Shown: positions 1-64,000 of the stretch, one piece after another
Layout: the number at the start of each line of letters is the position of its first letter
Position numbering within the stretch: position 1 is the first letter of the stretch
NCBI GenBank assembly: GCA_002255985.1
Contig: NKIR01000004.1
Span: 124,001-188,000 of the forward strand
DNA from: Sphingomonadaceae bacterium PASS1
GTDB taxonomy: Bacteria > Pseudomonadota > Alphaproteobacteria > Sphingomonadales > Sphingomonadaceae
Direction: 5' to 3'
DNA length: 64,000 nucleotides
Position numbers and translations under genes: made by a program
Notes under the pieces: model-generated
Told to the model about the DNA's origin: nothing
Databases searched by the model: none
What the model saw: the letters and a program-made list of their open reading frames with translations, nothing else

Positions 1-371
1 AGCTGCACGTAGTTTGTAACCGACGCCAATTTAAAAACAAGCATGCAGGCTGTCGGAACATTGGGGAATGATGGCTGCCATTAAGTCGCAACCTGCAATT
101 CCGCTTTTTGACGATCGCACGAAAAGCTGTCATCGAAAAAGCCTAACAAATATGCGATGACACTTTACGACCCGAAAGAAGGCACGCCAGAAAGAACATC
201 ACCCTCTTGCGGCAACCAAATTGATCTGTGCCCTTGTGGGTGGTCCAAAACCTATGTTAGCGTGCATGATGCCTTTTTGTTCGTCATCCGCATCGCTGTT
301 GTTATTGCCTTCTGCGCCCGTGCATGGATACTGGGCCTAGACCGTAATCATTCCAAGAAAGCACGACTAAG
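1..371. other. Upstream region without a supported gene
   Basis: No reading frame here looks like a real protein. The open frame at 157-537 runs into the hydroxylase gene in another frame and is rich in Cys, Trp and Phe in a pattern typical of a shadow. The one notable thing is an imperfect copy, at about 181-227, of the sequence around the start of the arsC-like gene (1210-1267); see findings. No clear promoter or terminator was recognised. Confidence 0.5.
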
Positions 372-1187
372 ATGCCGACTTCAACCTATGTGGTTCTGGC
401 CATTTATCTGGCTTTTGGCCTGCTTGAATTGTTTCGCACCCGCCTTTTTTCGAAGAATGAGCAAACCCGCCACGACGGCATTGTTGAAGTTATCAGCACC
501 GTTTTGTTGTTGGTTTTCACACAGCCCGCCATTTTGATATTTGTCGACTATGCGCTCGGCGCGCTGCGTCCCGAATGGCGTGGGATGTTGTCGGGTATCA
601 ATATATTAGTGGCGATCGGGTTGTTCCTGATCCTGGATGACATGATGCAATATTGGCAGCACCGTGCATCGCATAGCTTCGCGTGGCTCTACAATATGCA
701 CCGTGCGCACCACAACGCCCGCTATATGAGCATCCGGTTGGTCTACCGGAACAATATTTTTTATTACGCGCTGATGCCAAGCATCTGGTTCTCGGCCGTG
801 TTGATCTACATGGGCTTAGGTTGGGTGTTTGCTGGCTATGTTGTGGTCAAACAACTGGTGATCATCGGGGCGCATAGCGATGTGGCTTGGGATGCGAAGC
901 TGCTCAAAATCAAATGGCTTTCGCCCGTCTTGTGGGTGGTTGAACGCACGATATCAACGCCTGCTACCCACCATGCCCATCATGGGCGTCATTACAGCGA
1001 CCCTGCCGTGAACTATAAAGGCAATTTCGGAAATCTGCTGTTCTTTTGGGACATCCTGTTCGGCACCGCGAAAATCACCCGCACCTATCCGCAAAGCTAT
1101 GGGGTAGAGAATTTGCCAGACGCGACTTTGGGCCAACAATTGGCGTGGCCATTGTTTCCTGAGGCGAAAGCCCCACAGAAAAGCTAA
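372..1187 (+). CDS. Sterol desaturase / fatty acid hydroxylase family membrane protein
   Basis: This 271-residue integral membrane protein belongs to the fatty acid hydroxylase superfamily of non-haem di-iron oxygenases, which hydroxylate or desaturate lipids, sterols or carotenoids within the membrane. The three histidine boxes that bind the iron are present and correctly ordered: HRASH at residues 97-101, HRAHH at 110-114 and HHAHH at 200-204. Hydrophobic segments lie before the first box and between the second and third. The ATG at 372 has only a weak ribosome site (AAGAAAG). The gene ends 43 bases before the arsC-like gene. The family is certain; the substrate cannot be read from the sequence. 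It is flanked by an imperfect direct repeat, which may hint at insertion. Confidence 0.9.
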   Translation: MPTSTYVVLAIYLAFGLLELFRTRLFSKNEQTRHDGIVEVISTVLLLVFTQPAILIFVDYALGALRPEWRGMLSGINILVAIGLFLILDDMMQYWQHRASHSFAWLYNMHRAHHNARYMSIRLVYRNNIFYYALMPSIWFSAVLIYMGLGWVFAGYVVVKQLVIIGAHSDVAWDAKLLKIKWLSPVLWVVERTISTPATHHAHHGRHYSDPAVNYKGNFGNLLFFWDILFGTAKITRTYPQSYGVENLPDATLGQQLAWPLFPEAKAPQKS

Positions 1188-1230
1188 AGGACGCGTCACG
1201 ACCCCACCAAGGCGCACCAGAAAGAAACCC

Positions 1231-1584
1231 ATGTCACACATCACCCTCTACGGCATTCCCAATTGCGACACCGTCAAAAAGGCGCGGAATTATCTTGATG
1301 CGCGCGGCGTTAGCTTTGTCTTTCATGATTATAAAAAGGCAGGGGTGACCGAAGCGCATCTGGCGCGCTGGGTGGGCCAAGTTGGCTGGGAAAAGCTTTT
1401 GAACAAGGCGGGCACCACGTTCAAGAAATTGCCCGATGCCGACAAGGCTGACATTGATGAGGCCAAAGCCATTGCCTTGATGGTCGCCAACCCGTCGATG
1501 ATCAAACGGCCCGTCGTCGAAGGCGGTACGGCTTTGCTGGTGGGGTTCAAAGAATCCGAATGGGAACCGGTCTTGTCGCAATAG
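1231..1584 (+). CDS. ArsC/Spx-family reductase-like protein (YffB type)
   Basis: The protein has 117 residues, the usual length of the ArsC family. It starts with a thioredoxin-fold strand followed by the NCDTVKKA motif, placing a single redox cysteine at residue 12. It carries the family's later RPVVE segment near residue 93, where arsenate reductases and the YffB branch contact the thiol partner. No arsR, arsB or acr3 gene is nearby, so a general glutathione- or thiol-linked reductase role is more likely than arsenic resistance. The ATG follows a CAGAAAGAAA purine stretch. It is followed within 30 bases by the phosphodiesterase gene, suggesting co-transcription. Confidence 0.85.
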   Translation: MSHITLYGIPNCDTVKKARNYLDARGVSFVFHDYKKAGVTEAHLARWVGQVGWEKLLNKAGTTFKKLPDADKADIDEAKAIALMVANPSMIKRPVVEGGTALLVGFKESEWEPVLSQ

Positions 1585-1612
1585 TGAAATGCTGCGCGGC
1601 CATGACGGCGGC

Positions 1613-2665
1613 ATGGAAAACCTCCGCGCCCTCTTGATCGCCTTATTCTTATTACCCGCCTGCAAGACACCGGAGAGTCACGCCATGGAAAAACCCTTAA
1701 ACGGCCAAGCCATCATCATCGCGCACCGCGGCGCATCGGGTGAGCGACCCGAACACACCATCGCAAGCTACACCCGCGCGATTGAACAGGGCGCGGATTA
1801 TATCGAGCCTGACCTTGTCCTGACCAAGGACGGCGTGCTGGTCGCGCGGCACGAGAATGAGATTTCGGAAACCACCGACGTTGCCGACAAGCCCGAATTT
1901 GCCGACCGCAAGACAAGCAAGACCGTCGATGGCCATAAAATGACCGGCTGGTTCACCGAAGATTTCACGCTGGCTGAACTCAAGACCCTGCGCGCCAAGG
2001 AACGCCTGCCGCAATTGCGCAAGGACAATATGGCGTTTGACGGGCAGTTTGAAATCCCGACCTTTGAAGAGATACTCACCCTCGCCAAGGCGCACAATGT
2101 CGGCGTCTATCCCGAAACCAAGCACCCAAGCTATTTAGCGTCGATCGGCCTGCCGCATGAGGCGCCGTTGCTGGCGATGCTGACCCGTTTTGGCCATGTC
2201 ACAAAAGACGCGCCAATTTTCATCCAATCGTTTGAGGTCGAAAATCTGAAAGCGTTGCGGCCCAAGACCAAATTGCGGCTCATCCAGCTGATGGATGAAA
2301 AAGGCAGCCCCGCCGACCGCAGCGATATGACCTACCCGCAAATGGCATCTGCCGAGGGCCTCAAAATTGTAGCGACCTATGCGGATGGCGTTGGCCCGAA
2401 CAAGGCATTGGTCATCCCGCGCACTTTGATCGGCAATCTGGGTACGCCCACGACGCTGGTGGCCAACGCACATAAGGTGGGTCTTGCGGTCCACCCATGG
2501 ACATTCCGTCGCGAAAATTACTTCCTGCCGCTGGCGCAAAAATCAGGCGTCGACCCGCGCAGCATTGGCGACGTTCAGGCCGAGATGAAGGCGTTTTTGG
2601 CCACGGGTGTCGACGGCATTTTCAGTGATAATGTCGCCGAGGCCGTTTCGGCACGGGGCGACTAA
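1613..2665 (+). CDS. Glycerophosphodiester phosphodiesterase, lipoprotein
   Basis: The enzyme hydrolyses glycerophosphodiesters to glycerol 3-phosphate and an alcohol; the predicted location is lipid-anchored outside the inner membrane. From the start chosen here the protein has 350 residues. It begins with a short hydrophobic stretch ending LLPAC, a lipobox with Cys at about residue 17. The catalytic HRGASGERPEHT motif follows at residue 38 and the metal-binding EPDLVLTKDG motif soon after, with a matching H before the ARHENE stretch. It is of the long GlpQ type. An in-frame ATG at 1589 would put eight polar residues before the signal, so 1613 is preferred. A further ATG at 1685 would remove the signal altogether. 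Confidence 0.9.
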   Translation: MENLRALLIALFLLPACKTPESHAMEKPLNGQAIIIAHRGASGERPEHTIASYTRAIEQGADYIEPDLVLTKDGVLVARHENEISETTDVADKPEFADRKTSKTVDGHKMTGWFTEDFTLAELKTLRAKERLPQLRKDNMAFDGQFEIPTFEEILTLAKAHNVGVYPETKHPSYLASIGLPHEAPLLAMLTRFGHVTKDAPIFIQSFEVENLKALRPKTKLRLIQLMDEKGSPADRSDMTYPQMASAEGLKIVATYADGVGPNKALVIPRTLIGNLGTPTTLVANAHKVGLAVHPWTFRRENYFLPLAQKSGVDPRSIGDVQAEMKAFLATGVDGIFSDNVAEAVSARGD

Positions 2666-2721
2666 CGACCGCGAGTCAATTTTCTTTCGTGCGGTTCGTT
2701 TAGCGGCTAAGTCCTCCACCC

Positions 2722-3588
2722 ATGTCTACAAATTCAAAAACGCTCACTTTCGACACATCAACCAGCCGTGCGAACCCGACGCCTTCGCCGATGAAGCGGC
2801 TGACCGTGCCGCGCATCCGTCAGCAAAAGGGCCAGGAACCGCTCGTCATGCTGACCGCGTACACCGTGCGTATGGCGCAATTGATGGACCCGCATTGCGA
2901 CATGCTGCTCGTCGGCGACTCGCTGGGTCAGGTGATTTACGGTCTGCCGCACACGGTGGCGGTGACGATGGAAATGATGGCCGCGCATGGCGCAGCGGTT
3001 GTACGCGGCAGCTATCACGCCGCCGTCATCGTCGACATGCCCTTTGGTTCCTACGAAGCCTCACCCGAGCAGGCATTTGTGAACGCATCGCGGCTGCTGA
3101 AGGAAACCGGCGCTGCTGCGGTCAAATTGGAAGGCGGCAAGGTTTTGGCCCCGACGGTCGAATTCCTCACGTCGCGCGGCATTCCGGTGATGGCGCATGT
3201 GGGCCTGACCCCACAAGCCGTAAACATCCTTGGTGGCTATGGCGTACGTGGCAAGAGCCCTGAAGAAGCCAAATCGATTGTCGAAGATGCAATCGCCATG
3301 TCCGATGCCGGTGCCTTTGCAATGGTGATTGAAGGTGTGCTTGAGCATATCGCCATTGAAATCACGCAGAAAATTGCCTGCCCGACGATTGGCATTGGTG
3401 CGTCCGCGCAATGTGACGGGCAAGTGTTGGTCGCCGAAGACATGCTTGGCCTGTTCGACCGCGTGCCGAAGTTCGTCAAAAAATTCGGCAATATGGGCGT
3501 CAGCGTTGATGATGCTGTGCGCGAATATGCAGCTGGCGTACGTGACCGCAGCTTCCCCGGACCCGAACAGCTGTACCAACCAACGTAA
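2722..3588 (+). CDS. panB: 3-methyl-2-oxobutanoate hydroxymethyltransferase
   Basis: This cytoplasmic enzyme transfers the hydroxymethyl group of 5,10-methylene-tetrahydrofolate to 2-oxoisovalerate, giving ketopantoate, the first committed step of pantothenate and coenzyme A synthesis. The 288-residue protein carries the family's ligand-binding sequence LLVGDSLGQVIYG near residue 73, the metal-binding VVDMPFGSY-like segment (here VDMPFGSYE) near 106, and the conserved MAHVGLTPQ and IGIGAS stretches further on. An N-terminal extension of about 30 residues precedes the usual TVPRIRQ start, so translation could begin later. It is followed by the TPR membrane protein and bamB, an order common in sphingomonads; panC is not in the window. 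Confidence 0.96.
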   Translation: MSTNSKTLTFDTSTSRANPTPSPMKRLTVPRIRQQKGQEPLVMLTAYTVRMAQLMDPHCDMLLVGDSLGQVIYGLPHTVAVTMEMMAAHGAAVVRGSYHAAVIVDMPFGSYEASPEQAFVNASRLLKETGAAAVKLEGGKVLAPTVEFLTSRGIPVMAHVGLTPQAVNILGGYGVRGKSPEEAKSIVEDAIAMSDAGAFAMVIEGVLEHIAIEITQKIACPTIGIGASAQCDGQVLVAEDMLGLFDRVPKFVKKFGNMGVSVDDAVREYAAGVRDRSFPGPEQLYQPT

Positions 3589-3665
3589 AGCAGGCTGGCC
3601 TATCCAGCCAAGTCGGGCTAAGGACGGCTCCAACTGATCAAGACTATTTACAACCGGAGGCCCTC

Positions 3666-4430
3666 TTGGCTTTGACACCGACAGAACAGCGCCCTGAAAA
3701 AGACAGGAGCGGAAGCGACGAAGCGTTTTTGCGCGAAGTGGATGATGCCGTCCGCGCAAGCGATCTCACCAATTTCTGGACACGTTACGGACGCTGGTTA
3801 TTGGCGGCAATTGTGGCGGGTTTGCTCGCCTTTGGCGGCTGGATTGTCTATCATAACCAAAAGCAGGCTGCGGCTGATTTGCAAAGCGAACAGTTCGTTG
3901 AGGCAATGGACAAATTGCGCGCCGGTCAGGAAAAAGAAGCGCGTGCGCAGCTGGCAACACTCGCCAAGGCGGACCAGCCCGGATATCGCGCAATGGCGCA
4001 ACTGGTCGAAGCCAATTTGCTCGGCGAAGACGGCGAGACCAAGAAAGCTGTCGCATTATATGCAAAGGTCGCCACTGACAGCAGCCTGCCGCAGACATTC
4101 CGCGATCTCGCGCTCATTCGTCAGGTCAGCGCAGAGTTTGATTCGACCCCGCCACAACAGGTTATTGAACGGTTGAAGCCACTTGCGACCCCCGGCCATG
4201 CATGGTTCGGCAGCGCCGGTGAGCTGACGGCTTTGGCCTATTTGAAGATGGGCAAGGACAATTTGGCTGGCCCCATTTTTGCCCAGATTGCGAAGCAGGA
4301 TGACCTTCCGCAGACGCTGCGCAGCCGTTCGCAACAAATGGCTGGCGCGCTTGGGGTGGATACTGTTCAGGTTGACGCAAAGCGCAAAGCGCCATCGAAG
4401 ACGGATAAAACCGCCTCCAAGGGAGAGTGA
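3666..4430 (+). CDS. Single-pass TPR protein of the YfgM type
   Basis: The 254-residue protein starts at a TTG with an AACCGGAGG ribosome site just upstream. A charged cytoplasmic head of about 35 residues is followed by one membrane helix at about 40-60 (LLAAIVAGLLAFGGW) and then by a soluble domain with degenerate tetratricopeptide repeats. This is the layout of YfgM, which in E. coli associates with the Sec translocon and periplasmic chaperones. Its stop codon overlaps the GTG start of bamB, and yfgM also precedes bamB and der in enterobacteria. That conserved order supports a role in envelope protein biogenesis. The C-terminus is lysine-rich. Confidence 0.85.
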   Translation: MALTPTEQRPEKDRSGSDEAFLREVDDAVRASDLTNFWTRYGRWLLAAIVAGLLAFGGWIVYHNQKQAAADLQSEQFVEAMDKLRAGQEKEARAQLATLAKADQPGYRAMAQLVEANLLGEDGETKKAVALYAKVATDSSLPQTFRDLALIRQVSAEFDSTPPQQVIERLKPLATPGHAWFGSAGELTALAYLKMGKDNLAGPIFAQIAKQDDLPQTLRSRSQQMAGALGVDTVQVDAKRKAPSKTDKTASKGE

Positions 4431-5776
4431 AATTGAAGACTGTCAGTAAGCTTTTATTGGTCCTCGCAGCATCCACGACCCTTGGCGGCTGTGCCGTTCT
4501 GGACAGCGTGCGCAGCGATGCCGGAAAGAAAAACAACACCCCCACCGTCGGCAATCGCGTCGACATATTGGGTACCGAGCGCGATACGGACATTGATTCC
4601 GCGTTGGCCAATGTCGCGGTTATCTTGCCACCAGCAACCGTCAATGACGCATGGGCACAGCCCGGCGGCAACGCGTGGAAATCACCCGGCCATGTTGAAC
4701 TGGGTCAAGGTCTGTCCCGCATTTGGACCGCACGCGTAACCGGCGCCAACCCGCGTGCGCGCCTCGCCGCGAGCCCGGTGATGAGCGACGGACGTCTATA
4801 TGTGGTCGACACCACTGCGCGGGTCACGGCCTTTGACGCAAATACCGGCGCGCAAATCTGGACCAATGCGCTTGAAGTCAAAGATGATGGCAAGTCATCA
4901 CGCTATGGCGGCGGCGTAAGCGCAACCGCCACCAACGTATTTGCGACCAACGGCGTTGGCGATGTTGCATCGCTTGCCGCCGATACCGGCACGCTTGTGT
5001 GGAAAAAACGCCCTGCCGGGCCACTGCGCGGTGCGCCCACACTGTCCAATGGCAATCTATATGTCATGACCCAGGACAACCAGATTTACGCTTTGCGTCA
5101 AAGCGACGGTGAACCCCAATGGAACGAAGCTGGCCCCGTTGCCGCATCGGGCATCTTTGGTGTTGGCGCACCTGCGGCGGCACAAGGCACCGTCATCGCT
5201 GGCTATTCCAGCGGCGAGCTTGCGGCCTATCGTTATGAAAATGGCCGCAGCCTGTGGAGCGACACATTGTCACGCACGGCCATGTCGACATCTGTATCGA
5301 CGCTAACCGACATTGACGCCGATCCCGTCATTGACCGTGGCCGCGTGTTTGCGCTCGGCAAGGGTGGCCGCATGGCGTCCTATGAACTGGTCAGCGGCCA
5401 GCGCATTTGGGAAATAAACATTGCCGGCATTTCGACACCTGTCGCCGTGGGCGAATGGGTATTTGTGATGACGGACGAGGCAAAGCTTCTTTGCGTTGCG
5501 CGGTCGAGCGGCAAGGTTCGGTGGATTTCAAAGCTTCAGCGTTTCGACAATGAAAAGAAGAAAAAGGGCCCGATCAGCTGGTATGGTCCAGTCCTTGCGG
5601 GTGGCCGTCTGATCGTTGCCAATTCGCGAGGAGCTGTCTGGTCGATTGCACCTGACGAAGGCGCAGCCACCGAAATATTCGACGTGAAGAATGACGTGTC
5701 GCTCGCCCCGATCGTGGCGAACAAAACATTATATATCTTGGACGACTCCGGCCGCATTTCTGCGTTCCGCGGTTAA
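4427..5776 (+). CDS. bamB: Outer membrane protein assembly factor BamB-like lipoprotein
   Basis: The protein is the beta-propeller subunit of the BAM complex, which inserts beta-barrel proteins into the outer membrane. The 449-residue product has a signal peptide ending in a lipobox (LGGC, Cys near residue 21) and a series of PQQ-type repeats with the typical A.D..TG...W signature, for example DANTGAQIWTN and AADTGTLVWKK. The GTG start overlaps the TGA of the upstream TPR gene by four bases (GTGA), implying translational coupling; a TTG two codons later is an alternative. der follows 23 bases after its stop with its own AAAGGAG site. Confidence 0.93.
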   Translation: MKLKTVSKLLLVLAASTTLGGCAVLDSVRSDAGKKNNTPTVGNRVDILGTERDTDIDSALANVAVILPPATVNDAWAQPGGNAWKSPGHVELGQGLSRIWTARVTGANPRARLAASPVMSDGRLYVVDTTARVTAFDANTGAQIWTNALEVKDDGKSSRYGGGVSATATNVFATNGVGDVASLAADTGTLVWKKRPAGPLRGAPTLSNGNLYVMTQDNQIYALRQSDGEPQWNEAGPVAASGIFGVGAPAAAQGTVIAGYSSGELAAYRYENGRSLWSDTLSRTAMSTSVSTLTDIDADPVIDRGRVFALGKGGRMASYELVSGQRIWEINIAGISTPVAVGEWVFVMTDEAKLLCVARSSGKVRWISKLQRFDNEKKKKGPISWYGPVLAGGRLIVANSRGAVWSIAPDEGAATEIFDVKNDVSLAPIVANKTLYILDDSGRISAFRG

Positions 5777-5799
5777 GTCTTTAAAGGAGTAATGCCGGC

Positions 5800-7197
5800 A
5801 TGTTGCCGACGGTAGCCATTATCGGTCGGCCCAATGTCGGCAAGTCAACATTGTTCAACCGTTTGGTTGGCAAGAAGCTGGCGCTTGTCGACGATACACC
5901 CGGCGTCACGCGCGACCGGCGTGAGGGCGAAGGTCGCTTGTTCGATCTTGAATTCACCATTGTCGATACCGCAGGCTATGAGGATGAAGATCCCGATACC
6001 CTGCCCGGCCGGATGCGCATGCAAACAGAGGCCGCGATTTCAGGCGCGCAGGTTGCGTTGTTCTTGATCGATGGCCGTGTTGGCGTCACCCCGCTCGATG
6101 AAGAAATCGCCCGTTGGTTGCGCAGCAGCGCGACCCCGGTCGTTCTTGCCGTGAACAAGGCCGAAGGCAAACAGGGCGATAACGGCATATTGGAAAGCTA
6201 CGCGCTTGGCTTTGGCGATCCGATTGCAATCAGCGGTGAACATGGCGAAGGCATGGCCGACCTGTTCCAGTCGCTGTTACCGCATATCGACGGCGGTGCA
6301 TTTGAAGTGCCCGACCCCGAAGCACCCGACGCGATATTGAAGCTGGCCATTGTTGGCCGCCCGAACGCAGGTAAATCAACGCTCATTAACAAGATTTTGG
6401 GCGAGAACCGGTTGATTACCGGCCCTGAGGCAGGAATTACCCGCGACAGTATTTCGGTGGACTGGATCTGGACCGACCCAAGCCCGAAAGAGCCTGAGCC
6501 CGATGAAGAAGGCAATATCCCCCCGATGCTGACCGAACGGCGCGTGCGCCTGATCGATACGGCAGGGATGCGCAAGAGCGCCAAGGTGCAGGACAAGCTT
6601 GAAAAGCTGTCGGTGGCCGACGCCCGCCACGCGATCGATTTTGCCGAGGTCGTCGTACTGCTTTTGGACGCAACCAAAGGTTTGGAAGTGCAGGACCTGA
6701 AGATTGCGGACCATGTCATTCAAGAAGGCCGCGCACTGATTATCGCGATTAACAAATGGGATGTTGCCGTCGACGGTAGCGGCCTGTTCAAGGGCATTCG
6801 TGCCGCGCTGGAAGAAGGCCTCTCGCAGTTGAAGGGCGTTCCGATGATCGCCGTGTCTGCGCTTACCGGAAAAGGGCTGGACCAGATGATTTCTGCGGCG
6901 TTTGACGCGCGCGAAGCATGGAACAAGCGCGTGCCCACCGGCATACTCAACCGCTGGTTCGAAGCCGCGATTTCTGCAAACCCGCCACCTGCCCCCGGCG
7001 GCAAGCGGATTAAATTGCGGTACATGACGCAGGCGCGCAACCGCCCGCCGACGTTCGTCATATTCGGCAACCGGACCGACGAATTGCCCGCCAGCTATGC
7101 GCGCTATTTGCTCAACGGTATTCGCCGCGATTTGGATTTCGGTGCCGTACCCGTCCGCATCAATTTCCGTTCATCAAAGAACCCGTTCGCGGATTAA
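5800..7197 (+). CDS. der: Ribosome biogenesis GTPase Der (EngA)
   Basis: This essential tandem GTPase acts in maturation of the 50S ribosomal subunit. Its 465 residues hold two full G domains. The first has GRPNVGKST at residues 8-16, DTAGYE and NKAE motifs. The second has GRPNAGKST near residue 187, DTAGMRK and NKWD. A C-terminal KH-like domain contains the conserved RPPTFVIFGN and INFRSSKNPF stretches. An AAAGGAG ribosome site precedes the ATG. A charged insertion of about 15 residues (PSPKEPEPDEEGN) sits between G1 and G3 of the second G domain, seen also in other sphingomonads as far as I know. Confidence 0.97.
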   Translation: MLPTVAIIGRPNVGKSTLFNRLVGKKLALVDDTPGVTRDRREGEGRLFDLEFTIVDTAGYEDEDPDTLPGRMRMQTEAAISGAQVALFLIDGRVGVTPLDEEIARWLRSSATPVVLAVNKAEGKQGDNGILESYALGFGDPIAISGEHGEGMADLFQSLLPHIDGGAFEVPDPEAPDAILKLAIVGRPNAGKSTLINKILGENRLITGPEAGITRDSISVDWIWTDPSPKEPEPDEEGNIPPMLTERRVRLIDTAGMRKSAKVQDKLEKLSVADARHAIDFAEVVVLLLDATKGLEVQDLKIADHVIQEGRALIIAINKWDVAVDGSGLFKGIRAALEEGLSQLKGVPMIAVSALTGKGLDQMISAAFDAREAWNKRVPTGILNRWFEAAISANPPPAPGGKRIKLRYMTQARNRPPTFVIFGNRTDELPASYARYLLNGIRRDLDFGAVPVRINFRSSKNPFAD

Positions 7198-7303
7198 TAC
7201 CGCACGCAGCGCGGTCTGCCGGGCAGGCCACGTCAACGCTCTGTTTACCTCTGGCGGTGTGTTATCGTGCTGGACCGTATTTCCGCGTCCGGGGAGCGAA
7301 TAG

Positions 7304-7713
7304 TTGACTAACGAAACGGATGGACTGATTGACTGGACAGTCTTTGGCGAAACCCGCACCCTATTGGGTGCAGGCTTCATGCGCATACTGGGCTATTTCC
7401 GCGAAGACGGCACGAAATCCGTGGCCGCAATCGAAGAGGCGATGCGCCTGAAAGATTCGGCGAAGCTGGTGATCCCTGCGCACACATTAAAAGGCGAAGC
7501 GTGGCATTGTTGGCCGAAGAAATTGAAGTCGCAGCACGGTATTATGTGGAAATCCGGATCGACCCGTCTGAGCTCGTTGAAAAGGTCGTTCGCCTGCGTC
7601 CGATGTTCGAAGCGACATTGTTGGCGCTGGAATCCGAAACCAGTCCATTGGTCGAGCGCCGTTCAGTTGCGGCGGCCCAACGCAATGTCCTTGGCGGAAT
7701 GCGTTACGGCTGA
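7304..7713 (+). pseudogene. Hpt-domain protein gene, frameshifted
   Basis: The reading frame starts at a TTG at 7304 behind a GGGGAGCG ribosome site. It encodes an Hpt-like helix bundle up to the phosphorylatable histidine in AHTLKGEA (His near residue 60). Immediately after, at about 7500, the frame breaks. The rest of the domain continues in a different frame from about 7501 (LLAEEIEVAARYYVEI) to a stop at 7711-7713. Hpt proteins normally have about eight residues here (pattern KGEA-x-QFG-x-x-x-L). The junction can be explained by loss of about 22 bases between two TGGCA direct repeats, one kept at 7501-7505. In-frame readthrough instead gives an unrelated 172-residue tail. It may be a true pseudogene or an assembly error. 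Confidence 0.75.
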
Positions 7714-7723
7714 GCCCTTCCGT

Positions 7724-8953
7724 TCAGCGGCGCATCGGCTGCATCTGGCCGCGAGCCAGACTGCGCCACAGCCACTCCAGCGGGCCATAACGATGTTGTT
7801 TCAACCACGGTTGAGACCATGAAAGCATCACCGCCCACATCATAAGCACATATGCCCACAGCCCAAGACGGCTGACTTCGCCGAACAGGCCAAAACCATA
7901 GCCATAGAATATGGTCGTCATGATGATGCTGGTGCCGAGATAATTGCTAAAGGCCGCGCGTCCGGCGGCTGCGACACGCGATAACACAGGACTGCCCCCA
8001 AAACGCGCGATGAGTAAAATCAGCACCGCAGCATATCCGACCGTCAGCATGAGACGCGGTATTGCCCCCCAAAAGAAGAAAATCGCGAGCGCCGTAATCG
8101 CGTCATATTGGCTGACGATCATCCACAGCGCGAGCAGGCCAGTCGCTATCAGACCGCCCGGCACCAACCGCCATGCCCAGCGGCGGTAATCCGCGGGCGA
8201 CCAACTGCCCAAAATGAACCCGCTTTTGTTCATGGCCATACCGATCATCATCAGCGGCAGCGTTTCGGCAATCGACATGAAAACCATGCCAAATAATGCT
8301 GGCCAAGCGGCCAGCTTGTCCGCAACAATCTGTGCATATGGCCCGCGGTGTAGATCGACCTGCGCCGGGATATCAAAGCTGAAATCAGGGCTCGATTTCA
8401 CGTCATTATATTGCCGCACCAAATCCGCCGGCGCATCCGGCTGGGTCGCCATATATTGCAGGATTTGCAGCCCGCCAAATTGCAGTCCCCACAGGACAAG
8501 CCCCAGGCTGAAGATAATCAACGCCCATTTGACCAAACGCGCGGGCGCCCACCCGCGGAACAGAAAAGCGACCATCCCGGCCATGGCGTACAGGAACAAT
8601 ATGTCCCCATACCAAATGAAGAAATTGTGCACGAGGCCGAACACTGCCAGCCAAGCCATACGCCGATAGTGCACGTGCGCAGCGCTTTCGCCTTTGGACG
8701 ATGCACGCTCCGTTATCAAAATCAGGCTCGCACCGAACAACAGCGAGAACATCCCGCGCATTTTGCCATCGACGAACACAAAAGAGAACAGCCACGCCAT
8801 CCGGTCGGCAAAGGTTTCACCGCCATAGGCCGCGGGGGTGATATAGGCCCATTCGGGCATCGCAAAGCCGATGATATTCATCGCCAATATACCCATCACC
8901 GCAAAGCCGCGCATGGCATCCAGCGTGATGTACCTGCTTTCCGATTTCTGCAT
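7724..8953 (-). CDS. DUF418 / YeiB-family membrane protein
   Basis: The 409-residue protein opens with the YeiB-family signature LDAMRGFAVMGIL and the following NII motif, then alternates hydrophobic helices (roughly ten) and short loops to a C-terminal DUF418 domain containing the conserved GRAAFSNY-type stretch and the GPLEWLWR ending. These are inner-membrane proteins related to acyltransferase-3-like heparan acetyltransferases; their transport or transfer function is not established. It is convergent with the broken Hpt gene, with ten bases between them, and transcribed away from the Coq4 gene. A GGGGGC purine stretch sits just upstream of the ATG. Confidence 0.88.
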   Translation of the reverse strand: MQKSESRYITLDAMRGFAVMGILAMNIIGFAMPEWAYITPAAYGGETFADRMAWLFSFVFVDGKMRGMFSLLFGASLILITERASSKGESAAHVHYRRMAWLAVFGLVHNFFIWYGDILFLYAMAGMVAFLFRGWAPARLVKWALIIFSLGLVLWGLQFGGLQILQYMATQPDAPADLVRQYNDVKSSPDFSFDIPAQVDLHRGPYAQIVADKLAAWPALFGMVFMSIAETLPLMMIGMAMNKSGFILGSWSPADYRRWAWRLVPGGLIATGLLALWMIVSQYDAITALAIFFFWGAIPRLMLTVGYAAVLILLIARFGGSPVLSRVAAAGRAAFSNYLGTSIIMTTIFYGYGFGLFGEVSRLGLWAYVLMMWAVMLSWSQPWLKQHRYGPLEWLWRSLARGQMQPMRR

Positions 8954-9078
8954 AGCGCCCCCTGTATTATCCCATTAATACAGAACTCGGCGAAACCCGT
9001 CCAGCGCGTTAAACTTTAGTTATTGACATGAGTGTAGGTAGCGCATATCCCTGTCATATATAATTCTTTGGATTCGCC

Positions 9079-9855
9079 ATGACCGAACTTTATTTCTCCC
9101 ATCCCGATCGCCCCCCTGCCAAAATTCAGCCGCTGAAAGCGTGGCGTCATTTTCGTAAGCTGATCGCGAATAAGGAAGACACCGAGCAGGTTTTTCACGT
9201 CATTGCAGCGCTCAGCGGCCGCAAGTTCGGCGAAATGGCGCGGAAGTTTTGGGAAACCCCAAAGGGCAAGGCATTGCTCGAAAGCAATGAGCGCCTCATC
9301 GACATGCTCGATGACCATGACAGCATCAAGAAACTGCCAGCGGGCACCGTTGGCCGTGCCTATGTCGAATTCATGGAGCGCGAAGGTTTGAGCGCTGCAG
9401 GTCTTGAGGCGGAATATGCCCAATTCCGGACATTATATCCCGATTTCGGCGATGTGGTTGAACGTTATGGCGACCGCTTGCGCGATACCCATGACATGCT
9501 GCACATCCTGACCGGATATGGCCGCGACGCGCTTGGTGAACAATGCGTGCTTGGCTTTACCTATGCGCAAAACCACAATCTGGGTGTTGGCTTCATTGCC
9601 TATGCCGGCGGACTGGAACTGAAATATCGCGTCGCGAAATCAGCCCCGATTATGAAAGCGGTCCACGAAGGCTATCGCATCGGCAAAGCGGCCAAGAACA
9701 TCGTTCAGGAAGACATCGCAGCCTTGTTACGCGAGCCTTTGGTCGACGCGCGCAAGCGTTTGGGCATTGCAGATCCGGTGACCTACAAAGCCGCGCATGC
9801 CGCGATGCGTTCCAGCGGCATTGACCCGTATAATCTGCTGGCGGCGGCCGTTTAA
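9079..9855 (+). CDS. coq4: Coq4-family ubiquinone biosynthesis protein
   Basis: Coq4 proteins act in ubiquinone synthesis. Work on the human and an alphaproteobacterial member assigns oxidative decarboxylation of the C1 position of the ring precursor. The 258-residue product has the defining zinc-binding motif HDMLHILTGYGRDALGE, about residues 138-154, which fits HDxxHx(11)E. The N-terminal helices match the family (FRKLIANKEDTEQ, where the I.N..D pattern is typical). It stands alone between a divergent DUF418 gene and convergent purL. No other ubi or coq gene is in this part of the window, although ubiK lies near 41.8 kb. Confidence 0.9.
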   Translation: MTELYFSHPDRPPAKIQPLKAWRHFRKLIANKEDTEQVFHVIAALSGRKFGEMARKFWETPKGKALLESNERLIDMLDDHDSIKKLPAGTVGRAYVEFMEREGLSAAGLEAEYAQFRTLYPDFGDVVERYGDRLRDTHDMLHILTGYGRDALGEQCVLGFTYAQNHNLGVGFIAYAGGLELKYRVAKSAPIMKAVHEGYRIGKAAKNIVQEDIAALLREPLVDARKRLGIADPVTYKAAHAAMRSSGIDPYNLLAAAV

Positions 9856-9893
9856 CGCCTGCTTCGGATGAAGCGGAAGGATGACGGAAAGCC

Positions 9894-12092
9894 TTAGCTT
9901 TCCATCCAGTCCTTAAAGAAGCTTTCATGGGCATTGCGCAGTGTTGCGATGGGAACGTCAAAGCCCGGCCCTGCGACCGACGTTCCGCCAACCGTACCTA
10001 TCCGCGTCATCGGAATGCCTGCGGCCTGTATTTGGTCCGCAGCGGCGCTGGTCACAACATAGCGCGCCTGGTCTTCGCCAAAGGCGGTGAAGGCATCGCC
10101 GATTTCTTCGAGCGCACATCCCTTGCCGCTGGCCAACGCCATTTCGGTCAAGGCCACAAGCAAACCACCGTCGGCAACGTCATGCACCGCATTGACCTTG
10201 CCGTCTTGAATCAGCTGACGGACAAATTCCGCGTGCGCCCGTTCTTGGCCGAGGTCGACCGATGGCGCGGCGCCATCTTCACGGCCATGCAGTTCGCGCA
10301 GCCATAATGACTGGCCCAGATGCCCATTATTGTGGCCAATGACGAAGATGCCGTCGTCGTCGGTTTTAAACCCAATCGTCGCCATCTTGCTGATGTCTTC
10401 CAGTACACCCACGCCCCCAATGGCTGGCGTCGGCAAAATCGCGCTGCCACCGCCGGTGGCCTTGCTTTCATTGTATAGCGACACATTGCCCGACACGATT
10501 GGGTAATCGAGCGCGCGGCACGCGTCGCCCATCCCTTCGAGGCAGCCGACAATCTGCGCCATGATTTCGGGGCGCTGCGGGTTGGCGAAGTTGAGGCAGT
10601 TGGTGATCGCAAGCGGCGTTGCGCCGACCGCGCTGATGTTGCGATAGGTTTCGGCCACTGCTTGCTTGCCGCCTTCATACGGGTCGGCATAGCAATAACG
10701 CGGGGTGCAATCGGTGCTCATCGCCAGCGCGCGGTTGGTACCGTGAATGCGCACGACGGCTGCATCACCGCCCGAAAGCTGCGCCGTGTCGCCGCCGACC
10801 TGGCTATCATATTGCTGCCAAATCCACGCACGTGACGCGATGTCGGGGCTTGCCATCAGCTTAAGCAAATCGGCGCCGATATCCGTGCTGGCGGGAACAT
10901 TGCCGAGCGGTTTGACGTTGGCCCAAGCCTTATATTCTTCCTTCGACGCCGCGGGGCGGTCGTACAAAGGCGCGTCTTCGGCCAATGGTCCAAGCGGAAT
11001 GTCGCAGACGACCTCGCCCTTCCACGTTAGCACCATATGGCCCGTGTCGGTGACTTCGCCGATGACCGCGAAATCCAGTTCCCATTTGTCGAAAATGGCC
11101 TTCGCAAATTCCTCGCGGCCGGGTTTGAGCACCATGAGCATGCGCTCCTGGCTTTCCGACAGCATCATTTCATACGGCGTCATGCCCTCTTCGCGGCATG
11201 GCACCTTGTCCATGTCGAGGATGATGCCGGCCTTGCCATTGGTCGCCATTTCGACGCTTGAGCTGGTCAGGCCAGCCGCGCCCATATCCTGAATCGCGAC
11301 AATCGCATCCGACGCCATCAGTTCAAGGCATGCCTCAATCAGCAGCTTTTCGGTGAATGGATCACCGACCTGAACCGTCGGGCGCTTTTCTTCGATGTCT
11401 GCGCCGAAATCCGCCGATGCCATGGTCGCGCCATGAATACCGTCGCGGCCTGTCTTGGACCCAACATAGACGATCGGGTTGCCAAGGCCGGTTGCGGCCG
11501 AATAGAAAATCTTGTCCTGATCGGCGACGCCAACGGTCATTGCGTTGACGAGGATGTTGCCATCATAAGCAGGGTGAAAATTGGTTTCGCCGCCCACGGT
11601 GGGAACGCCAACGCAATTGCCATAGCCGCCAATGCCCGCAACCACGCCCTGCACAAGATGCTTCATCTTGGGATGGTCCGGGCGTCCGAAGCGCAGAGCG
11701 TTCATATTCGCCACGGGGCGCGCACCCATTGTGAAAACGTCGCGCAAAATACCGCCAACGCCGGTCGCCGCACCCTGATAGGGTTCGATGTATGATGGGT
11801 GGTTGTGCGATTCCATTTTGAAGATCGCGGCAAGCTTGCTGCCGTTCGGGCCTTCGCCAATGTCGATAACGCCCGCATTCTCACCGGGGCCGCAAATGAC
11901 CCAAGGCGCCTCGGTCGGCAGTTTCTTCAAATGGATGCGTGACGATTTGTAGGAACAATGTTCCGACCACATCACCGAAAATATGCCGAGTTCGACCATG
12001 TTGGGCACACGGCCCATGGCGTGCAAAATGCGCGCATATTCTTCTTCATTGAGACCATGGTCGGCGACGATTTGGGGCGTGATTTCAGACAT
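9894..12092 (-). CDS. purL: Phosphoribosylformylglycinamidine synthase subunit PurL
   Basis: PurL converts formylglycinamide ribonucleotide to the amidine with ATP in purine synthesis. The 732-residue length is that of the small PurL, which needs separate PurS and PurQ subunits; neither is in the window. Conserved stretches include [11 protein letters not shown] near residue 45, the ATP-binding [16 protein letters not shown] segment near 112, the [12 protein letters not shown] motif, and VHDVADGGL near residue 640. The gene is preceded on its strand by a strong terminator hairpin of an upstream transcript (12140-12165), so its promoter must lie in the short gap 12093-12139 or transcription must read through. 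No promoter was recognised there. Confidence 0.97.
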
Positions 12093-12139
12093 GAAACGGC
12101 CTTAGCGATGCGGCAATTTTTGTGCCACATAAAATAAAT

Positions 12140-12165
12140 GGGCGCTGGTATTGCTACCAGCGCCC
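12140..12165 (-). terminator. Strong hairpin terminator upstream of purL
   Basis: On the minus strand an 11-bp perfect stem (GGGCGCTGGTA / TACCAGCGCCC) closed by a GCAA tetraloop is followed by ATTTATTTTATG. This has the form of an intrinsic terminator. It ends a minus-strand transcript arriving from the 12.2-12.5 kb region just before purL. It could also act as an attenuator-like element in the purL leader. Confidence 0.7.
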
Positions 12166-12516
12166 ACTGCGTCTGATTTTGGAAGTCCTTGGCCACTAGG
12201 GCCATTCTTTCCGCTTTCTGACGTCCGGTTCTCCAATCTGACCCGAAGGCCATTTCGGTTCACCTTGGTACTTTGGGTATCCTATCTGGCGTTGCTTTTC
12301 TTGCGATCGGCCGCACATGATATTCGTTTTCTTCGTACCCACCGCCTCTGCCACACTCCCGGTCTTGCGACCGATTGCCTGCTGATTTGGTGATCCTGCA
12401 TCCACTCTGGTCCGCTCTGCTTTCCCGTTTTCGGTTCCACTTTGCGTCTCAGCCTGTCTGCCTGATGACTTGAAGGTCTCATGCTTTTCGAGTCGCACAA
12501 AGCGGCAAATGCCAAG

Positions 12517-12525
12517 TTATCCACA
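12517..12525 (+). promoter_or_regulatory. Perfect DnaA-box sequence
   Basis: TTATCCACA, the consensus DnaA-binding nonamer, lies between the two candidate RNAs. A single box without clustering or an AT-rich unwinding region does not indicate an origin. It may be chance, or a DnaA-responsive site in the promoter of the downstream minus-strand transcript. Confidence 0.3.
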
Positions 12526-12571
12526 GGCGGGCCACTTCGCGGTGGACAATATGGAGAACAACTTTGCGGGT

Positions 12572-12686
12572 GAAACAGAAACGGCCTCCACGCAGTGCAT
12601 GGAGGCCGTAATATTGTCCGGGGGCGAGGGAGAGAGGAGGAGAGTGCCGCCCGGTCAATTTGTGTTTCGGCAATTGCTTGCCGTTG
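12572..12686 (-). ncRNA. Candidate sRNA with an anti-Shine-Dalgarno loop
   Basis: Read on the minus strand, three hairpins follow each other in about 115 bases. The first is CGGCAA-GCAA-TTGCCG (12668-12683). The second (12618-12654) has a GC stem with a two-base bulge and a C/U-rich loop containing CTCTCCTCCTCTCTCCC, complementary to a ribosome-binding site. The third is a 10-bp stem (12581-12609) followed by TTTCTGTTT, as in an intrinsic terminator. A sigma70-like promoter stands just upstream. Alphaproteobacterial sRNAs with CCUCC loops, such as the SuhB type studied in Sphingopyxis, have this plan. The family assignment is inference from layout only. Confidence 0.55.
12581..12609 (-). terminator. 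Terminator hairpin of the candidate sRNA
   Basis: The perfect 10-bp inverted repeat ACGGCCTCCA / TGGAGGCCGT is followed on the minus strand by TTTCTGTTTC. The T-tract is interrupted, so termination may be partial. Confidence 0.5.
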
Positions 12687-12691
12687 AGATC

Positions 12692-12720
12692 CAAATAGAG
12701 GCGGAGCATTTATGCTGCAA
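12692..12720 (-). promoter_or_regulatory. Candidate sigma70 promoter of the sRNA
   Basis: On the minus strand TTGCAG (12720-12715) and TATTTG (12697-12692) are separated by exactly 17 bases. This predicts a start near 12685, immediately before the first hairpin of the candidate sRNA. The match is good in spacing and moderate in sequence. Confidence 0.4.
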
Positions 12721-12732
12721 TTGCGAAAAGAA

Positions 12733-12765
12733 TAGGGTGAGTTGCATGTTTTGCAACTCACCCTA
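12733..12765 (-). terminator. Terminator after the SDR gene
   Basis: A 13-14 bp perfect stem (AGGGTGAGTTGCA / TGCAACTCACCCT) with a five-base loop lies 50 bases past the SDR stop. It is followed on the minus strand by TTCTTTTCG. It should end the minus-strand SDR/acyl-CoA dehydrogenase operon. Confidence 0.75.
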
Positions 12766-12817
12766 ATTTCCTTAGAAATGCGTCAAACGCATTCGCATTT
12801 ACGGATGAAAAAAGCCG

Positions 12818-13612
12818 TTAAGGCGCAATTCCATTACCCGGAAGCGATGCGTTGACGATGCCGCCGTCGCAGGCAATTGTCTCCCCAACGATATAATCGC
12901 CAGCACGCGCCGCCAAGAAAATCGCGAGTCCCGCCATATCTTCGGGTGTACCGATGCGTGGGAACGGGATATTTTTGCCGACCGCATCGGCATGGTCACG
13001 CGCCGCTTTGTTCATGTCCGACTGGAATGCGCCCGGCGCAATGCCCGACACAAGGATGTTGTCCTTGACCAGCTCGGCGGCCAAACGGCGGGTCAGGTGA
13101 ATGACCGCAGCCTTTGATGCCTGATAGCTGTAGGTTTGCCATGGGTTGATGCGCAGGCCGTCAATCGACGCGATGTTGATAACCTTGCCGGGCCGATCAA
13201 ATGTCGCTGCCGCTTTCAACTGCGGATGCAACGCTTGCGTCAGGAAGAACAAGGATTTGACGTTCAGGTCCATCACGCGGTCCCAGCCGGCTTCGGGGAA
13301 TTGACCAAAATCGGCGCCCCACGCAGCACCTGCATTGTTCACCAGAATGTCGACCTTTTCCTCACGCTCGGCAATTTGTGCCGCGAGTGAAAGGCAACCG
13401 TCAACGGTCGACAGATCGCAAGGCAGGCCAATGACCTGATTGCCAAACTCGGCAACGGTTTCTTCGATTTGGTCGACCTTGCGCGCGCTGATGTACACGC
13501 GTGCCGCGCCCGCTTTCAAATAGCCTTCGACAATCATCTTGCCGATTCCGCGCGATCCGCCGGTGACCAGGGCCACGCGGCCATTGAGGTTGAATAAAGT
13601 TTGAATGTCCAT
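12818..13612 (-). CDS. SDR family oxidoreductase
   Basis: This is a classical short-chain dehydrogenase of 264 residues. It has the cofactor motif TGGSRGIG near residue 17, NNAGAAWG, and a catalytic Ser...YxxxK (YSYQASK). The C-terminal segment holds the usual IACDGG. A basic residue after the first motif (the ARK in ISARK) suggests NADP preference. It is the last gene of a minus-strand operon after two acyl-CoA dehydrogenases, 13 bases downstream, so a 3-hydroxyacyl-CoA or related alcohol in lipid breakdown is the likely substrate class; that is inference. An AAGGACA ribosome site precedes the ATG, and a strong terminator follows. Confidence 0.9.
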   Translation of the reverse strand: MDIQTLFNLNGRVALVTGGSRGIGKMIVEGYLKAGAARVYISARKVDQIEETVAEFGNQVIGLPCDLSTVDGCLSLAAQIAEREEKVDILVNNAGAAWGADFGQFPEAGWDRVMDLNVKSLFFLTQALHPQLKAAATFDRPGKVINIASIDGLRINPWQTYSYQASKAAVIHLTRRLAAELVKDNILVSGIAPGAFQSDMNKAARDHADAVGKNIPFPRIGTPEDMAGLAIFLAARAGDYIVGETIACDGGIVNASLPGNGIAP

Positions 13613-13625
13613 TTTCGGTGTCCTT

Positions 13626-14762
13626 TTAATAACCGTTCATCGTCGCCACGCGGTCTGCGTGATAATATGCATCGCCGAAAAATTCGTTCAGCCCGCGGTC
13701 GCGCTTCATATAGAGACCGATGTCATATTCATCGGTCATGCCGATGCCGCCATGCATCTGCACGCCTTCGCGTACCGCAAGATTGCATGCTAGGCCTGCT
13801 TTCGCCTTGGCGGCTGCAACATATAGCTCTGCCTTGGCATGGCCTTCATCCATCAACGATTGCGCCTTCAGCACGATCGAACGCGCGCCTTCCATTTCAC
13901 CATAAAGATGCGCGGCGCGGTGCTGAAGCGCTTGGAACTCGCCGATGACGCGGTCGAACTGCTTACGGGTTTTCAGATAATCGAACGTCATGTCCATTGC
14001 GCCTGTGCCCACGCCAACCATTTCGGCAGCTGCCCCAACGCGACCAGCGTCCAGCATCTTGGAAAGAACAGCCCAGCCGCCGTCAACGTCACCAATGACA
14101 GCGTCGGCATTCACCTGAACGCCCTCGAGTTTTACATGCGCGGCCATTGCGGAATCGACTAAACGTGCCGCCTCCATCGACAGGCCCGCCGCATCCTTGT
14201 CAACGGCGAACAATGTCAGGCCGTCGGTCTCTCCCACCGCGCCTGCGGTCCGTGCGGCGACGATCAGCATGTCCGAAGACGTGCCTTGCACAACAAATTG
14301 CTTGTGTCCGGTCAGCTTAAAACCATTGCCACTGCGTTCGGCAACGCAGGCAATTTTTTCGGGCCGGTGCTTTACGCCTTCTTCAATCGCAATGCCGATA
14401 ACCGTTTCGCCCGCCAAAATGCCGGGGAACCAGCGGTCACGCATCGCCTTGTCAGCCAGCCTCAACGCCTCGACAGCGGCAACCGATGTCGTCAGAAATG
14501 GCGAAGGTGACAGGTTGCGGCCAATTTCTTCCAGCACGATTCCAGCTTCAATCTGGCCCATGCCCATGCCGCCTTCAGCCTCGGGAATGAGAATGCCGGT
14601 GAAGCCCATTTCGGCAAACTGCTTCCACAGGCCGTGGCTAAAACCATCCTTGCAACCCATGTCGCGAAATTTGCGGAAATGGGTGACGGGGGCTTCGCTC
14701 GCCATGAAATCACGCGCACTTTCGCGCAGCATGTTCTGGTCGTCGTTCAATGTCATCGCCAT
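13626..14762 (-). CDS. Acyl-CoA dehydrogenase family protein (short partner type)
   Basis: This FAD-dependent flavoprotein of 378 residues belongs to the acyl-CoA dehydrogenase superfamily. The family's N-terminal helical part, mid beta-domain and C-terminal helical part are in order, with the HGGIGMTDEYDIGLYMKR segment near the end. Its ATG lies four bases after the stop of the upstream acyl-CoA dehydrogenase, and its GGAG ribosome site overlaps that stop. Tandem pairs of this kind in actinobacterial steroid degradation form alpha2beta2 heterotetramers where only one subunit supplies the catalytic glutamate. I infer a similar pairing here. Confidence 0.9.
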   Translation of the reverse strand: MAMTLNDDQNMLRESARDFMASEAPVTHFRKFRDMGCKDGFSHGLWKQFAEMGFTGILIPEAEGGMGMGQIEAGIVLEEIGRNLSPSPFLTTSVAAVEALRLADKAMRDRWFPGILAGETVIGIAIEEGVKHRPEKIACVAERSGNGFKLTGHKQFVVQGTSSDMLIVAARTAGAVGETDGLTLFAVDKDAAGLSMEAARLVDSAMAAHVKLEGVQVNADAVIGDVDGGWAVLSKMLDAGRVGAAAEMVGVGTGAMDMTFDYLKTRKQFDRVIGEFQALQHRAAHLYGEMEGARSIVLKAQSLMDEGHAKAELYVAAAKAKAGLACNLAVREGVQMHGGIGMTDEYDIGLYMKRDRGLNEFFGDAYYHADRVATMNGY

Positions 14763-14766
14763 ATTC

Positions 14767-15927
14767 TTAAGCTCCCGGCATTTCGAGGATGCGTTTGGAT
14801 ACGACGTTCAGCATGACTTCGCTGGTGCCGCCTTCAATCGAGTTCGCTTTGGTCCGCAACCAATTGCGTGCCTTTGACCCGCCATTGGAACGTTCGCTCT
14901 CCCACTCAAGCGCCTGCGTTCCGCCAATCGACATCACCAGCTCGTTGCGCTTTTTATTCAGCTCGGTTCCGACATATTTCATCAGGTTAGAATAAGCAGG
15001 ATGCGCCTTGCCGGTTTTCCATTCGTCCATGAACCGTTCGCCATGCGCACGGAACGTCAGATTTTCGACGTCAAACAATGCCATCTGTGCGCGCAGCACG
15101 GGTTCTTCGGACAATACAGCCTTCATCGCCGCACCGATGGAGGTAACGCCGCCATCGCCGCCCATGCCCGAAATCATCTCGCGCTCATGCCCGAGCAGAT
15201 ATTTCGCAACATCCCATCCGCGGTTCAATTCGCCAACGATCTGGTGCTTGGGCACCACGACATTGTCGAAGAAGGTTTCGCAGAAAGGCGAATTGCCCGA
15301 AATCAACTTGATTGGCTTGGTCGTAACGCCGGGGGTCTCCATGTCGAACAACAGGAAGCTGATGCCCTGATATTTGTTGGTCTTGTCGGTGCGCACGAGG
15401 CAGAAAATCCAGTCCGCCTTGTCCGCATATGACGTCCAGATTTTCTGGCCATTGACGACCCAATGATCTCCCTTGTCTTCGCCAAAGGTCTGCATCGATA
15501 CAAGGTCACTGCCTGAGCCGGGTTCGGAATAGCCCTGGCACCAGCGGATTTCGCCGCGCGCAATCTGGCCCATATAATGCACTTTTTGCTCTTCAGTGCC
15601 GAACTTTAGCAGTGCGGGTCCAAGCATCCAGATGCCAAAGCTGTTCAGCGGCGATCGGCAACCAAGCTTCGCCATTTCCTGACGCAGGACTTTGGTTTCC
15701 TGCGGGCTAAGGCCTGCGCCACCATAAGCTTTGGGCCAATCGGGCACGGTGTAACCCTTGGCCACGCAGCGTTCGAGCCAAAGCTTTTGCGCTTCGGATT
15801 GAAACACAAAATTGCGGCCGCCCCAGCAGATATCTTCGTCACCCTTTGCAGGCGTGCGCATTTCAGCTGGGCAGTTTTCCTCCAGCCAGGCGCGCGCTTC
15901 GGCGCGGAAAGTTTCAAGCTCGGACAT
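14767..15927 (-). CDS. Acyl-CoA dehydrogenase family protein
   Basis: This 386-residue flavoprotein oxidises an acyl-CoA thioester at the alpha-beta position. It has the FAD-contacting segment CQGYSEPGSGSDL and the C-terminal IEGGTSEVMLNVV motif typical of the family. Of the two adjacent ATGs (15930 and 15927), the second is six bases from the AGGAG site and is preferred; the longer frame opening at 15972 lacks a ribosome site. It heads a minus-strand operon with a second dehydrogenase and an SDR, and is transcribed divergently from the MFS-led operon, so the 200-base gap between them probably carries both promoters. Confidence 0.92.
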   Translation of the reverse strand: MSELETFRAEARAWLEENCPAEMRTPAKGDEDICWGGRNFVFQSEAQKLWLERCVAKGYTVPDWPKAYGGAGLSPQETKVLRQEMAKLGCRSPLNSFGIWMLGPALLKFGTEEQKVHYMGQIARGEIRWCQGYSEPGSGSDLVSMQTFGEDKGDHWVVNGQKIWTSYADKADWIFCLVRTDKTNKYQGISFLLFDMETPGVTTKPIKLISGNSPFCETFFDNVVVPKHQIVGELNRGWDVAKYLLGHEREMISGMGGDGGVTSIGAAMKAVLSEEPVLRAQMALFDVENLTFRAHGERFMDEWKTGKAHPAYSNLMKYVGTELNKKRNELVMSIGGTQALEWESERSNGGSKARNWLRTKANSIEGGTSEVMLNVVSKRILEMPGA

Positions 15928-16033
15928 CATGCTCTCCTGTTTTAATTGCGTGATGAATTTTTGGGCGGTCACGCGCAGAAACGCAAGCGCTTATCGGTGA
16001 GCAAAGCATGCCGTAACGTCATTTGCATCGCGA

Positions 16034-16061
16034 TTGACAGGCCAAGAAGCGGGCCTAGCAT
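16034..16061 (+). promoter_or_regulatory. Candidate promoter of the MFS-led operon
   Basis: TTGACA (16034-16039) is a perfect -35 element and TAGCAT (16056-16061) a fair -10, separated by 16 bases. Transcription would start near 16068, leaving a leader of about 70 bases before the MFS gene. Confidence 0.4.
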
Positions 16062-16088
16062 GATGGCGGGAAACAGGAGAGAAACAAC

Positions 16089-16133
16089 GTGCGATTCGAC
16101 GGAAACACTACCTTTTCGCGCAGCGTCATTTAA
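16089..16133 (+). CDS. Possible 14-residue leader peptide
   Basis: A GTG with a strong AGGAGAG site upstream opens a frame of 14 codons (MRFDGNTTFSRSVI) that stops at TAA six bases before the ATG of the MFS gene. The MFS gene itself has no clear ribosome site, so it could be translated by termination-reinitiation from this leader. The only evidence is the ribosome site and position. Confidence 0.25.
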   Translation: MRFDGNTTFSRSVI

Positions 16134-16139
16134 CTTTCC

Positions 16140-17555
16140 ATGACCCAAGCAGTCCCGCTTCCCCGATCGTTGAAGGTCATGCATGGTCTAGGCTCGGTAG
16201 CCTATGGCGTGAAAGACAATGGCTTTTCGGTTTTCCTGCTGATTTTTTATAATCAGGTGCTGGGCATTGATGCGGGCCTTGTCGGCACTGTCATTATGGC
16301 GGCGCTGATTTTTGATGCCTTTGCCGACCCGATCATTGGTGAGCTGTCCGACCGCACGCAAAGCAAGTGGGGCCGCCGCCTTCCATGGTTATACGGTGCC
16401 GCAATCCCGCTCGGCATTATCTGGATGCTGGTATGGCACCCGCCCGAAATGGGGCAGACCGGAACGATTATCTGGCTGTTCTGCACCGCCGTATTGGCGC
16501 GCACATTGGTTGCGATGTGCGAAGTGCCGTCGATTGCTTTGGTTCCGGAACTGACCGGCGATTATGACGAACGTACGCGATTGATGCGGTACCGTTTTCT
16601 GTTTAGCTGGGCCGGCGGCTTGCTGATGCTGATTTTCGCCTATGGCATTTTCTTTACCGGTGAAAAGGGTGTGAGCGACCCCGATGGCTATGACTCGCTA
16701 TCATCATGGGGCGCGTTGATGATGACGGGCGCTGTGCTGATTTCAGCATTAGGCCAGCACCGCCATGTGGCCAAACAATCCCCCCCTGCCCCGCGCGGCG
16801 CGGGCCTTGGCCATGCGCTTGCCGAGGTAAAGGCAACCCTGTCCAACAAAGCCTTCCTCTGGCTGGTGTCGGCCGCGTTGTTCGCCCTTATCAATCAGGG
16901 CCTCACCTTTGCGCTCAGCAACTATCAACTCGCATTCTTGTGGCAGCTACAGCAGATGGAAATGCTCTATTACGCGCTTCTCCTGTTCGGCACGGTCATC
17001 GTCGCATTTTTCATTGTTCCGCCGCTGTCTGCGCGCCTTGGCAAGAAAAACGGCGCTATCCTGCTTGCCCTGCTATCGCTCAGCTTCAACACTGCTTTGT
17101 ACGCCAGTTGGCTGCTTGACCTTGTGCCCGGTGGGCCATCGGACCCGTCGGTCGCATTCATGTTTTCTTTCCTCATATTTTCCAACAGCACCGCAATCGG
17201 CATGATGATGCTGACATCATCGATGATGGCCGATGTCGTGGAGGCATCGCAGCAAGAAACGGGCAGGCGTTCCGAAGGTCTGTTTTTCGCAGGCTATTTC
17301 TTCATGCAGAAATGCGCCGTTGGCATCGGCACCTTTGCCGCTGGCATGATATTGAGCTTTTCCCAGTTCCCGCAAAATGCAAAACCGGGCCAAGTGGACG
17401 TCGCTGTCCTTGATGGGCTTGCTTTATATTATATGGGCGTAGTGGCCGTCCTTGGAATTATCGGCATCCTGATCCTGCGGCATTTCCCAATTTCGCGTGA
17501 AAGTCATAATGAACGCTTGCGCGCCTTGAACACATCGGCAGAGTCTGCCAGTTAA
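16140..17555 (+). CDS. MFS transporter of the glycoside-pentoside-hexuronide type
   Basis: The 471-residue protein has about twelve predicted membrane helices. It carries the family's N-terminal signature YGVKDNGFSVFLLIFYNQV and the cytoplasmic loop DPIIGELSDRTQSKWGRR that defines GPH cation symporters such as MelB. In sphingomonads members of this family are often found in aromatic or lipid catabolic operons rather than beside sugar genes. Here the neighbours (acyl-CoA dehydrogenases, SDRs, hydrolase) suggest uptake of the compound this locus degrades. No clear ribosome site precedes the ATG, but a possible 14-codon leader ends just upstream. Confidence 0.88.
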   Translation: MTQAVPLPRSLKVMHGLGSVAYGVKDNGFSVFLLIFYNQVLGIDAGLVGTVIMAALIFDAFADPIIGELSDRTQSKWGRRLPWLYGAAIPLGIIWMLVWHPPEMGQTGTIIWLFCTAVLARTLVAMCEVPSIALVPELTGDYDERTRLMRYRFLFSWAGGLLMLIFAYGIFFTGEKGVSDPDGYDSLSSWGALMMTGAVLISALGQHRHVAKQSPPAPRGAGLGHALAEVKATLSNKAFLWLVSAALFALINQGLTFALSNYQLAFLWQLQQMEMLYYALLLFGTVIVAFFIVPPLSARLGKKNGAILLALLSLSFNTALYASWLLDLVPGGPSDPSVAFMFSFLIFSNSTAIGMMMLTSSMMADVVEASQQETGRRSEGLFFAGYFFMQKCAVGIGTFAAGMILSFSQFPQNAKPGQVDVAVLDGLALYYMGVVAVLGIIGILILRHFPISRESHNERLRALNTSAESAS

Positions 17556-17588
17556 CTATTCAATTAAATATGGAAGAGGAACTGAGTC

Positions 17589-18872
17589 ATGAATTTCGAT
17601 CTCACCGACAAACAAACTTACTGGCGGGACCGCATTCGCGACCATAACGAACGCTTCCTGCGTCCACGCGTTGCCGATTATTACGCCGAACAGGCCGTGG
17701 GCGACCGTTGGAAAGTGCTTCAGGTCGTTGAAGAGGAAAAGGCACGCGCAAAAGCCGCTGGTCTTTGGAACCTGTTCATGCCGCCAACTTCGGGCCGCGT
17801 CCATGTCGACGACAGCATCCATTTCGATGGCCCCGGCCTGACCAACATGGAATATGCCCTGTGCGCCGAAGAAATGGGCCGCATCGGTTTTGCATCCGAA
17901 GTCTATAACTGCTCCGCGCCCGACACCGGCAACATGGAAGTGTTCCTGCGTTACGGAACGGCAGAGCAAAAAGAAAAGTGGATGATCCCGCTGATGAACG
18001 GCGAAATCCGTTCTGCCTTTTTGATGACCGAGCCAGCCGTTGCGTCGTCAGATGCAACCAACATCGAAACATCGATTCGCCGTGAAGGCGACGAATATGT
18101 CCTGAATGGCGTTAAGTGGTGGTCATCAGGTGCGGGTGATCCGCGCTGCAAAATCGCGATTGTCATGGGCAAGACCGATTTCGAAGCCAAGCGCCACGCG
18201 CAGCAATCGATGGTGCTGATGGAACTTGATGCCCCCGGCGTAAACATCCTGCGCCATTTGCCCGTGTTCGGGTATGACGATGCGCCGCATGGCCATATGG
18301 AAATCGAATTGAACGATGTCCGCATTCCCGCATCAAACATGTTGCTGGGCGAAGGCCGCGGCTTCGAGATCGCGCAAGGGCGCCTTGGACCAGGCCGTAT
18401 TCACCACTGCATGCGCACAATCGGCGTCGCTGAAGAAGCGCTGGAGAAAATGTGCAAGCGGCTTCAGTCGCGCGTTGCTTTCGGCAAGACCGTTGCCGAG
18501 CACAGCGTGTGGGAAGAACGCATCGCACGTGCGCGTATCGACATTGAAATGACACGTCTGCTTTGCCTAAAGGCGGCCGACATGATGGACAAGGTCGGTA
18601 ACAAGGCAGCTGCAGCGGAAATCGCGATGATCAAAGTGCAGGCACCGAACATGGCGCTCAGCATCATCGACAACGCCATTCAGGCACATGGCGGCGGCGG
18701 CGTGTCCGACGATTTCGGTCTGGCGTCTGCATGGGCGCATCAGCGCACCTTGCGCCTCGCCGATGGTCCAGACGAAGTGCACGCACGTGCCATTGCCCGT
18801 ATGGAATTGGGCAAACATGGCGGCCGCGGCAAAGAAGGCATGTCGAGCGGTGACATGGGAGCAACACGGTGA
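17589..18872 (+). CDS. ACAD11-type acyl-CoA dehydrogenase
   Basis: This 427-residue protein is of the ACAD10/ACAD11 branch rather than an ordinary beta-oxidation enzyme. The stretch [21 protein letters not shown] near residue 255 and the ending [16 protein letters not shown] near residue 390 are characteristic of that branch as I know it. Animal ACAD11 fuses this domain to an APH-type kinase; here the kinase is a separate gene two positions downstream (19954). In the mammalian and Pseudomonas levulinate systems such pairs phosphorylate and then eliminate the 4-hydroxyl of 4-hydroxyacyl-CoAs. A GGAAGAGGAAC site precedes the ATG, and the stop overlaps the next gene's GTG. Confidence 0.93.
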
Positions 18873-19957
18873 AGGCTGCCGTCCTGATCGAAGCGGGCAA
18901 ACCGCTTCAGATTGAACAGGTCAATATTTCGAACCCCGGGCCGCATGAGGTGCTTATCCGCACTGCGGCCTGCGGGCTTTGCCATAGCGATCTGCACTTC
19001 ATCGAAGGCACATATCCGCACCCCCTGCCCGCGATTCCGGGTCATGAGGCGGCGGGCATTGTTGAGGCCGTGGGCAGCGAAGTGCGCACTGTTAAGGTGG
19101 GCGACGCCGTTGTCACCTGCCTGAGCGCATTCTGCGGCCATTGCGAATATTGCGTGACTGGCCGGATGTCCTTGTGCCTTGGCGGCGACACCCGGCGCAA
19201 GCCCGGCGAAGCCCCACGCCTGACACGTCCCGATGGCAGCATCGTCAACCAGATGCTGAACCTGTCGGCTTATGCCGAAATGATGCTGGTGCATGAACAT
19301 GCGTGCGTTGCGATTAACCCCGAAATGCCGCTTGATAAGGCATCGGTCATCGGCTGTGCGGTCACCACGGGTGCAGGCACCATTTTCAACGCATGCAAAG
19401 TAACGCCCGGTGAAACCATTGCAGTTATCGGCTGCGGCGGCGTTGGTCTTGCGACGATTAACGCGGCGAAAATCGCTGGTGCTGGCCGTATCATTGCCGC
19501 TGATCCTATGCCCGAAAAGCGTGCACTGGCGATGAAGCTGGGTGCAACCGATGTCATCGACCCAATGGATGCTGATGCAGCCAAGCAAATTCAGGAATTG
19601 ACCAAGGGCGGCGTCGATCATGCGATTGAAGCTGTCGGTCGTCCGGCTTCGGGTGAACTTGCCGTCAAGTCACTCAAGCGCGGCGGGACTGCAACGATTT
19701 TGGGCATGATGCCGCTGCAGCATTCGGTCGGACTGTCGGCAATGGATTTGCTGTCGGGCAAAAAGCTGCAAGGTGCGATCATGGGCGGCAACCGCTTCCC
19801 GGTCGATATTCCGCGCCTCGTCGATTTCTACATGCGCGGCATGCTGGATCTCGACAGCATCGTTTCGGAAACCATTCCGCTGGAACGTATCAATGAAGGC
19901 TTTGACCAAATGAAGCGCGGTGATGCTGCCCGTTCGGTTATCGTATTCGACCAATGA
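18869..19957 (+). CDS. Zinc-dependent alcohol dehydrogenase
   Basis: This 362-residue medium-chain dehydrogenase is of the class III-like type. Catalytic zinc ligands are visible in CGLCHSD (near residue 35) and PGHEAAG (near 61). The structural zinc site has four cysteines in [15 protein letters not shown]. The NAD-binding fold contains [10 protein letters not shown]. The GTG start overlaps the stop of the ACAD11-type gene, and its stop overlaps the ATG of the kinase gene, so the three are tightly coupled. It probably oxidises an alcohol or aldehyde intermediate of the same pathway; the substrate is not readable. Confidence 0.93.
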
Positions 19958-21036
19958 CCGCAGCGCCGACACCCATTGATGCACAGACGGCCTTTACCGG
20001 CACGGTTGCACCAACCGGCACGGACATATTGGATGAGGCCAAGCTGGCCGAATGGATGACCGCCAATGTCGCAGGTTTTGAAGGCCCCGTGCAAGCGCTG
20101 AAGTTCGCCGGCGGGCAGTCAAACCCGACCTACCGGCTCAACGCGAAAAGCGGGTCATATGTGCTGCGCCGCAAGCCATTGGGTATATTGTTGCCCAGCG
20201 CGCATGCCGTGGACCGCGAATATAAAGTCATCGCCGGGCTTCATCCGACCGGCTTTCCAGTCGCCAAGCCTTTTGGCCTGTGCACCGACGATAGCGTCAT
20301 CGGCAGCTGGTTCTACATCATGGACATGGTCGAGGGCCGCACGATCTGGGACGGCGCGATGCCGGGGTCGAACCCGGCCGAGCGCACAGCAATCTATGAA
20401 GCGATGATCGACACGCTGGCCGCGCTGCACAATGTTGACGTCGACGCAGCCGGACTGTCCGATTTTGGCAAACCCGGCAATTATTTCGGACGTCAGGTGG
20501 ACCGCTGGACAAAGCAATATCGACTGGCGGAAACCGAAGTCATGCCCGAAATGGAGCGGTTGATCGAATGGCTGCCCAAAACACTGCCCGAACAAACACG
20601 CACCAGCGTCGTTCATGGTGACTATCGCATCGACAACATGATTTTCGATGCCAAGGATCCACATGTTGTCGCCGTGCTCGACTGGGAACTGTCGACACTT
20701 GGAGATCCGCTGGCGGATTTCACTTATGTCGCGATGGCATGGGTCACGCACAATGAAGGGCGCTCCGGCGTCATGGATTTGGATCGCGCTGTACTCGGCA
20801 TCCCCGAATTGGACGCGATGGTCGAACGTTACTGCGCGGCAACGAACCGTGACGGCGTGCCCGATATGAACTGGTATTTTGCCTATAACTTCTTCCGATT
20901 GGCGGGGATTATTCAGGGCATCAAAAAACGCGTCATTGATGGCACAGCAAGTTCGTCCCATGCACAAGCGATGGCCGAACGTGTGTACCCGCTGGCGCAA
21001 TCCGCATGGAAATTTGCCGAGCAAGCCGGGGCGTAA
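19954..21036 (+). CDS. APH-type phosphotransferase (ACAD10/11 kinase-domain type)
   Basis: This 360-residue kinase of the aminoglycoside phosphotransferase fold has the catalytic HGDYRIDNMIFD motif and the metal-binding LDWELSTLGDP, with the nucleotide region FAGGQSNPTYRL near residue 50 and YVLRRKPLG. These are the exact features of the kinase domain fused to ACAD10 and ACAD11 in animals and of LvaA in bacterial levulinate degradation, which phosphorylates 4-hydroxyacyl-CoA. It is therefore not an antibiotic-resistance gene. The ATG overlaps the stop of the alcohol dehydrogenase. An N-terminal stretch of about 25 residues precedes the domain. Confidence 0.92.
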   Translation: MTAAPTPIDAQTAFTGTVAPTGTDILDEAKLAEWMTANVAGFEGPVQALKFAGGQSNPTYRLNAKSGSYVLRRKPLGILLPSAHAVDREYKVIAGLHPTGFPVAKPFGLCTDDSVIGSWFYIMDMVEGRTIWDGAMPGSNPAERTAIYEAMIDTLAALHNVDVDAAGLSDFGKPGNYFGRQVDRWTKQYRLAETEVMPEMERLIEWLPKTLPEQTRTSVVHGDYRIDNMIFDAKDPHVVAVLDWELSTLGDPLADFTYVAMAWVTHNEGRSGVMDLDRAVLGIPELDAMVERYCAATNRDGVPDMNWYFAYNFFRLAGIIQGIKKRVIDGTASSSHAQAMAERVYPLAQSAWKFAEQAGA

Positions 21037-21060
21037 AATTGGCTTTAATGGGGGAGTGCT

Positions 21061-21843
21061 ATGTCGTTATTTGACATGAGAGGGCAGGTCGCGGTTATCA
21101 CCGGATCATCGCGCGGCATCGGCAAGGCAATCGCCGAAGAAATGGCCGAGCAAGGCGCGAAGGTAGTCATATCCAGCCGCAAGCTTGACGTCTGCGATGA
21201 AGTCGCAGCAGCGCTTAATGCGAAATATGGCGAAGGCACTGCAGTCGCGATCGCAGCCAATATTTCGTCCAAGGAAAGTCTGCAGGCTTTGGTCGATGGC
21301 AGTCGCAAAGCATTTGGCAAGATTACAGCGTTGGTTTGTAACGCGGCGTCGAACCCATATTACGGCCCGATGGCGGACATCAGCGATGATGCGTTCAGCA
21401 AGATCCTGACCAACAATATCGTCGCCAACAACTGGCTCATTTCTATGGTTGTACCGGAAATGATCGCACTCGGTGAAGGGTCTATTACGATTATATCGTC
21501 AATCGGTGGTCTGAAAGGATCGTCCGTCATTGGCGCCTATTGTATTTCCAAAGCAGCGGACATGCAGCTGGCGCGCAATCTGGCGGACGAATATGGACCA
21601 AAAGGTGTGCGGGTGAACTGCATCGCGCCGGGCTTGATCAAGACCGATTTTGCAAAAGCGCTTTGGGACAACCCCGAAGCATTGAAACGCTCGACATCGA
21701 CCGCATCGCTGAAGCGTATTGGTGAGCCCCATGAAATTGCGGGCGCGGCAGTATTTCTGGCTTCCCCGGCTGGCGCGTTTATGACGGGGCAAACAATGGT
21801 CATTGACGGCGGCGTGACAAGCAGCGGCGGAGGAGTAGGGTAA
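21061..21843 (+). CDS. SDR family oxidoreductase
   Basis: This classical short-chain dehydrogenase has 260 residues with [10 protein letters not shown] near residue 14, CNAASNPY, a catalytic serine in ISSIGG, YCISKAA as the YxxxK site and MVIDGG at the C-terminus. SSRKLD after the second strand suggests NADP use. A GGGGGAG ribosome site precedes the ATG. Its TAA overlaps the ATG of a second SDR gene (TAATG), so both are made together. It likely acts on hydroxyacyl or oxoacyl intermediates; this is inference from the operon. Confidence 0.92.
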
Positions 21844-22637
21844 TGAGCGCATTAGCAGGCAAAGTAGCCATCATCACGGGCGCAGGTTCAGGCATTGGCC
21901 GCGCATCGGCCATTCGCTTTGCCGCCGAAGGTGCAAAGGTCGTTTTGGGCGACATGGCGGCATCGGTGCATGACACCGCAGCCATGATTGGCGAAGCCGC
22001 CACCGCCGTCCAGATGGACGCAGGCGATGAGGCGGATGTCGCCGCGATTGTCGCAAAGGCGATCGAACTGCACGGTCATCTGGATGTCGCCTTTGCCAAC
22101 GCAGGCATTTCCGGCGGCATGGAAGGTATCTTCGACAACACGGTCGAAAATTTCACCAGCGTCCTGCGCGTCAACCTCATTGGCCCTTGGCTGATGGTGA
22201 AGCATGCGGGCAAGGTCATGGCCGATGCCGGCAATGGCGGTTCGATTATCCTGACCGCAAGTGTCGCGGGCATTCGTTCGGGCGCAGGCGGCCCGCCATA
22301 TTCGGCATCGAAGGCTGGTGTTATCAATCTGGCGCAAGTCAGCGCGCAACAATTGTCGGGCACCAATGTCCGCTGCAACGCAATCTGCCCCGGTCTTACC
22401 GAAACCGGCATGACCAAGCCGACATTCGATTATGCCAAGGAAAAGGGCGTGACCGACAAGATCGGCCGCCTTAACCCGCTGCGCCGCGGCGCACAGCCAG
22501 AGGAGCTCGCCAATGTCGCGTTGTTCCTTGCCAGTGATCAGGCCAGCTATGTCAATGGTCAAGCCATTGCCGTCGACGGCGGCCTTTCCAGCTCGCACCC
22601 CGTAACCCGCCAATTGACAGGACAAACTGCAGTATGA
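21843..22637 (+). CDS. SDR family oxidoreductase
   Basis: This second classical SDR has 264 residues: [10 protein letters not shown] near residue 14, NAGISGG, a catalytic serine in LTASVAG, and YSASKAG. The acidic residue at the end of the second strand (GDMAAS) indicates NAD rather than NADP. Together with the NADP-type SDR just upstream, the pair could work in opposite directions or on different carbons. It overlaps both neighbours, with TAATG upstream and ATGA downstream at the serine hydrolase. Confidence 0.92.
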
Positions 22638-23824
22638 GCGCCGAAGAATTAGGTTTCCGTCCAGACCGGCTGGCCCGGATACCGGCATTCATTCAGACCG
22701 AATATCTCGACAGTGGCAAATTGCCCTTTGCGGCGCTGCTGGTCGGACGCGGTGATGATATTGCCCTTCAGTGGAGCTCAGGCGTTGCGGACGACGCAAT
22801 CTTTCGCATTGCATCGATGACCAAGCCCATCACCTCGGTCGCGTTCATGCAGCTGGTTGAACAGGGTAAGGTTGCGCTGACCGATCCGGTTTCCAAATAT
22901 ATTCCGGAGTTTGCGAAACTGGGCGTATTTATGGGCGGCGGCGGCAATGTGCCGTTTATGACGCGCCCGCCGACGACGCAGATGCGCATCGTCGATCTGC
23001 TGCGCCACACGGCTGGTTTCACCTATAGCTTTCAGGAACAGGGCAATATCGACGCGGCCTATCGCAAGACCGATGTTGAAAGCTGGACCAAAAATACATC
23101 GCAAAGCATGATCGACACGCTCGCGCAAATCCCGCTGGAATTCGACCCCGGCACGCAGTGGAATTATTCCGTCGCCACCGACATTGTCGGCATATTGGTG
23201 GAGCGGATCAGCGGATTATCACTGCCTGAATATTTCCAGACGCATATCTTCGCGCCGCTGGGCATGGCCGATACATTTTTCCAAGTGCCCGCCGATAAGG
23301 CATCGCGCATCCCCGACGGCTTTGGCTTTGATCCCGAAGCCAAAATGAAGCTGATCGACAAGGCTGGGGCCGAAAGTGCCTGGGCCAAGGGTTGGACTTT
23401 CAACTCCGGCGGCGGCGGCCTTGCGTCCAGCATATCCGACTATCACCGCTTTTGCCGGATGCTGCTGAATGGCGGCGCGTTGGATGGGGCACAAATTTTG
23501 AGCCCCAAAACGATAGAATTGATGACCGCCAACCATATTCCCGGCGGCCAAGACCTGACGCAAATGTCGAAGTCTTTGTTCAGCGAAGCCGAAATGGCCG
23601 GCATTGGCTTTGGCCTTGGCTTTGCCACGACCATCGACAGCGCCGCGACACTTGCGCCATGTTCCAACGGCGATTTTTATTGGGGCGGCATGTATTCCAC
23701 CGCCTTTTTCGTCGATCCGGTGGAAGACATCATCATGATTTTCATGACGCAATTGCTGCCATCGACCACCTATCCGGTGCGTCGCGAAATCAAGACGATG
23801 ATCTATTCGGCGCTGACGGCGTAA
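22634..23824 (+). CDS. Serine hydrolase of the class C beta-lactamase fold
   Basis: The 396-residue protein has the SxxK motif in IASMTKP near residue 60 and the YxN motif in WNYSVATD near residue 175, in the order expected for the EstB/LovD/AmpC-fold esterases. There is no signal peptide, so it is cytoplasmic and more likely an esterase, lactonase or acyltransferase than a resistance enzyme. The start overlaps the stop of the upstream SDR. It is the last gene of the operon. An esterase at the end of an ACAD11-like pathway could open a lactone such as those formed from 4-hydroxy acids; this is inference. Confidence 0.88.
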
Positions 23825-23875
23825 GCACGCCCTGCTGAACTTGGGTCGGGTGGAGGAAAGGCTTCCACCCCGCCC

Positions 23876-24778
23876 CTAAACCGTCGCAACCTCCACCTGA
23901 TTGACCGGCACTGGTTTTGCCCGCGCGACAATCAGGCTTCCGCCCACAATCAAGGCCGTTCCCAAAAGCACAGGCAAAGTGACGGGTTCAGCGAAAAACA
24001 GCCAGCCGAAAAACGCGGCCCAGACAAAGGCGGTATATTCGACCGGAATCAAAATCTGCGCTTCTGCACGTGCATACGCCCAGCTTAAAAGTAACAGCGA
24101 GATAACCGCCAGCGCCGCGGAACTGCCGACCATTGGGGCATCAGACATGCCAATGGGCTGCAGAAACCATGGCGCGACAAGGCCAAGCGTTAACGCGACA
24201 AACAGATTCTGGAAAAAGGCGATTTCGATTGGCCCGGAGACCTGCGCCTGCTGCCGCGCGAGAATGAGATTATAGGCAAACACCACCGCCGAAAATAATA
24301 TCGCGGCAGCACCCCAGACATGGTCCATCGTATAATGTCCGCTCAACCGGCCCGCCATGATGATGGCAACGCCGCCCAAACCCGCCAGCGACGCCCAGAT
24401 CGCCTCTTTACCAATGGTTTCTTTCAACATCACTGCGGCAAGATACAGCGCGATGACGGGCGCGATAAAGCTCAGGCCAATGGCTTCGGCCAAGGGCAAT
24501 TTCGTGAGCGACCAGAAAAAGCTGACCGCCATCACCGCTACGACGATGCTGCGCCAAAGATGGATTTTCAGCAGATATACGGGCGGCCATTTCTGCCGCG
24601 TGGCAACGAACAAAACGCCCATCAACAATGCGCCAACGCTGTTACGCCACATCACCGCATTATACGCACCGATAGAGAGCGCCAGATCCTTCATCGCCGC
24701 GTCCATCAGCGAAAATGTGCCGACACCAGCCGCCGCCACCATGAATGGGATAAATGGGCGCGGGTGCAATTCAGCCAT
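23876..24778 (-). CDS. EamA/DMT-family transporter
   Basis: The 300-residue protein has ten hydrophobic segments arranged as two EamA repeats. The first repeat includes RNSVGALLMG and the end of the fourth helix LPLAEAIGLSFIAPV. The second includes ILIPVEYTAFVWAAFFGWLFF and PVLLGTALIVGGSL. Substrates of this family cannot be predicted from sequence. It sits two bases downstream of the GNAT gene on the same strand and is probably the end of an ispG-GNAT-transporter operon. Confidence 0.9.
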   Translation of the reverse strand: MAELHPRPFIPFMVAAAGVGTFSLMDAAMKDLALSIGAYNAVMWRNSVGALLMGVLFVATRQKWPPVYLLKIHLWRSIVVAVMAVSFFWSLTKLPLAEAIGLSFIAPVIALYLAAVMLKETIGKEAIWASLAGLGGVAIIMAGRLSGHYTMDHVWGAAAILFSAVVFAYNLILARQQAQVSGPIEIAFFQNLFVALTLGLVAPWFLQPIGMSDAPMVGSSAALAVISLLLLSWAYARAEAQILIPVEYTAFVWAAFFGWLFFAEPVTLPVLLGTALIVGGSLIVARAKPVPVNQVEVATV

Positions 24779-24780
24779 GG

Positions 24781-25266
24781 CTAAATGCTATGCGCCGCAA
24801 GGCCAGTCAGGGCGTCGCCATCGACGCGGTACACCGTCCATTCGTCCATCGGACGTGCGCCAAGCGCCTTGTAAAAATCAATCGCGGGCGTGTTCCAATC
24901 GAGCACCGACCATTCCAGCCGCGCGCAATCGCGTTCCACCGCAAGCGCGGCAAGCTTACCCAGCAACGCCTTGCCAAGCCCAGACCCGCGCGCGTCGGGC
25001 CGAACGAACAGATCCTCCAGATAAATCCCCGGACGTCCTTCAAAGGTCGAAAAATTGTGGAAGAACAGGGCAAAACCCTGCGGCGTTCGGTCAATTTCGC
25101 CGATCAACACCTCAGCATAAGGGCGCGGTCCAAACAGCTTTTGCGCCATCACCGCTTCATCAAAACGCACCGCATGGGCAAGCTTTTCATATTTCGCGAG
25201 GTCGCGGATAAACTGCCCAATGAGCGAGATGTCGGCGGGGGTGGCCGAACGAATGGAGAGGGTCAA
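24781..25266 (-). CDS. GNAT-family N-acetyltransferase
   Basis: This 161-residue protein has the GNAT fold: the acetyl-CoA pyrophosphate-binding stretch is [11 protein letters not shown] near residue 93. The pattern of [21 protein letters not shown] resembles diamine (spermidine/spermine-like) acetyltransferases. It starts with a TTG whose second and third bases belong to the stop of ispG, so it is translationally coupled to ispG. The physiological substrate is unknown. Confidence 0.88.
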
Positions 25267-26402
25267 GCCGCTTTCCCGTGCAGCGTGTCCATGCTGACGC
25301 TGGTGCCGGCGTCGATTTCCGCTGCTTTGGCTTCAACCAATTTGACGATGTGGCTGACCATATCGTCATTTTCGACATGGTGATCGGTCACGCCCGACAG
25401 ATAGACCATATGCTTGCCATTGCCGCCGCCGGTGATGCCGATGTCGGTTTCGCGCGCTTCGCCGGGGCCGTTAACGACGCAGCCAAGCACGGAGAGCGAC
25501 ATCGGCGTCTTGATGTGGCTGAGCGCGTCTTCCAGCTTTTGCACGGTGCGGATGACGTCGAACCCTTGGCGGGCGCAGCTGGGGCAGCTGACCACGCGGA
25601 CACCGCGGGTGCGCAGGCCCAATGCTTTGAGGATTTCATAGCCGACGCGGACTTCCTCTTCGGGTTCCGCAGATAGGCTGACGCGGATGGTGTCGCCAAT
25701 TCCGGCCCAGAGCATATTGCCCATGCCGATCGATGATTTGACTGTGCCGCCAATCAATCCGCCCGCCTCAGTAATCCCAAGATGCAGCGGACAATCAACC
25801 GCCTCGGCCAGCCCCATATAGGCCGCAACCGCAAGGAACACGTCGGACGCTTTTACCGCGACCTTATATTCGTGGAAATCATGGTCTTGCAGCAGCTTGA
25901 TATGGTCCAGCGCGCTTTCGATCAGCGCTTCCGGACAGGGCTCCCCATATTTTTCGAGGAGGTCTTTTTCCAAGGATCCGGCGTTCACGCCGATACGGAT
26001 GGCGCAGCCATTAGCCTTGGCCGCGTTGACGACCTCTTTCACGCGTTCTGATGAACCGATATTGCCGGGGTTAATCCGCAAGCACGCAGCGCCCGCATCC
26101 GCCGCCTCAAGCGCGCGTTTATAGTGAAAATGAATGTCGGCGACGATGGGTACATTGGCCGCGCGCACAATTTGTTTCAGCGCAGCGGTGCTTTCGACAT
26201 CTGGGCAGGATACGCGAATAATATCGACCCCAGCATCTTCGCAGCGGCGGATTTGGGCGATGGTCGCCGCGGCATCGCTGGTCAGCGTATTGGTCATGGT
26301 TTGCACCGCAATCGGGGCATTTCCACCAACAGGGACATTACCCACCATGATTTGGCGGGACTGACGACGCGCGATATCGCGCCAAGGGCGAATGGAAGAC
26401 AT
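25263..26402 (-). CDS. ispG: 4-hydroxy-3-methylbut-2-enyl diphosphate synthase (flavodoxin)
   Basis: IspG is the iron-sulfur enzyme of the methylerythritol phosphate route that reduces the cyclic diphosphate to HMBPP. The 379-residue protein starts [22 protein letters not shown]-like and contains [10 protein letters not shown] and RINPGNIGS. The cluster cysteines lie in [11 protein letters not shown] and in [17 protein letters not shown]. An upstream in-frame ATG at 26462 would add 20 residues that look unlike the family ([11 protein letters not shown]), so 26402 is preferred although it lacks a clear ribosome site; ATGs at 26444 and 26441 are further options. It heads a minus-strand operon with the GNAT and transporter genes. 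Confidence 0.95.
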
Positions 26403-26506
26403 TTGGGCGATATAGGCGGCTTGGAATATTCCCGCAATCATCATCCTGTACGTACGACACAAGAGTAGCGCTTTGAATTATGTATGGTTAACACTATGGC
26501 GCGCAC

Positions 26507-27343
26507 ATGAAACGCTGGATTATCGCTCTTCTCGTCCTTTTCGCGCCGCTTGCCCCTGCCCAGGCATATTGGGAATATGGCCATGAAACCGTGGCGCACA
26601 TTGCGCAGGCCAATATGTCCGCCAATGCACGCGCAAATATGCAACGTCTGTTGCGCGCGGCACCCATGCTCGGCACGCCAAAATGCGCAATGCGCAACAT
26701 TGCCGATGCCAGCGTCTGGGCCGATTGCATCAAAGGCGATCGCCGTCGCTGGGGATATACCAACAGCTGGCATTATCAGAATGTCGACATCTGCAAGCCG
26801 TTCGATCTGAAAAGCGCTTGCGCCGACGGAAACTGCGTGTCGGCGCAAATCGACCGTAACCTCGCGTTGCTGTCGAACAAGGCGCTGCCTGCGCATCTCC
26901 GTTTGCAGGCGCTGGCTTTTCTCGTTCATTTTGTGGGGGACATTCACCAGCCATTGCACGCCGGTGACCGTGCAGACCGCGGCGGCAACGATCTGAAAAC
27001 CACATATGGCATCATGCGGGGATATAATTTGCATTCGGTGTGGGATGGCTTGCTGGCCGACCGCGCGCTGTCTGCCGCGCCGGCGATTGTACGCCGTTTT
27101 ACGCCAGCGGAGAAAGCAGCTGTCAAACAGGGCAATGCCCAGCTGTGGAGCGAGGAGAATTGGGCCATATCGAAGGCGATTGCCTATCCCCGCGCGGTCG
27201 ATGGTGACCCATGTGGCGCAAAGCCAACCGCGCCCGTGGTGATCGATGAAGCCGACGTCGCTGCATCACGCGCGGCCCTGCGGCAACAGGTTGAACGCGG
27301 CGGTATCAGGCTCGCGCGGTTGTTGGATGAAGCACTGCGTTAA
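26507..27343 (+). CDS. S1/P1-family nuclease
   Basis: This secreted or periplasmic zinc nuclease has 278 residues. A signal peptide ends at PAQA, after which the mature protein starts with WEYGHETVAHIAQ. In S1/P1 nucleases the N-terminal Trp and the following His bind the tri-zinc centre. Further zinc-ligand segments are NSWHYQNVDIC, LVHFVGDIHQPLH and GNDLKTTY...NLHSVWD. Several cysteines fit disulfides. The enzyme would cleave single-stranded nucleic acids for nutrient scavenging. It is divergent from ispG with about 100 bases between them. Confidence 0.93.
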   Translation: MKRWIIALLVLFAPLAPAQAYWEYGHETVAHIAQANMSANARANMQRLLRAAPMLGTPKCAMRNIADASVWADCIKGDRRRWGYTNSWHYQNVDICKPFDLKSACADGNCVSAQIDRNLALLSNKALPAHLRLQALAFLVHFVGDIHQPLHAGDRADRGGNDLKTTYGIMRGYNLHSVWDGLLADRALSAAPAIVRRFTPAEKAAVKQGNAQLWSEENWAISKAIAYPRAVDGDPCGAKPTAPVVIDEADVAASRAALRQQVERGGIRLARLLDEALR

Positions 27344-27346
27344 GTC

Positions 27347-27607
27347 TTAAAGCCCGCGCCATTTCCAGCGACCCTCGGTGTGGTTGCGGACGATGACGAG
27401 GAAAATACCGGTAACGATCAGCATGAGCGCGACCGTCACTATTGTGGGTATCGCTTTATCATTGTCCGCAAGCAGCCCCAAGCCAGTCATCGCCAAGACA
27501 TACAAGCCGAGCACGACCCATCCCTGCCACTTGAACGGCAGGCCAGCCCCATATCCGAAACGTTTCGCCCGAAACCAAGGGCCCTTTTCCAGAAACAGAT
27601 GTAGCAT
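27347..27607 (-). CDS. Small membrane protein of unknown function
   Basis: This 86-residue protein has two membrane helices (WVVLGLYVLAMTGLGLLA and VTVALMLIVTGIFLVIV) and a C-terminal charged tail HTEGRWKWRGL. The ATG at 27607 is six bases after a perfect GGAGGAG site and is preferred over the in-frame TTG at 27628 that overlaps the upstream stop. It is the last gene of the SPFH cassette and convergent with the nuclease gene. I do not recognise a family with confidence. Confidence 0.75.
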   Translation of the reverse strand: MLHLFLEKGPWFRAKRFGYGAGLPFKWQGWVVLGLYVLAMTGLGLLADNDKAIPTIVTVALMLIVTGIFLVIVRNHTEGRWKWRGL

Positions 27608-27624
27608 CTTAAGCTCCTCCGCAT

Positions 27625-27963
27625 TCAACGCCGCTTCCGCTTATCGGTGCGGTCAATATCACGCTTGATTTGCAACAGACTATCTACGTCGACAATCTCG
27701 CTACGTGCCTTCATGTAGCGAAACATAGCCAGTGCCCAGACACCAGTGACAAGCAGAAACGGCAATGTCAGAAACAGCAGGATTTTGCGGTCGTCCCATC
27801 CCGCTTCATCCGCAACAACGCTCGCCCAAACGAAGACGCCTGACGCGCCGAACAGGGCAACCATCCAAACGGCAAAGGCCCGCCAGCCTGCAGCATTGCG
27901 CGGAGATATTTTAACGCCTGATCCCGACTTATAATATACAAAAGGTTTTTCTTCATCGCGCAT
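27625..27963 (-). CDS. Two-helix membrane protein of unknown function
   Basis: The 112-residue protein has two hydrophobic helices (AFAVWMVALFGASGVFVWASVV and ILLFLTLPFLLVTGVWALAMF). These are followed by a basic, helical cytoplasmic tail (SLLQIKRDIDRTDKRKRR). An AAGGAGAT ribosome site sits inside the end of the ribbon-helix-helix gene, and the ATG follows one base after its stop. Its conserved place in the cassette suggests that it works with the SPFH protein at the membrane. Confidence 0.75.
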   Translation of the reverse strand: MRDEEKPFVYYKSGSGVKISPRNAAGWRAFAVWMVALFGASGVFVWASVVADEAGWDDRKILLFLTLPFLLVTGVWALAMFRYMKARSEIVDVDSLLQIKRDIDRTDKRKRR

Positions 27964-27964
27964 C

Positions 27965-28165
27965 TCAAATCTCCTTTGGCGGACGTCCGCGTTTTGGCGT
28001 TTCGCTCACGCCAACCTTCACCCCACGCTTGGCCAGTGCCTCACGCAGCAATACCTCAATTTCGGCATTCGCGCTCCGGAAATCCGCGGCTGCGCACCGC
28101 TCGACCGCAGCAAAAAGTGCTGGATCGAGACGAAGCGGGAAAGCCTTTTTGGACGGAGCAGACAC
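27965..28165 (-). CDS. Ribbon-helix-helix (Arc-type) protein
   Basis: The 66-residue protein begins with the strand FPLRLDPALFAAVERCA and two helices ending AEIEVLLREALAKRG. This is the ribbon-helix-helix pattern of Arc, MetJ and antitoxin proteins. A basic tail SETPKRGRPPKEI resembles an AT-hook core (RGRPP). It would bind DNA as a dimer and may repress its own operon. It starts at a GTG nine bases after the SPFH gene stop and runs directly into the membrane-protein gene. No toxin-like partner is visible. Confidence 0.82.
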   Translation of the reverse strand: MSAPSKKAFPLRLDPALFAAVERCAAADFRSANAEIEVLLREALAKRGVKVGVSETPKRGRPPKEI

Positions 28166-28174
28166 GCAGCTGGC

Positions 28175-29077
28175 CTAGCTGTACAACGTACCGGTGTTGA
28201 CCACAGGTTGGGTATCGCGCTCACCACATAGAACGACCATGAGGTTTGACACCATGGCGGCGCGGCGTTCGTCGTCCAACTCGACGACATTTTTCGCCGA
28301 CAGCATCTCAAGCGCCATTTCGACCATGCCAACGGCGCCCTCAACCAAGGTCTTGCGCGCGGCAACCACTGCTTCGGCCTGTTGGCGACGCAGCATGGCG
28401 CCAGCGATTTCTTGCGCATAGGCCAAATGGGTGAAGCCGCATTCGTCAACAGTGATGCCTGCAACGCGCAATCGCTCCATCAACTCCAGCCGCAATTCGC
28501 CGCCGACTTGGTCATGATTACCGCGCAACGTCACTTCCTGATGCGTGAAGTCATCATATGGGTAGCGCGCGCCAATGGTACGGACCGCTGCCTCAATCTG
28601 GGCGAGCACGAACGCCTTATAATCATCCACATCGAACAACGCTTGCGCAGTGTCCGTCACGCGCCACACCACCTGCGCCGCCATCTCAATGGGGTTACCG
28701 CGCAAGTCGTTTACTTTAATCTTTTCCGAAATCAGGTTGTTCGCACGAAGCGATATCTTGGCCTTGCCGATCCAAGGCCAAGTCCAGCGCAAGCCTTCGT
28801 TCCGGTCCGTGCCCTTATACGCGCCGAACAATGTCAACGCGACGCCCTGATTGGGTTGAAGCATGTAAAAGGCGCTAGACACGAAAAGGAAAACGGCGAT
28901 GCTTAGCCCCATACCAAGGAAATCCGCATCCGGCTCGCCGGGTATGACGCTCGACATCGCCCAACCAAACCAAAGCATGCTCCCCAGAAGAACGAGCAGC
29001 ATCACATAGCCATTGAAGCTGCGTGCGCCGACTTCGCGGCTCGCAGTCAGATTGTTCGCAGAATCATTGGTCATCAT
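28175..29077 (-). CDS. SPFH/Band 7 domain membrane protein
   Basis: This 300-residue protein has two N-terminal helices (about 24-45 and 55-75). The SPFH domain follows, with LQPNQGVALTLFGAYKGT, LRANNLISEKIKVNDLRGNPIEM and the typical IVVWRV-like strand (QVVWRVTD). A helical tail ends with MVEMALEMLSAK. SPFH proteins form large membrane rings that organise lipid microdomains or regulate proteases. It is the first gene of a four-gene minus-strand cassette. A GGGAGATT site precedes two adjacent ATGs (29077 and 29074). Confidence 0.92.
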   Translation of the reverse strand: MMTNDSANNLTASREVGARSFNGYVMLLVLLGSMLWFGWAMSSVIPGEPDADFLGMGLSIAVFLFVSSAFYMLQPNQGVALTLFGAYKGTDRNEGLRWTWPWIGKAKISLRANNLISEKIKVNDLRGNPIEMAAQVVWRVTDTAQALFDVDDYKAFVLAQIEAAVRTIGARYPYDDFTHQEVTLRGNHDQVGGELRLELMERLRVAGITVDECGFTHLAYAQEIAGAMLRRQQAEAVVAARKTLVEGAVGMVEMALEMLSAKNVVELDDERRAAMVSNLMVVLCGERDTQPVVNTGTLYS

Positions 29078-29130
29078 AATCTCCCTAAAAAGATGATATC
29101 ATATTTATATCGTTTTTGGAAAATTACAAC

Positions 29131-29166
29131 AAAAAAGGGCTGCGCAGATTTTCGCCTGTGCAGCCC
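29131..29166 (-). terminator. Terminator of the M3 peptidase gene
   Basis: On the minus strand GGGCTGCACAG and CTGCGCAGCCC form an 11-position stem with one mismatch, followed by TTTTTTGTTG. It lies just past the peptidase stop and before the SPFH cassette. The opposite strand also has a T-run, so it may work both ways. Confidence 0.85.
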
Positions 29167-29189
29167 CCCTTTTTAATCTGAAAAAAGCG

Positions 29190-31325
29190 TTATTCGCCCG
29201 TCGGGAAACCGCGCTTTTTCATGATATATTTCACATCAGGATCACGACCACGAAATACGCGATAGGCTTCGATCCGGTCGGTTTCATTGCCCGTTGCCAG
29301 CAACATGGACCGGAACCGCTCGGCTGTTTCCTTATCCCAGACATCGCCCTTTTCGGTGAAGGCCGCCCATGTGTCGGCATCCATCGTTTCGGACCAGAGA
29401 TAGCTGTAATAACCCGCCGAATAGCCATCATCGGCAAACAGGTGGTTAAACTGCGGCAGGCGATGGCGCATCACCATTTCCTTGGGCATGCCGATTTCGG
29501 CCAGCGTATCGCGTTCAAATGCGCGCGGATCGGTTACGGGTTCGCTGCGGTTATGCAGCTTCATGTCCAAAATGGCGCTCGACAGATATTCTACGGTCGA
29601 AAAGCCCTGATTGAACGTATCACTCGCGCGGATTTTTTCGACCAAGGCTGCGGGGATTGGCTCACCCGTTTTATAATGCTTGGCATACGTGTTGAGCACA
29701 TAAGGCGTCAGCAACCAGTTTTCGTTCACCTGGCTTGGATACTCCACAAAGTCGCGCGGCGTGCCGCCAAGGCCCGGCCATGTGATATCGTAGTTCAGAT
29801 AATGAATGGCGTGACCGAATTCGTGGAACAATGTCGACGCGTCATCGATGCTGATGAGCGTTGGCACGCCATCGGCGCCAGGCACGAAGTTGTTATTGTT
29901 TGATGCCAGCACGATGTCATTCTTGCCGCCCAATGTATGCTGGCTGCGGTAGGTGGTCATCCACGCACCCGAACGCTTGCCTGCGCGCGCGAAGTTATCG
30001 AGGTAGAACAGGCCAACGACCTTGCCATCGCGCTTGACCTCAAATGTCCGCACCTTGGGTTCGAACACAGGGACCGTGCCCGTGTTCTCCGTGAACGTCA
30101 GGCCATATAGCTTGCCTGCCGCGTCGAACATGGCGGCGACCATATTATCCAACTGGAAATAGGGTTTAATGGCTTCCTGATCGAGGTCATATTTCGCCTT
30201 GCGCACCTTTTCGGCGTAGAACCGATAATCCCATGGCTCGATCGTGATGTTGTCAGCATTGGCGATCGCCTGCATGTCAGCCACTTCTTCTTTGACGCGG
30301 GCGACGGCAGCGGGCCAGACCTTCATCATCAGGTCCATCGCCTTGTTCGGATCCTTCGCCATCGTGTCGGCCATGCGGTAATGGGCATGGGTCGGGAAGC
30401 CGAGGATTTCGGCGCGCTGCTGACGCAGTTTCAATATTTCGGCGATGGTTGCGTTGGTGTCGTTCGCATTCTGGTTATCGCCGCGCATCGTAAACGCATG
30501 CCAAACCTTTTCACGCAAATCGCGCCGCGTCGAATTTTCAAGGAAAGGCTGAACGGCGGAGCGGGTGTTCACGACAGCCCAGCCGGTTTGACCCTTTGCC
30601 TTGGCCGCAGCCTGAATCGCCGCGACATAGCTTTCGGGCAAACCTGCAAGGTCGGCGGCGTCGGTTATCGGAATGAAGGTTTCTTCGTCCGCCAGAACCT
30701 TTTCAGAGAAAGCAGAGAATTTCTTGGAAAGATCGGTCTCGATGCTGATGACCTGCGCTTTCTTGCCCGCGTCGAGCATCGCTCCATTGCGGACCAGGCC
30801 GTCATAGGTCCGTTCCAAAAGCCGCATTTGCTTGGCATCCAAGCCAAGATTGGCGCGTTGATCGTAAAGATATTTGACGCGTTGGAAATAACGCGCATCA
30901 AGCGAGAGTTCGGAAAAGAACGCGCTGACCTTTGGTTCCCATTCCGCCTGAATTTTACGGACGTCAGGGTTCGACAGGTTGGATGAATGCACGCCCCAGA
31001 TCGAGAATAAACGGCCGATTTTTTCGCCGGACAGTTCGCTGGCGGTGATGGTGTTGTCGAAAGTAATGGCTTCGGGCTTTGCGAGCATGGCTTCGAACTC
31101 AGTCTTTGATGCATGCATGGCTGCCTGAAACGCGGCCGGGAATTCCGCAACTTTGACCTTGTCCCATGGCGGCACGCCTTCATATGGCCCCGTCCATTCC
31201 TGAAGCAACGCAGGCTCGCTGCCCATGTGGCCGGACTTCGTTTCTTTCGCTTGTGCAACCGCAGTCATCGCAACTCCTGACATTAAAAGCGCCGCTGCGC
31301 TCAATATGATTTTTCCCGTTTTCAC
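29190..31325 (-). CDS. dcp: M3-family metallopeptidase (peptidyl-dipeptidase Dcp type)
   Basis: This 711-residue zinc peptidase has the catalytic HEFGH at residues 501-505 and a downstream glutamate ligand region. Unlike cytoplasmic E. coli Dcp, it has an N-terminal signal peptide (about 26 residues, ending AVAQA), so it acts in the periplasm, trimming dipeptides from peptide C-termini. The C-terminal GYSAGYYSYLWSETM stretch is typical of M3A enzymes. The gene is monocistronic with its own terminator. Assignment to M3 is certain; Dcp rather than oligopeptidase A is by overall look. Confidence 0.9.
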   Translation of the reverse strand: MKTGKIILSAAALLMSGVAMTAVAQAKETKSGHMGSEPALLQEWTGPYEGVPPWDKVKVAEFPAAFQAAMHASKTEFEAMLAKPEAITFDNTITASELSGEKIGRLFSIWGVHSSNLSNPDVRKIQAEWEPKVSAFFSELSLDARYFQRVKYLYDQRANLGLDAKQMRLLERTYDGLVRNGAMLDAGKKAQVISIETDLSKKFSAFSEKVLADEETFIPITDAADLAGLPESYVAAIQAAAKAKGQTGWAVVNTRSAVQPFLENSTRRDLREKVWHAFTMRGDNQNANDTNATIAEILKLRQQRAEILGFPTHAHYRMADTMAKDPNKAMDLMMKVWPAAVARVKEEVADMQAIANADNITIEPWDYRFYAEKVRKAKYDLDQEAIKPYFQLDNMVAAMFDAAGKLYGLTFTENTGTVPVFEPKVRTFEVKRDGKVVGLFYLDNFARAGKRSGAWMTTYRSQHTLGGKNDIVLASNNNNFVPGADGVPTLISIDDASTLFHEFGHAIHYLNYDITWPGLGGTPRDFVEYPSQVNENWLLTPYVLNTYAKHYKTGEPIPAALVEKIRASDTFNQGFSTVEYLSSAILDMKLHNRSEPVTDPRAFERDTLAEIGMPKEMVMRHRLPQFNHLFADDGYSAGYYSYLWSETMDADTWAAFTEKGDVWDKETAERFRSMLLATGNETDRIEAYRVFRGRDPDVKYIMKKRGFPTGE

Positions 31326-31496
31326 CTAAATATGCTCCTCTGCATTTTTCGACCCGTATGCCCAGGCTCAATGAACAGGGGATTAGCGCATCGGGCACGC
31401 CTTGCAAACAACCAGTCGGCCAAAACTGTTTCCTCCGAAACGGAGTGAAATTTTACTTCGCAGGGGCTGTAATTATCGTGTGTTCGTCACATGAAG

Positions 31497-31511
31497 CGCC
31501 TATTCTAGGCG
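31497..31511. promoter_or_regulatory. Small palindrome before the winged-helix gene
   Basis: CGCCTA-TTC-TAGGCG is a perfect six-base inverted repeat directly upstream of the ribosome site of the downstream regulator gene. It could be an operator for autoregulation or a short mRNA hairpin; there is no further support. Confidence 0.3.
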
Positions 31512-31525
31512 TAGGGAGAATAAAT

Positions 31526-32458
31526 ATGGAAGAACGCCCGTCCCCGTTTGGTTCCAGCATCAATGGCCGCACGGCCATGATTGTCGGCGGCACGGCACAG
31601 CGTATAGCTGACCTCAATCGACTATTGGCCGTAACAGGCTGCACCGCGCTTGCGATGGATGATGCGCAGCGCGCGGATTTCCTGTTGGTCGACTTTTCCT
31701 CCGAAACGGACATACCCACGGATTTCCTGTTGCGCATATCCCAGTATCTCCAGACTCATCGGAGCACTGCGTTGGTGTGGACCAAGATGGGAGGGCTCGA
31801 GGACGCTTACGCAGCGCTTCCACAAGGCCAGTGCCATTTCCTCGTCGACGCCGACGACATCGAGGCGATGCCGATTTTAGCGGGGGCGTTTGGACGGGGA
31901 GATATGGACCGACTGCATGACAGGAACCGCGACGTCTCATTCGAATCGCTGCACCGAATCAGCGACGAGCTTGCGGAATTTGCCCGAACCCTTGCCCGCA
32001 TGGCTGATTCGGAACGCAAAGCCGGGGTGTCCGACAAACCCATTTCCTTTCGGCCAGCGCCATTAGGTGGGTTGCAGAAATTTCCATCCACCGATCCCGC
32101 GCGCTCGGACGCAACAGACGCTCAAACCCTGCGCGACATCATCAAACTGCGCCGTATGCGGGCGCGATTTTTTCCACCTGATCTCTTTGCTGACCCGGCA
32201 TGGGATATCTTGCTGGACCTAAAGGCTGCCGGGCAAGAAGGGCAGCATGTGTCGGTTTCCAGCCTATGTATCGCCGCTGCGGTTCCGCCGACAACTGCCT
32301 TGCGGTGGATTACCGCAATGACCGAAAGCGGTATGCTCGTCCGGCGTCAGGATCCAGCCGATGCACGGCGGGTTTTCATTGAACTGTCGGACGAAACATC
32401 CGCCAAGCTTGATGATTATTTTGTCGCAATCGGCATCAGTTCCGCTCCGATCATCTGA
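31526..32458 (+). CDS. Winged-helix (MarR-like) regulator with an N-terminal receiver-like domain
   Basis: The protein has 310 residues from the ATG behind a GGGAGAA site; an in-frame upstream ATG at 31358 would add 56 unlikely residues. The first 120 residues alternate strands and helices (TAMIVGGTAQRIADLN, ADFLLVDFS), like a degenerate receiver domain without the phospho-acceptor pattern. The last 100 residues form a winged helix: SVSSLCIAAAVPPTTALRWI is the recognition helix region and LVRRQDPADARRVFIELS the wing. Similar proteins are common in sphingomonads but their targets are not known to me. It lies just upstream of tRNA-Val. Confidence 0.75.
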   Translation: MEERPSPFGSSINGRTAMIVGGTAQRIADLNRLLAVTGCTALAMDDAQRADFLLVDFSSETDIPTDFLLRISQYLQTHRSTALVWTKMGGLEDAYAALPQGQCHFLVDADDIEAMPILAGAFGRGDMDRLHDRNRDVSFESLHRISDELAEFARTLARMADSERKAGVSDKPISFRPAPLGGLQKFPSTDPARSDATDAQTLRDIIKLRRMRARFFPPDLFADPAWDILLDLKAAGQEGQHVSVSSLCIAAAVPPTTALRWITAMTESGMLVRRQDPADARRVFIELSDETSAKLDDYFVAIGISSAPII

Positions 32459-32509
32459 TTAGGCTTGCAAAAGCCAAAACGCTTTGGCAAAGGCGCGCTT
32501 CCCGTAGAG

Positions 32510-32585
32510 GGGCGCTTAGCTCAGTTGGTAGAGCATCTCGTTTACACCGAGAGGGTCAGCGGTTCGAGCCCGTTAGCGCCCACCA
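32510..32585 (+). tRNA. tRNA-Val (anticodon UAC)
   Basis: A full cloverleaf can be drawn. The acceptor stem is GGGCGCT / AGCGCCC, and the D-arm contains AGCTCAGTTGGTAGAGC. The anticodon stem TCTCG / CGAGA has loop TTTACAC, giving anticodon TAC. The T-arm contains GGTTCGAGCC. The 3' CCA is encoded. The anticodon reads valine codons GUA and GUG. The tRNA's 3' side borders an AT-richer stretch that looks like an old integration site. Confidence 0.95.
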
Positions 32586-32857
32586 TATTTCTCAATGGCT
32601 TACGGGGCTTTCCGGCTAGTTTTGTTATCTGCACTAATTCTCATGGTAGCACCATGGAAGCACGGTAAATCAAATTAGGGGAGCCTCAGGGAGTACGGCC
32701 TCCTGATTCTCACTCAGGTTTCTCCTGTTTTTCTCCATAACCCAATCATGGCCTGAGCCAAATCCCCCCATTTAGCGGTGAAGCTAGGTGACAATTCTCT
32801 CGTATCATATGCCATCCCCACTTCCCATAAAGTTCACACACCCTAAGTTGGGTGTTC
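32586..32857. other. AT-richer intergenic stretch after tRNA-Val
   Basis: No protein frame here is convincing. Base composition is visibly lower in G+C than the flanking core genes. The stretch starts exactly at the tRNA 3' end, as expected for a site where an integrative element once sat. No integrase fragment or second copy of the tRNA end could be recognised by eye. Confidence 0.4.
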
Positions 32858-33256
32858 ATGACCATCGACTCCGACCTACCCATTGCTGCTGCCAACCACG
32901 TCAGTTCAATGCTGATATTGGCCAAGCAAAAGCATGGGGAAGCGATGGCTATGGTTGGCATACCTGATGCGAATGCCATTCCAAGACTGCGTCAGGTGTT
33001 GCAGCTTTTGGACGAGGTTGAACTTCTTGCTGAGGACGCTAGTTCATATGTCGAGAACGATGCCATGGTAGTAGCCATCAGTGCCAAATGTTCTGACGAC
33101 GAACAGCCCGACACAGCTTTTGCCCGGGAAACCGAACAAGCCGAAATCGCCAATTGCAATGATCCCCGGCACAGACATTTTGTCGTGCGGCCACTGACCG
33201 AATCACTGCCTGTCCGAAAAACCGAAAATCAGCGCGTCCGCCGTGTATTGATGTAA
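32858..33256 (+). CDS. Hypothetical protein in the tRNA-adjacent region
   Basis: This 132-residue frame starts at ATG 32858 (or the GTG two codons earlier). The first 65 residues look like a coherent helical protein (LPIAAANHVSSMLILAKQ, VLQLLDEVELLAEDA). The second half has a different, basic and proline-containing composition ending RVRRVLM, as though the frame had shifted or fused. It may be the remnant of a mobile-element gene. I recognise no family. Its stop is eight bases from the convergent TlpA gene. Confidence 0.35.
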   Translation: MTIDSDLPIAAANHVSSMLILAKQKHGEAMAMVGIPDANAIPRLRQVLQLLDEVELLAEDASSYVENDAMVVAISAKCSDDEQPDTAFARETEQAEIANCNDPRHRHFVVRPLTESLPVRKTENQRVRRVLM

Positions 33257-33264
33257 AAGTAGCT

Positions 33265-33858
33265 TTAATCCGCTGCGCGCAGCAGCTTTGCCATTTCGGC
33301 ATCATCCCATTCTACACCGCCCGCCACGCGCCATACTTCTTTGCCATCACTGTCATATAATATGGTGGTCGGCAGCGCGATCGCGTTGTTAAAGGCCGCC
33401 AACAATACATTGTCAGCATCGGTATAGGGTACCAAATTTTTGACCCCTGTTTCTGTGAAAAACGCGGCAACAGGTGCGCGCCCTTCAAGGTCTTGCGACA
33501 CGGCGATCACGTTCATCCGGCCCTTTTCCAATTTCACCAGTGCATCCAGCGTCGGCATTTCCGCTTTGCATGGTGCGCACCATGTTGCCCAGATGTTGAG
33601 CAACAAAGGCTTGCCTTCAAAATCGGCAAGACTGACATCCTGACCCTGCGCATCGGCAAAAGGTGCCGATGGCGCTTTTTGGCCTGCAAATTTGTAGCTT
33701 AGCGTGGCGCGCATGCCATTGGCGCTTTCAAGAGCGATTTCTGCCGTGTCAGATGCGCCTGCCTTGGCCGTGGATGCGGGTTGCGCTTGCCCCTTGGGTT
33801 GGCTTTCTTTATCGCACCCAGCGAGCACTAAAAGGATTAAGGCAATTACAAAGCGCAT
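33265..33858 (-). CDS. TlpA-family thiol-disulfide reductase, lipoprotein
   Basis: The 197-residue protein begins with a short lipoprotein signal ([15 protein letters not shown], Cys at residue 15), so it is lipid-anchored. The thioredoxin fold holds the redox motif WCAPC within [17 protein letters not shown] near residue 95 and a cis-proline at ALPTTILYD. Such proteins keep periplasmic cysteines reduced, often for cytochrome c maturation. The start at 33858 is chosen from the signal; longer frames (to 34062) overlap argH. Only 16 bases separate it from the divergent argH start, so the two promoters must overlap each other's coding region. Confidence 0.9.
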
Positions 33859-33874
33859 CTCTGATTCCAATAGC

Positions 33875-35245
33875 ATGTGGGGCGGCCGGTTTGGCGAAGG
33901 CCCTGGCGTTATCATGCGCGAGATAAATGCCTCAATCCCATTCGACAAGCGTCTTTGGCAGGAAGACATAGCCGGCAGCAAAGCGCATGCCGATATGCTT
34001 GCCGCAAACGGGATTATAGCGGCATCAGACAATGCCGCGATCCAAAGTGGGCTCGATAGCATTTACGCCGAATATGAAGCCAGTGGCGTGCCAGAAGACC
34101 TCACGCTTGAAGACATTCATATGGTCACCGAAACGCGGTTACGTGCGTTGGTGGGTGAGCCAGCGGCTCGGCTGCACACCGCGCGGTCGCGCAATGACCA
34201 AGTCGCCACCGACTTCCGCCTTTGGGTGCGCAATGCGACCCATGAAATTGATGCTGGTCTGCGCGCATTCCAGTCGGCGCTGGTAAGTCGTGCCGAAGAA
34301 CATGCCGACAGCATCATGCCCGGATTCACGCATTTGCAGGTCGCCCAGCCCGTTACGCTCGGCCATCATCTGATGGCTTATTACGAAATGACAAAGCGCG
34401 ACCGCAGCCGCTTTACCGATTGCCGCAGCCGGTTGAACCAGTCACCCTTGGGCGCGGCCGCACTTGCGGGAACATCCTTCCCGATTGATCGCGCCGCGAC
34501 GGCATTGGCGCTTGGCTTTGACGGCCCCATGGCGAACAGTCTGGACTCTGTTTCCGACCGCGACTTCGCGCTCGAGTTCCTCACGGCCGCAGCACAAACG
34601 GCGCTGCATCTGTCGCGGTTGGCGGAGGAAATGATCATATGGGCGTCACAGCCTTATGGTTTCATCAGCCTGCCCGACGCATGGTCGACGGGCAGCTCCA
34701 TCATGCCGCAAAAGCGCAATCCCGATGCGGCTGAACTGGTGCGTGGGCATGCCGGCCGGATCATTGGCTGCATGAATAGCCTGATGATCACCATGAAAGG
34801 TCTGCCGCTCGCTTATTCCAAAGATATGCAGGACGATAAACCTCCAGTGTTTGAGGCATATGACCTGCTGGCTTTGTCCATCGCCGCGATGACGGGCATG
34901 GTTGCCAATGTGACGTTTAACACGCCGCGCATGCGCGAGGTGGCGGGCAGCGGGTTTTCCACCGCTACCGATCTGGCCGACTGGTTGGTTCGCGAGTTTG
35001 GCATGCCCTTCCGCGAGGCGCATCATGTCACGGGCAGCGTCGTCAAATCCTGCGAGGCGCGTGGCATAAGTCTGTCCGACATCACCGTAGACGATCTTTC
35101 TGCCATCAATCCTGCGCTGGCTGGCTGCAATTTGCCCGATCTGTCGATCGAAGGATCGGTAAACAGCCGGACGAGTGCTGGCGGCACGGCACCTATTCGC
35201 GTAAAAGAAGCCATCAGTACCGCCAAAAAGGAACTTGAGGCATGA
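33875..35245 (+). CDS. argH: Argininosuccinate lyase
   Basis: ArgH splits argininosuccinate into arginine and fumarate, the last step of arginine synthesis. The 456-residue protein starts at the classical [10 protein letters not shown]. It contains [17 protein letters not shown], the [14 protein letters not shown] catalytic segment near residue 155, and the superfamily signature [12 protein letters not shown] near residue 270. A longer open frame upstream (from 33704) lies over the divergent TlpA gene and is not part of the protein. It overlaps the small lipoprotein gene by four bases, giving the order argH - lipoprotein - lysA. Confidence 0.97.
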
Positions 35246-35547
35246 AACCGGCGCGCATTACCCTCATCATTGGTGTCGCCCTGTGCGTTGCGGGCTGCGG
35301 CAAAGTGGGGGATCTGGAACCACGCACGGGCAATAGCATGCCACCGCAAGCTTATGGCCAGACCATCGACCAAACGGCAAAGCTTCTCACGACCCCATCG
35401 GTTCAGGCACGCCCAGCGCGCACCGACGAGCTGCTGAAACGGTCCGATCGGCGCGAAGATGATCCGTTCGACATTCCGCCGGGACAAGAACCCAAACCAT
35501 TTGACCCCGACAAGACCGATTCGTCCGAAAAAACGCCTTCCAAATAA
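35242..35547 (+). CDS. Small LptM-like lipoprotein
   Basis: The 101-residue protein has a signal peptide with the lipobox [12 protein letters not shown] (Cys at about residue 19), then a proline-rich, charged, disordered tail. Short lipoproteins with an N-terminal CG(x)KG(x)L-type mature end, sitting between argH and lysA, are LptM (YifL). LptM helps assembly of the LPS translocon LptDE in E. coli. The length is greater than E. coli LptM, so the equivalence is inferred mainly from position and the lipobox region. The ATG overlaps the argH stop. Confidence 0.8.
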
Positions 35548-35559
35548 GTATCCAATCCT

Positions 35560-36822
35560 ATGAACCATTTTGACCTTAAAAATGGCGTGTTGCACGCCGA
35601 AAATGTCGCGCTGCCCGATATTGCGGCGGCGGTGGGCACACCTGTCTATATCTACTCGCGCGCAACGCTGGAGCGGCACGCGCAAGTGTTCCGCGCTGGC
35701 TTGTCGGGCCTTGATAACCCGCATTTGGCCTTTGCCGTGAAATCCAATCCGAATTTGGCCGTGCTCAAGGTGCTCGCGCGTCAGGGCTATGGCGCGGATG
35801 TTGTGTCCGGCGGCGAAATGGACCGCGCACTTGCCGCAGGCATGGCGCCAGAAGACATCGTGTTTTCGGGCGTTGGCAAGACGGCCGAAGAAATCGTCCG
35901 CGCATTGAAGGCAGCTATTGGGCAATTCAATATCGAGTCCGAAGAAGAAGGCCGTGAGCTTGCGACGCTTGCGGACGGGTTGAACTATCAGGCGAACGCC
36001 GTGCTGCGTATCAATCCCGATGTCGACGCTGGGACACATGGCAAAATTTCAACAGGGAAAGCCGACAATAAATTCGGCGTGGGCATTCACCGTGCCACGG
36101 AAATTTATGGCCGCTTAAATGCGTTGCCTGGACTGAATATGCGCGGTGTTGCGGTGCATATCGGCAGCCAGTTGACTAGCCTGGAGCCGCTGGAGACAGC
36201 GTTCGCAAAGGTGGGTGCGCTGGTGCAGGATTTGCGCGACCAAGGCCACAAAGTTACCCATGTTGACTTGGGCGGCGGCCTTGGCGTGCGCTATCGTGAT
36301 GGTGACAATCCCCCTGAACCCGCCGAATATGGCGCGATGATTGCGCGCGTGACCAAGGACTGGGGCGTGCGTTTGATGTTCGAACCCGGCCGTGTCATCG
36401 CCGGAAACGCGGGCGTCCTGCTGACACGCGTTATTCGCGTCAAGCCCGGATCCGGCAATGCACCCTTTGCCATTGTCGATGCCGCGATGAATGACTTGGC
36501 GCGGCCCGCGCTGTACGACGCGTGGCATGATTTTGACGCGGTGGAACCAAACGGCCGCAAAATGACCGCCAACATTGTCGGCCCAGTCTGTGAAACCGGC
36601 GATACATTTGCCATGGGCCGCGAAATCGATGTCGTTGAGGCCAATGACCTCGCGATATTCCGCACAGCGGGCGCTTATGGGGCGACCATGGCAAGCACCT
36701 ATAACAGCCGCGGCCTCGTTCCCGAAGTGCTCGTCGACGGCGATAAATTCGCCGTTGTTGCGGAACGTATTTCGCCCGAGACCATTTTGGCGGCCGAGCA
36801 TGTGCCCGACTGGCTGAAATAA
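35560..36822 (+). CDS. lysA: Diaminopimelate decarboxylase
   Basis: LysA is the PLP enzyme that decarboxylates meso-diaminopimelate to lysine. The 420-residue protein has the PLP-lysine segment FAVKSNPN near residue 60, HIGSQ near residue 200, the glycine-rich DLGGGLGV and EPGRVIAGNAG phosphate-binding stretches. The substrate-binding cysteine lies in GPVCETGDTF near residue 345. It follows the LptM-like gene by 12 bases. Confidence 0.97.
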   Translation: MNHFDLKNGVLHAENVALPDIAAAVGTPVYIYSRATLERHAQVFRAGLSGLDNPHLAFAVKSNPNLAVLKVLARQGYGADVVSGGEMDRALAAGMAPEDIVFSGVGKTAEEIVRALKAAIGQFNIESEEEGRELATLADGLNYQANAVLRINPDVDAGTHGKISTGKADNKFGVGIHRATEIYGRLNALPGLNMRGVAVHIGSQLTSLEPLETAFAKVGALVQDLRDQGHKVTHVDLGGGLGVRYRDGDNPPEPAEYGAMIARVTKDWGVRLMFEPGRVIAGNAGVLLTRVIRVKPGSGNAPFAIVDAAMNDLARPALYDAWHDFDAVEPNGRKMTANIVGPVCETGDTFAMGREIDVVEANDLAIFRTAGAYGATMASTYNSRGLVPEVLVDGDKFAVVAERISPETILAAEHVPDWLK

Positions 36823-36832
36823 GGATAAAGAT

Positions 36833-37612
36833 TTGGATCAGCTCCCCATTTTCGTAAATCTGAAGGGCCGAAATGTCATTTTGGTCGGTGAAGGCGAAAT
36901 GGCGGATGCGAAACGAAGGCTCATCGAACGCGCGGGCGGCATCTGCGTCGATGCCGCCGATCGCGCGGCACGCATTGCCTTCGTGGCAATCGCGGAAGAA
37001 GGCGAAGCCCGCTCCGCTGCTGACGAATTGAAAGCCCGTGGATTGCTGGTGAACGTCGTCGATCGCCCGGAAATCTGCGATTTTACAACACCGGCGATTG
37101 TCGACCGGACCCCCGTGTTGATTGCAGTCGGCACCGGCGGCGCGTCGGCTGGCATGGCCAAGGCCATTCGCCAGCGTATCGAAACATTGCTGCCTGAAAC
37201 ATTGGGTCCGCTGGCCGAGGCCATTTCCGGCGCCCGCAGCAAAATTCGCGCGCGTTGGTCCGAAGGGCCCGAGCGCCGACGTGCATTGGATCAGGGTTTC
37301 GCCGCTGGTGGGATGCTTGACCCGTTCGGCACGCATGACGACGCGACGGTCGACAATTGGATTATGGAGGCAGAAAATCTAAAGGGCCACCGGTTGATCG
37401 AAATTGCATTGCTCTCCGCCGATCCCGACGACCTTACGTTGCTCACAGCGCGGCTCCTTGGCGAAGCGGATAATGTGTTTCATGACCCCGGCGTGCCAGC
37501 GGCCATCCTCAATCGCGCGCGTGCCGATGCCGTTCGGCACCCAAGTGCACCACCAGCGGCACCGCCCGAAGGCCTGTCATTGTTCCTGCGGTTGCCGTTG
37601 GCGCAAGGATAG
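36833..37612 (+). CDS. Precorrin-2 dehydrogenase (CysG-N type) with a SUMT remnant
   Basis: The 259-residue protein starts with TTG behind an AAGGATAAAG site. Residues 1-150 are the NAD-dependent precorrin-2 dehydrogenase/ferrochelatase domain of siroheme synthesis, with LPIFVNLKGRNVILVGEGEMA, the NVVDRPEICDFTTPAIVDR segment and an AVGTGGASAGMAKAIRQRIE helix. The last 70 residues (IALLSADPDDLTLLTARLLGEADNVFHD) resemble the first 45 residues of uroporphyrinogen methyltransferase, including its GDPDLLTLRA region, but the rest of that domain is missing. It is therefore a partial CysG; the methyltransferase must be elsewhere. Confidence 0.88.
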   Translation: MDQLPIFVNLKGRNVILVGEGEMADAKRRLIERAGGICVDAADRAARIAFVAIAEEGEARSAADELKARGLLVNVVDRPEICDFTTPAIVDRTPVLIAVGTGGASAGMAKAIRQRIETLLPETLGPLAEAISGARSKIRARWSEGPERRRALDQGFAAGGMLDPFGTHDDATVDNWIMEAENLKGHRLIEIALLSADPDDLTLLTARLLGEADNVFHDPGVPAAILNRARADAVRHPSAPPAAPPEGLSLFLRLPLAQG

Positions 37613-37650
37613 GGCATGACGACAGCGTAAATAGTCGCAAGGTCTTCATT

Positions 37651-38460
37651 GTGTCCGCTTTCCCCTCTAAAATTTGCTTTTACGGCTGTGGTAATATGGG
37701 GGGTGCCATACTGCGCGGTTGGCTTGCTGCCGATGTCGGACCCGCCACCTTCCACATCATCGATCCGGTTGCCGAAAACCTGCCAGAGGGCGTCCATGTC
37801 CATCGGTCGTCTGCGGCATTGGACGCGACCTTTGATGTCGTAATACTGGGTATCAAGCCGCAGCTTTTGGCCGAACTGGCGCCAGAAATAGCGCAGATAC
37901 TGGCCCCCGGGGCGACATTGATATCTATACTTGCCGGGACAACGACTGATACGCTGTCCGCGTGTTTTCCGGATGCGCGCATCATCCGGCTGATGCCCAA
38001 TTTGGCCGCCGCGATTGGCAAGTCCCCACTTGGTGTTTTTGCGCCACATGACGACGCGCAGCAACGGGTAGAGATGGCATCGTTATTGGCTCCGCTGGGT
38101 GCGGTTATCTGGATCGACGAAGAAGCGCATATGGACGCCGTAACGGCGCTTGCCGGGTCCGGGCCAGCGTTCGTCTATCGCTTTATTGACGCACTGACCC
38201 AAGGTGGTGAAGCCGCCGGATTGCCGCGTGATGTTGCCGCACAACTGGCGCTGGCGATGACCGAGGGCGCAGCTATATTGGCCGCGACTTCATCGGAAAC
38301 GCCAACGGATCTGGCGCGGCGCGTGACCAGTCCGGGCGGCACCACAGCCGCAGGGCTCGCTGTGCTGGATTCAGATTCGGCGTTGAACATATTGATGACC
38401 GATACATTGCGCGCCGCACGTGACCGGGGCGCCGAACTGGCCAAGGGAGACGCGACGTGA
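37651..38460 (+). CDS. proC: Pyrroline-5-carboxylate reductase
   Basis: ProC reduces pyrroline-5-carboxylate to proline with NADPH. The 269-residue protein starts at a GTG. The Rossmann motif is FYGCGNMGGAI near residue 9, and IRLMPNLAAAIGKS follows. The C-terminal signature is DAVTALAGSGPAFVYRFID, then LARRVTSPGGTTAAGL. Its stop overlaps the GTG of the amidase gene by four bases. Confidence 0.95.
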   Translation: MSAFPSKICFYGCGNMGGAILRGWLAADVGPATFHIIDPVAENLPEGVHVHRSSAALDATFDVVILGIKPQLLAELAPEIAQILAPGATLISILAGTTTDTLSACFPDARIIRLMPNLAAAIGKSPLGVFAPHDDAQQRVEMASLLAPLGAVIWIDEEAHMDAVTALAGSGPAFVYRFIDALTQGGEAAGLPRDVAAQLALAMTEGAAILAATSSETPTDLARRVTSPGGTTAAGLAVLDSDSALNILMTDTLRAARDRGAELAKGDAT

Positions 38461-40064
38461 AGTTTAAAATTGCCCTCATCTTAAGCTGCGTCAGTGTTGC
38501 ATCGTCGGTGTCCGCAATGGCCGCGACGCCGCCGTCAACTGAACAGGCATCTGCCAACCTTTCCAAGGCTGGCCCCATCGAAACTTTGGACCTCTCGCAA
38601 TTGGCCGATGGCATTGATGATGGCGCGCTGAACAGCGAAGCGATTACGGCGGCCTATCTGGCGCGGATTGCGGCGGTGGATGACAGCGGCCCCATGCTGA
38701 ATGCGGTCATCGCCACTTTCCCCGATGCGATTGAACAGGCGCGCGCAATGGATGCGGAACTGCTTGCCGGCAAATATCGTGGGCCAATGCATGGTATTCC
38801 GGTGTTGGTGAAGGACAATGTCGAAGTGGCCGGACCCATCGCGACGACTGCGGGGTCATTAGCCTTGGCTGGCAATATCACCAATCGTGATGCACCGCTG
38901 ATTGCTAGGTTGCGCGCGGCGGGCGCGGTCATTCTTGGTAAAACCAATTTGAGCGAATGGGCCAACATCCGTTCGGATAACTCCACAAGCGGATGGAGCG
39001 CAGTGGGCGGCCTCACAAAGAACCCACACGCGCTTGACCGAAACAGCTGCGGTTCGTCCAGCGGCAGTGGTTCGGCAACGGCTGCGGGCCTTGCCGCAGG
39101 CAGCATTGGGACTGAAACCGATGGGTCGATCACCTGCCCCGCTGGCGTCAATGGCGTGGTCGGGTTTAAACCCACCGTCGGCTTGGTTTCGCGCCGCTAT
39201 GTCGTGCCCATCAGCCACAGCCAGGACACCGCTGGCCCCATGACGCGTTCGGTCCGTGATGCCGCCATCATGCTCACGGCAATGGCAGGCACCGATCCGC
39301 AGGACACCGCAACCACCGATGCGGACACATGGCGCGGCGATTACAGCAAGGGCCTTTCTGTCGATGGGCTAAAAGGCACGCGCATTGGCGTTCTTCGTGC
39401 ACCCAATGTCGACGCCGCATTGTTCGATGCCGCACTTGCCACATTGAAGGCTGGCGGCGCAGAAATCGTCATGCTGGACGGCAGCAAAATTGATCGCCAG
39501 AAAATTGGACAAGGCGAATTCAAGGTCCTGCTGGCAGAATTAACGGCGGACCTCGCAAGCTATTTGCAAGGCCTGCCCCAAGGCCTCGTTCCTCATAAAA
39601 CGCTTGCGGATGTCATTGCGTTCAACAAGGCCCATGCCGACAAGGAATTGCAGTATTTTGGACAGGACATATTTGAGACCGCCGACAAAGAAGCGGGGCT
39701 AGACGACCCCGACTATTTGCAAGCGTTGGCAACGTCGCGTGGTCTTGCCTCGGGCGCGCTCAATCAGTTTTTTGCCAATGACAAGGTTGATGTCATCATC
39801 GCCCAGACCAATGGTCCGGCGTGGCTGTCCACGCTTGGCAAAGGCGATGCCTTTTCGGGGCCAAGCGCAAGCCAATTGCCAGCCGTTGCCGGCTTCCCGC
39901 ATTTGACGGTGCCCATGGGTCTGTCTGCTGGCCTGCCGGTCGGGTTAAGCTTCATTGGGCCCAAGTGGCATGACCATAAGGTGTTGAAGGCAGGGTATGC
40001 CTATGAGCAGCTTTCAAAAGCACGTGTTACGCCGCAATTGCGGCCAACTTTAGGAAGCAAATAA
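38457..40064 (+). CDS. Amidase-signature family amidase, exported
   Basis: This 535-residue hydrolase has the Ser-cisSer-Lys triad of the amidase-signature family. The lysine lies in [12 protein letters not shown] near residue 120, and the glycine/serine-rich [18 protein letters not shown] carries the cis-serine. The nucleophile lies in [11 protein letters not shown] signal peptide (about 23 residues, ending SAMAA) indicates a periplasmic enzyme, unlike GatA. It follows proC with overlap and in turn overlaps the first hotdog thioesterase gene. The substrate is not readable. Confidence 0.92.
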
Positions 40065-40537
40065 TGGTTTCGCGAGGACCCGATCTGGGCACTTTGTTAC
40101 CCCCCGGCGCTGGCTTCGACCCCGCAATGGTCAACAAGGTGATGGGCCAATTTGGCCATGGCGGTTTCCTTAACATGCAATATGTGGGTCATGGTGCCGA
40201 CTGGGTAGAGCTCTCCATCGACTGGCGCGAGGACCTTGTTGCAGATCCTAATACGGGTATCCTTGCGTCGGCTGTCATCATTAGCTTGATGGACAACGCC
40301 ACCAGCATGTCAATTTGGACCAAGCTCGGCGAATTCAGGCCGCAAGCGACCATGGACCTGCGTATCGACTATTTGCGACCGTCTCCTTCAGGCAAGCGGG
40401 TATATGGCCGTGGCATCTGCTATCATTTGACCAACAGCATCGGCTTCGTTCGTGGCTTTGCCCATAATGGTAATCCAGACGAGCCGTTGGCGCATGCAAG
40501 CGGCACATTCATTCGTACCGGGGACCGGGTATCATGA
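40064..40537 (+). CDS. PaaI-like hotdog-fold thioesterase
   Basis: This 157-residue protein has the hotdog thioesterase core: a long central helix at ILASAVIISLMDNATSMSIW and strands including ATMDLRIDYLRPSP. These enzymes hydrolyse acyl- or aryl-CoA. Its ATG shares a base with the amidase stop (TAATG), and its stop overlaps the second thioesterase gene (ATGA). The acid/base residue sits near the Asp of SLMDNA. Confidence 0.88.
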   Translation: MVSRGPDLGTLLPPGAGFDPAMVNKVMGQFGHGGFLNMQYVGHGADWVELSIDWREDLVADPNTGILASAVIISLMDNATSMSIWTKLGEFRPQATMDLRIDYLRPSPSGKRVYGRGICYHLTNSIGFVRGFAHNGNPDEPLAHASGTFIRTGDRVS

Positions 40538-40950
40538 CCGATACCGCATATCCTCTTCCGCCTTATGCCCAAGCGTTGAATATGACGGTCGTTGACGAAA
40601 TCGACGGTGCGCCAGTGATCGGCATGCCCTTTGCCGACCGTGTGCAAGGCCGTCCGGGGTTTCTTCATGGCGGCGCGATTTCCGGATTGCTGGAAATCGC
40701 GGCCATTGCCGCCGTTCACCGCGCGTTACAGGCCAAGGGTAGCGATTCCGCCATCAAACAAGTCAATGTCACGGTCGACTTCATGCGCGGCGGGTTAGGC
40801 CAGATGACCTATGCGGTGGGCGAGGTAACGCGCCTTGGCCGCACGATGGCCAATGTCGAGGCCCGCGCGTGGCAGGATGATCGGGATAAGCCCATCGCCA
40901 TGGGCCATATGCACTATTTGATTAAGGCCAAGCGCGAAGACGCGACCTGA
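40534..40950 (+). CDS. PaaI-like hotdog-fold thioesterase
   Basis: The 138-residue protein has the PaaI pattern: PGFLHGGAISGLLEIAAIAAV is the hotdog helix with the conserved HGG, and QVNVTVDFMRGG the following strand. It directly follows and overlaps another hotdog protein; two adjacent family members may form a hetero-oligomer in the manner of double-hotdog enzymes. It is the last gene of the run from proC and is convergent with the YbjN gene, two bases between stops. Confidence 0.88.
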   Translation: MTDTAYPLPPYAQALNMTVVDEIDGAPVIGMPFADRVQGRPGFLHGGAISGLLEIAAIAAVHRALQAKGSDSAIKQVNVTVDFMRGGLGQMTYAVGEVTRLGRTMANVEARAWQDDRDKPIAMGHMHYLIKAKREDAT

Positions 40951-40952
40951 CG

Positions 40953-41465
40953 TTACGCTTCGCCGTGTGTTTCGATGAGCGCGCTGGCTATGGCTTCTTC
41001 GGGTGATTTGTCGCCCCAGATGATGAACTGGAACACCGGATAGAAACGTTCGCATTCATCAATCGCGACGTCGATGATGGTTTGTGCCTGATCCACACCC
41101 AACAACCCATTGGGCGCCATCAAACTGCCATGGCGGAACAACAATATGCCGTTCGCGGACCACATGTCGAAATGCCCAAGCCACAATTGTTCATTGATAA
41201 GGCCAAGCGCAGTGTAAACGCTCACGCGCTTGTCCGCTGGTACGGTGATATCAGGCAGGATGATAAGCTGGAGCGCATTGTCATCTTCACGCCAGATCGC
41301 GCGGATCTGATAGCTTGCCCAACTGCCCTTATACTCGGCGGTAATCTCGTCTTCGCCCTCAAGCTCGAAAGACCAACCACGCGCTTCGAACAAAGCGGCG
41401 AGCATGTCTACGGGCGCGGATTCGTCCCGTTCAAATTGCTCATATTGTTCGTCTGCATCATGCAT
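40953..41465 (-). CDS. YbjN-domain protein
   Basis: This 170-residue protein of the YbjN (type III secretion chaperone-like) fold contains MLAALFEARGWSFELEGEDEI near residue 22, a long central helical part and WGDKSPEEAIASALIETHG at the end, typical of alphaproteobacterial members. No enzymatic role is established. The ATG at 41465 is chosen because the open frame up to 41546 adds a poorly conserved-looking basic head; the ribosome site is weak either way. It forms the end of a minus-strand run with ubiK and tspO. Confidence 0.85.
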   Translation of the reverse strand: MHDADEQYEQFERDESAPVDMLAALFEARGWSFELEGEDEITAEYKGSWASYQIRAIWREDDNALQLIILPDITVPADKRVSVYTALGLINEQLWLGHFDMWSANGILLFRHGSLMAPNGLLGVDQAQTIIDVAIDECERFYPVFQFIIWGDKSPEEAIASALIETHGEA

Positions 41466-41595
41466 ATTGATTGTGCCCGTCGTGATGCCAGCGAGTCTGC
41501 CTCTTGACTGACTCACGCGCAAGGGGCTTGCGGCCATGCGCAACACAAGCCTGTGGGCCGACTGTGGAAAAGTTCAAATCGGACGGATTATGGAC

Positions 41596-41892
41596 TTATT
41601 TGGAAGGCTTGGCCTTTACGGGCGCAGCGCCGCCTTTCGCCTTAAGCGCGGCTTCCAACGCAGACACGCGCTTACCAAGCGCATCGGCTTCGGCACGGGC
41701 ATTTGCCGCGAGTGTTTTTACGGCGTCAAATTCTTCACGCGACACGAGGTCCAGACCGCCTGCCCATTCGCGGGCGCGTTCACGCATGCTCGCTTCGGCT
41801 TCGCGGCCCATGCCAGCAACTGTTCCGGCAACACCATTCAGTACCTTGGCCAAATCATCAAAAATGCGCTTTTCGCTTTGCATGTCATTCAC
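41596..41892 (-). CDS. ubiK: UbiK-family accessory factor (BMFP domain)
   Basis: The 98-residue protein carries the family features: an N-terminal amphipathic helix with FDDLAKVLNGVAGTVAGMGRE, and the segment LDLVSREEFDAVKTLAANARAE leading into a C-terminal coiled coil. UbiK assists aerobic ubiquinone synthesis in proteobacteria by supporting the Ubi protein complex. The tail is lysine- and alanine-rich. It starts at a GTG 18 bases from tspO. Confidence 0.85.
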   Translation of the reverse strand: MNDMQSEKRIFDDLAKVLNGVAGTVAGMGREAEASMRERAREWAGGLDLVSREEFDAVKTLAANARAEADALGKRVSALEAALKAKGGAAPVKAKPSK

Positions 41893-41910
41893 TCCATTGC
41901 GGTCAGGGGG

Positions 41911-42471
41911 TTAACCGCCATTGTCTATCTGGGAACTCGTAGCGGGCACGTAAAGGCTTTCTGCATCAGGATTCAACTGATCGATCTGAAAATTCAGTAT
42001 CGATGCAAAGCTAATCCACACCAAATAGGGCACCATCAAGCACGCGGCAGCCTTGCGAACCTGCGCAAATGCGAATGTTGTAGCAATAGCGACAACCAAC
42101 ATAGCGATGATGATGAAAAACGCTGCCGTCACTTCATGCTGCCCAAAAAATATAGGCGACCAACTGAGGTTGAGCACAAATTGGAAAAGGAACAGGCCAA
42201 TCGCGATATTGCGGAACCGCGCGCCGCGCGCGTGGAGCACCATCGCAAATGCCAGCCCCATCAACAAATATAATGTTGGCCAAACCACACCGAACACCCA
42301 GCCCGGTGGCTGAATGTCTGGTTTAATCAAAGTTTGATACCAAGCGTTGTCGGCGGTTGACCCTGACATGGTGCCAGAGAGAAAACCAAGAAGCATGGTG
42401 AGCGGAATAACAAACAACGCCCAACGCAATAACGACATACGAAGCTGCGATGCGGATGCGATCTGGTTCAT
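41911..42471 (-). CDS. tspO: TspO/MBR-family protein
   Basis: The 186-residue protein has five membrane helices and the family's tryptophan- and proline-rich segments: WYQTLIKPDIQPPGWVFGVVWPTLY near residue 45 (where the PP-W-F-W pattern is diagnostic) and LNLSWSPIFF near residue 115. TspO proteins bind porphyrins and sterol-like ligands. In photosynthetic alphaproteobacteria they modulate pigment gene expression; no such genes are near here. It is the first of a minus-strand run tspO-ubiK-ybjN. Confidence 0.93.
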   Translation of the reverse strand: MNQIASASQLRMSLLRWALFVIPLTMLLGFLSGTMSGSTADNAWYQTLIKPDIQPPGWVFGVVWPTLYLLMGLAFAMVLHARGARFRNIAIGLFLFQFVLNLSWSPIFFGQHEVTAAFFIIIAMLVVAIATTFAFAQVRKAAACLMVPYLVWISFASILNFQIDQLNPDAESLYVPATSSQIDNGG

Positions 42472-42550
42472 ATTATGGTTCCAAGCGTGTTGCGCGATTC
42501 GGGGGAAACGCCGTTAGTCAACACAGTAGCACTCAGCCACAATAGAACAA

Positions 42551-42578
42551 GGCCGCCCACCACTTGGGGCAGACGGCC
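42551..42578 (-). terminator. Probable terminator of the 99-residue protein gene
   Basis: On the minus strand GGCCG-TCTG-CCC and GGG-CGGCC pair around an eight-base loop, with a four-base bulge, followed by TTGTTCTATTG. It lies 44 bases past the stop of the gene at 42622-42921. Confidence 0.5.
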
Positions 42579-42621
42579 ATTTGTCTCAATTCAGGGCGCG
42601 GAGACCGGCCCCGATTGTAAT

Positions 42622-42921
42622 TTACTTACGTGTGCCCGACAGGCCCATCGAACCAAAGGCACCCGCCTTTACTTCACCGGTGATAGCATCGCCCGAAACG
42701 GTTGCAGTGGCATCAAGATGCATTGGCATTGGAACAGTGATGTCCATGCCCCAGCTCAACGTATCGCCATCGACGGTGCCGCTGGCGATGTCCATTGCAC
42801 CAAGGCCACCCGACATGTTGCCCGAAAAGCTGCCGCCGTCGCTGTTGACGGTCAAAACGGCCTTTTGGTCACCCATTGGGGTCTTGATTGTTACGTCCCA
42901 TTGACCATCAACTGCTGCCAT
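42622..42921 (-). CDS. Small beta-rich protein of unknown function
   Basis: The 99-residue protein starts MAAVDGQWDVTIKTPMGDQ and continues as alternating short strands (AVLTVNSDGGSFSGNMSG, DTLSWGMDITVPMPM) ending MGLSGTRK. There is no signal peptide. Sphingomonads carry similar small proteins near lipid and steroid-related genes as I recall, but no function is established. The TAAGGAGC site before the ATG is strong. It lies 11 bases after the M16 peptidase on the same strand and is probably co-transcribed. Confidence 0.8.
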   Translation of the reverse strand: MAAVDGQWDVTIKTPMGDQKAVLTVNSDGGSFSGNMSGGLGAMDIASGTVDGDTLSWGMDITVPMPMHLDATATVSGDAITGEVKAGAFGSMGLSGTRK

Positions 42922-42932
42922 ATTCTTGCTCC

Positions 42933-45749
42933 TTACTTGGTTGTTTTACTTGCAGTGGTGTTAGCAGCTTCGGACACCATTTCAATTGGCAATCCAAGAG
43001 TTTCAAGCTGCGGCTTTACCTTGGCGGCATCGCCCACGACGACCCAGGTAAACTTGTCTGGATTGACCAGCGCACGCACCGAAGCATCGAGCTTTTCCTG
43101 AGTCATTCCGCGATATTCGCTCGCCACGGTCGCGTAATAATCATCAGCGCGTTTGAACAAGGCATTGCGTTGCATGGCACCAAGCACGTCACCCGAAGTT
43201 TCGAAGCTGCCGGGAAGCTCGCGGATATTGCCGCCGATGATCCGGTCACGTTCCTCGGTGGTGATGCCCTTGTCGCTTAAAAACGCCTTATAGTTGCTCA
43301 TCAACGCAGCGATCGATTCACCGGTCTTGTCCGCCTGAACAGGGGCGGAGATGATGTATGGAACATCGCCTTCGACACGGTTGATGCTGCCACGTACGCC
43401 ATAGGACCAACCCTTGGTTTCCCGAAGATCCATGTTGATGCGTGACAGGAAGCCGGAACCTAAGGCTTCATTTGCGGTAATCGCGGTCTCAAGATCGGCA
43501 GTGCCTTTGGTCGCGAGCACTTGCCCGCCCAGAATCAGCGATTGCGGCGAACCGGGACGGTTGATCAAGATGATGCGCGGATTGGCAGCAGCAGGCGCGG
43601 CTGACATGTCCTTAACACCAGCGGGGCCAGTTGCGGCCCAGCTGCCGAAGCTGCCTTCCAGTGCGCTCTTGATTTCGGCGAGTGGCTTGTCGCTGGCGAC
43701 AAAGAAAGTCGCCTTTTCCGGACGGAACCATTGGTGGTGGAAATCGACAATCTCGCCGCGCGATACTTTGCTGACGGTTGCAACATCGCCGGTTCCGGTG
43801 AAGGAAATGCCGTATGGATGATCCTTGCCGAACAAGATCGGCGGCAGCGTGCGGAAGGCGATGCCTTGCGGATTGTTGAGTTCGGACTGGATACGGGCCA
43901 GTTGCTGGCCGCGCAGCCGCTCGACTTCAGCCGGTGCGAAATCAGGCCGCAGTACGATGTCCGAAAACAGTTTCAATGAAGGCGCCAGATTGGCGGACAG
44001 CGATTTTACGCTGACATTTGTCCGGTCCATGCTTGCGCTGGTGCCAATGCTTGCGCCCAGCCGCTCTTGCGCTTCGGCGATTTGCGTGGAGTTCATCCCC
44101 GCCGCACCTTCATCGAGCAATGCGAGCATCAGCGATTGTGTCCCCGACTTGTCGCGCGGATCAGCAGTGTTGCCGGCATCGAAGCTCAGCGAAACCTGCG
44201 TCAACGGCACGGCATTGCGTTGTGCATAGACAATTTCGATACCGTTCGACAGCTTGGTCCGCTCCACCTTTGGAAAGGCGAGATCGGATATCGTGCCGAG
44301 TTCTGGCGCTGGCGAACGCTTTACCGTTGCAATCGGCGCGGCGACTTTCGGCGCGGCAGGTGCTTTTGCTTCCTCATAAGCTGCGCGCTCGCCGGGTTCG
44401 ACCGTTAGCGCATAGACAGGACGGTTCAACCAACGGCCCATAGCTGATGTTACGCGGGCGGGTGTTACCGTCGCGAGTTCATCAAGCTGCGTCTTGTAGA
44501 AATTGCTGTCACCCCGGTACAGTGCGCCTTCAGCCAAAGCGACTGCCTTGCCACCGAAACCGCCAACCTGTTCCAACCCGGCAAGACGGCTTGAAACCGT
44601 GCGCATTTGGACGCGCTGTACCTCGTCCGCCGTCGGGCCGGTTTTAACAAAATCAGCAATGATTTCGTCGAGCCGCTTGGCAACGGTTGCCGGATCAACG
44701 CCAGGTTTCACGTCCGCGGTAATCTCAATTCCGCCGAGCTGAGCAAAACCCTGATATCCAGCAGACACATTGACCGCGAGCTTTTCTTGACGAACCAGAA
44801 CGTTGTCCAGCCGCGAACTGGCAAGACCGCCCAAAACGGCTGCACCAACCTCAAGCGGCACAGAGTCTGCACTGTCGATACCGGGCACAGTCCAGTTACG
44901 GTAAATGCGTGTGGTCGCGACCTTGTCCTTCATCACTTCGGATTTGGCTGCGGCCAGTGTTGGCACTTCAATCTTCAGCGGCTTTTGCTTGGGGCCCGCC
45001 TTGATCGCGCCAAAATTTTTCTCGACCAGCGTCTTCGCGGTCGGCACGTCGATATCGCCTGCCAGCACAAGAACCGCGTTGTTCGGGCCATAATGCTGCC
45101 GGAACCAGGCGCGGACGTCTTCCATGCTGGCGCTGTCGAGATCCGCCATCGATCCGATTGTCGAGTGGCCATAGGGATGTTCTTCGGGAACCATGCCCTT
45201 GATCTGTGCATATTCGACAAGGCCATATGGCTGCGTGTCGCCCTGCCGCTTTTCGTTCTGGACCACGCCGATCTGGTTGGTCAGATTTTCTTGCGTCACC
45301 GCGCCGAGCAAATAACCCATCCGGTCCGCCTCAAGGTACAACATGCGGTCGAGCGCGCTTGTCGGCACCGTCTGGAAATAATTGGTGCGGTCGAACCATG
45401 TGGTGCCGTTATAATCGGTCGCGCCCATATTCTGTAGCGGCTGGAAGAAATCGCCAGGTGCATTTTCCGAACCGTTGAACATCAGATGCTCGAACAGATG
45501 GGCAAAACCTGTCTTGCCTTTGGGTTCATGCTTTGATCCGATGTCATACCAGATCGACACTGCAACGACCGGGGCCTTACGGTCGGTATGGACAATCACG
45601 CGCAGTCCGTTTTCCAGCGTAAATTGCTGATGCGGGATATTGATTTCCTTGACCAGTGCCGATGCAGGAACTGGCGCGGGGTCAGCTGCAAGCGCTGGCG
45701 AGACGAGCATCGTTGCGCCGAGTAGCGCGAGGGTCAATTTACGCATCAT
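42933..45749 (-). CDS. M16-family zinc metallopeptidase, two-unit, exported
   Basis: This 938-residue protein has a signal peptide (about 21 residues, ending LAA) and two M16 units in tandem. The first carries the inverted zinc motif HLFEH at residues 84-88. The second starts near residue 500 (ERTKLSNGIEIVYAQRNAVP) and lacks the motif, as normal for the non-catalytic half. Similar periplasmic enzymes degrade peptides and are sometimes linked to TonB systems. Two ATGs in tandem follow a GGGAGC site. Confidence 0.93.
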   Translation of the reverse strand: MMRKLTLALLGATMLVSPALAADPAPVPASALVKEINIPHQQFTLENGLRVIVHTDRKAPVVAVSIWYDIGSKHEPKGKTGFAHLFEHLMFNGSENAPGDFFQPLQNMGATDYNGTTWFDRTNYFQTVPTSALDRMLYLEADRMGYLLGAVTQENLTNQIGVVQNEKRQGDTQPYGLVEYAQIKGMVPEEHPYGHSTIGSMADLDSASMEDVRAWFRQHYGPNNAVLVLAGDIDVPTAKTLVEKNFGAIKAGPKQKPLKIEVPTLAAAKSEVMKDKVATTRIYRNWTVPGIDSADSVPLEVGAAVLGGLASSRLDNVLVRQEKLAVNVSAGYQGFAQLGGIEITADVKPGVDPATVAKRLDEIIADFVKTGPTADEVQRVQMRTVSSRLAGLEQVGGFGGKAVALAEGALYRGDSNFYKTQLDELATVTPARVTSAMGRWLNRPVYALTVEPGERAAYEEAKAPAAPKVAAPIATVKRSPAPELGTISDLAFPKVERTKLSNGIEIVYAQRNAVPLTQVSLSFDAGNTADPRDKSGTQSLMLALLDEGAAGMNSTQIAEAQERLGASIGTSASMDRTNVSVKSLSANLAPSLKLFSDIVLRPDFAPAEVERLRGQQLARIQSELNNPQGIAFRTLPPILFGKDHPYGISFTGTGDVATVSKVSRGEIVDFHHQWFRPEKATFFVASDKPLAEIKSALEGSFGSWAATGPAGVKDMSAAPAAANPRIILINRPGSPQSLILGGQVLATKGTADLETAITANEALGSGFLSRINMDLRETKGWSYGVRGSINRVEGDVPYIISAPVQADKTGESIAALMSNYKAFLSDKGITTEERDRIIGGNIRELPGSFETSGDVLGAMQRNALFKRADDYYATVASEYRGMTQEKLDASVRALVNPDKFTWVVVGDAAKVKPQLETLGLPIEMVSEAANTTASKTTK

Positions 45750-45843
45750 TATATGCTCCCAAAGCTAATATTTACTGCCGCCAGAGATAGTGGCGAAACG
45801 GACAAACACAATCTGGCGACTGCAAATTTTCGACAAACGCCGT

Positions 45844-47955
45844 TCAGGGCCGATAACGGCGCCTCGCATGCTTCACGGCGTCGACCCATTCAAAATGAAC
45901 CGGCTTATATTTGCCCGCGACAAACAGCTTCATCTGGTCCGTATAATGCGGCGATTCCGGCCGTGTGGTTGCCGCACCGTAAGGCTGGATTGATTCCGAT
46001 ACGACGCCGCCATTTTTGTCCCAGCGGATCAGCATGATGTAGCTGTCGCCATGCCGAACGCGGACCTTGCCATCGGCTTGGTCGGGATCCCACATCGTGG
46101 TCGCGCGCAAAGCGTCACTGCCGCCGAACATGGGCAAGTCGACATTGCCACGCCGCAGCCGCTGGATATCGCCAAGCTGCGGGTCAATTCTGCCAAAGCG
46201 TTTGTTGAATTCGTCAACTGCTTCCTGAAGCGTTTTGCGGGCATCGGGCATTGGGTCACCGCGCCAGTTTGGGCGTGCACCAAAACGAATGATGCGTTCG
46301 GCCAATGCGTCTGCATCGCCCTTCCCGTCACTTGACCAATCCCAGCTGGCCAAAAGCTTTTGGGCCTTGGCGAGCTCCGGCGCATCTTTCAGGTCCAACG
46401 CGGCAAAGGACGCCATCCATGGCCCGACCCAGCTCTGCTTGCTGTAAGTCATGTCCATCTTGATCGCGAGCAGCTCGTCCGGCGTGATTGACGTATCCGC
46501 CGTCAGCAGTTCGGTGGCGCGCAGCCCCCGGTTGGTCATGCCGCGTTCGATGCCCAAATATGGCGAATAGTCCGCCGGGTTCATTTCCGAACCCGGACCA
46601 GCCGCCAGAAACGGCGTATTGTTGGCATTCTGGACAAAGCCCGATGCTGGATCGACAATCTTGGGATAGCGATCAAAGCCGACAGGGCCGGACCACATGG
46701 CAGCGGACGTATCGCCCGGAAGCTGCTTGGTGTAATCATAGCCCGGTTTGCGATCAGGGAAGAGCGCATTGTAGATATAGGCAACGCGGCCGGTTTTGTC
46801 GGCATAGATGAAGTTGGTGGCAGGAATCCCGCCAATCGACATGGACTTGGTCCACTCGTCCCAATTCGTCGCCTTGGTGTTGCGGTAATATTGCTCGACG
46901 ACCTTTACGCTGTCGATTCCGGCGTAGCGGATGGCGAAATAGCCCTTATCATTCTTGATAACCGGACCATGTACCGAGCGATACACTGTCTGCGGCACCG
47001 GCAGGCTGAACGGCCCGAACTTGACGGGCAACCAGACACGCTTTGAATTCAGCGGCAGCCATTTGCCATCATAGCGGTATTTGTCGCCCGCATCGTTCAT
47101 CACCAATTTATAGACATCAATCAGGTCCGGCCGATTGACCGTGTTGGTCCAGCCAAGGTTGCGGTTATGCCCCAGCAGTACGAATGGCGATCCCGGGAAC
47201 AATGCACCCGCCATATCAAGGCCTTCGCCCGAATGGGTCACGGCCTCATACCATGCCACTTGCCCTTCATAAGGCTGGTGCGAATTGGAAATCAGCCAGG
47301 TCTTACCATCGGCCATACGCTTTGGCGCGAGGGCAAAGGCATTGGACCCGTTCATTTCGGGATCCCGTCCGATTGGCGTCATTGGTGCTGCGCTCTCTTT
47401 GGGCTGCGGCTTGCCTTCGGTGAGCGCACCGATTGCGCCATCAAGGCCGTAAAAGAACGGCGCGCGCAGAACAAAGCCGGTCACGATATCCTGTCCGGTT
47501 ACCGGAAACAGTTTCGACAGCCTGACTTCGCCCGGATGCTTCGACGCATAATAATTGAGTCCGGCGGCATAAGCCTCGCACACCGCACGGACCTCAGGCG
47601 ACAATTCCATATAATGCTTTTCGGCGGTTTCCCGCGCGCCCAACAAGTGCATGACATAATCGACCTTGGCCCCGTCAGAGCCAGCCAACGCGCCGTAACG
47701 GCCACGGGTCATTGCGACGACATCTTCTATGGTCGAAAAATCATCTTCGGCATGCGCGTAGGCAAGGCCATAAGCCGTGTCCGCATCGGTCGCGCCATTG
47801 ATGTGCGGCACGCCATATTCGTCGCGCACAATCTCGGCATCATAGGTCCGCTTGGCGGTTTCATATTCAGTCGCTGCCAATGGTTCCCACAAGGCACCGG
47901 CGCCTGCAACCACCGCAGCAAGTGCCAAAGACGCCCACAAAAACTTACGCATCAT
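45844..47955 (-). CDS. Penicillin-acylase-family Ntn hydrolase
   Basis: This 703-residue precursor belongs to the N-terminal nucleophile acylases, a group that includes penicillin, aculeacin and N-acyl-homoserine-lactone acylases. It has a signal-anchor at 1-25 and an alpha-subunit part with RDEYGVPHINGATDAD near residue 45. The autoprocessing site is MNGSNAFALAPKR near residue 201, where Ser would become the N-terminal nucleophile of the beta subunit. The expected HNRNLGWTNTVNRPD stretch follows. The mature enzyme would be periplasmic. Possible roles are peptide/amide scavenging or signal quenching. Confidence 0.9.
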   Translation of the reverse strand: MMRKFLWASLALAAVVAGAGALWEPLAATEYETAKRTYDAEIVRDEYGVPHINGATDADTAYGLAYAHAEDDFSTIEDVVAMTRGRYGALAGSDGAKVDYVMHLLGARETAEKHYMELSPEVRAVCEAYAAGLNYYASKHPGEVRLSKLFPVTGQDIVTGFVLRAPFFYGLDGAIGALTEGKPQPKESAAPMTPIGRDPEMNGSNAFALAPKRMADGKTWLISNSHQPYEGQVAWYEAVTHSGEGLDMAGALFPGSPFVLLGHNRNLGWTNTVNRPDLIDVYKLVMNDAGDKYRYDGKWLPLNSKRVWLPVKFGPFSLPVPQTVYRSVHGPVIKNDKGYFAIRYAGIDSVKVVEQYYRNTKATNWDEWTKSMSIGGIPATNFIYADKTGRVAYIYNALFPDRKPGYDYTKQLPGDTSAAMWSGPVGFDRYPKIVDPASGFVQNANNTPFLAAGPGSEMNPADYSPYLGIERGMTNRGLRATELLTADTSITPDELLAIKMDMTYSKQSWVGPWMASFAALDLKDAPELAKAQKLLASWDWSSDGKGDADALAERIIRFGARPNWRGDPMPDARKTLQEAVDEFNKRFGRIDPQLGDIQRLRRGNVDLPMFGGSDALRATTMWDPDQADGKVRVRHGDSYIMLIRWDKNGGVVSESIQPYGAATTRPESPHYTDQMKLFVAGKYKPVHFEWVDAVKHARRRYRP

Positions 47956-48241
47956 TCTCTCCCACGACGAAACCTTGTCATTTCAGTCCGTTCTCTCAGA
48001 AGAAGGGCATAACCAAGTCTTTGCGAAAGGAAAGTCCTTCCATGCAATCTGCGTGATGCGCCGTACCCGCTCGACCAGCCAGTTGCCAGGACTGACAACT
48101 ATATCGTGTATTCGCTTCATCGCATTTTGGCGGAAATGCGTGTTTTGGGGATTCCTTCTTATCAATGCCCCGTATACTTTGCGGGGCTTATCACATGCAG
48201 TTATACACTGTTGGCCGAACGGGTATTCGGCAAGGGGGCAC
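47956..48241. promoter_or_regulatory. Divergent promoter region, acylase / GH5-like gene
   Basis: This 286-base gap separates two outward-reading genes. It contains a small hairpin GCCCCG-TATACTTTG-CGGGGC (48167-48187) about 55 bases before the GH gene and AT-rich patches, but no promoter I can defend. An open frame from 47852 runs through it into the GH gene but has an unlikely composition. Confidence 0.35.
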
Positions 48242-49375
48242 ATGACAACACGATGGGAAACATCAACTGTAAGCGCTTGGTATGCGGCCTTGCCGTGGCA
48301 GAGCGGATGCAACTTTGCGCCTTCTTATGCCATCAACCAGTTGGAGATGTGGCAAGCCGAAACCTTTGATTTGCGCGCGATTGATGGCGAACTGGCGCTT
48401 GCCGCATCGGTCGGTATGAACGCTGTTCGGGTGTATTTGCATGACCTGTTATGGCTTCAGGACGCGGAAGGCTTCATGGCCCGTATCGAGGCATTTCTGC
48501 AGCATGCCAACGCCCATAAAATCCGGACGATGTTTGTCCTGTTCGATTCGTGCTGGGACCCCGATCCTGCGCTCGGACCACAACGCGCACCGCGTCCTGG
48601 CGTCCATAATAGCGGGTGGGTTCAGGCGCCCGGCATGAAGGCGCTGGCTGACGCTGCGCAACGTCCTCGGTTGGAAGCATATGTGCGCGGGGTTGTCGGG
48701 CGCTTTGCGCAAGATCCACGCATCTTGGCATGGGACATCTGGAACGAGCCCGACAATGGCCCTGACGTCGCGTTGTGCGATGCCGAAGAATGGCGCATCA
48801 AGGGTGATTTGGTTCGACCTTTAATGGTCGATGCCTTTGCTTGGGCAAGGGCCGCAGAACCCATACAGCCGCTAACCAGTGCCATCTGGATTGGCGATTG
48901 GTCTGAGCACGATAAAATGACGCCGCTTCAGCAGGCGCAGATTGATAATTCCGACATTGTCACCTTCCACAATTATGGCGGCTCGGAGGATTTCGCAAAG
49001 CGGGTGGCGTGGCTTGAGGGCTATGGCCGTCCCATCATGTGCTCCGAATATATGGCGCGTCCGGCGGGCAGCACATTTCAGGCGATTTTGCAAATTGCGC
49101 AAAAACATCGCATCGGCATGTTTTGCTGGGGCCTCGTACGCGGCAAAACGCAGACGCATCTGCCTTGGGCGAACTGGATTAGCCCATTGGAAGACTTCCC
49201 CGCCGATGCATGGTTCCACGACATCTTTGATGAACAAGGCAACCCCCATGATCTAGCAGAGGTCGCGTTCTTGCGCATGATGCACAGCATGAAACATTAT
49301 GCCGCAACCGGAGAAGCGGATGTTGCGACGATCCCCGAGCCAGTGGAGAAAAAACAGCTGGTGGCGCTAAGCTAA
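48242..49375 (+). CDS. GH5-like (cellulase-fold) glycoside hydrolase
   Basis: The protein is 377 residues from the ATG after AAGGGGGCAC. It has a TIM-barrel glycosidase pattern: GMNAVRVYLHDLLWLQD near residue 58, then ILAWDIWNEPDNGPD near residue 163 with the catalytic acid in NEP. A second glutamate lies in IMCSEYMARP near residue 265, in the place of the nucleophile. The clan is clear; the substrate (mannan, glucan or other) is not. There is no signal peptide, so it is probably cytoplasmic, acting on imported oligosaccharides. Confidence 0.85.
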   Translation: MTTRWETSTVSAWYAALPWQSGCNFAPSYAINQLEMWQAETFDLRAIDGELALAASVGMNAVRVYLHDLLWLQDAEGFMARIEAFLQHANAHKIRTMFVLFDSCWDPDPALGPQRAPRPGVHNSGWVQAPGMKALADAAQRPRLEAYVRGVVGRFAQDPRILAWDIWNEPDNGPDVALCDAEEWRIKGDLVRPLMVDAFAWARAAEPIQPLTSAIWIGDWSEHDKMTPLQQAQIDNSDIVTFHNYGGSEDFAKRVAWLEGYGRPIMCSEYMARPAGSTFQAILQIAQKHRIGMFCWGLVRGKTQTHLPWANWISPLEDFPADAWFHDIFDEQGNPHDLAEVAFLRMMHSMKHYAATGEADVATIPEPVEKKQLVALS

Positions 49376-49398
49376 CAGCGTCTCGACCATCTGTGCGC

Positions 49399-49426
49399 CT
49401 TGTGTTGCGACAATGCAGCACTACAT
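49399..49426 (+). promoter_or_regulatory. Candidate heat-shock (RpoH) promoter of clpB
   Basis: CTTGTG (49399-49404) and CTACAT (49421-49426) are separated by 16 bases. The alphaproteobacterial RpoH consensus is roughly CTTGAC and CYTATNT with similar spacing, so the match is good in the first element and fair in the second. Its position 60 bases before the ATG of a heat-shock chaperone supports it. Confidence 0.45.
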
Positions 49427-49486
49427 TCTTGATATGAGTTGCGTTTGCCTCACACGGGGTAGCAACGGCAATCTGGGAAATAGCGC

Positions 49487-52063
49487 ATGAACCTCGAGAA
49501 ATTCACAGACCGAGCAAAGGGTTTTCTGCAAAGCGCGCAGACCGTGGCCATTCGTATGAGCCATCAGCGGATCGGGCCGGAACATCTCCTCAAAGCCTTG
49601 CTGGAAGACGAACAAGGCATGGCGTCTGGCCTGATCAAGGCGGCTGGTGGTGACGCCGCGACTGCATTGCGCGAAACCGATGCAGCGTTGGCGAAGGTTC
49701 CTGCGGTGTCCGGTGGCGGCGCGCAGCAGACGCCGGGGCTTGATAATGATGCCGTGCGTGTTCTCGATTCTGCTGAACAGGTCGCGCAAAAGGCTGGCGA
49801 CAGCTATGTGACGGTCGAGCGTTTGTTGCTCGCGCTTGCGCTGGCCTCAACCACGACCGCAGGTAAGGCCTTGGCTAAGGCTGCTGTCACAGCCGAGCGG
49901 TTAAACGCCGCGATTAACGCACTGCGTGGTGGCCGCTCCGCAGACACCGCTGGCGCGGAGGACCGCTATGACGCGCTAAAGAAATTCGCGCGTGACCTGA
50001 CTGAAGTGGCCCGGGCGGGCAAGCTTGATCCTGTCATCGGCCGTGATGAAGAAATCCGCCGCACCATTCAAATTCTTGCGCGACGCACGAAGAACAACCC
50101 TGTTCTCATCGGCGAACCCGGCGTCGGCAAAACGGCGATTGCCGAAGGACTGGCGCTGCGCATTGCCAATGGTGACGTGCCAGACAGCCTAAAAGGCCGC
50201 AAGCTCTTGTCGCTCGACATGGGCGCGTTGATTGCCGGCGCGAAATATCGCGGCGAGTTTGAAGAGCGGCTGAAGGGTGTGCTGGATGAGGTTAAGCAGG
50301 CTGAAGGTGATATCATCCTGTTCATCGACGAAATGCACACGCTCGTGGGCGCGGGCAAGGGCGAAGGCGCGATGGACGCGGCGAACCTCATTAAACCTGC
50401 TTTGTCGCGCGGCGAATTGCACTGCATCGGGGCAACGACGCTTGATGAATATCAAAAGCATGTCGAAAAAGACCCCGCACTTCAACGCCGGTTCCAGCCC
50501 GTATTCGTCGGCGAGCCAACGGTTGAAGATACAATTTCGATCCTGCGCGGGTTGAAAGAAAAATATGAACTACACCATGGCGTGCGGATTACCGATGGCG
50601 CGTTGGTGAGCGCGGCGACATTATCGCACCGTTACATTGCCGATCGCTTCCTGCCCGATAAAGCCATCGACCTGATGGACGAAGCCGCGTCGCGGCTGCG
50701 CATGGAAGTGGAATCCAAACCTGAAGAAATCGAGACGCTCGACCGGCGTATCATTCAGCTAAAAATCGAGCGCGAGGCGCTTGGCAAGGAAAGCGATGCC
50801 GCGTCAAAGGACCGGCTGGCCGCACTCGAGAACGAACTTGCCAATCTGGAGCAGCAATCATCCGAACTGACCCAACGCTGGCAGGCGGAAAAAGACAAGA
50901 TTTCGGCAGAGGCGAAGATCAAGGAACAGCTCGACACCGCGCGTATCGAGCTTGAGCAGGCGCAACGTTCGGGCGATCTCGCCAAGGCGGGCGAGCTGCA
51001 ATACGGTACGATCCCCGGCCTTGAACGGCAACTGTCCGAAGCAGAATCAGCGGCAGGTAACGCCATGCTGCGTGAGGAAGTGACCGCGCAGGATATCGCC
51101 AGCGTCGTCAGCCGCTGGACAGGCATTCCTGTCGACAAGATGCTTGAGGGCGAGCGCGACAAGTTGCTCAATATGGAGCAACTGATTGGCGCGCGGGTGA
51201 TCGGGCAGCAAGATGCCGTGGCCGCCGTGTCCAAGGCCGTCCGCCGCAGCCGCGCAGGGCTTCAGGACCCCAACAGGCCGCTTGGTTCCTTCCTGTTCCT
51301 CGGCCCCACGGGCGTGGGTAAGACCGAACTGACCAAGGCGCTCGCGTCATTCCTGTTCGATGACGACAATGCGATGGTCCGCATCGACATGTCCGAATAT
51401 ATGGAAAAGCATAGCGTATCGCGGCTGGTCGGTGCGCCTCCGGGATATGTCGGATATGAAGAAGGCGGTGTCCTGACCGAGGCTGTACGGCGTCGGCCCT
51501 ATCAAGTGGTGTTGTTCGACGAGGTCGAAAAAGCGCATTCCGACGTCTTCAACATTCTGCTTCAGGTACTCGACGATGGCCGCCTGACCGATGGTCAGGG
51601 CCGCACGGTGGACTTTTCGAACACGCTCATCATCCTCACGTCCAATTTGGGCAGCCAGCATCTCGCTGCGTTGGAGGATGGTCAGGATGTAAAAGAGGTC
51701 GAACCACAAGTGATGGAAATCGTGCGGGGCCATTTCCGGCCCGAATTCCTCAACCGCCTCGACGAGGTCATCCTGTTCCACCGCCTTGGTTCCAATCACA
51801 TGGCACCGATTGTCGAGATTCAGGTGCAGCGCGTGCAAAAGCTGCTGAAGGATCGCAAGATCACGCTCGCTTTATCCGAAGAGGCAAAGGCGTGGCTTGG
51901 CCGCGTGGGTTACGACCCCGTATATGGCGCACGCCCGCTCAAGCGCGCTATTCAGCGATATTTGCAGGATCCGCTGGCGGATTTGCTGCTGCGTGGCGAA
52001 GTGCCCGACGGCGCGACGGTTAAGATCGAGGAAGGGGATGGGGCGTTGAATTTGGCGGTGTAG
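49487..52063 (+). CDS. clpB: ATP-dependent disaggregase ClpB
   Basis: ClpB is the cytosolic Hsp100 hexamer that extracts proteins from aggregates with DnaK. The 858 residues contain the paired N-terminal repeats, two AAA+ domains with Walker A motifs GEPGVGKT near residue 209 and GPTGVGKT near residue 606. The coiled-coil M-domain, present at about 410-530, distinguishes ClpB from ClpA and ClpC. The C-terminal ends normally for the family. A GGGAAATAGCGC sequence precedes the ATG and a heat-shock-like promoter stands upstream. Confidence 0.98.
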
Positions 52064-52081
52064 GAGTCACGTTGTCGCGAG

Positions 52082-52123
52082 AACATTCTGGTTGCCGGGG
52101 CATGCGCCCGCAACCAGAATGTT
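52082..52123. repeat. Long perfect inverted repeat after clpB
   Basis: AACATTCTGGTTGC and GCAACCAGAATGTT form a 14-bp perfect stem, extended after a two-base bulge by GGGC-ATGC-GCCC. It lies 19 bases past the clpB stop. It is strong enough to terminate or protect the clpB mRNA, but no T-run follows on either strand. Confidence 0.7.
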
Positions 52124-52193
52124 ATAAAATCGTCACGCAACAGCTTTTGAGCTTCCCCAGACCATCACGCCACTTCACCCGGCAAAAGCAGGA

Positions 52194-52517
52194 TCACTGA
52201 CCGCCAGGGCGTGACGTTCCATCCTCGACCAAGCGGCGGGCGAGTTCATTGCCGGACTCTGTCATCTGGCGCCACTGCGCAAGCGTTTTGCATACCTTCC
52301 CTTTTTTCACCAGTGAACCGGTCACACGAACTGTGCGACACCGCATGGCGTTGTCGGATTTGGCTGAGGTTGCGTCGGCTGTTGACGTCGAAGTGTTGCC
52401 TTTCGATGTCGACGCAGATGCTGGTGCTGTTACAGGTGCCGACGCCGGCGCCTCCGCCAAAGCCGAGGTCATGATGCCAATCGTTAAGGCTGTGAATAGA
52501 ATTGGTCGCATGTGCAT
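52194..52517 (-). CDS. Small secreted protein with paired cysteines
   Basis: The protein has 107 residues: a signal peptide (MHMRPILFTALTIGIMTSALAEA), then an alanine/serine/threonine-rich linker. The C-terminal motif MRCRTVRVTGSLVKKGKVCKTLAQW holds two cysteines 16 apart, probably disulfide-bonded. Short proteins with a C-R-T-x-x-V-T-G-S...VC-x-T-x-x-x-W pattern are common in sphingomonads; their job is unknown to me. CGGAGAAAC before ATG 52517 sets the start; longer frames upstream overlap the hydroxylase gene. Confidence 0.75.
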   Translation of the reverse strand: MHMRPILFTALTIGIMTSALAEAPASAPVTAPASASTSKGNTSTSTADATSAKSDNAMRCRTVRVTGSLVKKGKVCKTLAQWRQMTESGNELARRLVEDGTSRPGGQ

Positions 52518-52593
52518 GTTTCTCCGTTGAGAGGCGCGGTGCAAGTAACACAGGCGCTTTTTAGTGCAAGTAAAGAGGGAAAAATCAAGTAAC

Positions 52594-53796
52594 TTAATGC
52601 GTAGTTTTAAAGCCTGTTGCGTCAGCCGCAGCATAATAACGGGCGATGACGTTTTGTTCTGCAACTGTTAAATGGGGATTCCAAACGTCAAAGATAAGAA
52701 CTGCACGATTGTGATCGCTATCGTTCCACGCTTCATGTTCGATGGTATCATCAAAGGCGAAAGCCGTTCCCACTTTCCATTCGCGGGTTTCGCCCCCAAC
52801 GCGGAAGCCGCATTTCTCTGGCACGATCAGCGGCAAATGCACAATCGCACGTGTATTGGTCACCCCTGTATGTGGCGGAATTCGGGTGTGCGGCTTCAAT
52901 ATTGAGAAAAATGCACTGGGTGCACGATCCGGAAGCGTTGTCGTCGGTAAGCTGGTCAAGGCGGCTGCTGTGCGCGGGCAGCGGTCTAAGACGGCCTTAT
53001 TGGGCTGCCCATATTCCCACAAAAAGCATGCGCCCCAGTCAAGCGACTGGTCAAGCGCTGACCATTTATTTTCAGGGACGCCCGAATCCATCCGAACATA
53101 AGGCCGCAAGGCGTCGCCGGGATCGGCAAGCAGTGCTTCTAATTCTTGGCGTATTTCGTCTGTCGCAGCTTCAATGGCAGGCATCCATGGGAAATGATGC
53201 CTATCGAAAAATTCGTCCGCCGGAAGGAAGGGGTAATGTAAGCCGTCGCATGTGTTCACATAGGTCCGTCGGCGGCCAAGCGCCACATCGACGAATGCCT
53301 TGCTGCGGCGCAGCTCTGTCTCATCCATGGCAGCAGATAATGGGGCCAGTTCCGTGCTAACCGCGTCTGCAATATTAAGCGTCGCTTGCGAAACAAACGC
53401 CTGGCCCCTCTGCAGTGCGGCGGCAATATCCGGAGATAGGTCTGATGCGTGCGCCGCCATTTGGAGCACACCGCTCCAAGCGACCAGTGCCTCGGCCTTT
53501 TCACCCGTACGCTCATGCAATTCGGCCTTACGGAGCCAGCCCATAAAGTCCCGGCGGTCGATGCTGATTGCCACGTCCAGCGCCTGCATTTCCCCTTTGT
53601 CATCGCCCTGCGCGCGCCGTGCAGTGGCAACATTCCTCCAAAGCGCGCTCGACATCGTGTCATGCATCGTTGCGGCCACGAACAGGCGCTCCGCCTCAGC
53701 ATAGTTTCCAGCCCGCAGTGCAAGCATGCCTTCGCTGTTCAGTCTGGCCGCTTCGGCCGGTGGTGCGATCTCGTTCATATGGCGAATGCTTGCCAT
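52594..53796 (-). CDS. TPR protein with aspartyl/asparaginyl beta-hydroxylase domain
   Basis: The 400-residue protein has an N-terminal half of TPR-like helices (AARLNSEGMLALRAGNYAEAE) and a C-terminal 2-oxoglutarate/iron(II) oxygenase domain of the aspartyl hydroxylase type. The iron ligands lie in IPPHTGVTNTRAIVHLPL near residue 310 and in DDTIEHEAWNDSDHNRAVLIFD near residue 360; the Arg of NRAVL fits the 2-oxoglutarate site. It would hydroxylate Asp/Asn side chains of a partner protein or peptide. It is divergent from a sulfotransferase-like gene with a 32-base gap. An alternative start lies at 53778. Confidence 0.88.
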   Translation of the reverse strand: MASIRHMNEIAPPAEAARLNSEGMLALRAGNYAEAERLFVAATMHDTMSSALWRNVATARRAQGDDKGEMQALDVAISIDRRDFMGWLRKAELHERTGEKAEALVAWSGVLQMAAHASDLSPDIAAALQRGQAFVSQATLNIADAVSTELAPLSAAMDETELRRSKAFVDVALGRRRTYVNTCDGLHYPFLPADEFFDRHHFPWMPAIEAATDEIRQELEALLADPGDALRPYVRMDSGVPENKWSALDQSLDWGACFLWEYGQPNKAVLDRCPRTAAALTSLPTTTLPDRAPSAFFSILKPHTRIPPHTGVTNTRAIVHLPLIVPEKCGFRVGGETREWKVGTAFAFDDTIEHEAWNDSDHNRAVLIFDVWNPHLTVAEQNVIARYYAAADATGFKTTH

Positions 53797-53828
53797 TTAC
53801 CGATAGAAACGGCAAGGTCCATGAAGTT

Positions 53829-54845
53829 ATGACGCACAAAAACAGCGAAATGTGGAACGACGGCGCATGGCTTGCGCATCGCTATGATGCGTCTGCAGAC
53901 GCATTTCATCTGCGGCATGTTAGCCGTTCAGCGCACAATACCGCTACTTTCCTCACCGATGAATATCTTGGCGTGGAACCAAGCCCGATGGTCCTATCGC
54001 GCCGCGAAGCCACAACGGGCCGCACTGACGACGCCAGCCTGCATTTTATTTTGCATTCCGCATTTTGTGCATCGACCATGTTGGCCAACGGATTTGATCT
54101 GCCGGGCCTTTCTATGGGTCTGAAGGAGCCCGTTTTGTTGAACGACATTGTGGGCTTTCGTCGTCGCGGCGCGCCACCCACGGCGGTCGCCGAACGGTTG
54201 AATGATGCCCTGGATATGCTCGCACGTCCATTTGGCGACGATTTGGCGGTTGTTGTGAAACCGTCCAATGTGTTTAATGCTCTTGCACCGGCATCGCTTG
54301 CCATGCGGCCGACAAGCAAAGCCATCATTCTGTATGCGCCACTTTCGGTGTTTCTTTTGTCGGTGGCCCGCAAGGGCCTTTGGTGCCGGCTGTGGTGCCG
54401 TGAATTATTGGAAGGGCAAATTGCCGACGGCATCGTCGATCTCGGTTTTGAGCCGGGTGATTTTTTTCGGCAGACCGATTTGCAAGTCGCAGCGGTGGGT
54501 TGGCTGGCACAGCAAAAGCTGTTCCATCACATGACGCAAAAGTTTGGAGCGGAACGCATCTCAACGCTGGACAGTGAACGGCTGACTGCCAATCCCGGTA
54601 AAGCTCTTTCCACTGCAGCGTCCCACTTTGGGCTGGGCGATCATGCCGCTGCGAATGATGCGCATCCTGCGTTTGGCACGCATAGCAAGTTCGGTGGCAG
54701 TTTCCGGACAGAAGACCGGCGCGCGGAATATGCATTGGCGCAAACGGCGCATGGCGACGAAATTGAAAAGGTCCTTATTTGGGCCAAAGCAGTTGCCCAA
54801 TCTGCCAACATCCCACTGACGTTGGCGCATTCGCTTCGCTTTTGA
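53829..54845 (+). CDS. Sulfotransferase-like protein
   Basis: The protein has 338 residues from the ATG at 53829. The segment LHFILHSAFCASTMLANGF near residue 75 resembles the phosphosulfate-binding loop of sulfotransferase-fold proteins, and KPSNVFNALAP near residue 140 could be the second cofactor segment. The rest is helical, and I could not find all expected motifs. It is divergent from the TPR/beta-hydroxylase gene, so both are probably controlled together. A role in modifying a secreted peptide or polysaccharide is inference. Longer open frames upstream overlap the divergent gene and were not used. Confidence 0.55.
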   Translation: MTHKNSEMWNDGAWLAHRYDASADAFHLRHVSRSAHNTATFLTDEYLGVEPSPMVLSRREATTGRTDDASLHFILHSAFCASTMLANGFDLPGLSMGLKEPVLLNDIVGFRRRGAPPTAVAERLNDALDMLARPFGDDLAVVVKPSNVFNALAPASLAMRPTSKAIILYAPLSVFLLSVARKGLWCRLWCRELLEGQIADGIVDLGFEPGDFFRQTDLQVAAVGWLAQQKLFHHMTQKFGAERISTLDSERLTANPGKALSTAASHFGLGDHAAANDAHPAFGTHSKFGGSFRTEDRRAEYALAQTAHGDEIEKVLIWAKAVAQSANIPLTLAHSLRF

Positions 54846-54952
54846 AGCGCTCGGCCTAGCCTATTAGGGCTGGCCATTACCTAAACCAACATAACGCAGT
54901 CTTGCAGGTCATGGCTCGGCCTTATGGTTTTGCGTGCCCTCACAATACAAAA

Positions 54953-54976
54953 GGGGCGGACATCGCTGCCCGCCCC
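54953..54976 (-). terminator. Terminator of the TonB-dependent receptor gene
   Basis: On the minus strand the seven-base stem GGGGCGG / CCGCCCC closes a ten-base loop, followed by TTTTGTATTG. It lies 25 bases past the receptor stop. Confidence 0.8.
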
Positions 54977-55001
54977 CTTGTTTGATTATATGCTCTTCAA
55001 T

Positions 55002-58000
55002 TTAGAAGCGCAGCTTTGCCGTTACAGCATAGCGACGACCCAGCGCGTCATATGTCGACGGGAAGGTGTTGCCGCTGTTGTACGATGTCGAACCAGCATT
55101 GTTGCCGGTCAATGGCGGAGCCTTATCCAGCAAGTTCTGCACCGAAACGGTGATGGTCAGATTTTCGCTGGCATTGAGACGCGTCGACAGATCAAAGTAA
55201 TCATATGCACTGATCTTGCCGAAGTTAACCGTCTGGCCACCAACGCCCAATACGGTCGAGCCGATCGTTCCGTTGAAGAACGCACCACCGTCAATCACGT
55301 CAAGTGGCTCTTGCTCCATCGCTGACAGGTGACGCCACAACAACGACACATCGATCTTGTCGTACGACAATGTTGTACGCTGCGACCATGAGAAGTCTGG
55401 CTGCAGTGAACCACAGTTCGAGCTGACATATCCGGTGCAATCGCGATTGACCGATTCCGGGTTGAGCACGAACGCATTGAACGTCGATTTGAACGTGTAG
55501 TTACCGTTGAACGACAATGCCAAACCGATTTTGTCGGTCAGATCAGTCTTGTAGTTCACGATCAAGTCGATGCCGTCAGTTCCAATGGCACCCGCGTTCG
55601 ACAGAACCGAGGGCAGGCCAGTGAAAGTGCTTGGGTCACCGCTCAGGCTACCATCGGCCGGGCTACGACGAATGCTGGTACAAGCAGCAGATGTCGATGC
55701 GCCTGCTGCCGGGGTGAACACGTTCGTTCCGAAGCAAGCCGCAATTACGTCACCAGGGGTCGGGGACGAAATCGCGCCCGATACCTTGATGTTGTAATAA
55801 TCGATCGACGCAGTGAAACCAGGGATAATCGCTGGCTGGAAGATCGCACCAATGGTGAAGCTGTCCGACTTTTCAGGCTTAACGTTAACGTTACCGCCAC
55901 CAGTCGAGTTCACCTGACCTGCGTTAGGCTGGGGAATCGAGTTGATGTTGCCCAAGTTGGCACCTTGCGCCAAACAGACGGCACGAAGCTCACCGGTTGG
56001 GCCAGTTGCCGGACGTCCTGGCAACACAGCGCCAGCCGTCGTCAACGTCGCACATGGATCGGTACCAAGGTTGGTCAATCCAGTGTTCACTGGCGCGAAC
56101 AATTCACCAATGTTCGGCGCACGAACTGCACGGGCAAAGTTACCACGAAGGGCGAGACCTTCGATTGGCTCCCAAGTACCACCAGCCTTAAAGGTTGTGG
56201 TGTTGTACGATGGGTTACCTGGTGCGTCTACGGTGTACGACGAATAGCGAAGGCCGCCTTCAACAGTCAGGCTGTTAAAGAATGGCTTGTCGCTAACCAG
56301 TGGCACAACGAGTTCGCCAAAGGCTTCATACACGTTGAAGCCACCAGAGATATCTGGTGTCGCACCACCGGCACCGCCAAGATCGCCGCCCTTGGCAAGC
56401 GCGTCAGCGCCCTGACGGGCAGTATATTTGCGGAACTCACCGCCGACTGCGAATGCCACGGCATCTTCAGCAAATGGGCTGGTAACACCCGCATCGCCGT
56501 TGATGGTTCCCTTGACTTGTGCAAGCGAGGTTTTCGTAAAGCTGGTGCTTTCCTGAACCAAGAACGGAATCGCTGATGGCTGAATGGTACCGAACACATT
56601 TGCCGCAACGCATCCATTTGATGTGTCGAAGCAAACTGGCGCAGCAGCAGTTCCGCCCGCACGAAGCGACTGACGGAAACGCGAGTTCAAGGTATAACCC
56701 TTAATCGTCTGAATATTCTCACTTTGGCCATAGGCACCCGAGAGATCCCAGTCGATTGAGTCGGTGATCGAACCGCGGGCTCCCAAACGGTAATCGAATA
56801 CGGTCGTGACATATTGCGAAATACGTGGACCGGCTTCGACTGCGCGACGGGCAAAAAGTGACTGCGGGTTAGGGTTGTAACCTTCACCAGCTTCGATCAC
56901 GCCATTGCCGTTAACGTCGAATGGCTGCCATGCTTGCAATACAGCAAGACCGTTGCCCGACGTCGTAGCAGTTGCAGACGCGCCACCTGTACCGATTTCA
57001 AGATAACCGGCCTGTCCAGGACGCAAGCTTGGGTTAGCTGCGGCATCGCACTGAGCTTGTGAAAAGCGTGGGGTATAAACCGTCGCGCTTGGGTTAACGT
57101 CGAATGCGCAGAACTGGTTACGCATAGCGGCAGGCAAGAACGGGTTGTTCAATGGAATGTTCACGCCGATGCTGAACGCGCCGGATGGTGCGATGATCGT
57201 GTCTACAGTGTTCTTGGAGAACAGACCGCGCGAATACACTTCAACCGCATCGCTGACTTCGTAACGCGCTTGACCGAACATGTTGAAACGTTCGAACGGT
57301 GTCTGGAAGACGTTATATGGGTTAAAGTTAAACGTCGAGAAGGTCGGAACAAGCTGACCCGCGTCGTTGATCTGGTTGGTACCGCCATTGCCTGTACCGC
57401 TAACCAGACGACCGCCCGAGAAACGCGACGGGAATGCCGTACCTGAACCAAGCGCTGTACCACTGTAGGTATCAAGGGTGGTTAGCGAAACATCGCGCGC
57501 ACCTTGATATACTGGGTCAGCTTGCTGGTAACCAACGCCAAATACGGCGTTACCGCGACCATCGTCGAAGTTCGCACCGATTGTGACATCAGCGCGGAAA
57601 ACGTTACCGTCACCTTTTTCGGTGAGCTGCTGCGAAGCTTGGGCTTCCATGCCGGAGAAATCATTCTTCAAGATGAAGTTAACAACACCGCCAACGGCGT
57701 CAGCGCCATAAGTGGTCGATGCACCGCCGGTGAGAACGTCAACGCGCTCAACCAGAGCGAGCGGAATGTTGTTCAAATCGACCTGACCACCGAAACCGGC
57801 GGGCACGATGCGATCACCGTCGAGCAGTACGACGTTACGGTTTGAACCAATGCCGCGCAAGTTAACGTACGATGCACCACCGTTACCGTTATTGACCGCA
57901 GAACCGATCGAAGCGACAACGCCTGGGATTTCACGAAGAACTTCTTCGGCCAGGTTGGACTGAAGCAGTTCCATTTCTTCGGCGGAAGTTACGTTCACCG

Positions 58001-58175
58001 GAGCCGAACGCTCAAGGTTCGGATTGGTGATGAGCGAACCCGTTACGACGATTGCCTCGGCGGTTTCTTCTTCGGCTGTCGCATCCTGAGCGAATGACGG
58101 CGTTGAGATCAACGCCAGACCCAGTGCGAGCGGTGCCGCTGCATATTTCAAATTGCTGATACGTGTGTTTTTCAC
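55002..58175 (-). CDS. TonB-dependent outer membrane receptor
   Basis: This large beta-barrel transporter has 1057 residues from the GTG at 58175, which sits seven bases after AGGGG; an in-frame ATG at 58202 lacks a site. It has a signal peptide ending STPSFA, then a TonB-box-like EAIVVTG. A plug domain contains ILREIPG-like LREIPGVVASIG and NVVLLDGDRIVP, with VERVDVLTGGASTTYGADAVGG. The C-terminal ends in phenylalanine (AVTAKLRF), as required for barrel assembly. Homologues of this long type in sphingomonads take up oligosaccharides, peptides or lipids. No TonB or ExbB gene is near. Confidence 0.95.
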   Translation of the reverse strand: MKNTRISNLKYAAAPLALGLALISTPSFAQDATAEEETAEAIVVTGSLITNPNLERSAPVNVTSAEEMELLQSNLAEEVLREIPGVVASIGSAVNNGNGGASYVNLRGIGSNRNVVLLDGDRIVPAGFGGQVDLNNIPLALVERVDVLTGGASTTYGADAVGGVVNFILKNDFSGMEAQASQQLTEKGDGNVFRADVTIGANFDDGRGNAVFGVGYQQADPVYQGARDVSLTTLDTYSGTALGSGTAFPSRFSGGRLVSGTGNGGTNQINDAGQLVPTFSTFNFNPYNVFQTPFERFNMFGQARYEVSDAVEVYSRGLFSKNTVDTIIAPSGAFSIGVNIPLNNPFLPAAMRNQFCAFDVNPSATVYTPRFSQAQCDAAANPSLRPGQAGYLEIGTGGASATATTSGNGLAVLQAWQPFDVNGNGVIEAGEGYNPNPQSLFARRAVEAGPRISQYVTTVFDYRLGARGSITDSIDWDLSGAYGQSENIQTIKGYTLNSRFRQSLRAGGTAAAPVCFDTSNGCVAANVFGTIQPSAIPFLVQESTSFTKTSLAQVKGTINGDAGVTSPFAEDAVAFAVGGEFRKYTARQGADALAKGGDLGGAGGATPDISGGFNVYEAFGELVVPLVSDKPFFNSLTVEGGLRYSSYTVDAPGNPSYNTTTFKAGGTWEPIEGLALRGNFARAVRAPNIGELFAPVNTGLTNLGTDPCATLTTAGAVLPGRPATGPTGELRAVCLAQGANLGNINSIPQPNAGQVNSTGGGNVNVKPEKSDSFTIGAIFQPAIIPGFTASIDYYNIKVSGAISSPTPGDVIAACFGTNVFTPAAGASTSAACTSIRRSPADGSLSGDPSTFTGLPSVLSNAGAIGTDGIDLIVNYKTDLTDKIGLALSFNGNYTFKSTFNAFVLNPESVNRDCTGYVSSNCGSLQPDFSWSQRTTLSYDKIDVSLLWRHLSAMEQEPLDVIDGGAFFNGTIGSTVLGVGGQTVNFGKISAYDYFDLSTRLNASENLTITVSVQNLLDKAPPLTGNNAGSTSYNSGNTFPSTYDALGRRYAVTAKLRF

Positions 58176-58516
58176 GATATAGCCCCTATAATAGCGCCCC
58201 ATTCCAACGACTTACCGCGTCCTGGTGGCTGTTAAACTCCCCAGCTTTTTCACTCAAATTGCACATGCAATGCATGCACGAAGTGGGGTGAAATCCCTCC
58301 GGGTTGCCGGCGCTTTGGCGGATTTCCTAGGTTTGCGCAACAAATTGGACCGATATGACAATAATATTTCGGGGCTGTCACCTTTATGCAACAGTGACTT
58401 ATCCACAGAATCCGGTTCGGCATAGCAAACCCTCGGCAGGCCGAAAAACGTTCATGACAGCGACAGCGTCCTTCGTTATGAGAACGGCATTTCAGTTATA
58501 AAGGCGGCCTTTCTTG
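58176..58516. other. Divergent promoter region, receptor / cyclophilin
   Basis: No gene is supported here. The stretch contains an inverted repeat TTGCA-CA-TGCAA (58259-58270) next to TGCATGCA, a perfect DnaA box at 58399-58407 and a TTATAA at 58497-58502 close before the cyclophilin gene. No -35 element with good spacing was seen. Confidence 0.4.
58399..58407 (+). promoter_or_regulatory. Perfect DnaA-box sequence
   Basis: TTATCCACA in the gap between receptor and cyclophilin genes. It is isolated, so an origin is unlikely. Confidence 0.3.
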
Positions 58517-59167
58517 ATGTTACCACGCATATTTTTGTCGAAGCTGACTGCGCTCATTTTAGGCGGGCTATTCCTTGCAGGCGTTCCCGCACTGGCGCAG
58601 ACGCTGCCAACTGGGCCTGCACCCGTTGCGCCTGACCTTGAAAATATGCTGGTTCTCGATTTATCGACGGGCGGCCGCGTCACCATTCAGATGCTGCCTG
58701 CCATTGCACCAGCACATGTTGAGCGCATCAAGACTTTGACGCGTCAGGGCTTTTACAATGGCGTTATCTTCCATCGCGTGATTGAGGGCTTCATGGCGCA
58801 GACCGGCGACCCCAAGGGCACGGGCCAAGGTGGATCCGAGCTTCCCGATTTGAAGGCCGAGTTTAACAGAACGCCGCATTTGCGCGGAACAGTGTCGATG
58901 GCACGCACGAATGAGCCAGACACGGCCAACAGCCAGTTCTTCATCTGCTTCCAACCGCGCTTCAACCTCGACAACAAATATACCGTCTTTGGCCGCGTGA
59001 CATCAGGCATGCAGTTTGTTGACGCCATTGAACGCGGCGAACCGCCCGCAAACCCAAGCCAAGTGCTTCAGGCATCGATTGCGGCAGACAATGTCCCACC
59101 GCCCGCCTTTCCCAAACAGCCCGTTGCTGAAAAACCCATTACCGTAGACCAACTCAGCGGTAGCTAA
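58517..59167 (+). CDS. Cyclophilin-type peptidyl-prolyl isomerase, exported
   Basis: This 216-residue protein has a signal peptide (ending PALA) and a cyclophilin domain: [20 protein letters not shown] near residue 80, GTVSMAR near residue 125 and NSQFFICF near residue 136. The bacterial-type shortened loops are present. It catalyses cis-trans isomerisation of prolyl bonds during periplasmic folding. A TTG one codon before the ATG is also in frame. queA follows 17 bases later, and the same pair ppi-queA occurs in other alphaproteobacteria. Confidence 0.95.
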
Positions 59168-59183
59168 CCGCTTCGGCAACATC

Positions 59184-60224
59184 ATGCGCGTAGACCTGTT
59201 TGATTTCGAGCTTCCGCCCGAGCGGATAGCGCTGCGGCCCGTTAGCCCGCGGGATTCCGCGCGCATGCTATGCGTCGGTGGCGAGAGCGGCCTTGTAGAC
59301 GCTTACGTGAGCGACCTACCGCAAAAGCTGCGCAAGGGCGATTGCCTTATCTTCAACGACACCCGCGTCATACCTGCTCAGCTTACTGCCCGCAGGGGCG
59401 ACGCAACGATTGGCGCGACGTTGCATAAACGCATCGATCTGCGCCGCTGGCAGGCCTTCATCCGCAACGCGAAGCGCCTGCATATTGGCGACTGCATTGA
59501 TTTTGGCCAAGGCGTCTTGGCCAAGGCCGAAGAACGCCATGACGATGGCAGCTTTACCTTGTTCTTTGAAGGCGATGAACCGGTCGAAGTCTTGCTACAT
59601 CGTGCCGGCACGATGCCATTGCCGCCTTATATTGCCGGCAAGCGGCCGACCGATGCGCGCGACGCCGAAGATTATCAGACGATGTTCGCGCAAAAGGACG
59701 GCGCCGTAGCCGCCCCCACCGCGTCACTGCATTTCACACCCGAGCTCATGCAGGCGGTGCACGATGCTGGCATAGAAACCGCAACGCTTACCCTGCACGT
59801 GGGTGCGGGCACATTCCTTCCGGTAAAGGTCGACGACACCGCAAGCCATCGCATGCATAGCGAGTGGGGCAGCATTGATGCCGAGACAGCATACAGGCTC
59901 AACAGCATTCGCGAAAACGGCGGTCGCTTGATCGCGGTCGGCACCACCTCGCTGCGCTTGGTCGAGAGTGCCGCCGACCAAAATGGTATGGTGCACCCGT
60001 TTGAAGGCGACACCGATATCTTCATCACGCCGGGCTATCGGTTTAAGGCCATCAACGGCCTCATGACCAACTTCCATTTGCCAAAATCGACCCTGTTCAT
60101 GCTGGTAAGCGCGCTGATGGGGCGCGAGACGATGCAAGCGGCGTATGTCCATGCGATCGCTGAAGAGTACCGGTTTTACAGCTATGGCGACAGCAGTCTT
60201 TTACTCCCACAGCATAGCGCTTGA
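59184..60224 (+). CDS. queA: S-adenosylmethionine:tRNA ribosyltransferase-isomerase
   Basis: QueA builds the epoxycyclopentane ring of queuosine on tRNA. The 346-residue protein has the standard start [17 protein letters not shown], the [13 protein letters not shown] stretch, PPYI...[22 protein letters not shown] and the C-terminal [17 protein letters not shown]. It follows the cyclophilin gene closely. tgt is not in the window. Confidence 0.97.
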
Positions 60225-60278
60225 CGCGCAAAAATTAGCAGCGATACATCGTCCAACATAATCTGTTGGGGAGCAATC

Positions 60279-61931
60279 ATGGGACGAATGCTGATTGGGG
60301 GCGTTGCCATATTAAGCGCGATGACTTTGGCGGCTTCGCCGTCGCGCGCTCAAGACCAAGCGATCACCGTCACCGGACAGGCCCAAAGCAAATGGAAAGA
60401 AGCCGAAAGCGACCATTTTAAGATTTACAGCGATGGCGACGAAAAATCGCTCGCACGCCTTTCGGGCAGATTAGAGGCTATCCATTATCTTTTAAAAATC
60501 GCGACAAATATGCGGGAACCCGACGACGCCAATATCGTCAAGGTGAAGGTGTATTCGGTCGCAAGTGTCGCCGATGTTCAGCGGCTCCTTGGCGACCCAA
60601 GCGCGGGGGCCGCAGGCTATTATGACCCCCAACTTGCCGGACCGATTTCAGTCATCCCGCGCGATGCAGGGAACAGCGGCACATTCTCTGGTGAACTCGT
60701 GCTCTTCCACGAATATGCCCACCACTTCATGTTGCAATATCAGGCGGCAGCCTATCCAGCATGGTATGTGGAAGGCTTTGCCGAGCTGATTTCGACCGCT
60801 TCGTTTGAACGCGAGGGCGCCATAACCTATGGTAAGCCAGCGCGGCATCGGGAGGGCGAGTTGCGCTACACGCGTCGCTATCCTGCAGCGAAGATGGTCG
60901 ATGGACGTTATCTCGACGAAAGCTGGGACGCCGAAAATTGGGATTATGGCGATGCCTGGGCCGTGACGCATTATCTGACATTTTCGGAAAAGCGCAAAGG
61001 CCAGCTGAAAGCATATCTTAACGCGATCAATGCTGGCCAAAACTATGCCGAAGCAGCGAAGATTTTTGGCGACGTCAATGACCTCACCCGCGAAGTCGGT
61101 ATTTACGTCGATAGCGGAAGCTATCCTTATAAAACGCCGCCTTTGCCGCCTGAAGTTATCAAAGCACCCGTCATCCGGCCGATTAGCATGGCGGAGGCTG
61201 ACTTTATCGACGACCGGATAACGATGGAGCGACTTGCGCGAATTTCGTCCAAGGAAGAATATGAGGCCTGGGTCAAAGTCCTAGCTAAAACCAAGAATCC
61301 GGTAAAAAAGGATTTCGACACATATTTCGGCGAGAAAACGGCAAACCGTGACAAGTGGATGCAGAAATTGCGCATTAAGACCGCAGCTTATGCGACCGAT
61401 AGCTTGGCATGGACGGTGCAAGCGCATGCCGAATGCATGGCCAAAGATTTTGCCGCCTGCCAGATAAGCAGCGACAAAGCGCTGGCGCTGCAACCCGACA
61501 ATTGGGAGGCTATGTTACGCAAAGGGCAGGCCTTGCTGGGATTGGCTGGCACAGCAGCCGATGCTGATAAAAAAATTGCGTTCAAGGATGCCCGGACTTG
61601 GCTACTGAAAGCCAATGCCGCAAACCCGCCAGCGCATGAGCCGCTCTATTTTTATCACCAAAGCTTTGGCGCCGAAGGCAAGCGCGCACCCGAGATCGCT
61701 GTTGCTGGCCTTGCGCAAGTTGTTGACACCATCCCGCAAATTGATGCCCCGCGCCTGACGCTGGGCAGCGAATTGATGGCGCGTAATCGCTTTGCAGAGG
61801 CGCGCCGCACGTTACGGCCACTGGCGTATTCACCGCATGAATCGGTCGAACAAAAACGGGCACTGGCATTATTGAAGCTGATTGACGAGAAAGAAGCGAA
61901 GAACCAAGCGACGGATGTACCCGTCAGCTAA
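60279..61931 (+). CDS. Exported HExxH protein with C-terminal TPR-like helices
   Basis: This 550-residue protein has a signal peptide (ending PSRAQ). A gluzincin-type zinc motif HEYAH is at residues 144-148, followed by YPAWYVEGFAELIS, where the glutamate about 20 residues on would be the third ligand (Glu in EGFAE). The C-terminal third has TPR-like helices (DKALALQPDNWEAMLRKGQALLG in short pieces). The pattern matches the MA clan, DUF1570-like proteins. A GGGGAGC site precedes the ATG. It would act in the periplasm on an unknown protein. Confidence 0.8.
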   Translation: MGRMLIGGVAILSAMTLAASPSRAQDQAITVTGQAQSKWKEAESDHFKIYSDGDEKSLARLSGRLEAIHYLLKIATNMREPDDANIVKVKVYSVASVADVQRLLGDPSAGAAGYYDPQLAGPISVIPRDAGNSGTFSGELVLFHEYAHHFMLQYQAAAYPAWYVEGFAELISTASFEREGAITYGKPARHREGELRYTRRYPAAKMVDGRYLDESWDAENWDYGDAWAVTHYLTFSEKRKGQLKAYLNAINAGQNYAEAAKIFGDVNDLTREVGIYVDSGSYPYKTPPLPPEVIKAPVIRPISMAEADFIDDRITMERLARISSKEEYEAWVKVLAKTKNPVKKDFDTYFGEKTANRDKWMQKLRIKTAAYATDSLAWTVQAHAECMAKDFAACQISSDKALALQPDNWEAMLRKGQALLGLAGTAADADKKIAFKDARTWLLKANAANPPAHEPLYFYHQSFGAEGKRAPEIAVAGLAQVVDTIPQIDAPRLTLGSELMARNRFAEARRTLRPLAYSPHESVEQKRALALLKLIDEKEAKNQATDVPVS

Positions 61932-61947
61932 CGTACACCGCCGGCCA

Positions 61948-63396
61948 TTAGTGGCCCTTCAATTCGTCACCGGTCAGCCGGACGATGTGCAGCACGTTTG
62001 TTGAACCCGGTGTGCCAAATGGGACGCCGGCCATGATGATAATGCGTCCACCAGCCTGGCCCAAATGATAGCGCAGCGCCATGCGTTTGCCCTTGGCAAC
62101 CATTTCCTCGAACGATCCAATATCCTTGGTCCGCACAGCAAATGCGCCCCAAAGGAGCCCCAGGCGGCGCGCGGTCGATTGGCTGGCGGTTAGCACCAAC
62201 AGCGGCACGGATGGACGTTCGCGCGAGATCCGTCGCGCGGTCGAACCCGATGATGTAAAGCAAACAATCGCGCTGGTTTCTATGGTGTCGACAATCCGTC
62301 CGCTCGCCTCGGCCAGCGCATCGGCAGTGGTGGAATCGGCTGGGGTCTCGGTAAAGTGGATGCGCTTATAGAAATCGGGATCACTTTCGACCTGTTGCGC
62401 AATGCGGTCCATGATCGAAACCGCTTCAATCGGCCAAGCGCCCGCCGCAGTTTCGGCAGACAACATGACCGCGTCGGCACCATCATAAATCGCAGTCGCA
62501 ACGTCCGACACCTCGGCGCGGGTGGGTGACGGCGATACAATCATCGATTCCAGCATTTGCGTCGCAACGACGACGGGCTTGCCCATGCGTCGTGCGGTCG
62601 ACACAATCTTCTTCTGCAAAGGCGGCACTTGTTCGGGCGGCATCTCAACGCCCAAATCACCGCGCGCGACCATCACGCCGTCGGCGAGTTCCAGAATTTC
62701 TTCCAGCCGCCCGATGGCAGCAGGCTTTTCAATCTTCGCCAGCAACGCGGCCTTATTACCGATAAGCTTCTTGCCCTCGGCGACGTCCTCTGGCCGCTGG
62801 ACAAAGGACATCGCAATCCAATCCACGCCTTGCTCCAGAGCAAATGCAAGGTCGGAACGGTCCTTTTCGGTCAGCGCAGCGATGGGAATGACGACGTCAG
62901 GGACGTTCAGCCCCTTGCGGTTCGACAATGCTCCGCCAACTTCAACCTTGGTATTGATATATTCCGGCGCGATTTCGGTGACACGCAGAACAAGCCTACC
63001 ATCGTCGAGCAACAGCCGCGCGCCGACTTCCAATGCGGCAAAGATTTCGGGATGCGGCAAATATACGCGATGCGCGTCTCCCGGCGTTTGGTCGGTATCC
63101 AGCCGGAAAACATCGCCCGTGTGCAATTCAACCTTGCCCTCGGCAAAGGTCCCAACGCGCAGCTTGGGACCTTGCAAGTCCACCAAGATTGTCGTTGGCC
63201 GGTTGTAAGCTTTTTCGAGCGCGCGGATATTGGCGATCAGTTGCGCCTTGTCTGCTTGCTCGCCATGGCTCATGTTCACGCGGAACGCATCGGCACCAGC
63301 GCGGAACAGCTTTTCGATCATTTCGGGCGTGTCGCTGGCGGGGCCCAATGTCGCCAATATGCGGACCTTGCGCATACGTGGCTTGTGATATTGCAT
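61948..63396 (-). CDS. pyk: Pyruvate kinase
   Basis: The enzyme makes ATP and pyruvate from phosphoenolpyruvate and ADP. The 482-residue protein begins RKVRILATLGPASDTPEMI and has the VNMSHG, LVDLQGPKLRVG and MVARGDLGVEMP motifs, the last near residue 260 with the KIEKPA lysine before it. The C-terminal effector domain is present. ATG 63396 is nine bases from a GGAG site; an in-frame ATG at 63375 and a longer frame to 63450 are less likely. It is divergent from the DUF1244 gene. Confidence 0.97.
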   Translation of the reverse strand: MQYHKPRMRKVRILATLGPASDTPEMIEKLFRAGADAFRVNMSHGEQADKAQLIANIRALEKAYNRPTTILVDLQGPKLRVGTFAEGKVELHTGDVFRLDTDQTPGDAHRVYLPHPEIFAALEVGARLLLDDGRLVLRVTEIAPEYINTKVEVGGALSNRKGLNVPDVVIPIAALTEKDRSDLAFALEQGVDWIAMSFVQRPEDVAEGKKLIGNKAALLAKIEKPAAIGRLEEILELADGVMVARGDLGVEMPPEQVPPLQKKIVSTARRMGKPVVVATQMLESMIVSPSPTRAEVSDVATAIYDGADAVMLSAETAAGAWPIEAVSIMDRIAQQVESDPDFYKRIHFTETPADSTTADALAEASGRIVDTIETSAIVCFTSSGSTARRISRERPSVPLLVLTASQSTARRLGLLWGAFAVRTKDIGSFEEMVAKGKRMALRYHLGQAGGRIIIMAGVPFGTPGSTNVLHIVRLTGDELKGH

Positions 63397-63476
63397 AGAA
63401 ATGGCTCCGCGATATGGATTTTGACGTTCGCACTCCCCATAACGAGGCATGTCACCAACGGAAAGGGCGCATAGCT

Positions 63477-63779
63477 ATGCAACAGGACATCCAAATTTCA
63501 GACGCGGCGGCCGCGGCAGCATTTCGCCGCCTCGTCATCCATTTGCAGCACCGGCACGATGCGCAGAATATCGACCTGATGGGCCTTGCCGGTTTTTGCC
63601 GAAATTGCCTCGCCGATTGGGTGATGGAGGCGGATGGCGCGCTGACCAAAGATGAAGCACGCACCCTCATCCACGGCATGCCTGCTGCGGAGTGGAAGGC
63701 GAAGCATCAGACCGAAGCCACGCCCGCGCAATTGCAACGCATGCAGGAAAGCGTGGCGAAAAATGCCCCTTCGCATTAA
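63477..63779 (+). CDS. DUF1244-family protein
   Basis: This is a 100-residue protein with the family's core HLQHRHDAQNIDLMGLAGFCRNCLADWV, in which the CRNCL cysteines and the HHR-like histidines suggest metal or iron-sulfur binding, then IHGMPAAEWKAKHQ. Its function is not known. The start at 63477 is chosen by family length; a longer frame from 63414 overlaps the divergent pyk start. The DUF2312 gene follows 58 bases later, a neighbour also in other alphaproteobacteria. Confidence 0.9.
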   Translation: MQQDIQISDAAAAAAFRRLVIHLQHRHDAQNIDLMGLAGFCRNCLADWVMEADGALTKDEARTLIHGMPAAEWKAKHQTEATPAQLQRMQESVAKNAPSH

Positions 63780-63837
63780 GGCGCTGTCATCTTGATTCGG
63801 GTGCGCAGGCACCGACCAACACCACAGGGAGAATATC

Positions 63838-64000
63838 ATGGCCGAAGGCAATATCGCCGCCGATCAACTGCGTCTTTTCATTGAACGCATTGAGCGTCTG
63901 GAAGAAGAGAAAAAGGGCATCGCCGACGACATTCGTGACGTTTACAGCGAAGCCAAGAGCCAAGGCTATGACGCGAAAATCATGCGTCAGATCGTACGCC
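63838..64000 (+). CDS. DUF2312 / GapR-like nucleoid protein (cut by window end)
   Basis: The first 54 codons are present. [21 protein letters not shown] followed by [19 protein letters not shown] is the GapR coiled-coil pattern. GapR of Caulobacter binds overtwisted DNA ahead of moving polymerases and helps chromosome segregation. An AGGGAGAATATC site precedes the ATG. The gene runs past the end of the window. Confidence 0.92.

Follow-up and report, generated by a model that had tools for sequence, protein, structure and literature searches.

A predicted anti-Shine-Dalgarno small RNA of Sphingorhabdus with a promoter array in common with SuhB

What is encoded in the gap between purL and a short-chain dehydrogenase gene in Sphingomonadaceae bacterium PASS1? 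The DNA that we analyzed, which we call the window, is a 64,000-nucleotide stretch of this genome, and from the start of purL (12092) to the end of the dehydrogenase gene (12818) it has no long genes. A sequence-only reading of the window had described a minus-strand promoter-like pair, three hairpins and a C/U-rich loop here, in a gene-free stretch between purL and a lipid-catabolic operon. Every one of these elements is found in the sequence. The short ORFs that cross the RNA are not conserved, and the gap is flanked downstream by purL (9894–12092, minus strand; Pfam AIRS, AIRS_C and FGAR-AT_linker) and upstream by an SDR/acyl-CoA dehydrogenase operon, whose short-chain dehydrogenase gene (12818–13612, minus strand; Pfam adh_short) is the syntenic neighbor. 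The feature is real: a structured intergenic RNA is encoded on the minus strand at 12685–12573.

The predicted transcript of about 113 nt (12573–12685) is supported by its fold, by covariance-model matches and by two-sided changes, and we placed its start at A12685 (±2) from the −10-like hexamer. Hairpin 1 (12668–12683, minus strand) is CGGCAA-GCAA-TTGCCG with a GCAA loop, and it has both the fold and two-sided pair changes behind it, as does hairpin 2. Hairpin 2, the anti-Shine-Dalgarno (anti-SD) hairpin (12613–12659, minus strand), has a bulged C12649 on its 5' arm and a 20-nt C/U-rich loop, ACTCTCCTCCTCTCTCCCTC (12626–12645), with CCUCC at 12640–12636. Hairpin 3 (12581–12609, minus strand) is called as an intrinsic terminator by the fold and the terminator scan, and is followed by the T tract TTCTGTTT (12580–12573). 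The minimum free energy (MFE) of the RNA is −52.3 kcal/mol (z −6.7); shuffled sequences average −30.6 and none of 200 is as good, and the RNAs of five relatives fold with z of −4.4 to −6.6. The terminator scan of 12100–12820 found seven terminator-like sites where 0.9 were expected, hairpin 3 among them. The bulge in the second stem, which the sequence-only reading had pointed out, is a single base on the 5' arm in all 6 of the single-sequence folds listed, across three stem variants.

Two other features of the gap are worth recording. About 45 nt ahead of the start of purL, the minus strand has a strong, terminator-like hairpin (12137–12168) whose tail is T-rich. Directly past the small RNA (sRNA) there is a conserved block (12516–12563) with an exact TTATCCACA (plus strand, 12517–12525) and a plus-strand GGTGGACAAWATGGAGRA; we found no conserved ORF in it among the relatives compared. 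We rejected a replication origin near TTATCCACA, as the window has 11 one-mismatch boxes where 7.9 would be expected, and the skew does not clearly switch there.

With BLASTn we found a homologue of the sRNA in 29 of 61 genomes; all 29 are among the 37 Sphingorhabdus genomes and none among the 24 others of the order. The covariance model was built from 23 of these homologues, leaving out L023, which is without hairpin 1, and five diverged ones (L026–L030). It matches 39 of 41 Sphingorhabdus genomes at E ≤ 1, and the weakest best match has an E of 0.014. G011, which has no covariance-model match at E ≤ 1, has a 41-bit orthologue downstream of an exact copy of the promoter motif, and no orthologue was found in G023, which is 86% complete. 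An order-wide search of 396 genomes with the model gave 18 positives, seven from Sphingorhabdus and eleven from another genus (g28). We did not count the eleven as orthologues because they are located after a phasin gene and have no array there; the identity of the phasin was checked with Pfam in 3 of the 11 and taken from the upstream sequence in the remainder.

In the source genome, apart from the locus itself, the model matches at E ≤ 1 only on the opposite strand of that position, and as far as the covariance model sees, the sRNA is single-copy there. Weak plus-strand matches also exist, because hairpin 3 is palindromic. Further weak matches (E 0.3–1) were seen at G009:C39 and elsewhere. 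The neighborhood is largely kept: a short-chain dehydrogenase gene is immediately upstream in 35 of 41 sRNA loci, and purL is inside the retrieved stretch in 22 of the 29 loci L002–L030.

The earlier reading had looked to compensatory changes in the stems as a test, and this test did not refute it: such changes are present in the wider set of orthologues and sparse among the close relatives. In a model-fitted alignment of 40 orthologues, there are two-sided changes in 20 of 29 pairs (71 cells), compared with a shuffled mean of 11.6 and at most 14 for slid structures, and 98.1% of cells are paired versus at most 46% when slid; these are the best covariation figures we have, and they come from an alignment that leans towards structure. 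In a MAFFT alignment of the 23 closer relatives, 99.1% of cells are paired and just 3 of 29 pairs (8 cells) have double changes. Sliding the structure on that alignment gave no double changes in five versions and 1 in another; three such pairs are also reached by 12 of 500 shuffles, and the pair-type count is not above shuffles. RNAalifold on all 29 rows did not recover hairpin 2, because five rows are misaligned there.

Folding single sequences does not depend on any alignment. In 36 of 40 orthologues (a set that omits L081, with its dyad spacing of N6), we found the three hairpins in order, even where identity to the window falls to 50%. The exposed anti-SD loop of the sequence-only reading held up well here, as 38 of the 40 have the C/U loop and 36 of the 40 have CCTCC or CTCCTC in it. 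Two close relatives (L014 and L015) have a C-run in place of CCUCC and keep the stems, and in L011 and L023 the C/U hairpin is not formed in the MFE structure.

These results bear on whether there is an sRNA here at all. The locus could instead be a double terminator with a C/U tract that arose by chance, or a gene for a small protein, and we consider this very improbable. A plus-strand start, ATGGAGRAYAA, is common to 22 of 28 aligned relatives, the consensus scan found no promoter, and there are the plus-strand model matches mentioned above. However, the ORFs that begin at ATGGAGRAYAA vary from 5 to 71 aa, the minus-strand frames are unlike among seven close relatives, hairpins 1 and 2 covary, and a known sRNA has the same promoter array. 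We rejected a small protein on either strand, since the short ORFs across the sRNA are not conserved.

We then compared the sRNA with described families. Rfam searches with the suhB and alpha-r models had been proposed by the earlier reading as a check, and no family reaches its threshold at the locus. The suhB model (RF00519, threshold 41 bits) gave no match over 12300–13000 up to an E of 5, and the alpha-r14/cuckoo model (RF02344) gave 18.2 bits at an E of 0.48, compared with a threshold of 58.8. The alpha-r14 RNAs, such as NfeR1, also have three hairpins, an anti-SD motif in a loop and stems of variable sequence, going by the available parts of the descriptions (PMC10746234, PMC3927594). 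They are defined there by three hairpins that each carry CCUCCUCCC in the loop (PMC10746234), whereas the RNA described here has one anti-SD loop, in hairpin 2 alone, and no CCUCCUCCC. An alpha-r14 match elsewhere in the source genome (27.1 bits) was rejected: it does not reach the threshold, and matches also appear in 9 of 14 control genomes.

The comparison with SuhB that the sequence-only reading had drawn stands for the promoter and fails for the RNA itself. By promoter array the sRNA would go with SuhB, as the array is present in front of it, although that array was defined in this analysis and is not part of the family description; by its model, the sRNA is not a member of RF00519. What it has in common with SuhB of Sphingopyxis granuli TFA and with MmgR is the promoter array at a fixed distance, an anti-SD pyrimidine motif, a small 5' hairpin and a terminator. 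The difference is in where the motif is: SuhB-type RNAs read GCCTTTNAGGCATCCTCTCC and have the motif immediately past the first hairpin, and here an extra, bulged hairpin presents it in its loop. Rfam labels the GGCATCCTCTCC RNA suhB and describes it as MmgR. The source genome has its own suhB (C26:202325–202464), which scores 39.5 bits against the 41 required and has the same array and a divergent LysR gene. The suhB model is at threshold in 15 of the 18 array loci scanned and not in the source genome's own suhB locus, in L241 or in L183. By the models of SuhB/MmgR and alpha-r14, then, the candidate is a new sRNA family that belongs to neither. On these comparisons it is a predicted family at the level of the genus Sphingorhabdus, absent from Rfam and tied to SuhB by its promoter. 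In the literature that we searched, we recognized no paper as describing the sRNA or the array.

The promoter itself has a −35-like TTGCAG (12715–12720) and a −10-like TATTTG (12692–12697) on the minus strand, with a 17-nt spacer; across 28 aligned homologues, the columns of the −10 hexamer agree at 84% on average. A sigma-70 consensus scan found no promoter, with 0.5 expected, as the hexamers are too weak to be picked up in this way, and the promoter call therefore rests on conservation. Overlapping the −35 is TTTTCGCAATTGCA (12716–12729, minus strand), the conserved proximal half of the array, which is exact in 28 of the 29 BLAST homologues, has one mismatch in the remaining one, and has one exact copy in the source genome. 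The only one-mismatch copy in that genome (L040:1501–1514, contig C26) is before a gene that by eye is glutamyl-tRNA-synthetase-like, and chance alone would give about one. The distal half is the dyad TTGCAAAACATGCAA (12742–12756, minus strand), centered about 63 bp before the predicted start of the sRNA, and it has the T-N11-A pattern at which LysR-type regulators bind. Together the halves read TTGCA-N5-TGCAA-N17-GCAATTGC (12756–12717, minus strand) and reach the −35. The general form of this 40-bp array, TTGCR-N5-YGCAA-N17-GCANTTGC, precedes both the sRNA and SuhB/MmgR (RF00519) in the Sphingomonadaceae.

There is a perfect inverted repeat around the dyad (12733–12765), which the terminator scan lists as a terminator-like site of the dehydrogenase gene, on the minus strand. 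In close relatives the dyad is enclosed in such a stem: in 29 of 41 orthologous loci, all 6 of the flanking positions can pair. Only 2 or 3 do so in eight diverged loci, and the 110 suhB arrays average 2.8 of 6. This suggests that the dyad is a DNA element in itself.

How widely is the array used? A scan of 84,980 genomes for the strict form found at least 120 stretches, and among the matches listed, 116 are from Sphingomonadales, three from metagenome-assembled genomes with wider names and one from Dyadobacter. The loci that we retrieved contain 147 distinct arrays, a count that requires TGCAA and so excludes orthologues with CGCAA. SuhB-type RNAs, with GGCAT[C/T]CTCTCC, follow 110 of them and orthologues of the sRNA follow 31; the others are before a CoA-transferase gene (three) or are single cases (L183, L191 and L262). 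L183:468–507, from Erythrobacter dokdonensis, has the array before another C/U-loop hairpin instead of suhB. The CoA-transferase arrays (L159:817–856, L178:5627–5666 and L188:7299–7338) have the same spacing, are 52–53 nt before the gene and lie 1.7–2.7 kb from suhB in three genomes; the gene was checked with Pfam in two of them.

A looser pattern in 16 Sphingorhabdus genomes found both arrays in seven, the sRNA array alone in seven and the suhB array alone in two, and its reversed control found none in all 20 genomes searched. Class-wide, this kind of loose pattern matches 30 of 385 genomes, five of which are the family's own five, and the reversed control matches nine. We read the 25 matches outside the family as chance; G496 has the N5/N17 spacing, G556 has TCGCAATTGC at N5/N18, and none has both. 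A regulon scan of the source genome with the dyad alone gave 69 palindromic sites versus 24 in the reversed control and was set aside as too loose.

The likely reader of the array is a GcvA-like LysR protein encoded divergently from suhB, a candidate that we name from gene position and sequence likeness. In the source genome, the start of this LysR-domain gene is 95 nt from the suhB array. The protein is nearest to GcvA (181.3 against the GcvA cut-off of 288) and also to a solved glycine cleavage activator. LysR-controlled promoters have a T-N11-A dyad upstream of the −35 and a second site near the −35. Both can be seen in the array, but T-N11-A follows from our search motif and so does not count as separate evidence. 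In enterobacteria, GcvA and GcvB are a case where a LysR gene is divergent from a regulatory RNA gene. The arrangement here is the same, with suhB as the RNA gene; what differs is that the score is below the GcvA cut-off, and there is no sign that the RNAs are related.

It is possible, if rather doubtful, that the common control comes from another regulator, or from RNA polymerase alone with the array as an extended promoter. The proximal half does overlap the −35, and a GcvA-like LysR gene is divergent within 600 nt of only 38 of the 110 suhB arrays. Where at least 1,100 nt of upstream sequence is present, a LysR gene is near suhB in 33 of 93; none was seen within 600 nt of the other 72 of the 110, including loci from Novosphingobium, Sphingopyxis and Sphingobium. 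Against this, the distal dyad is far upstream of the hexamers and is held at N5/N17 in 141 of the 147 arrays, and the LysR gene is divergent beside suhB in all 9 Sphingorhabdus genomes with a retrieved suhB array. In L134 it lies between the sRNA and suhB.

Two other known regulators were rejected as readers of the array. The core of the PhaR site, given as YGCR-N-YGCR in the available part of PMC12542648, is in none of 142 strict arrays, and neither is the VtlR box, GCAT-N3-TG-N3-T in the excerpt of PMC7486931. AbcR1/VrsA under VtlR in Agrobacterium is similar in having a LysR-type regulator mainly for sRNA promoters, as far as that excerpt describes it (PMC7486931), and differs in the box. 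A phaR gene (PF07879) was found in 11 of 13 genomes, with no dyad at the promoter side in nine of the 11 loci; L279 and L288 have a common dyad-like site about 410 nt before the PF07879 match.

What would the RNA do? We think it is probably a trans-acting anti-SD repressor, expressed from a promoter with a LysR-type array in common with SuhB that is likely read by the GcvA-like LysR protein. The minus strand would be transcribed from this promoter, and the LysR protein would read the array and so control the sRNA alongside SuhB. The C/U loop of hairpin 2 would pair with purine-rich ribosome-binding sites and block the initiation of translation, with hairpin 1 capping the 5' end and hairpin 3 ending transcription. 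The sRNA would then be a second anti-SD arm under control in common with SuhB, with a mode of action like that of SuhB and the alpha-r14 RNAs. We regard this mechanism as well motivated and unproven; we infer the transcription, the binding of the regulator and its sign, the pairing with mRNAs and any need for Hfq.

The RNA could also be under the control that SuhB is under and act mainly as a sponge or a protein-binding RNA, with Hfq, ribosomes or other sRNAs as its partners, and not by pairing with ribosome-binding sites, which we judge unlikely. Loop pairing at the starts of 40 ORFs in the window is only slightly stronger than at internal sites (mean −7.5 versus −6.5 kcal/mol, median −6.5 versus −6.0), too small a margin to name a target, and in L014 and L015 the stems are intact and the loop is C-rich but has no CCUCC. 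However, 36 of the 40 folded orthologues keep CCTCC or CTCCTC in the loop while the stems vary freely, and the reported site of SuhB action is a 5' UTR. In the part of that report available to us, SuhB is a trans-acting RNA of Sphingopyxis that binds the thnR 5' UTR and lowers thnR translation with Hfq, and growth-rate control of catabolic genes is described there without a named transcription factor (PMC6563040). The strongest loop pairing among the 40 ORFs (−17.4 kcal/mol) is with a penicillin amidase family gene (45844–47955, minus strand).

With the anti-SD repressor as our preferred reading, the shared array raises the question of where its promoter came from. The sRNA and suhB are on one strand 2.3 kb apart in L134 and 1.9 kb apart in G001, and three Novosphingobium loci (L126, L142 and L216) have tandem suhB-type arrays 180–360 nt apart. 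We infer that the sRNA promoter may have arisen from a duplicated suhB promoter, which suits both the tandem suhB copies and the proximity of the two RNA genes.

We also looked at phasin genes, at loci L289–L295 (L290 being in the source genome, contig C26, with its stop near 1824). A C/U tract is in the 3' UTR of 7 of the 8 phasin genes read, and in 7 of 7 genomes; six of the tracts lie in the loop of strong hairpins, and the L291 tract in that of a weak hairpin. This is possibly a 3'-UTR-derived anti-SD RNA. PhaR-like TGCANTGCA sites are upstream of 7 of the 8 genes.

More broadly, we tentatively suggest, at somewhat below even confidence, that a GcvA-like LysR protein of the Sphingomonadaceae reads a rigid 40-bp array that is nearly exclusive to sRNA genes. 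The suhB promoter would have been copied in Sphingorhabdus; this copy would have captured a tandem suhB duplicate, or grown from one, and would now drive a structurally new anti-SD RNA. The result would be a repression module of two RNAs, perhaps linked to storage polymers; we raise that link because the phasin mRNA 3' UTRs carry a similar C/U loop and the CoA-transferase gene near suhB has the array in three other genomes.

The finding adds an uncatalogued sRNA family that is supported by structure. It also gives SuhB a promoter code defined by sequence and a candidate regulator, so that the question of what turns SuhB on comes down to one binding assay and one deletion. The closeness of the sRNA to suhB in two relatives may show a new regulatory RNA arising beside an old one.
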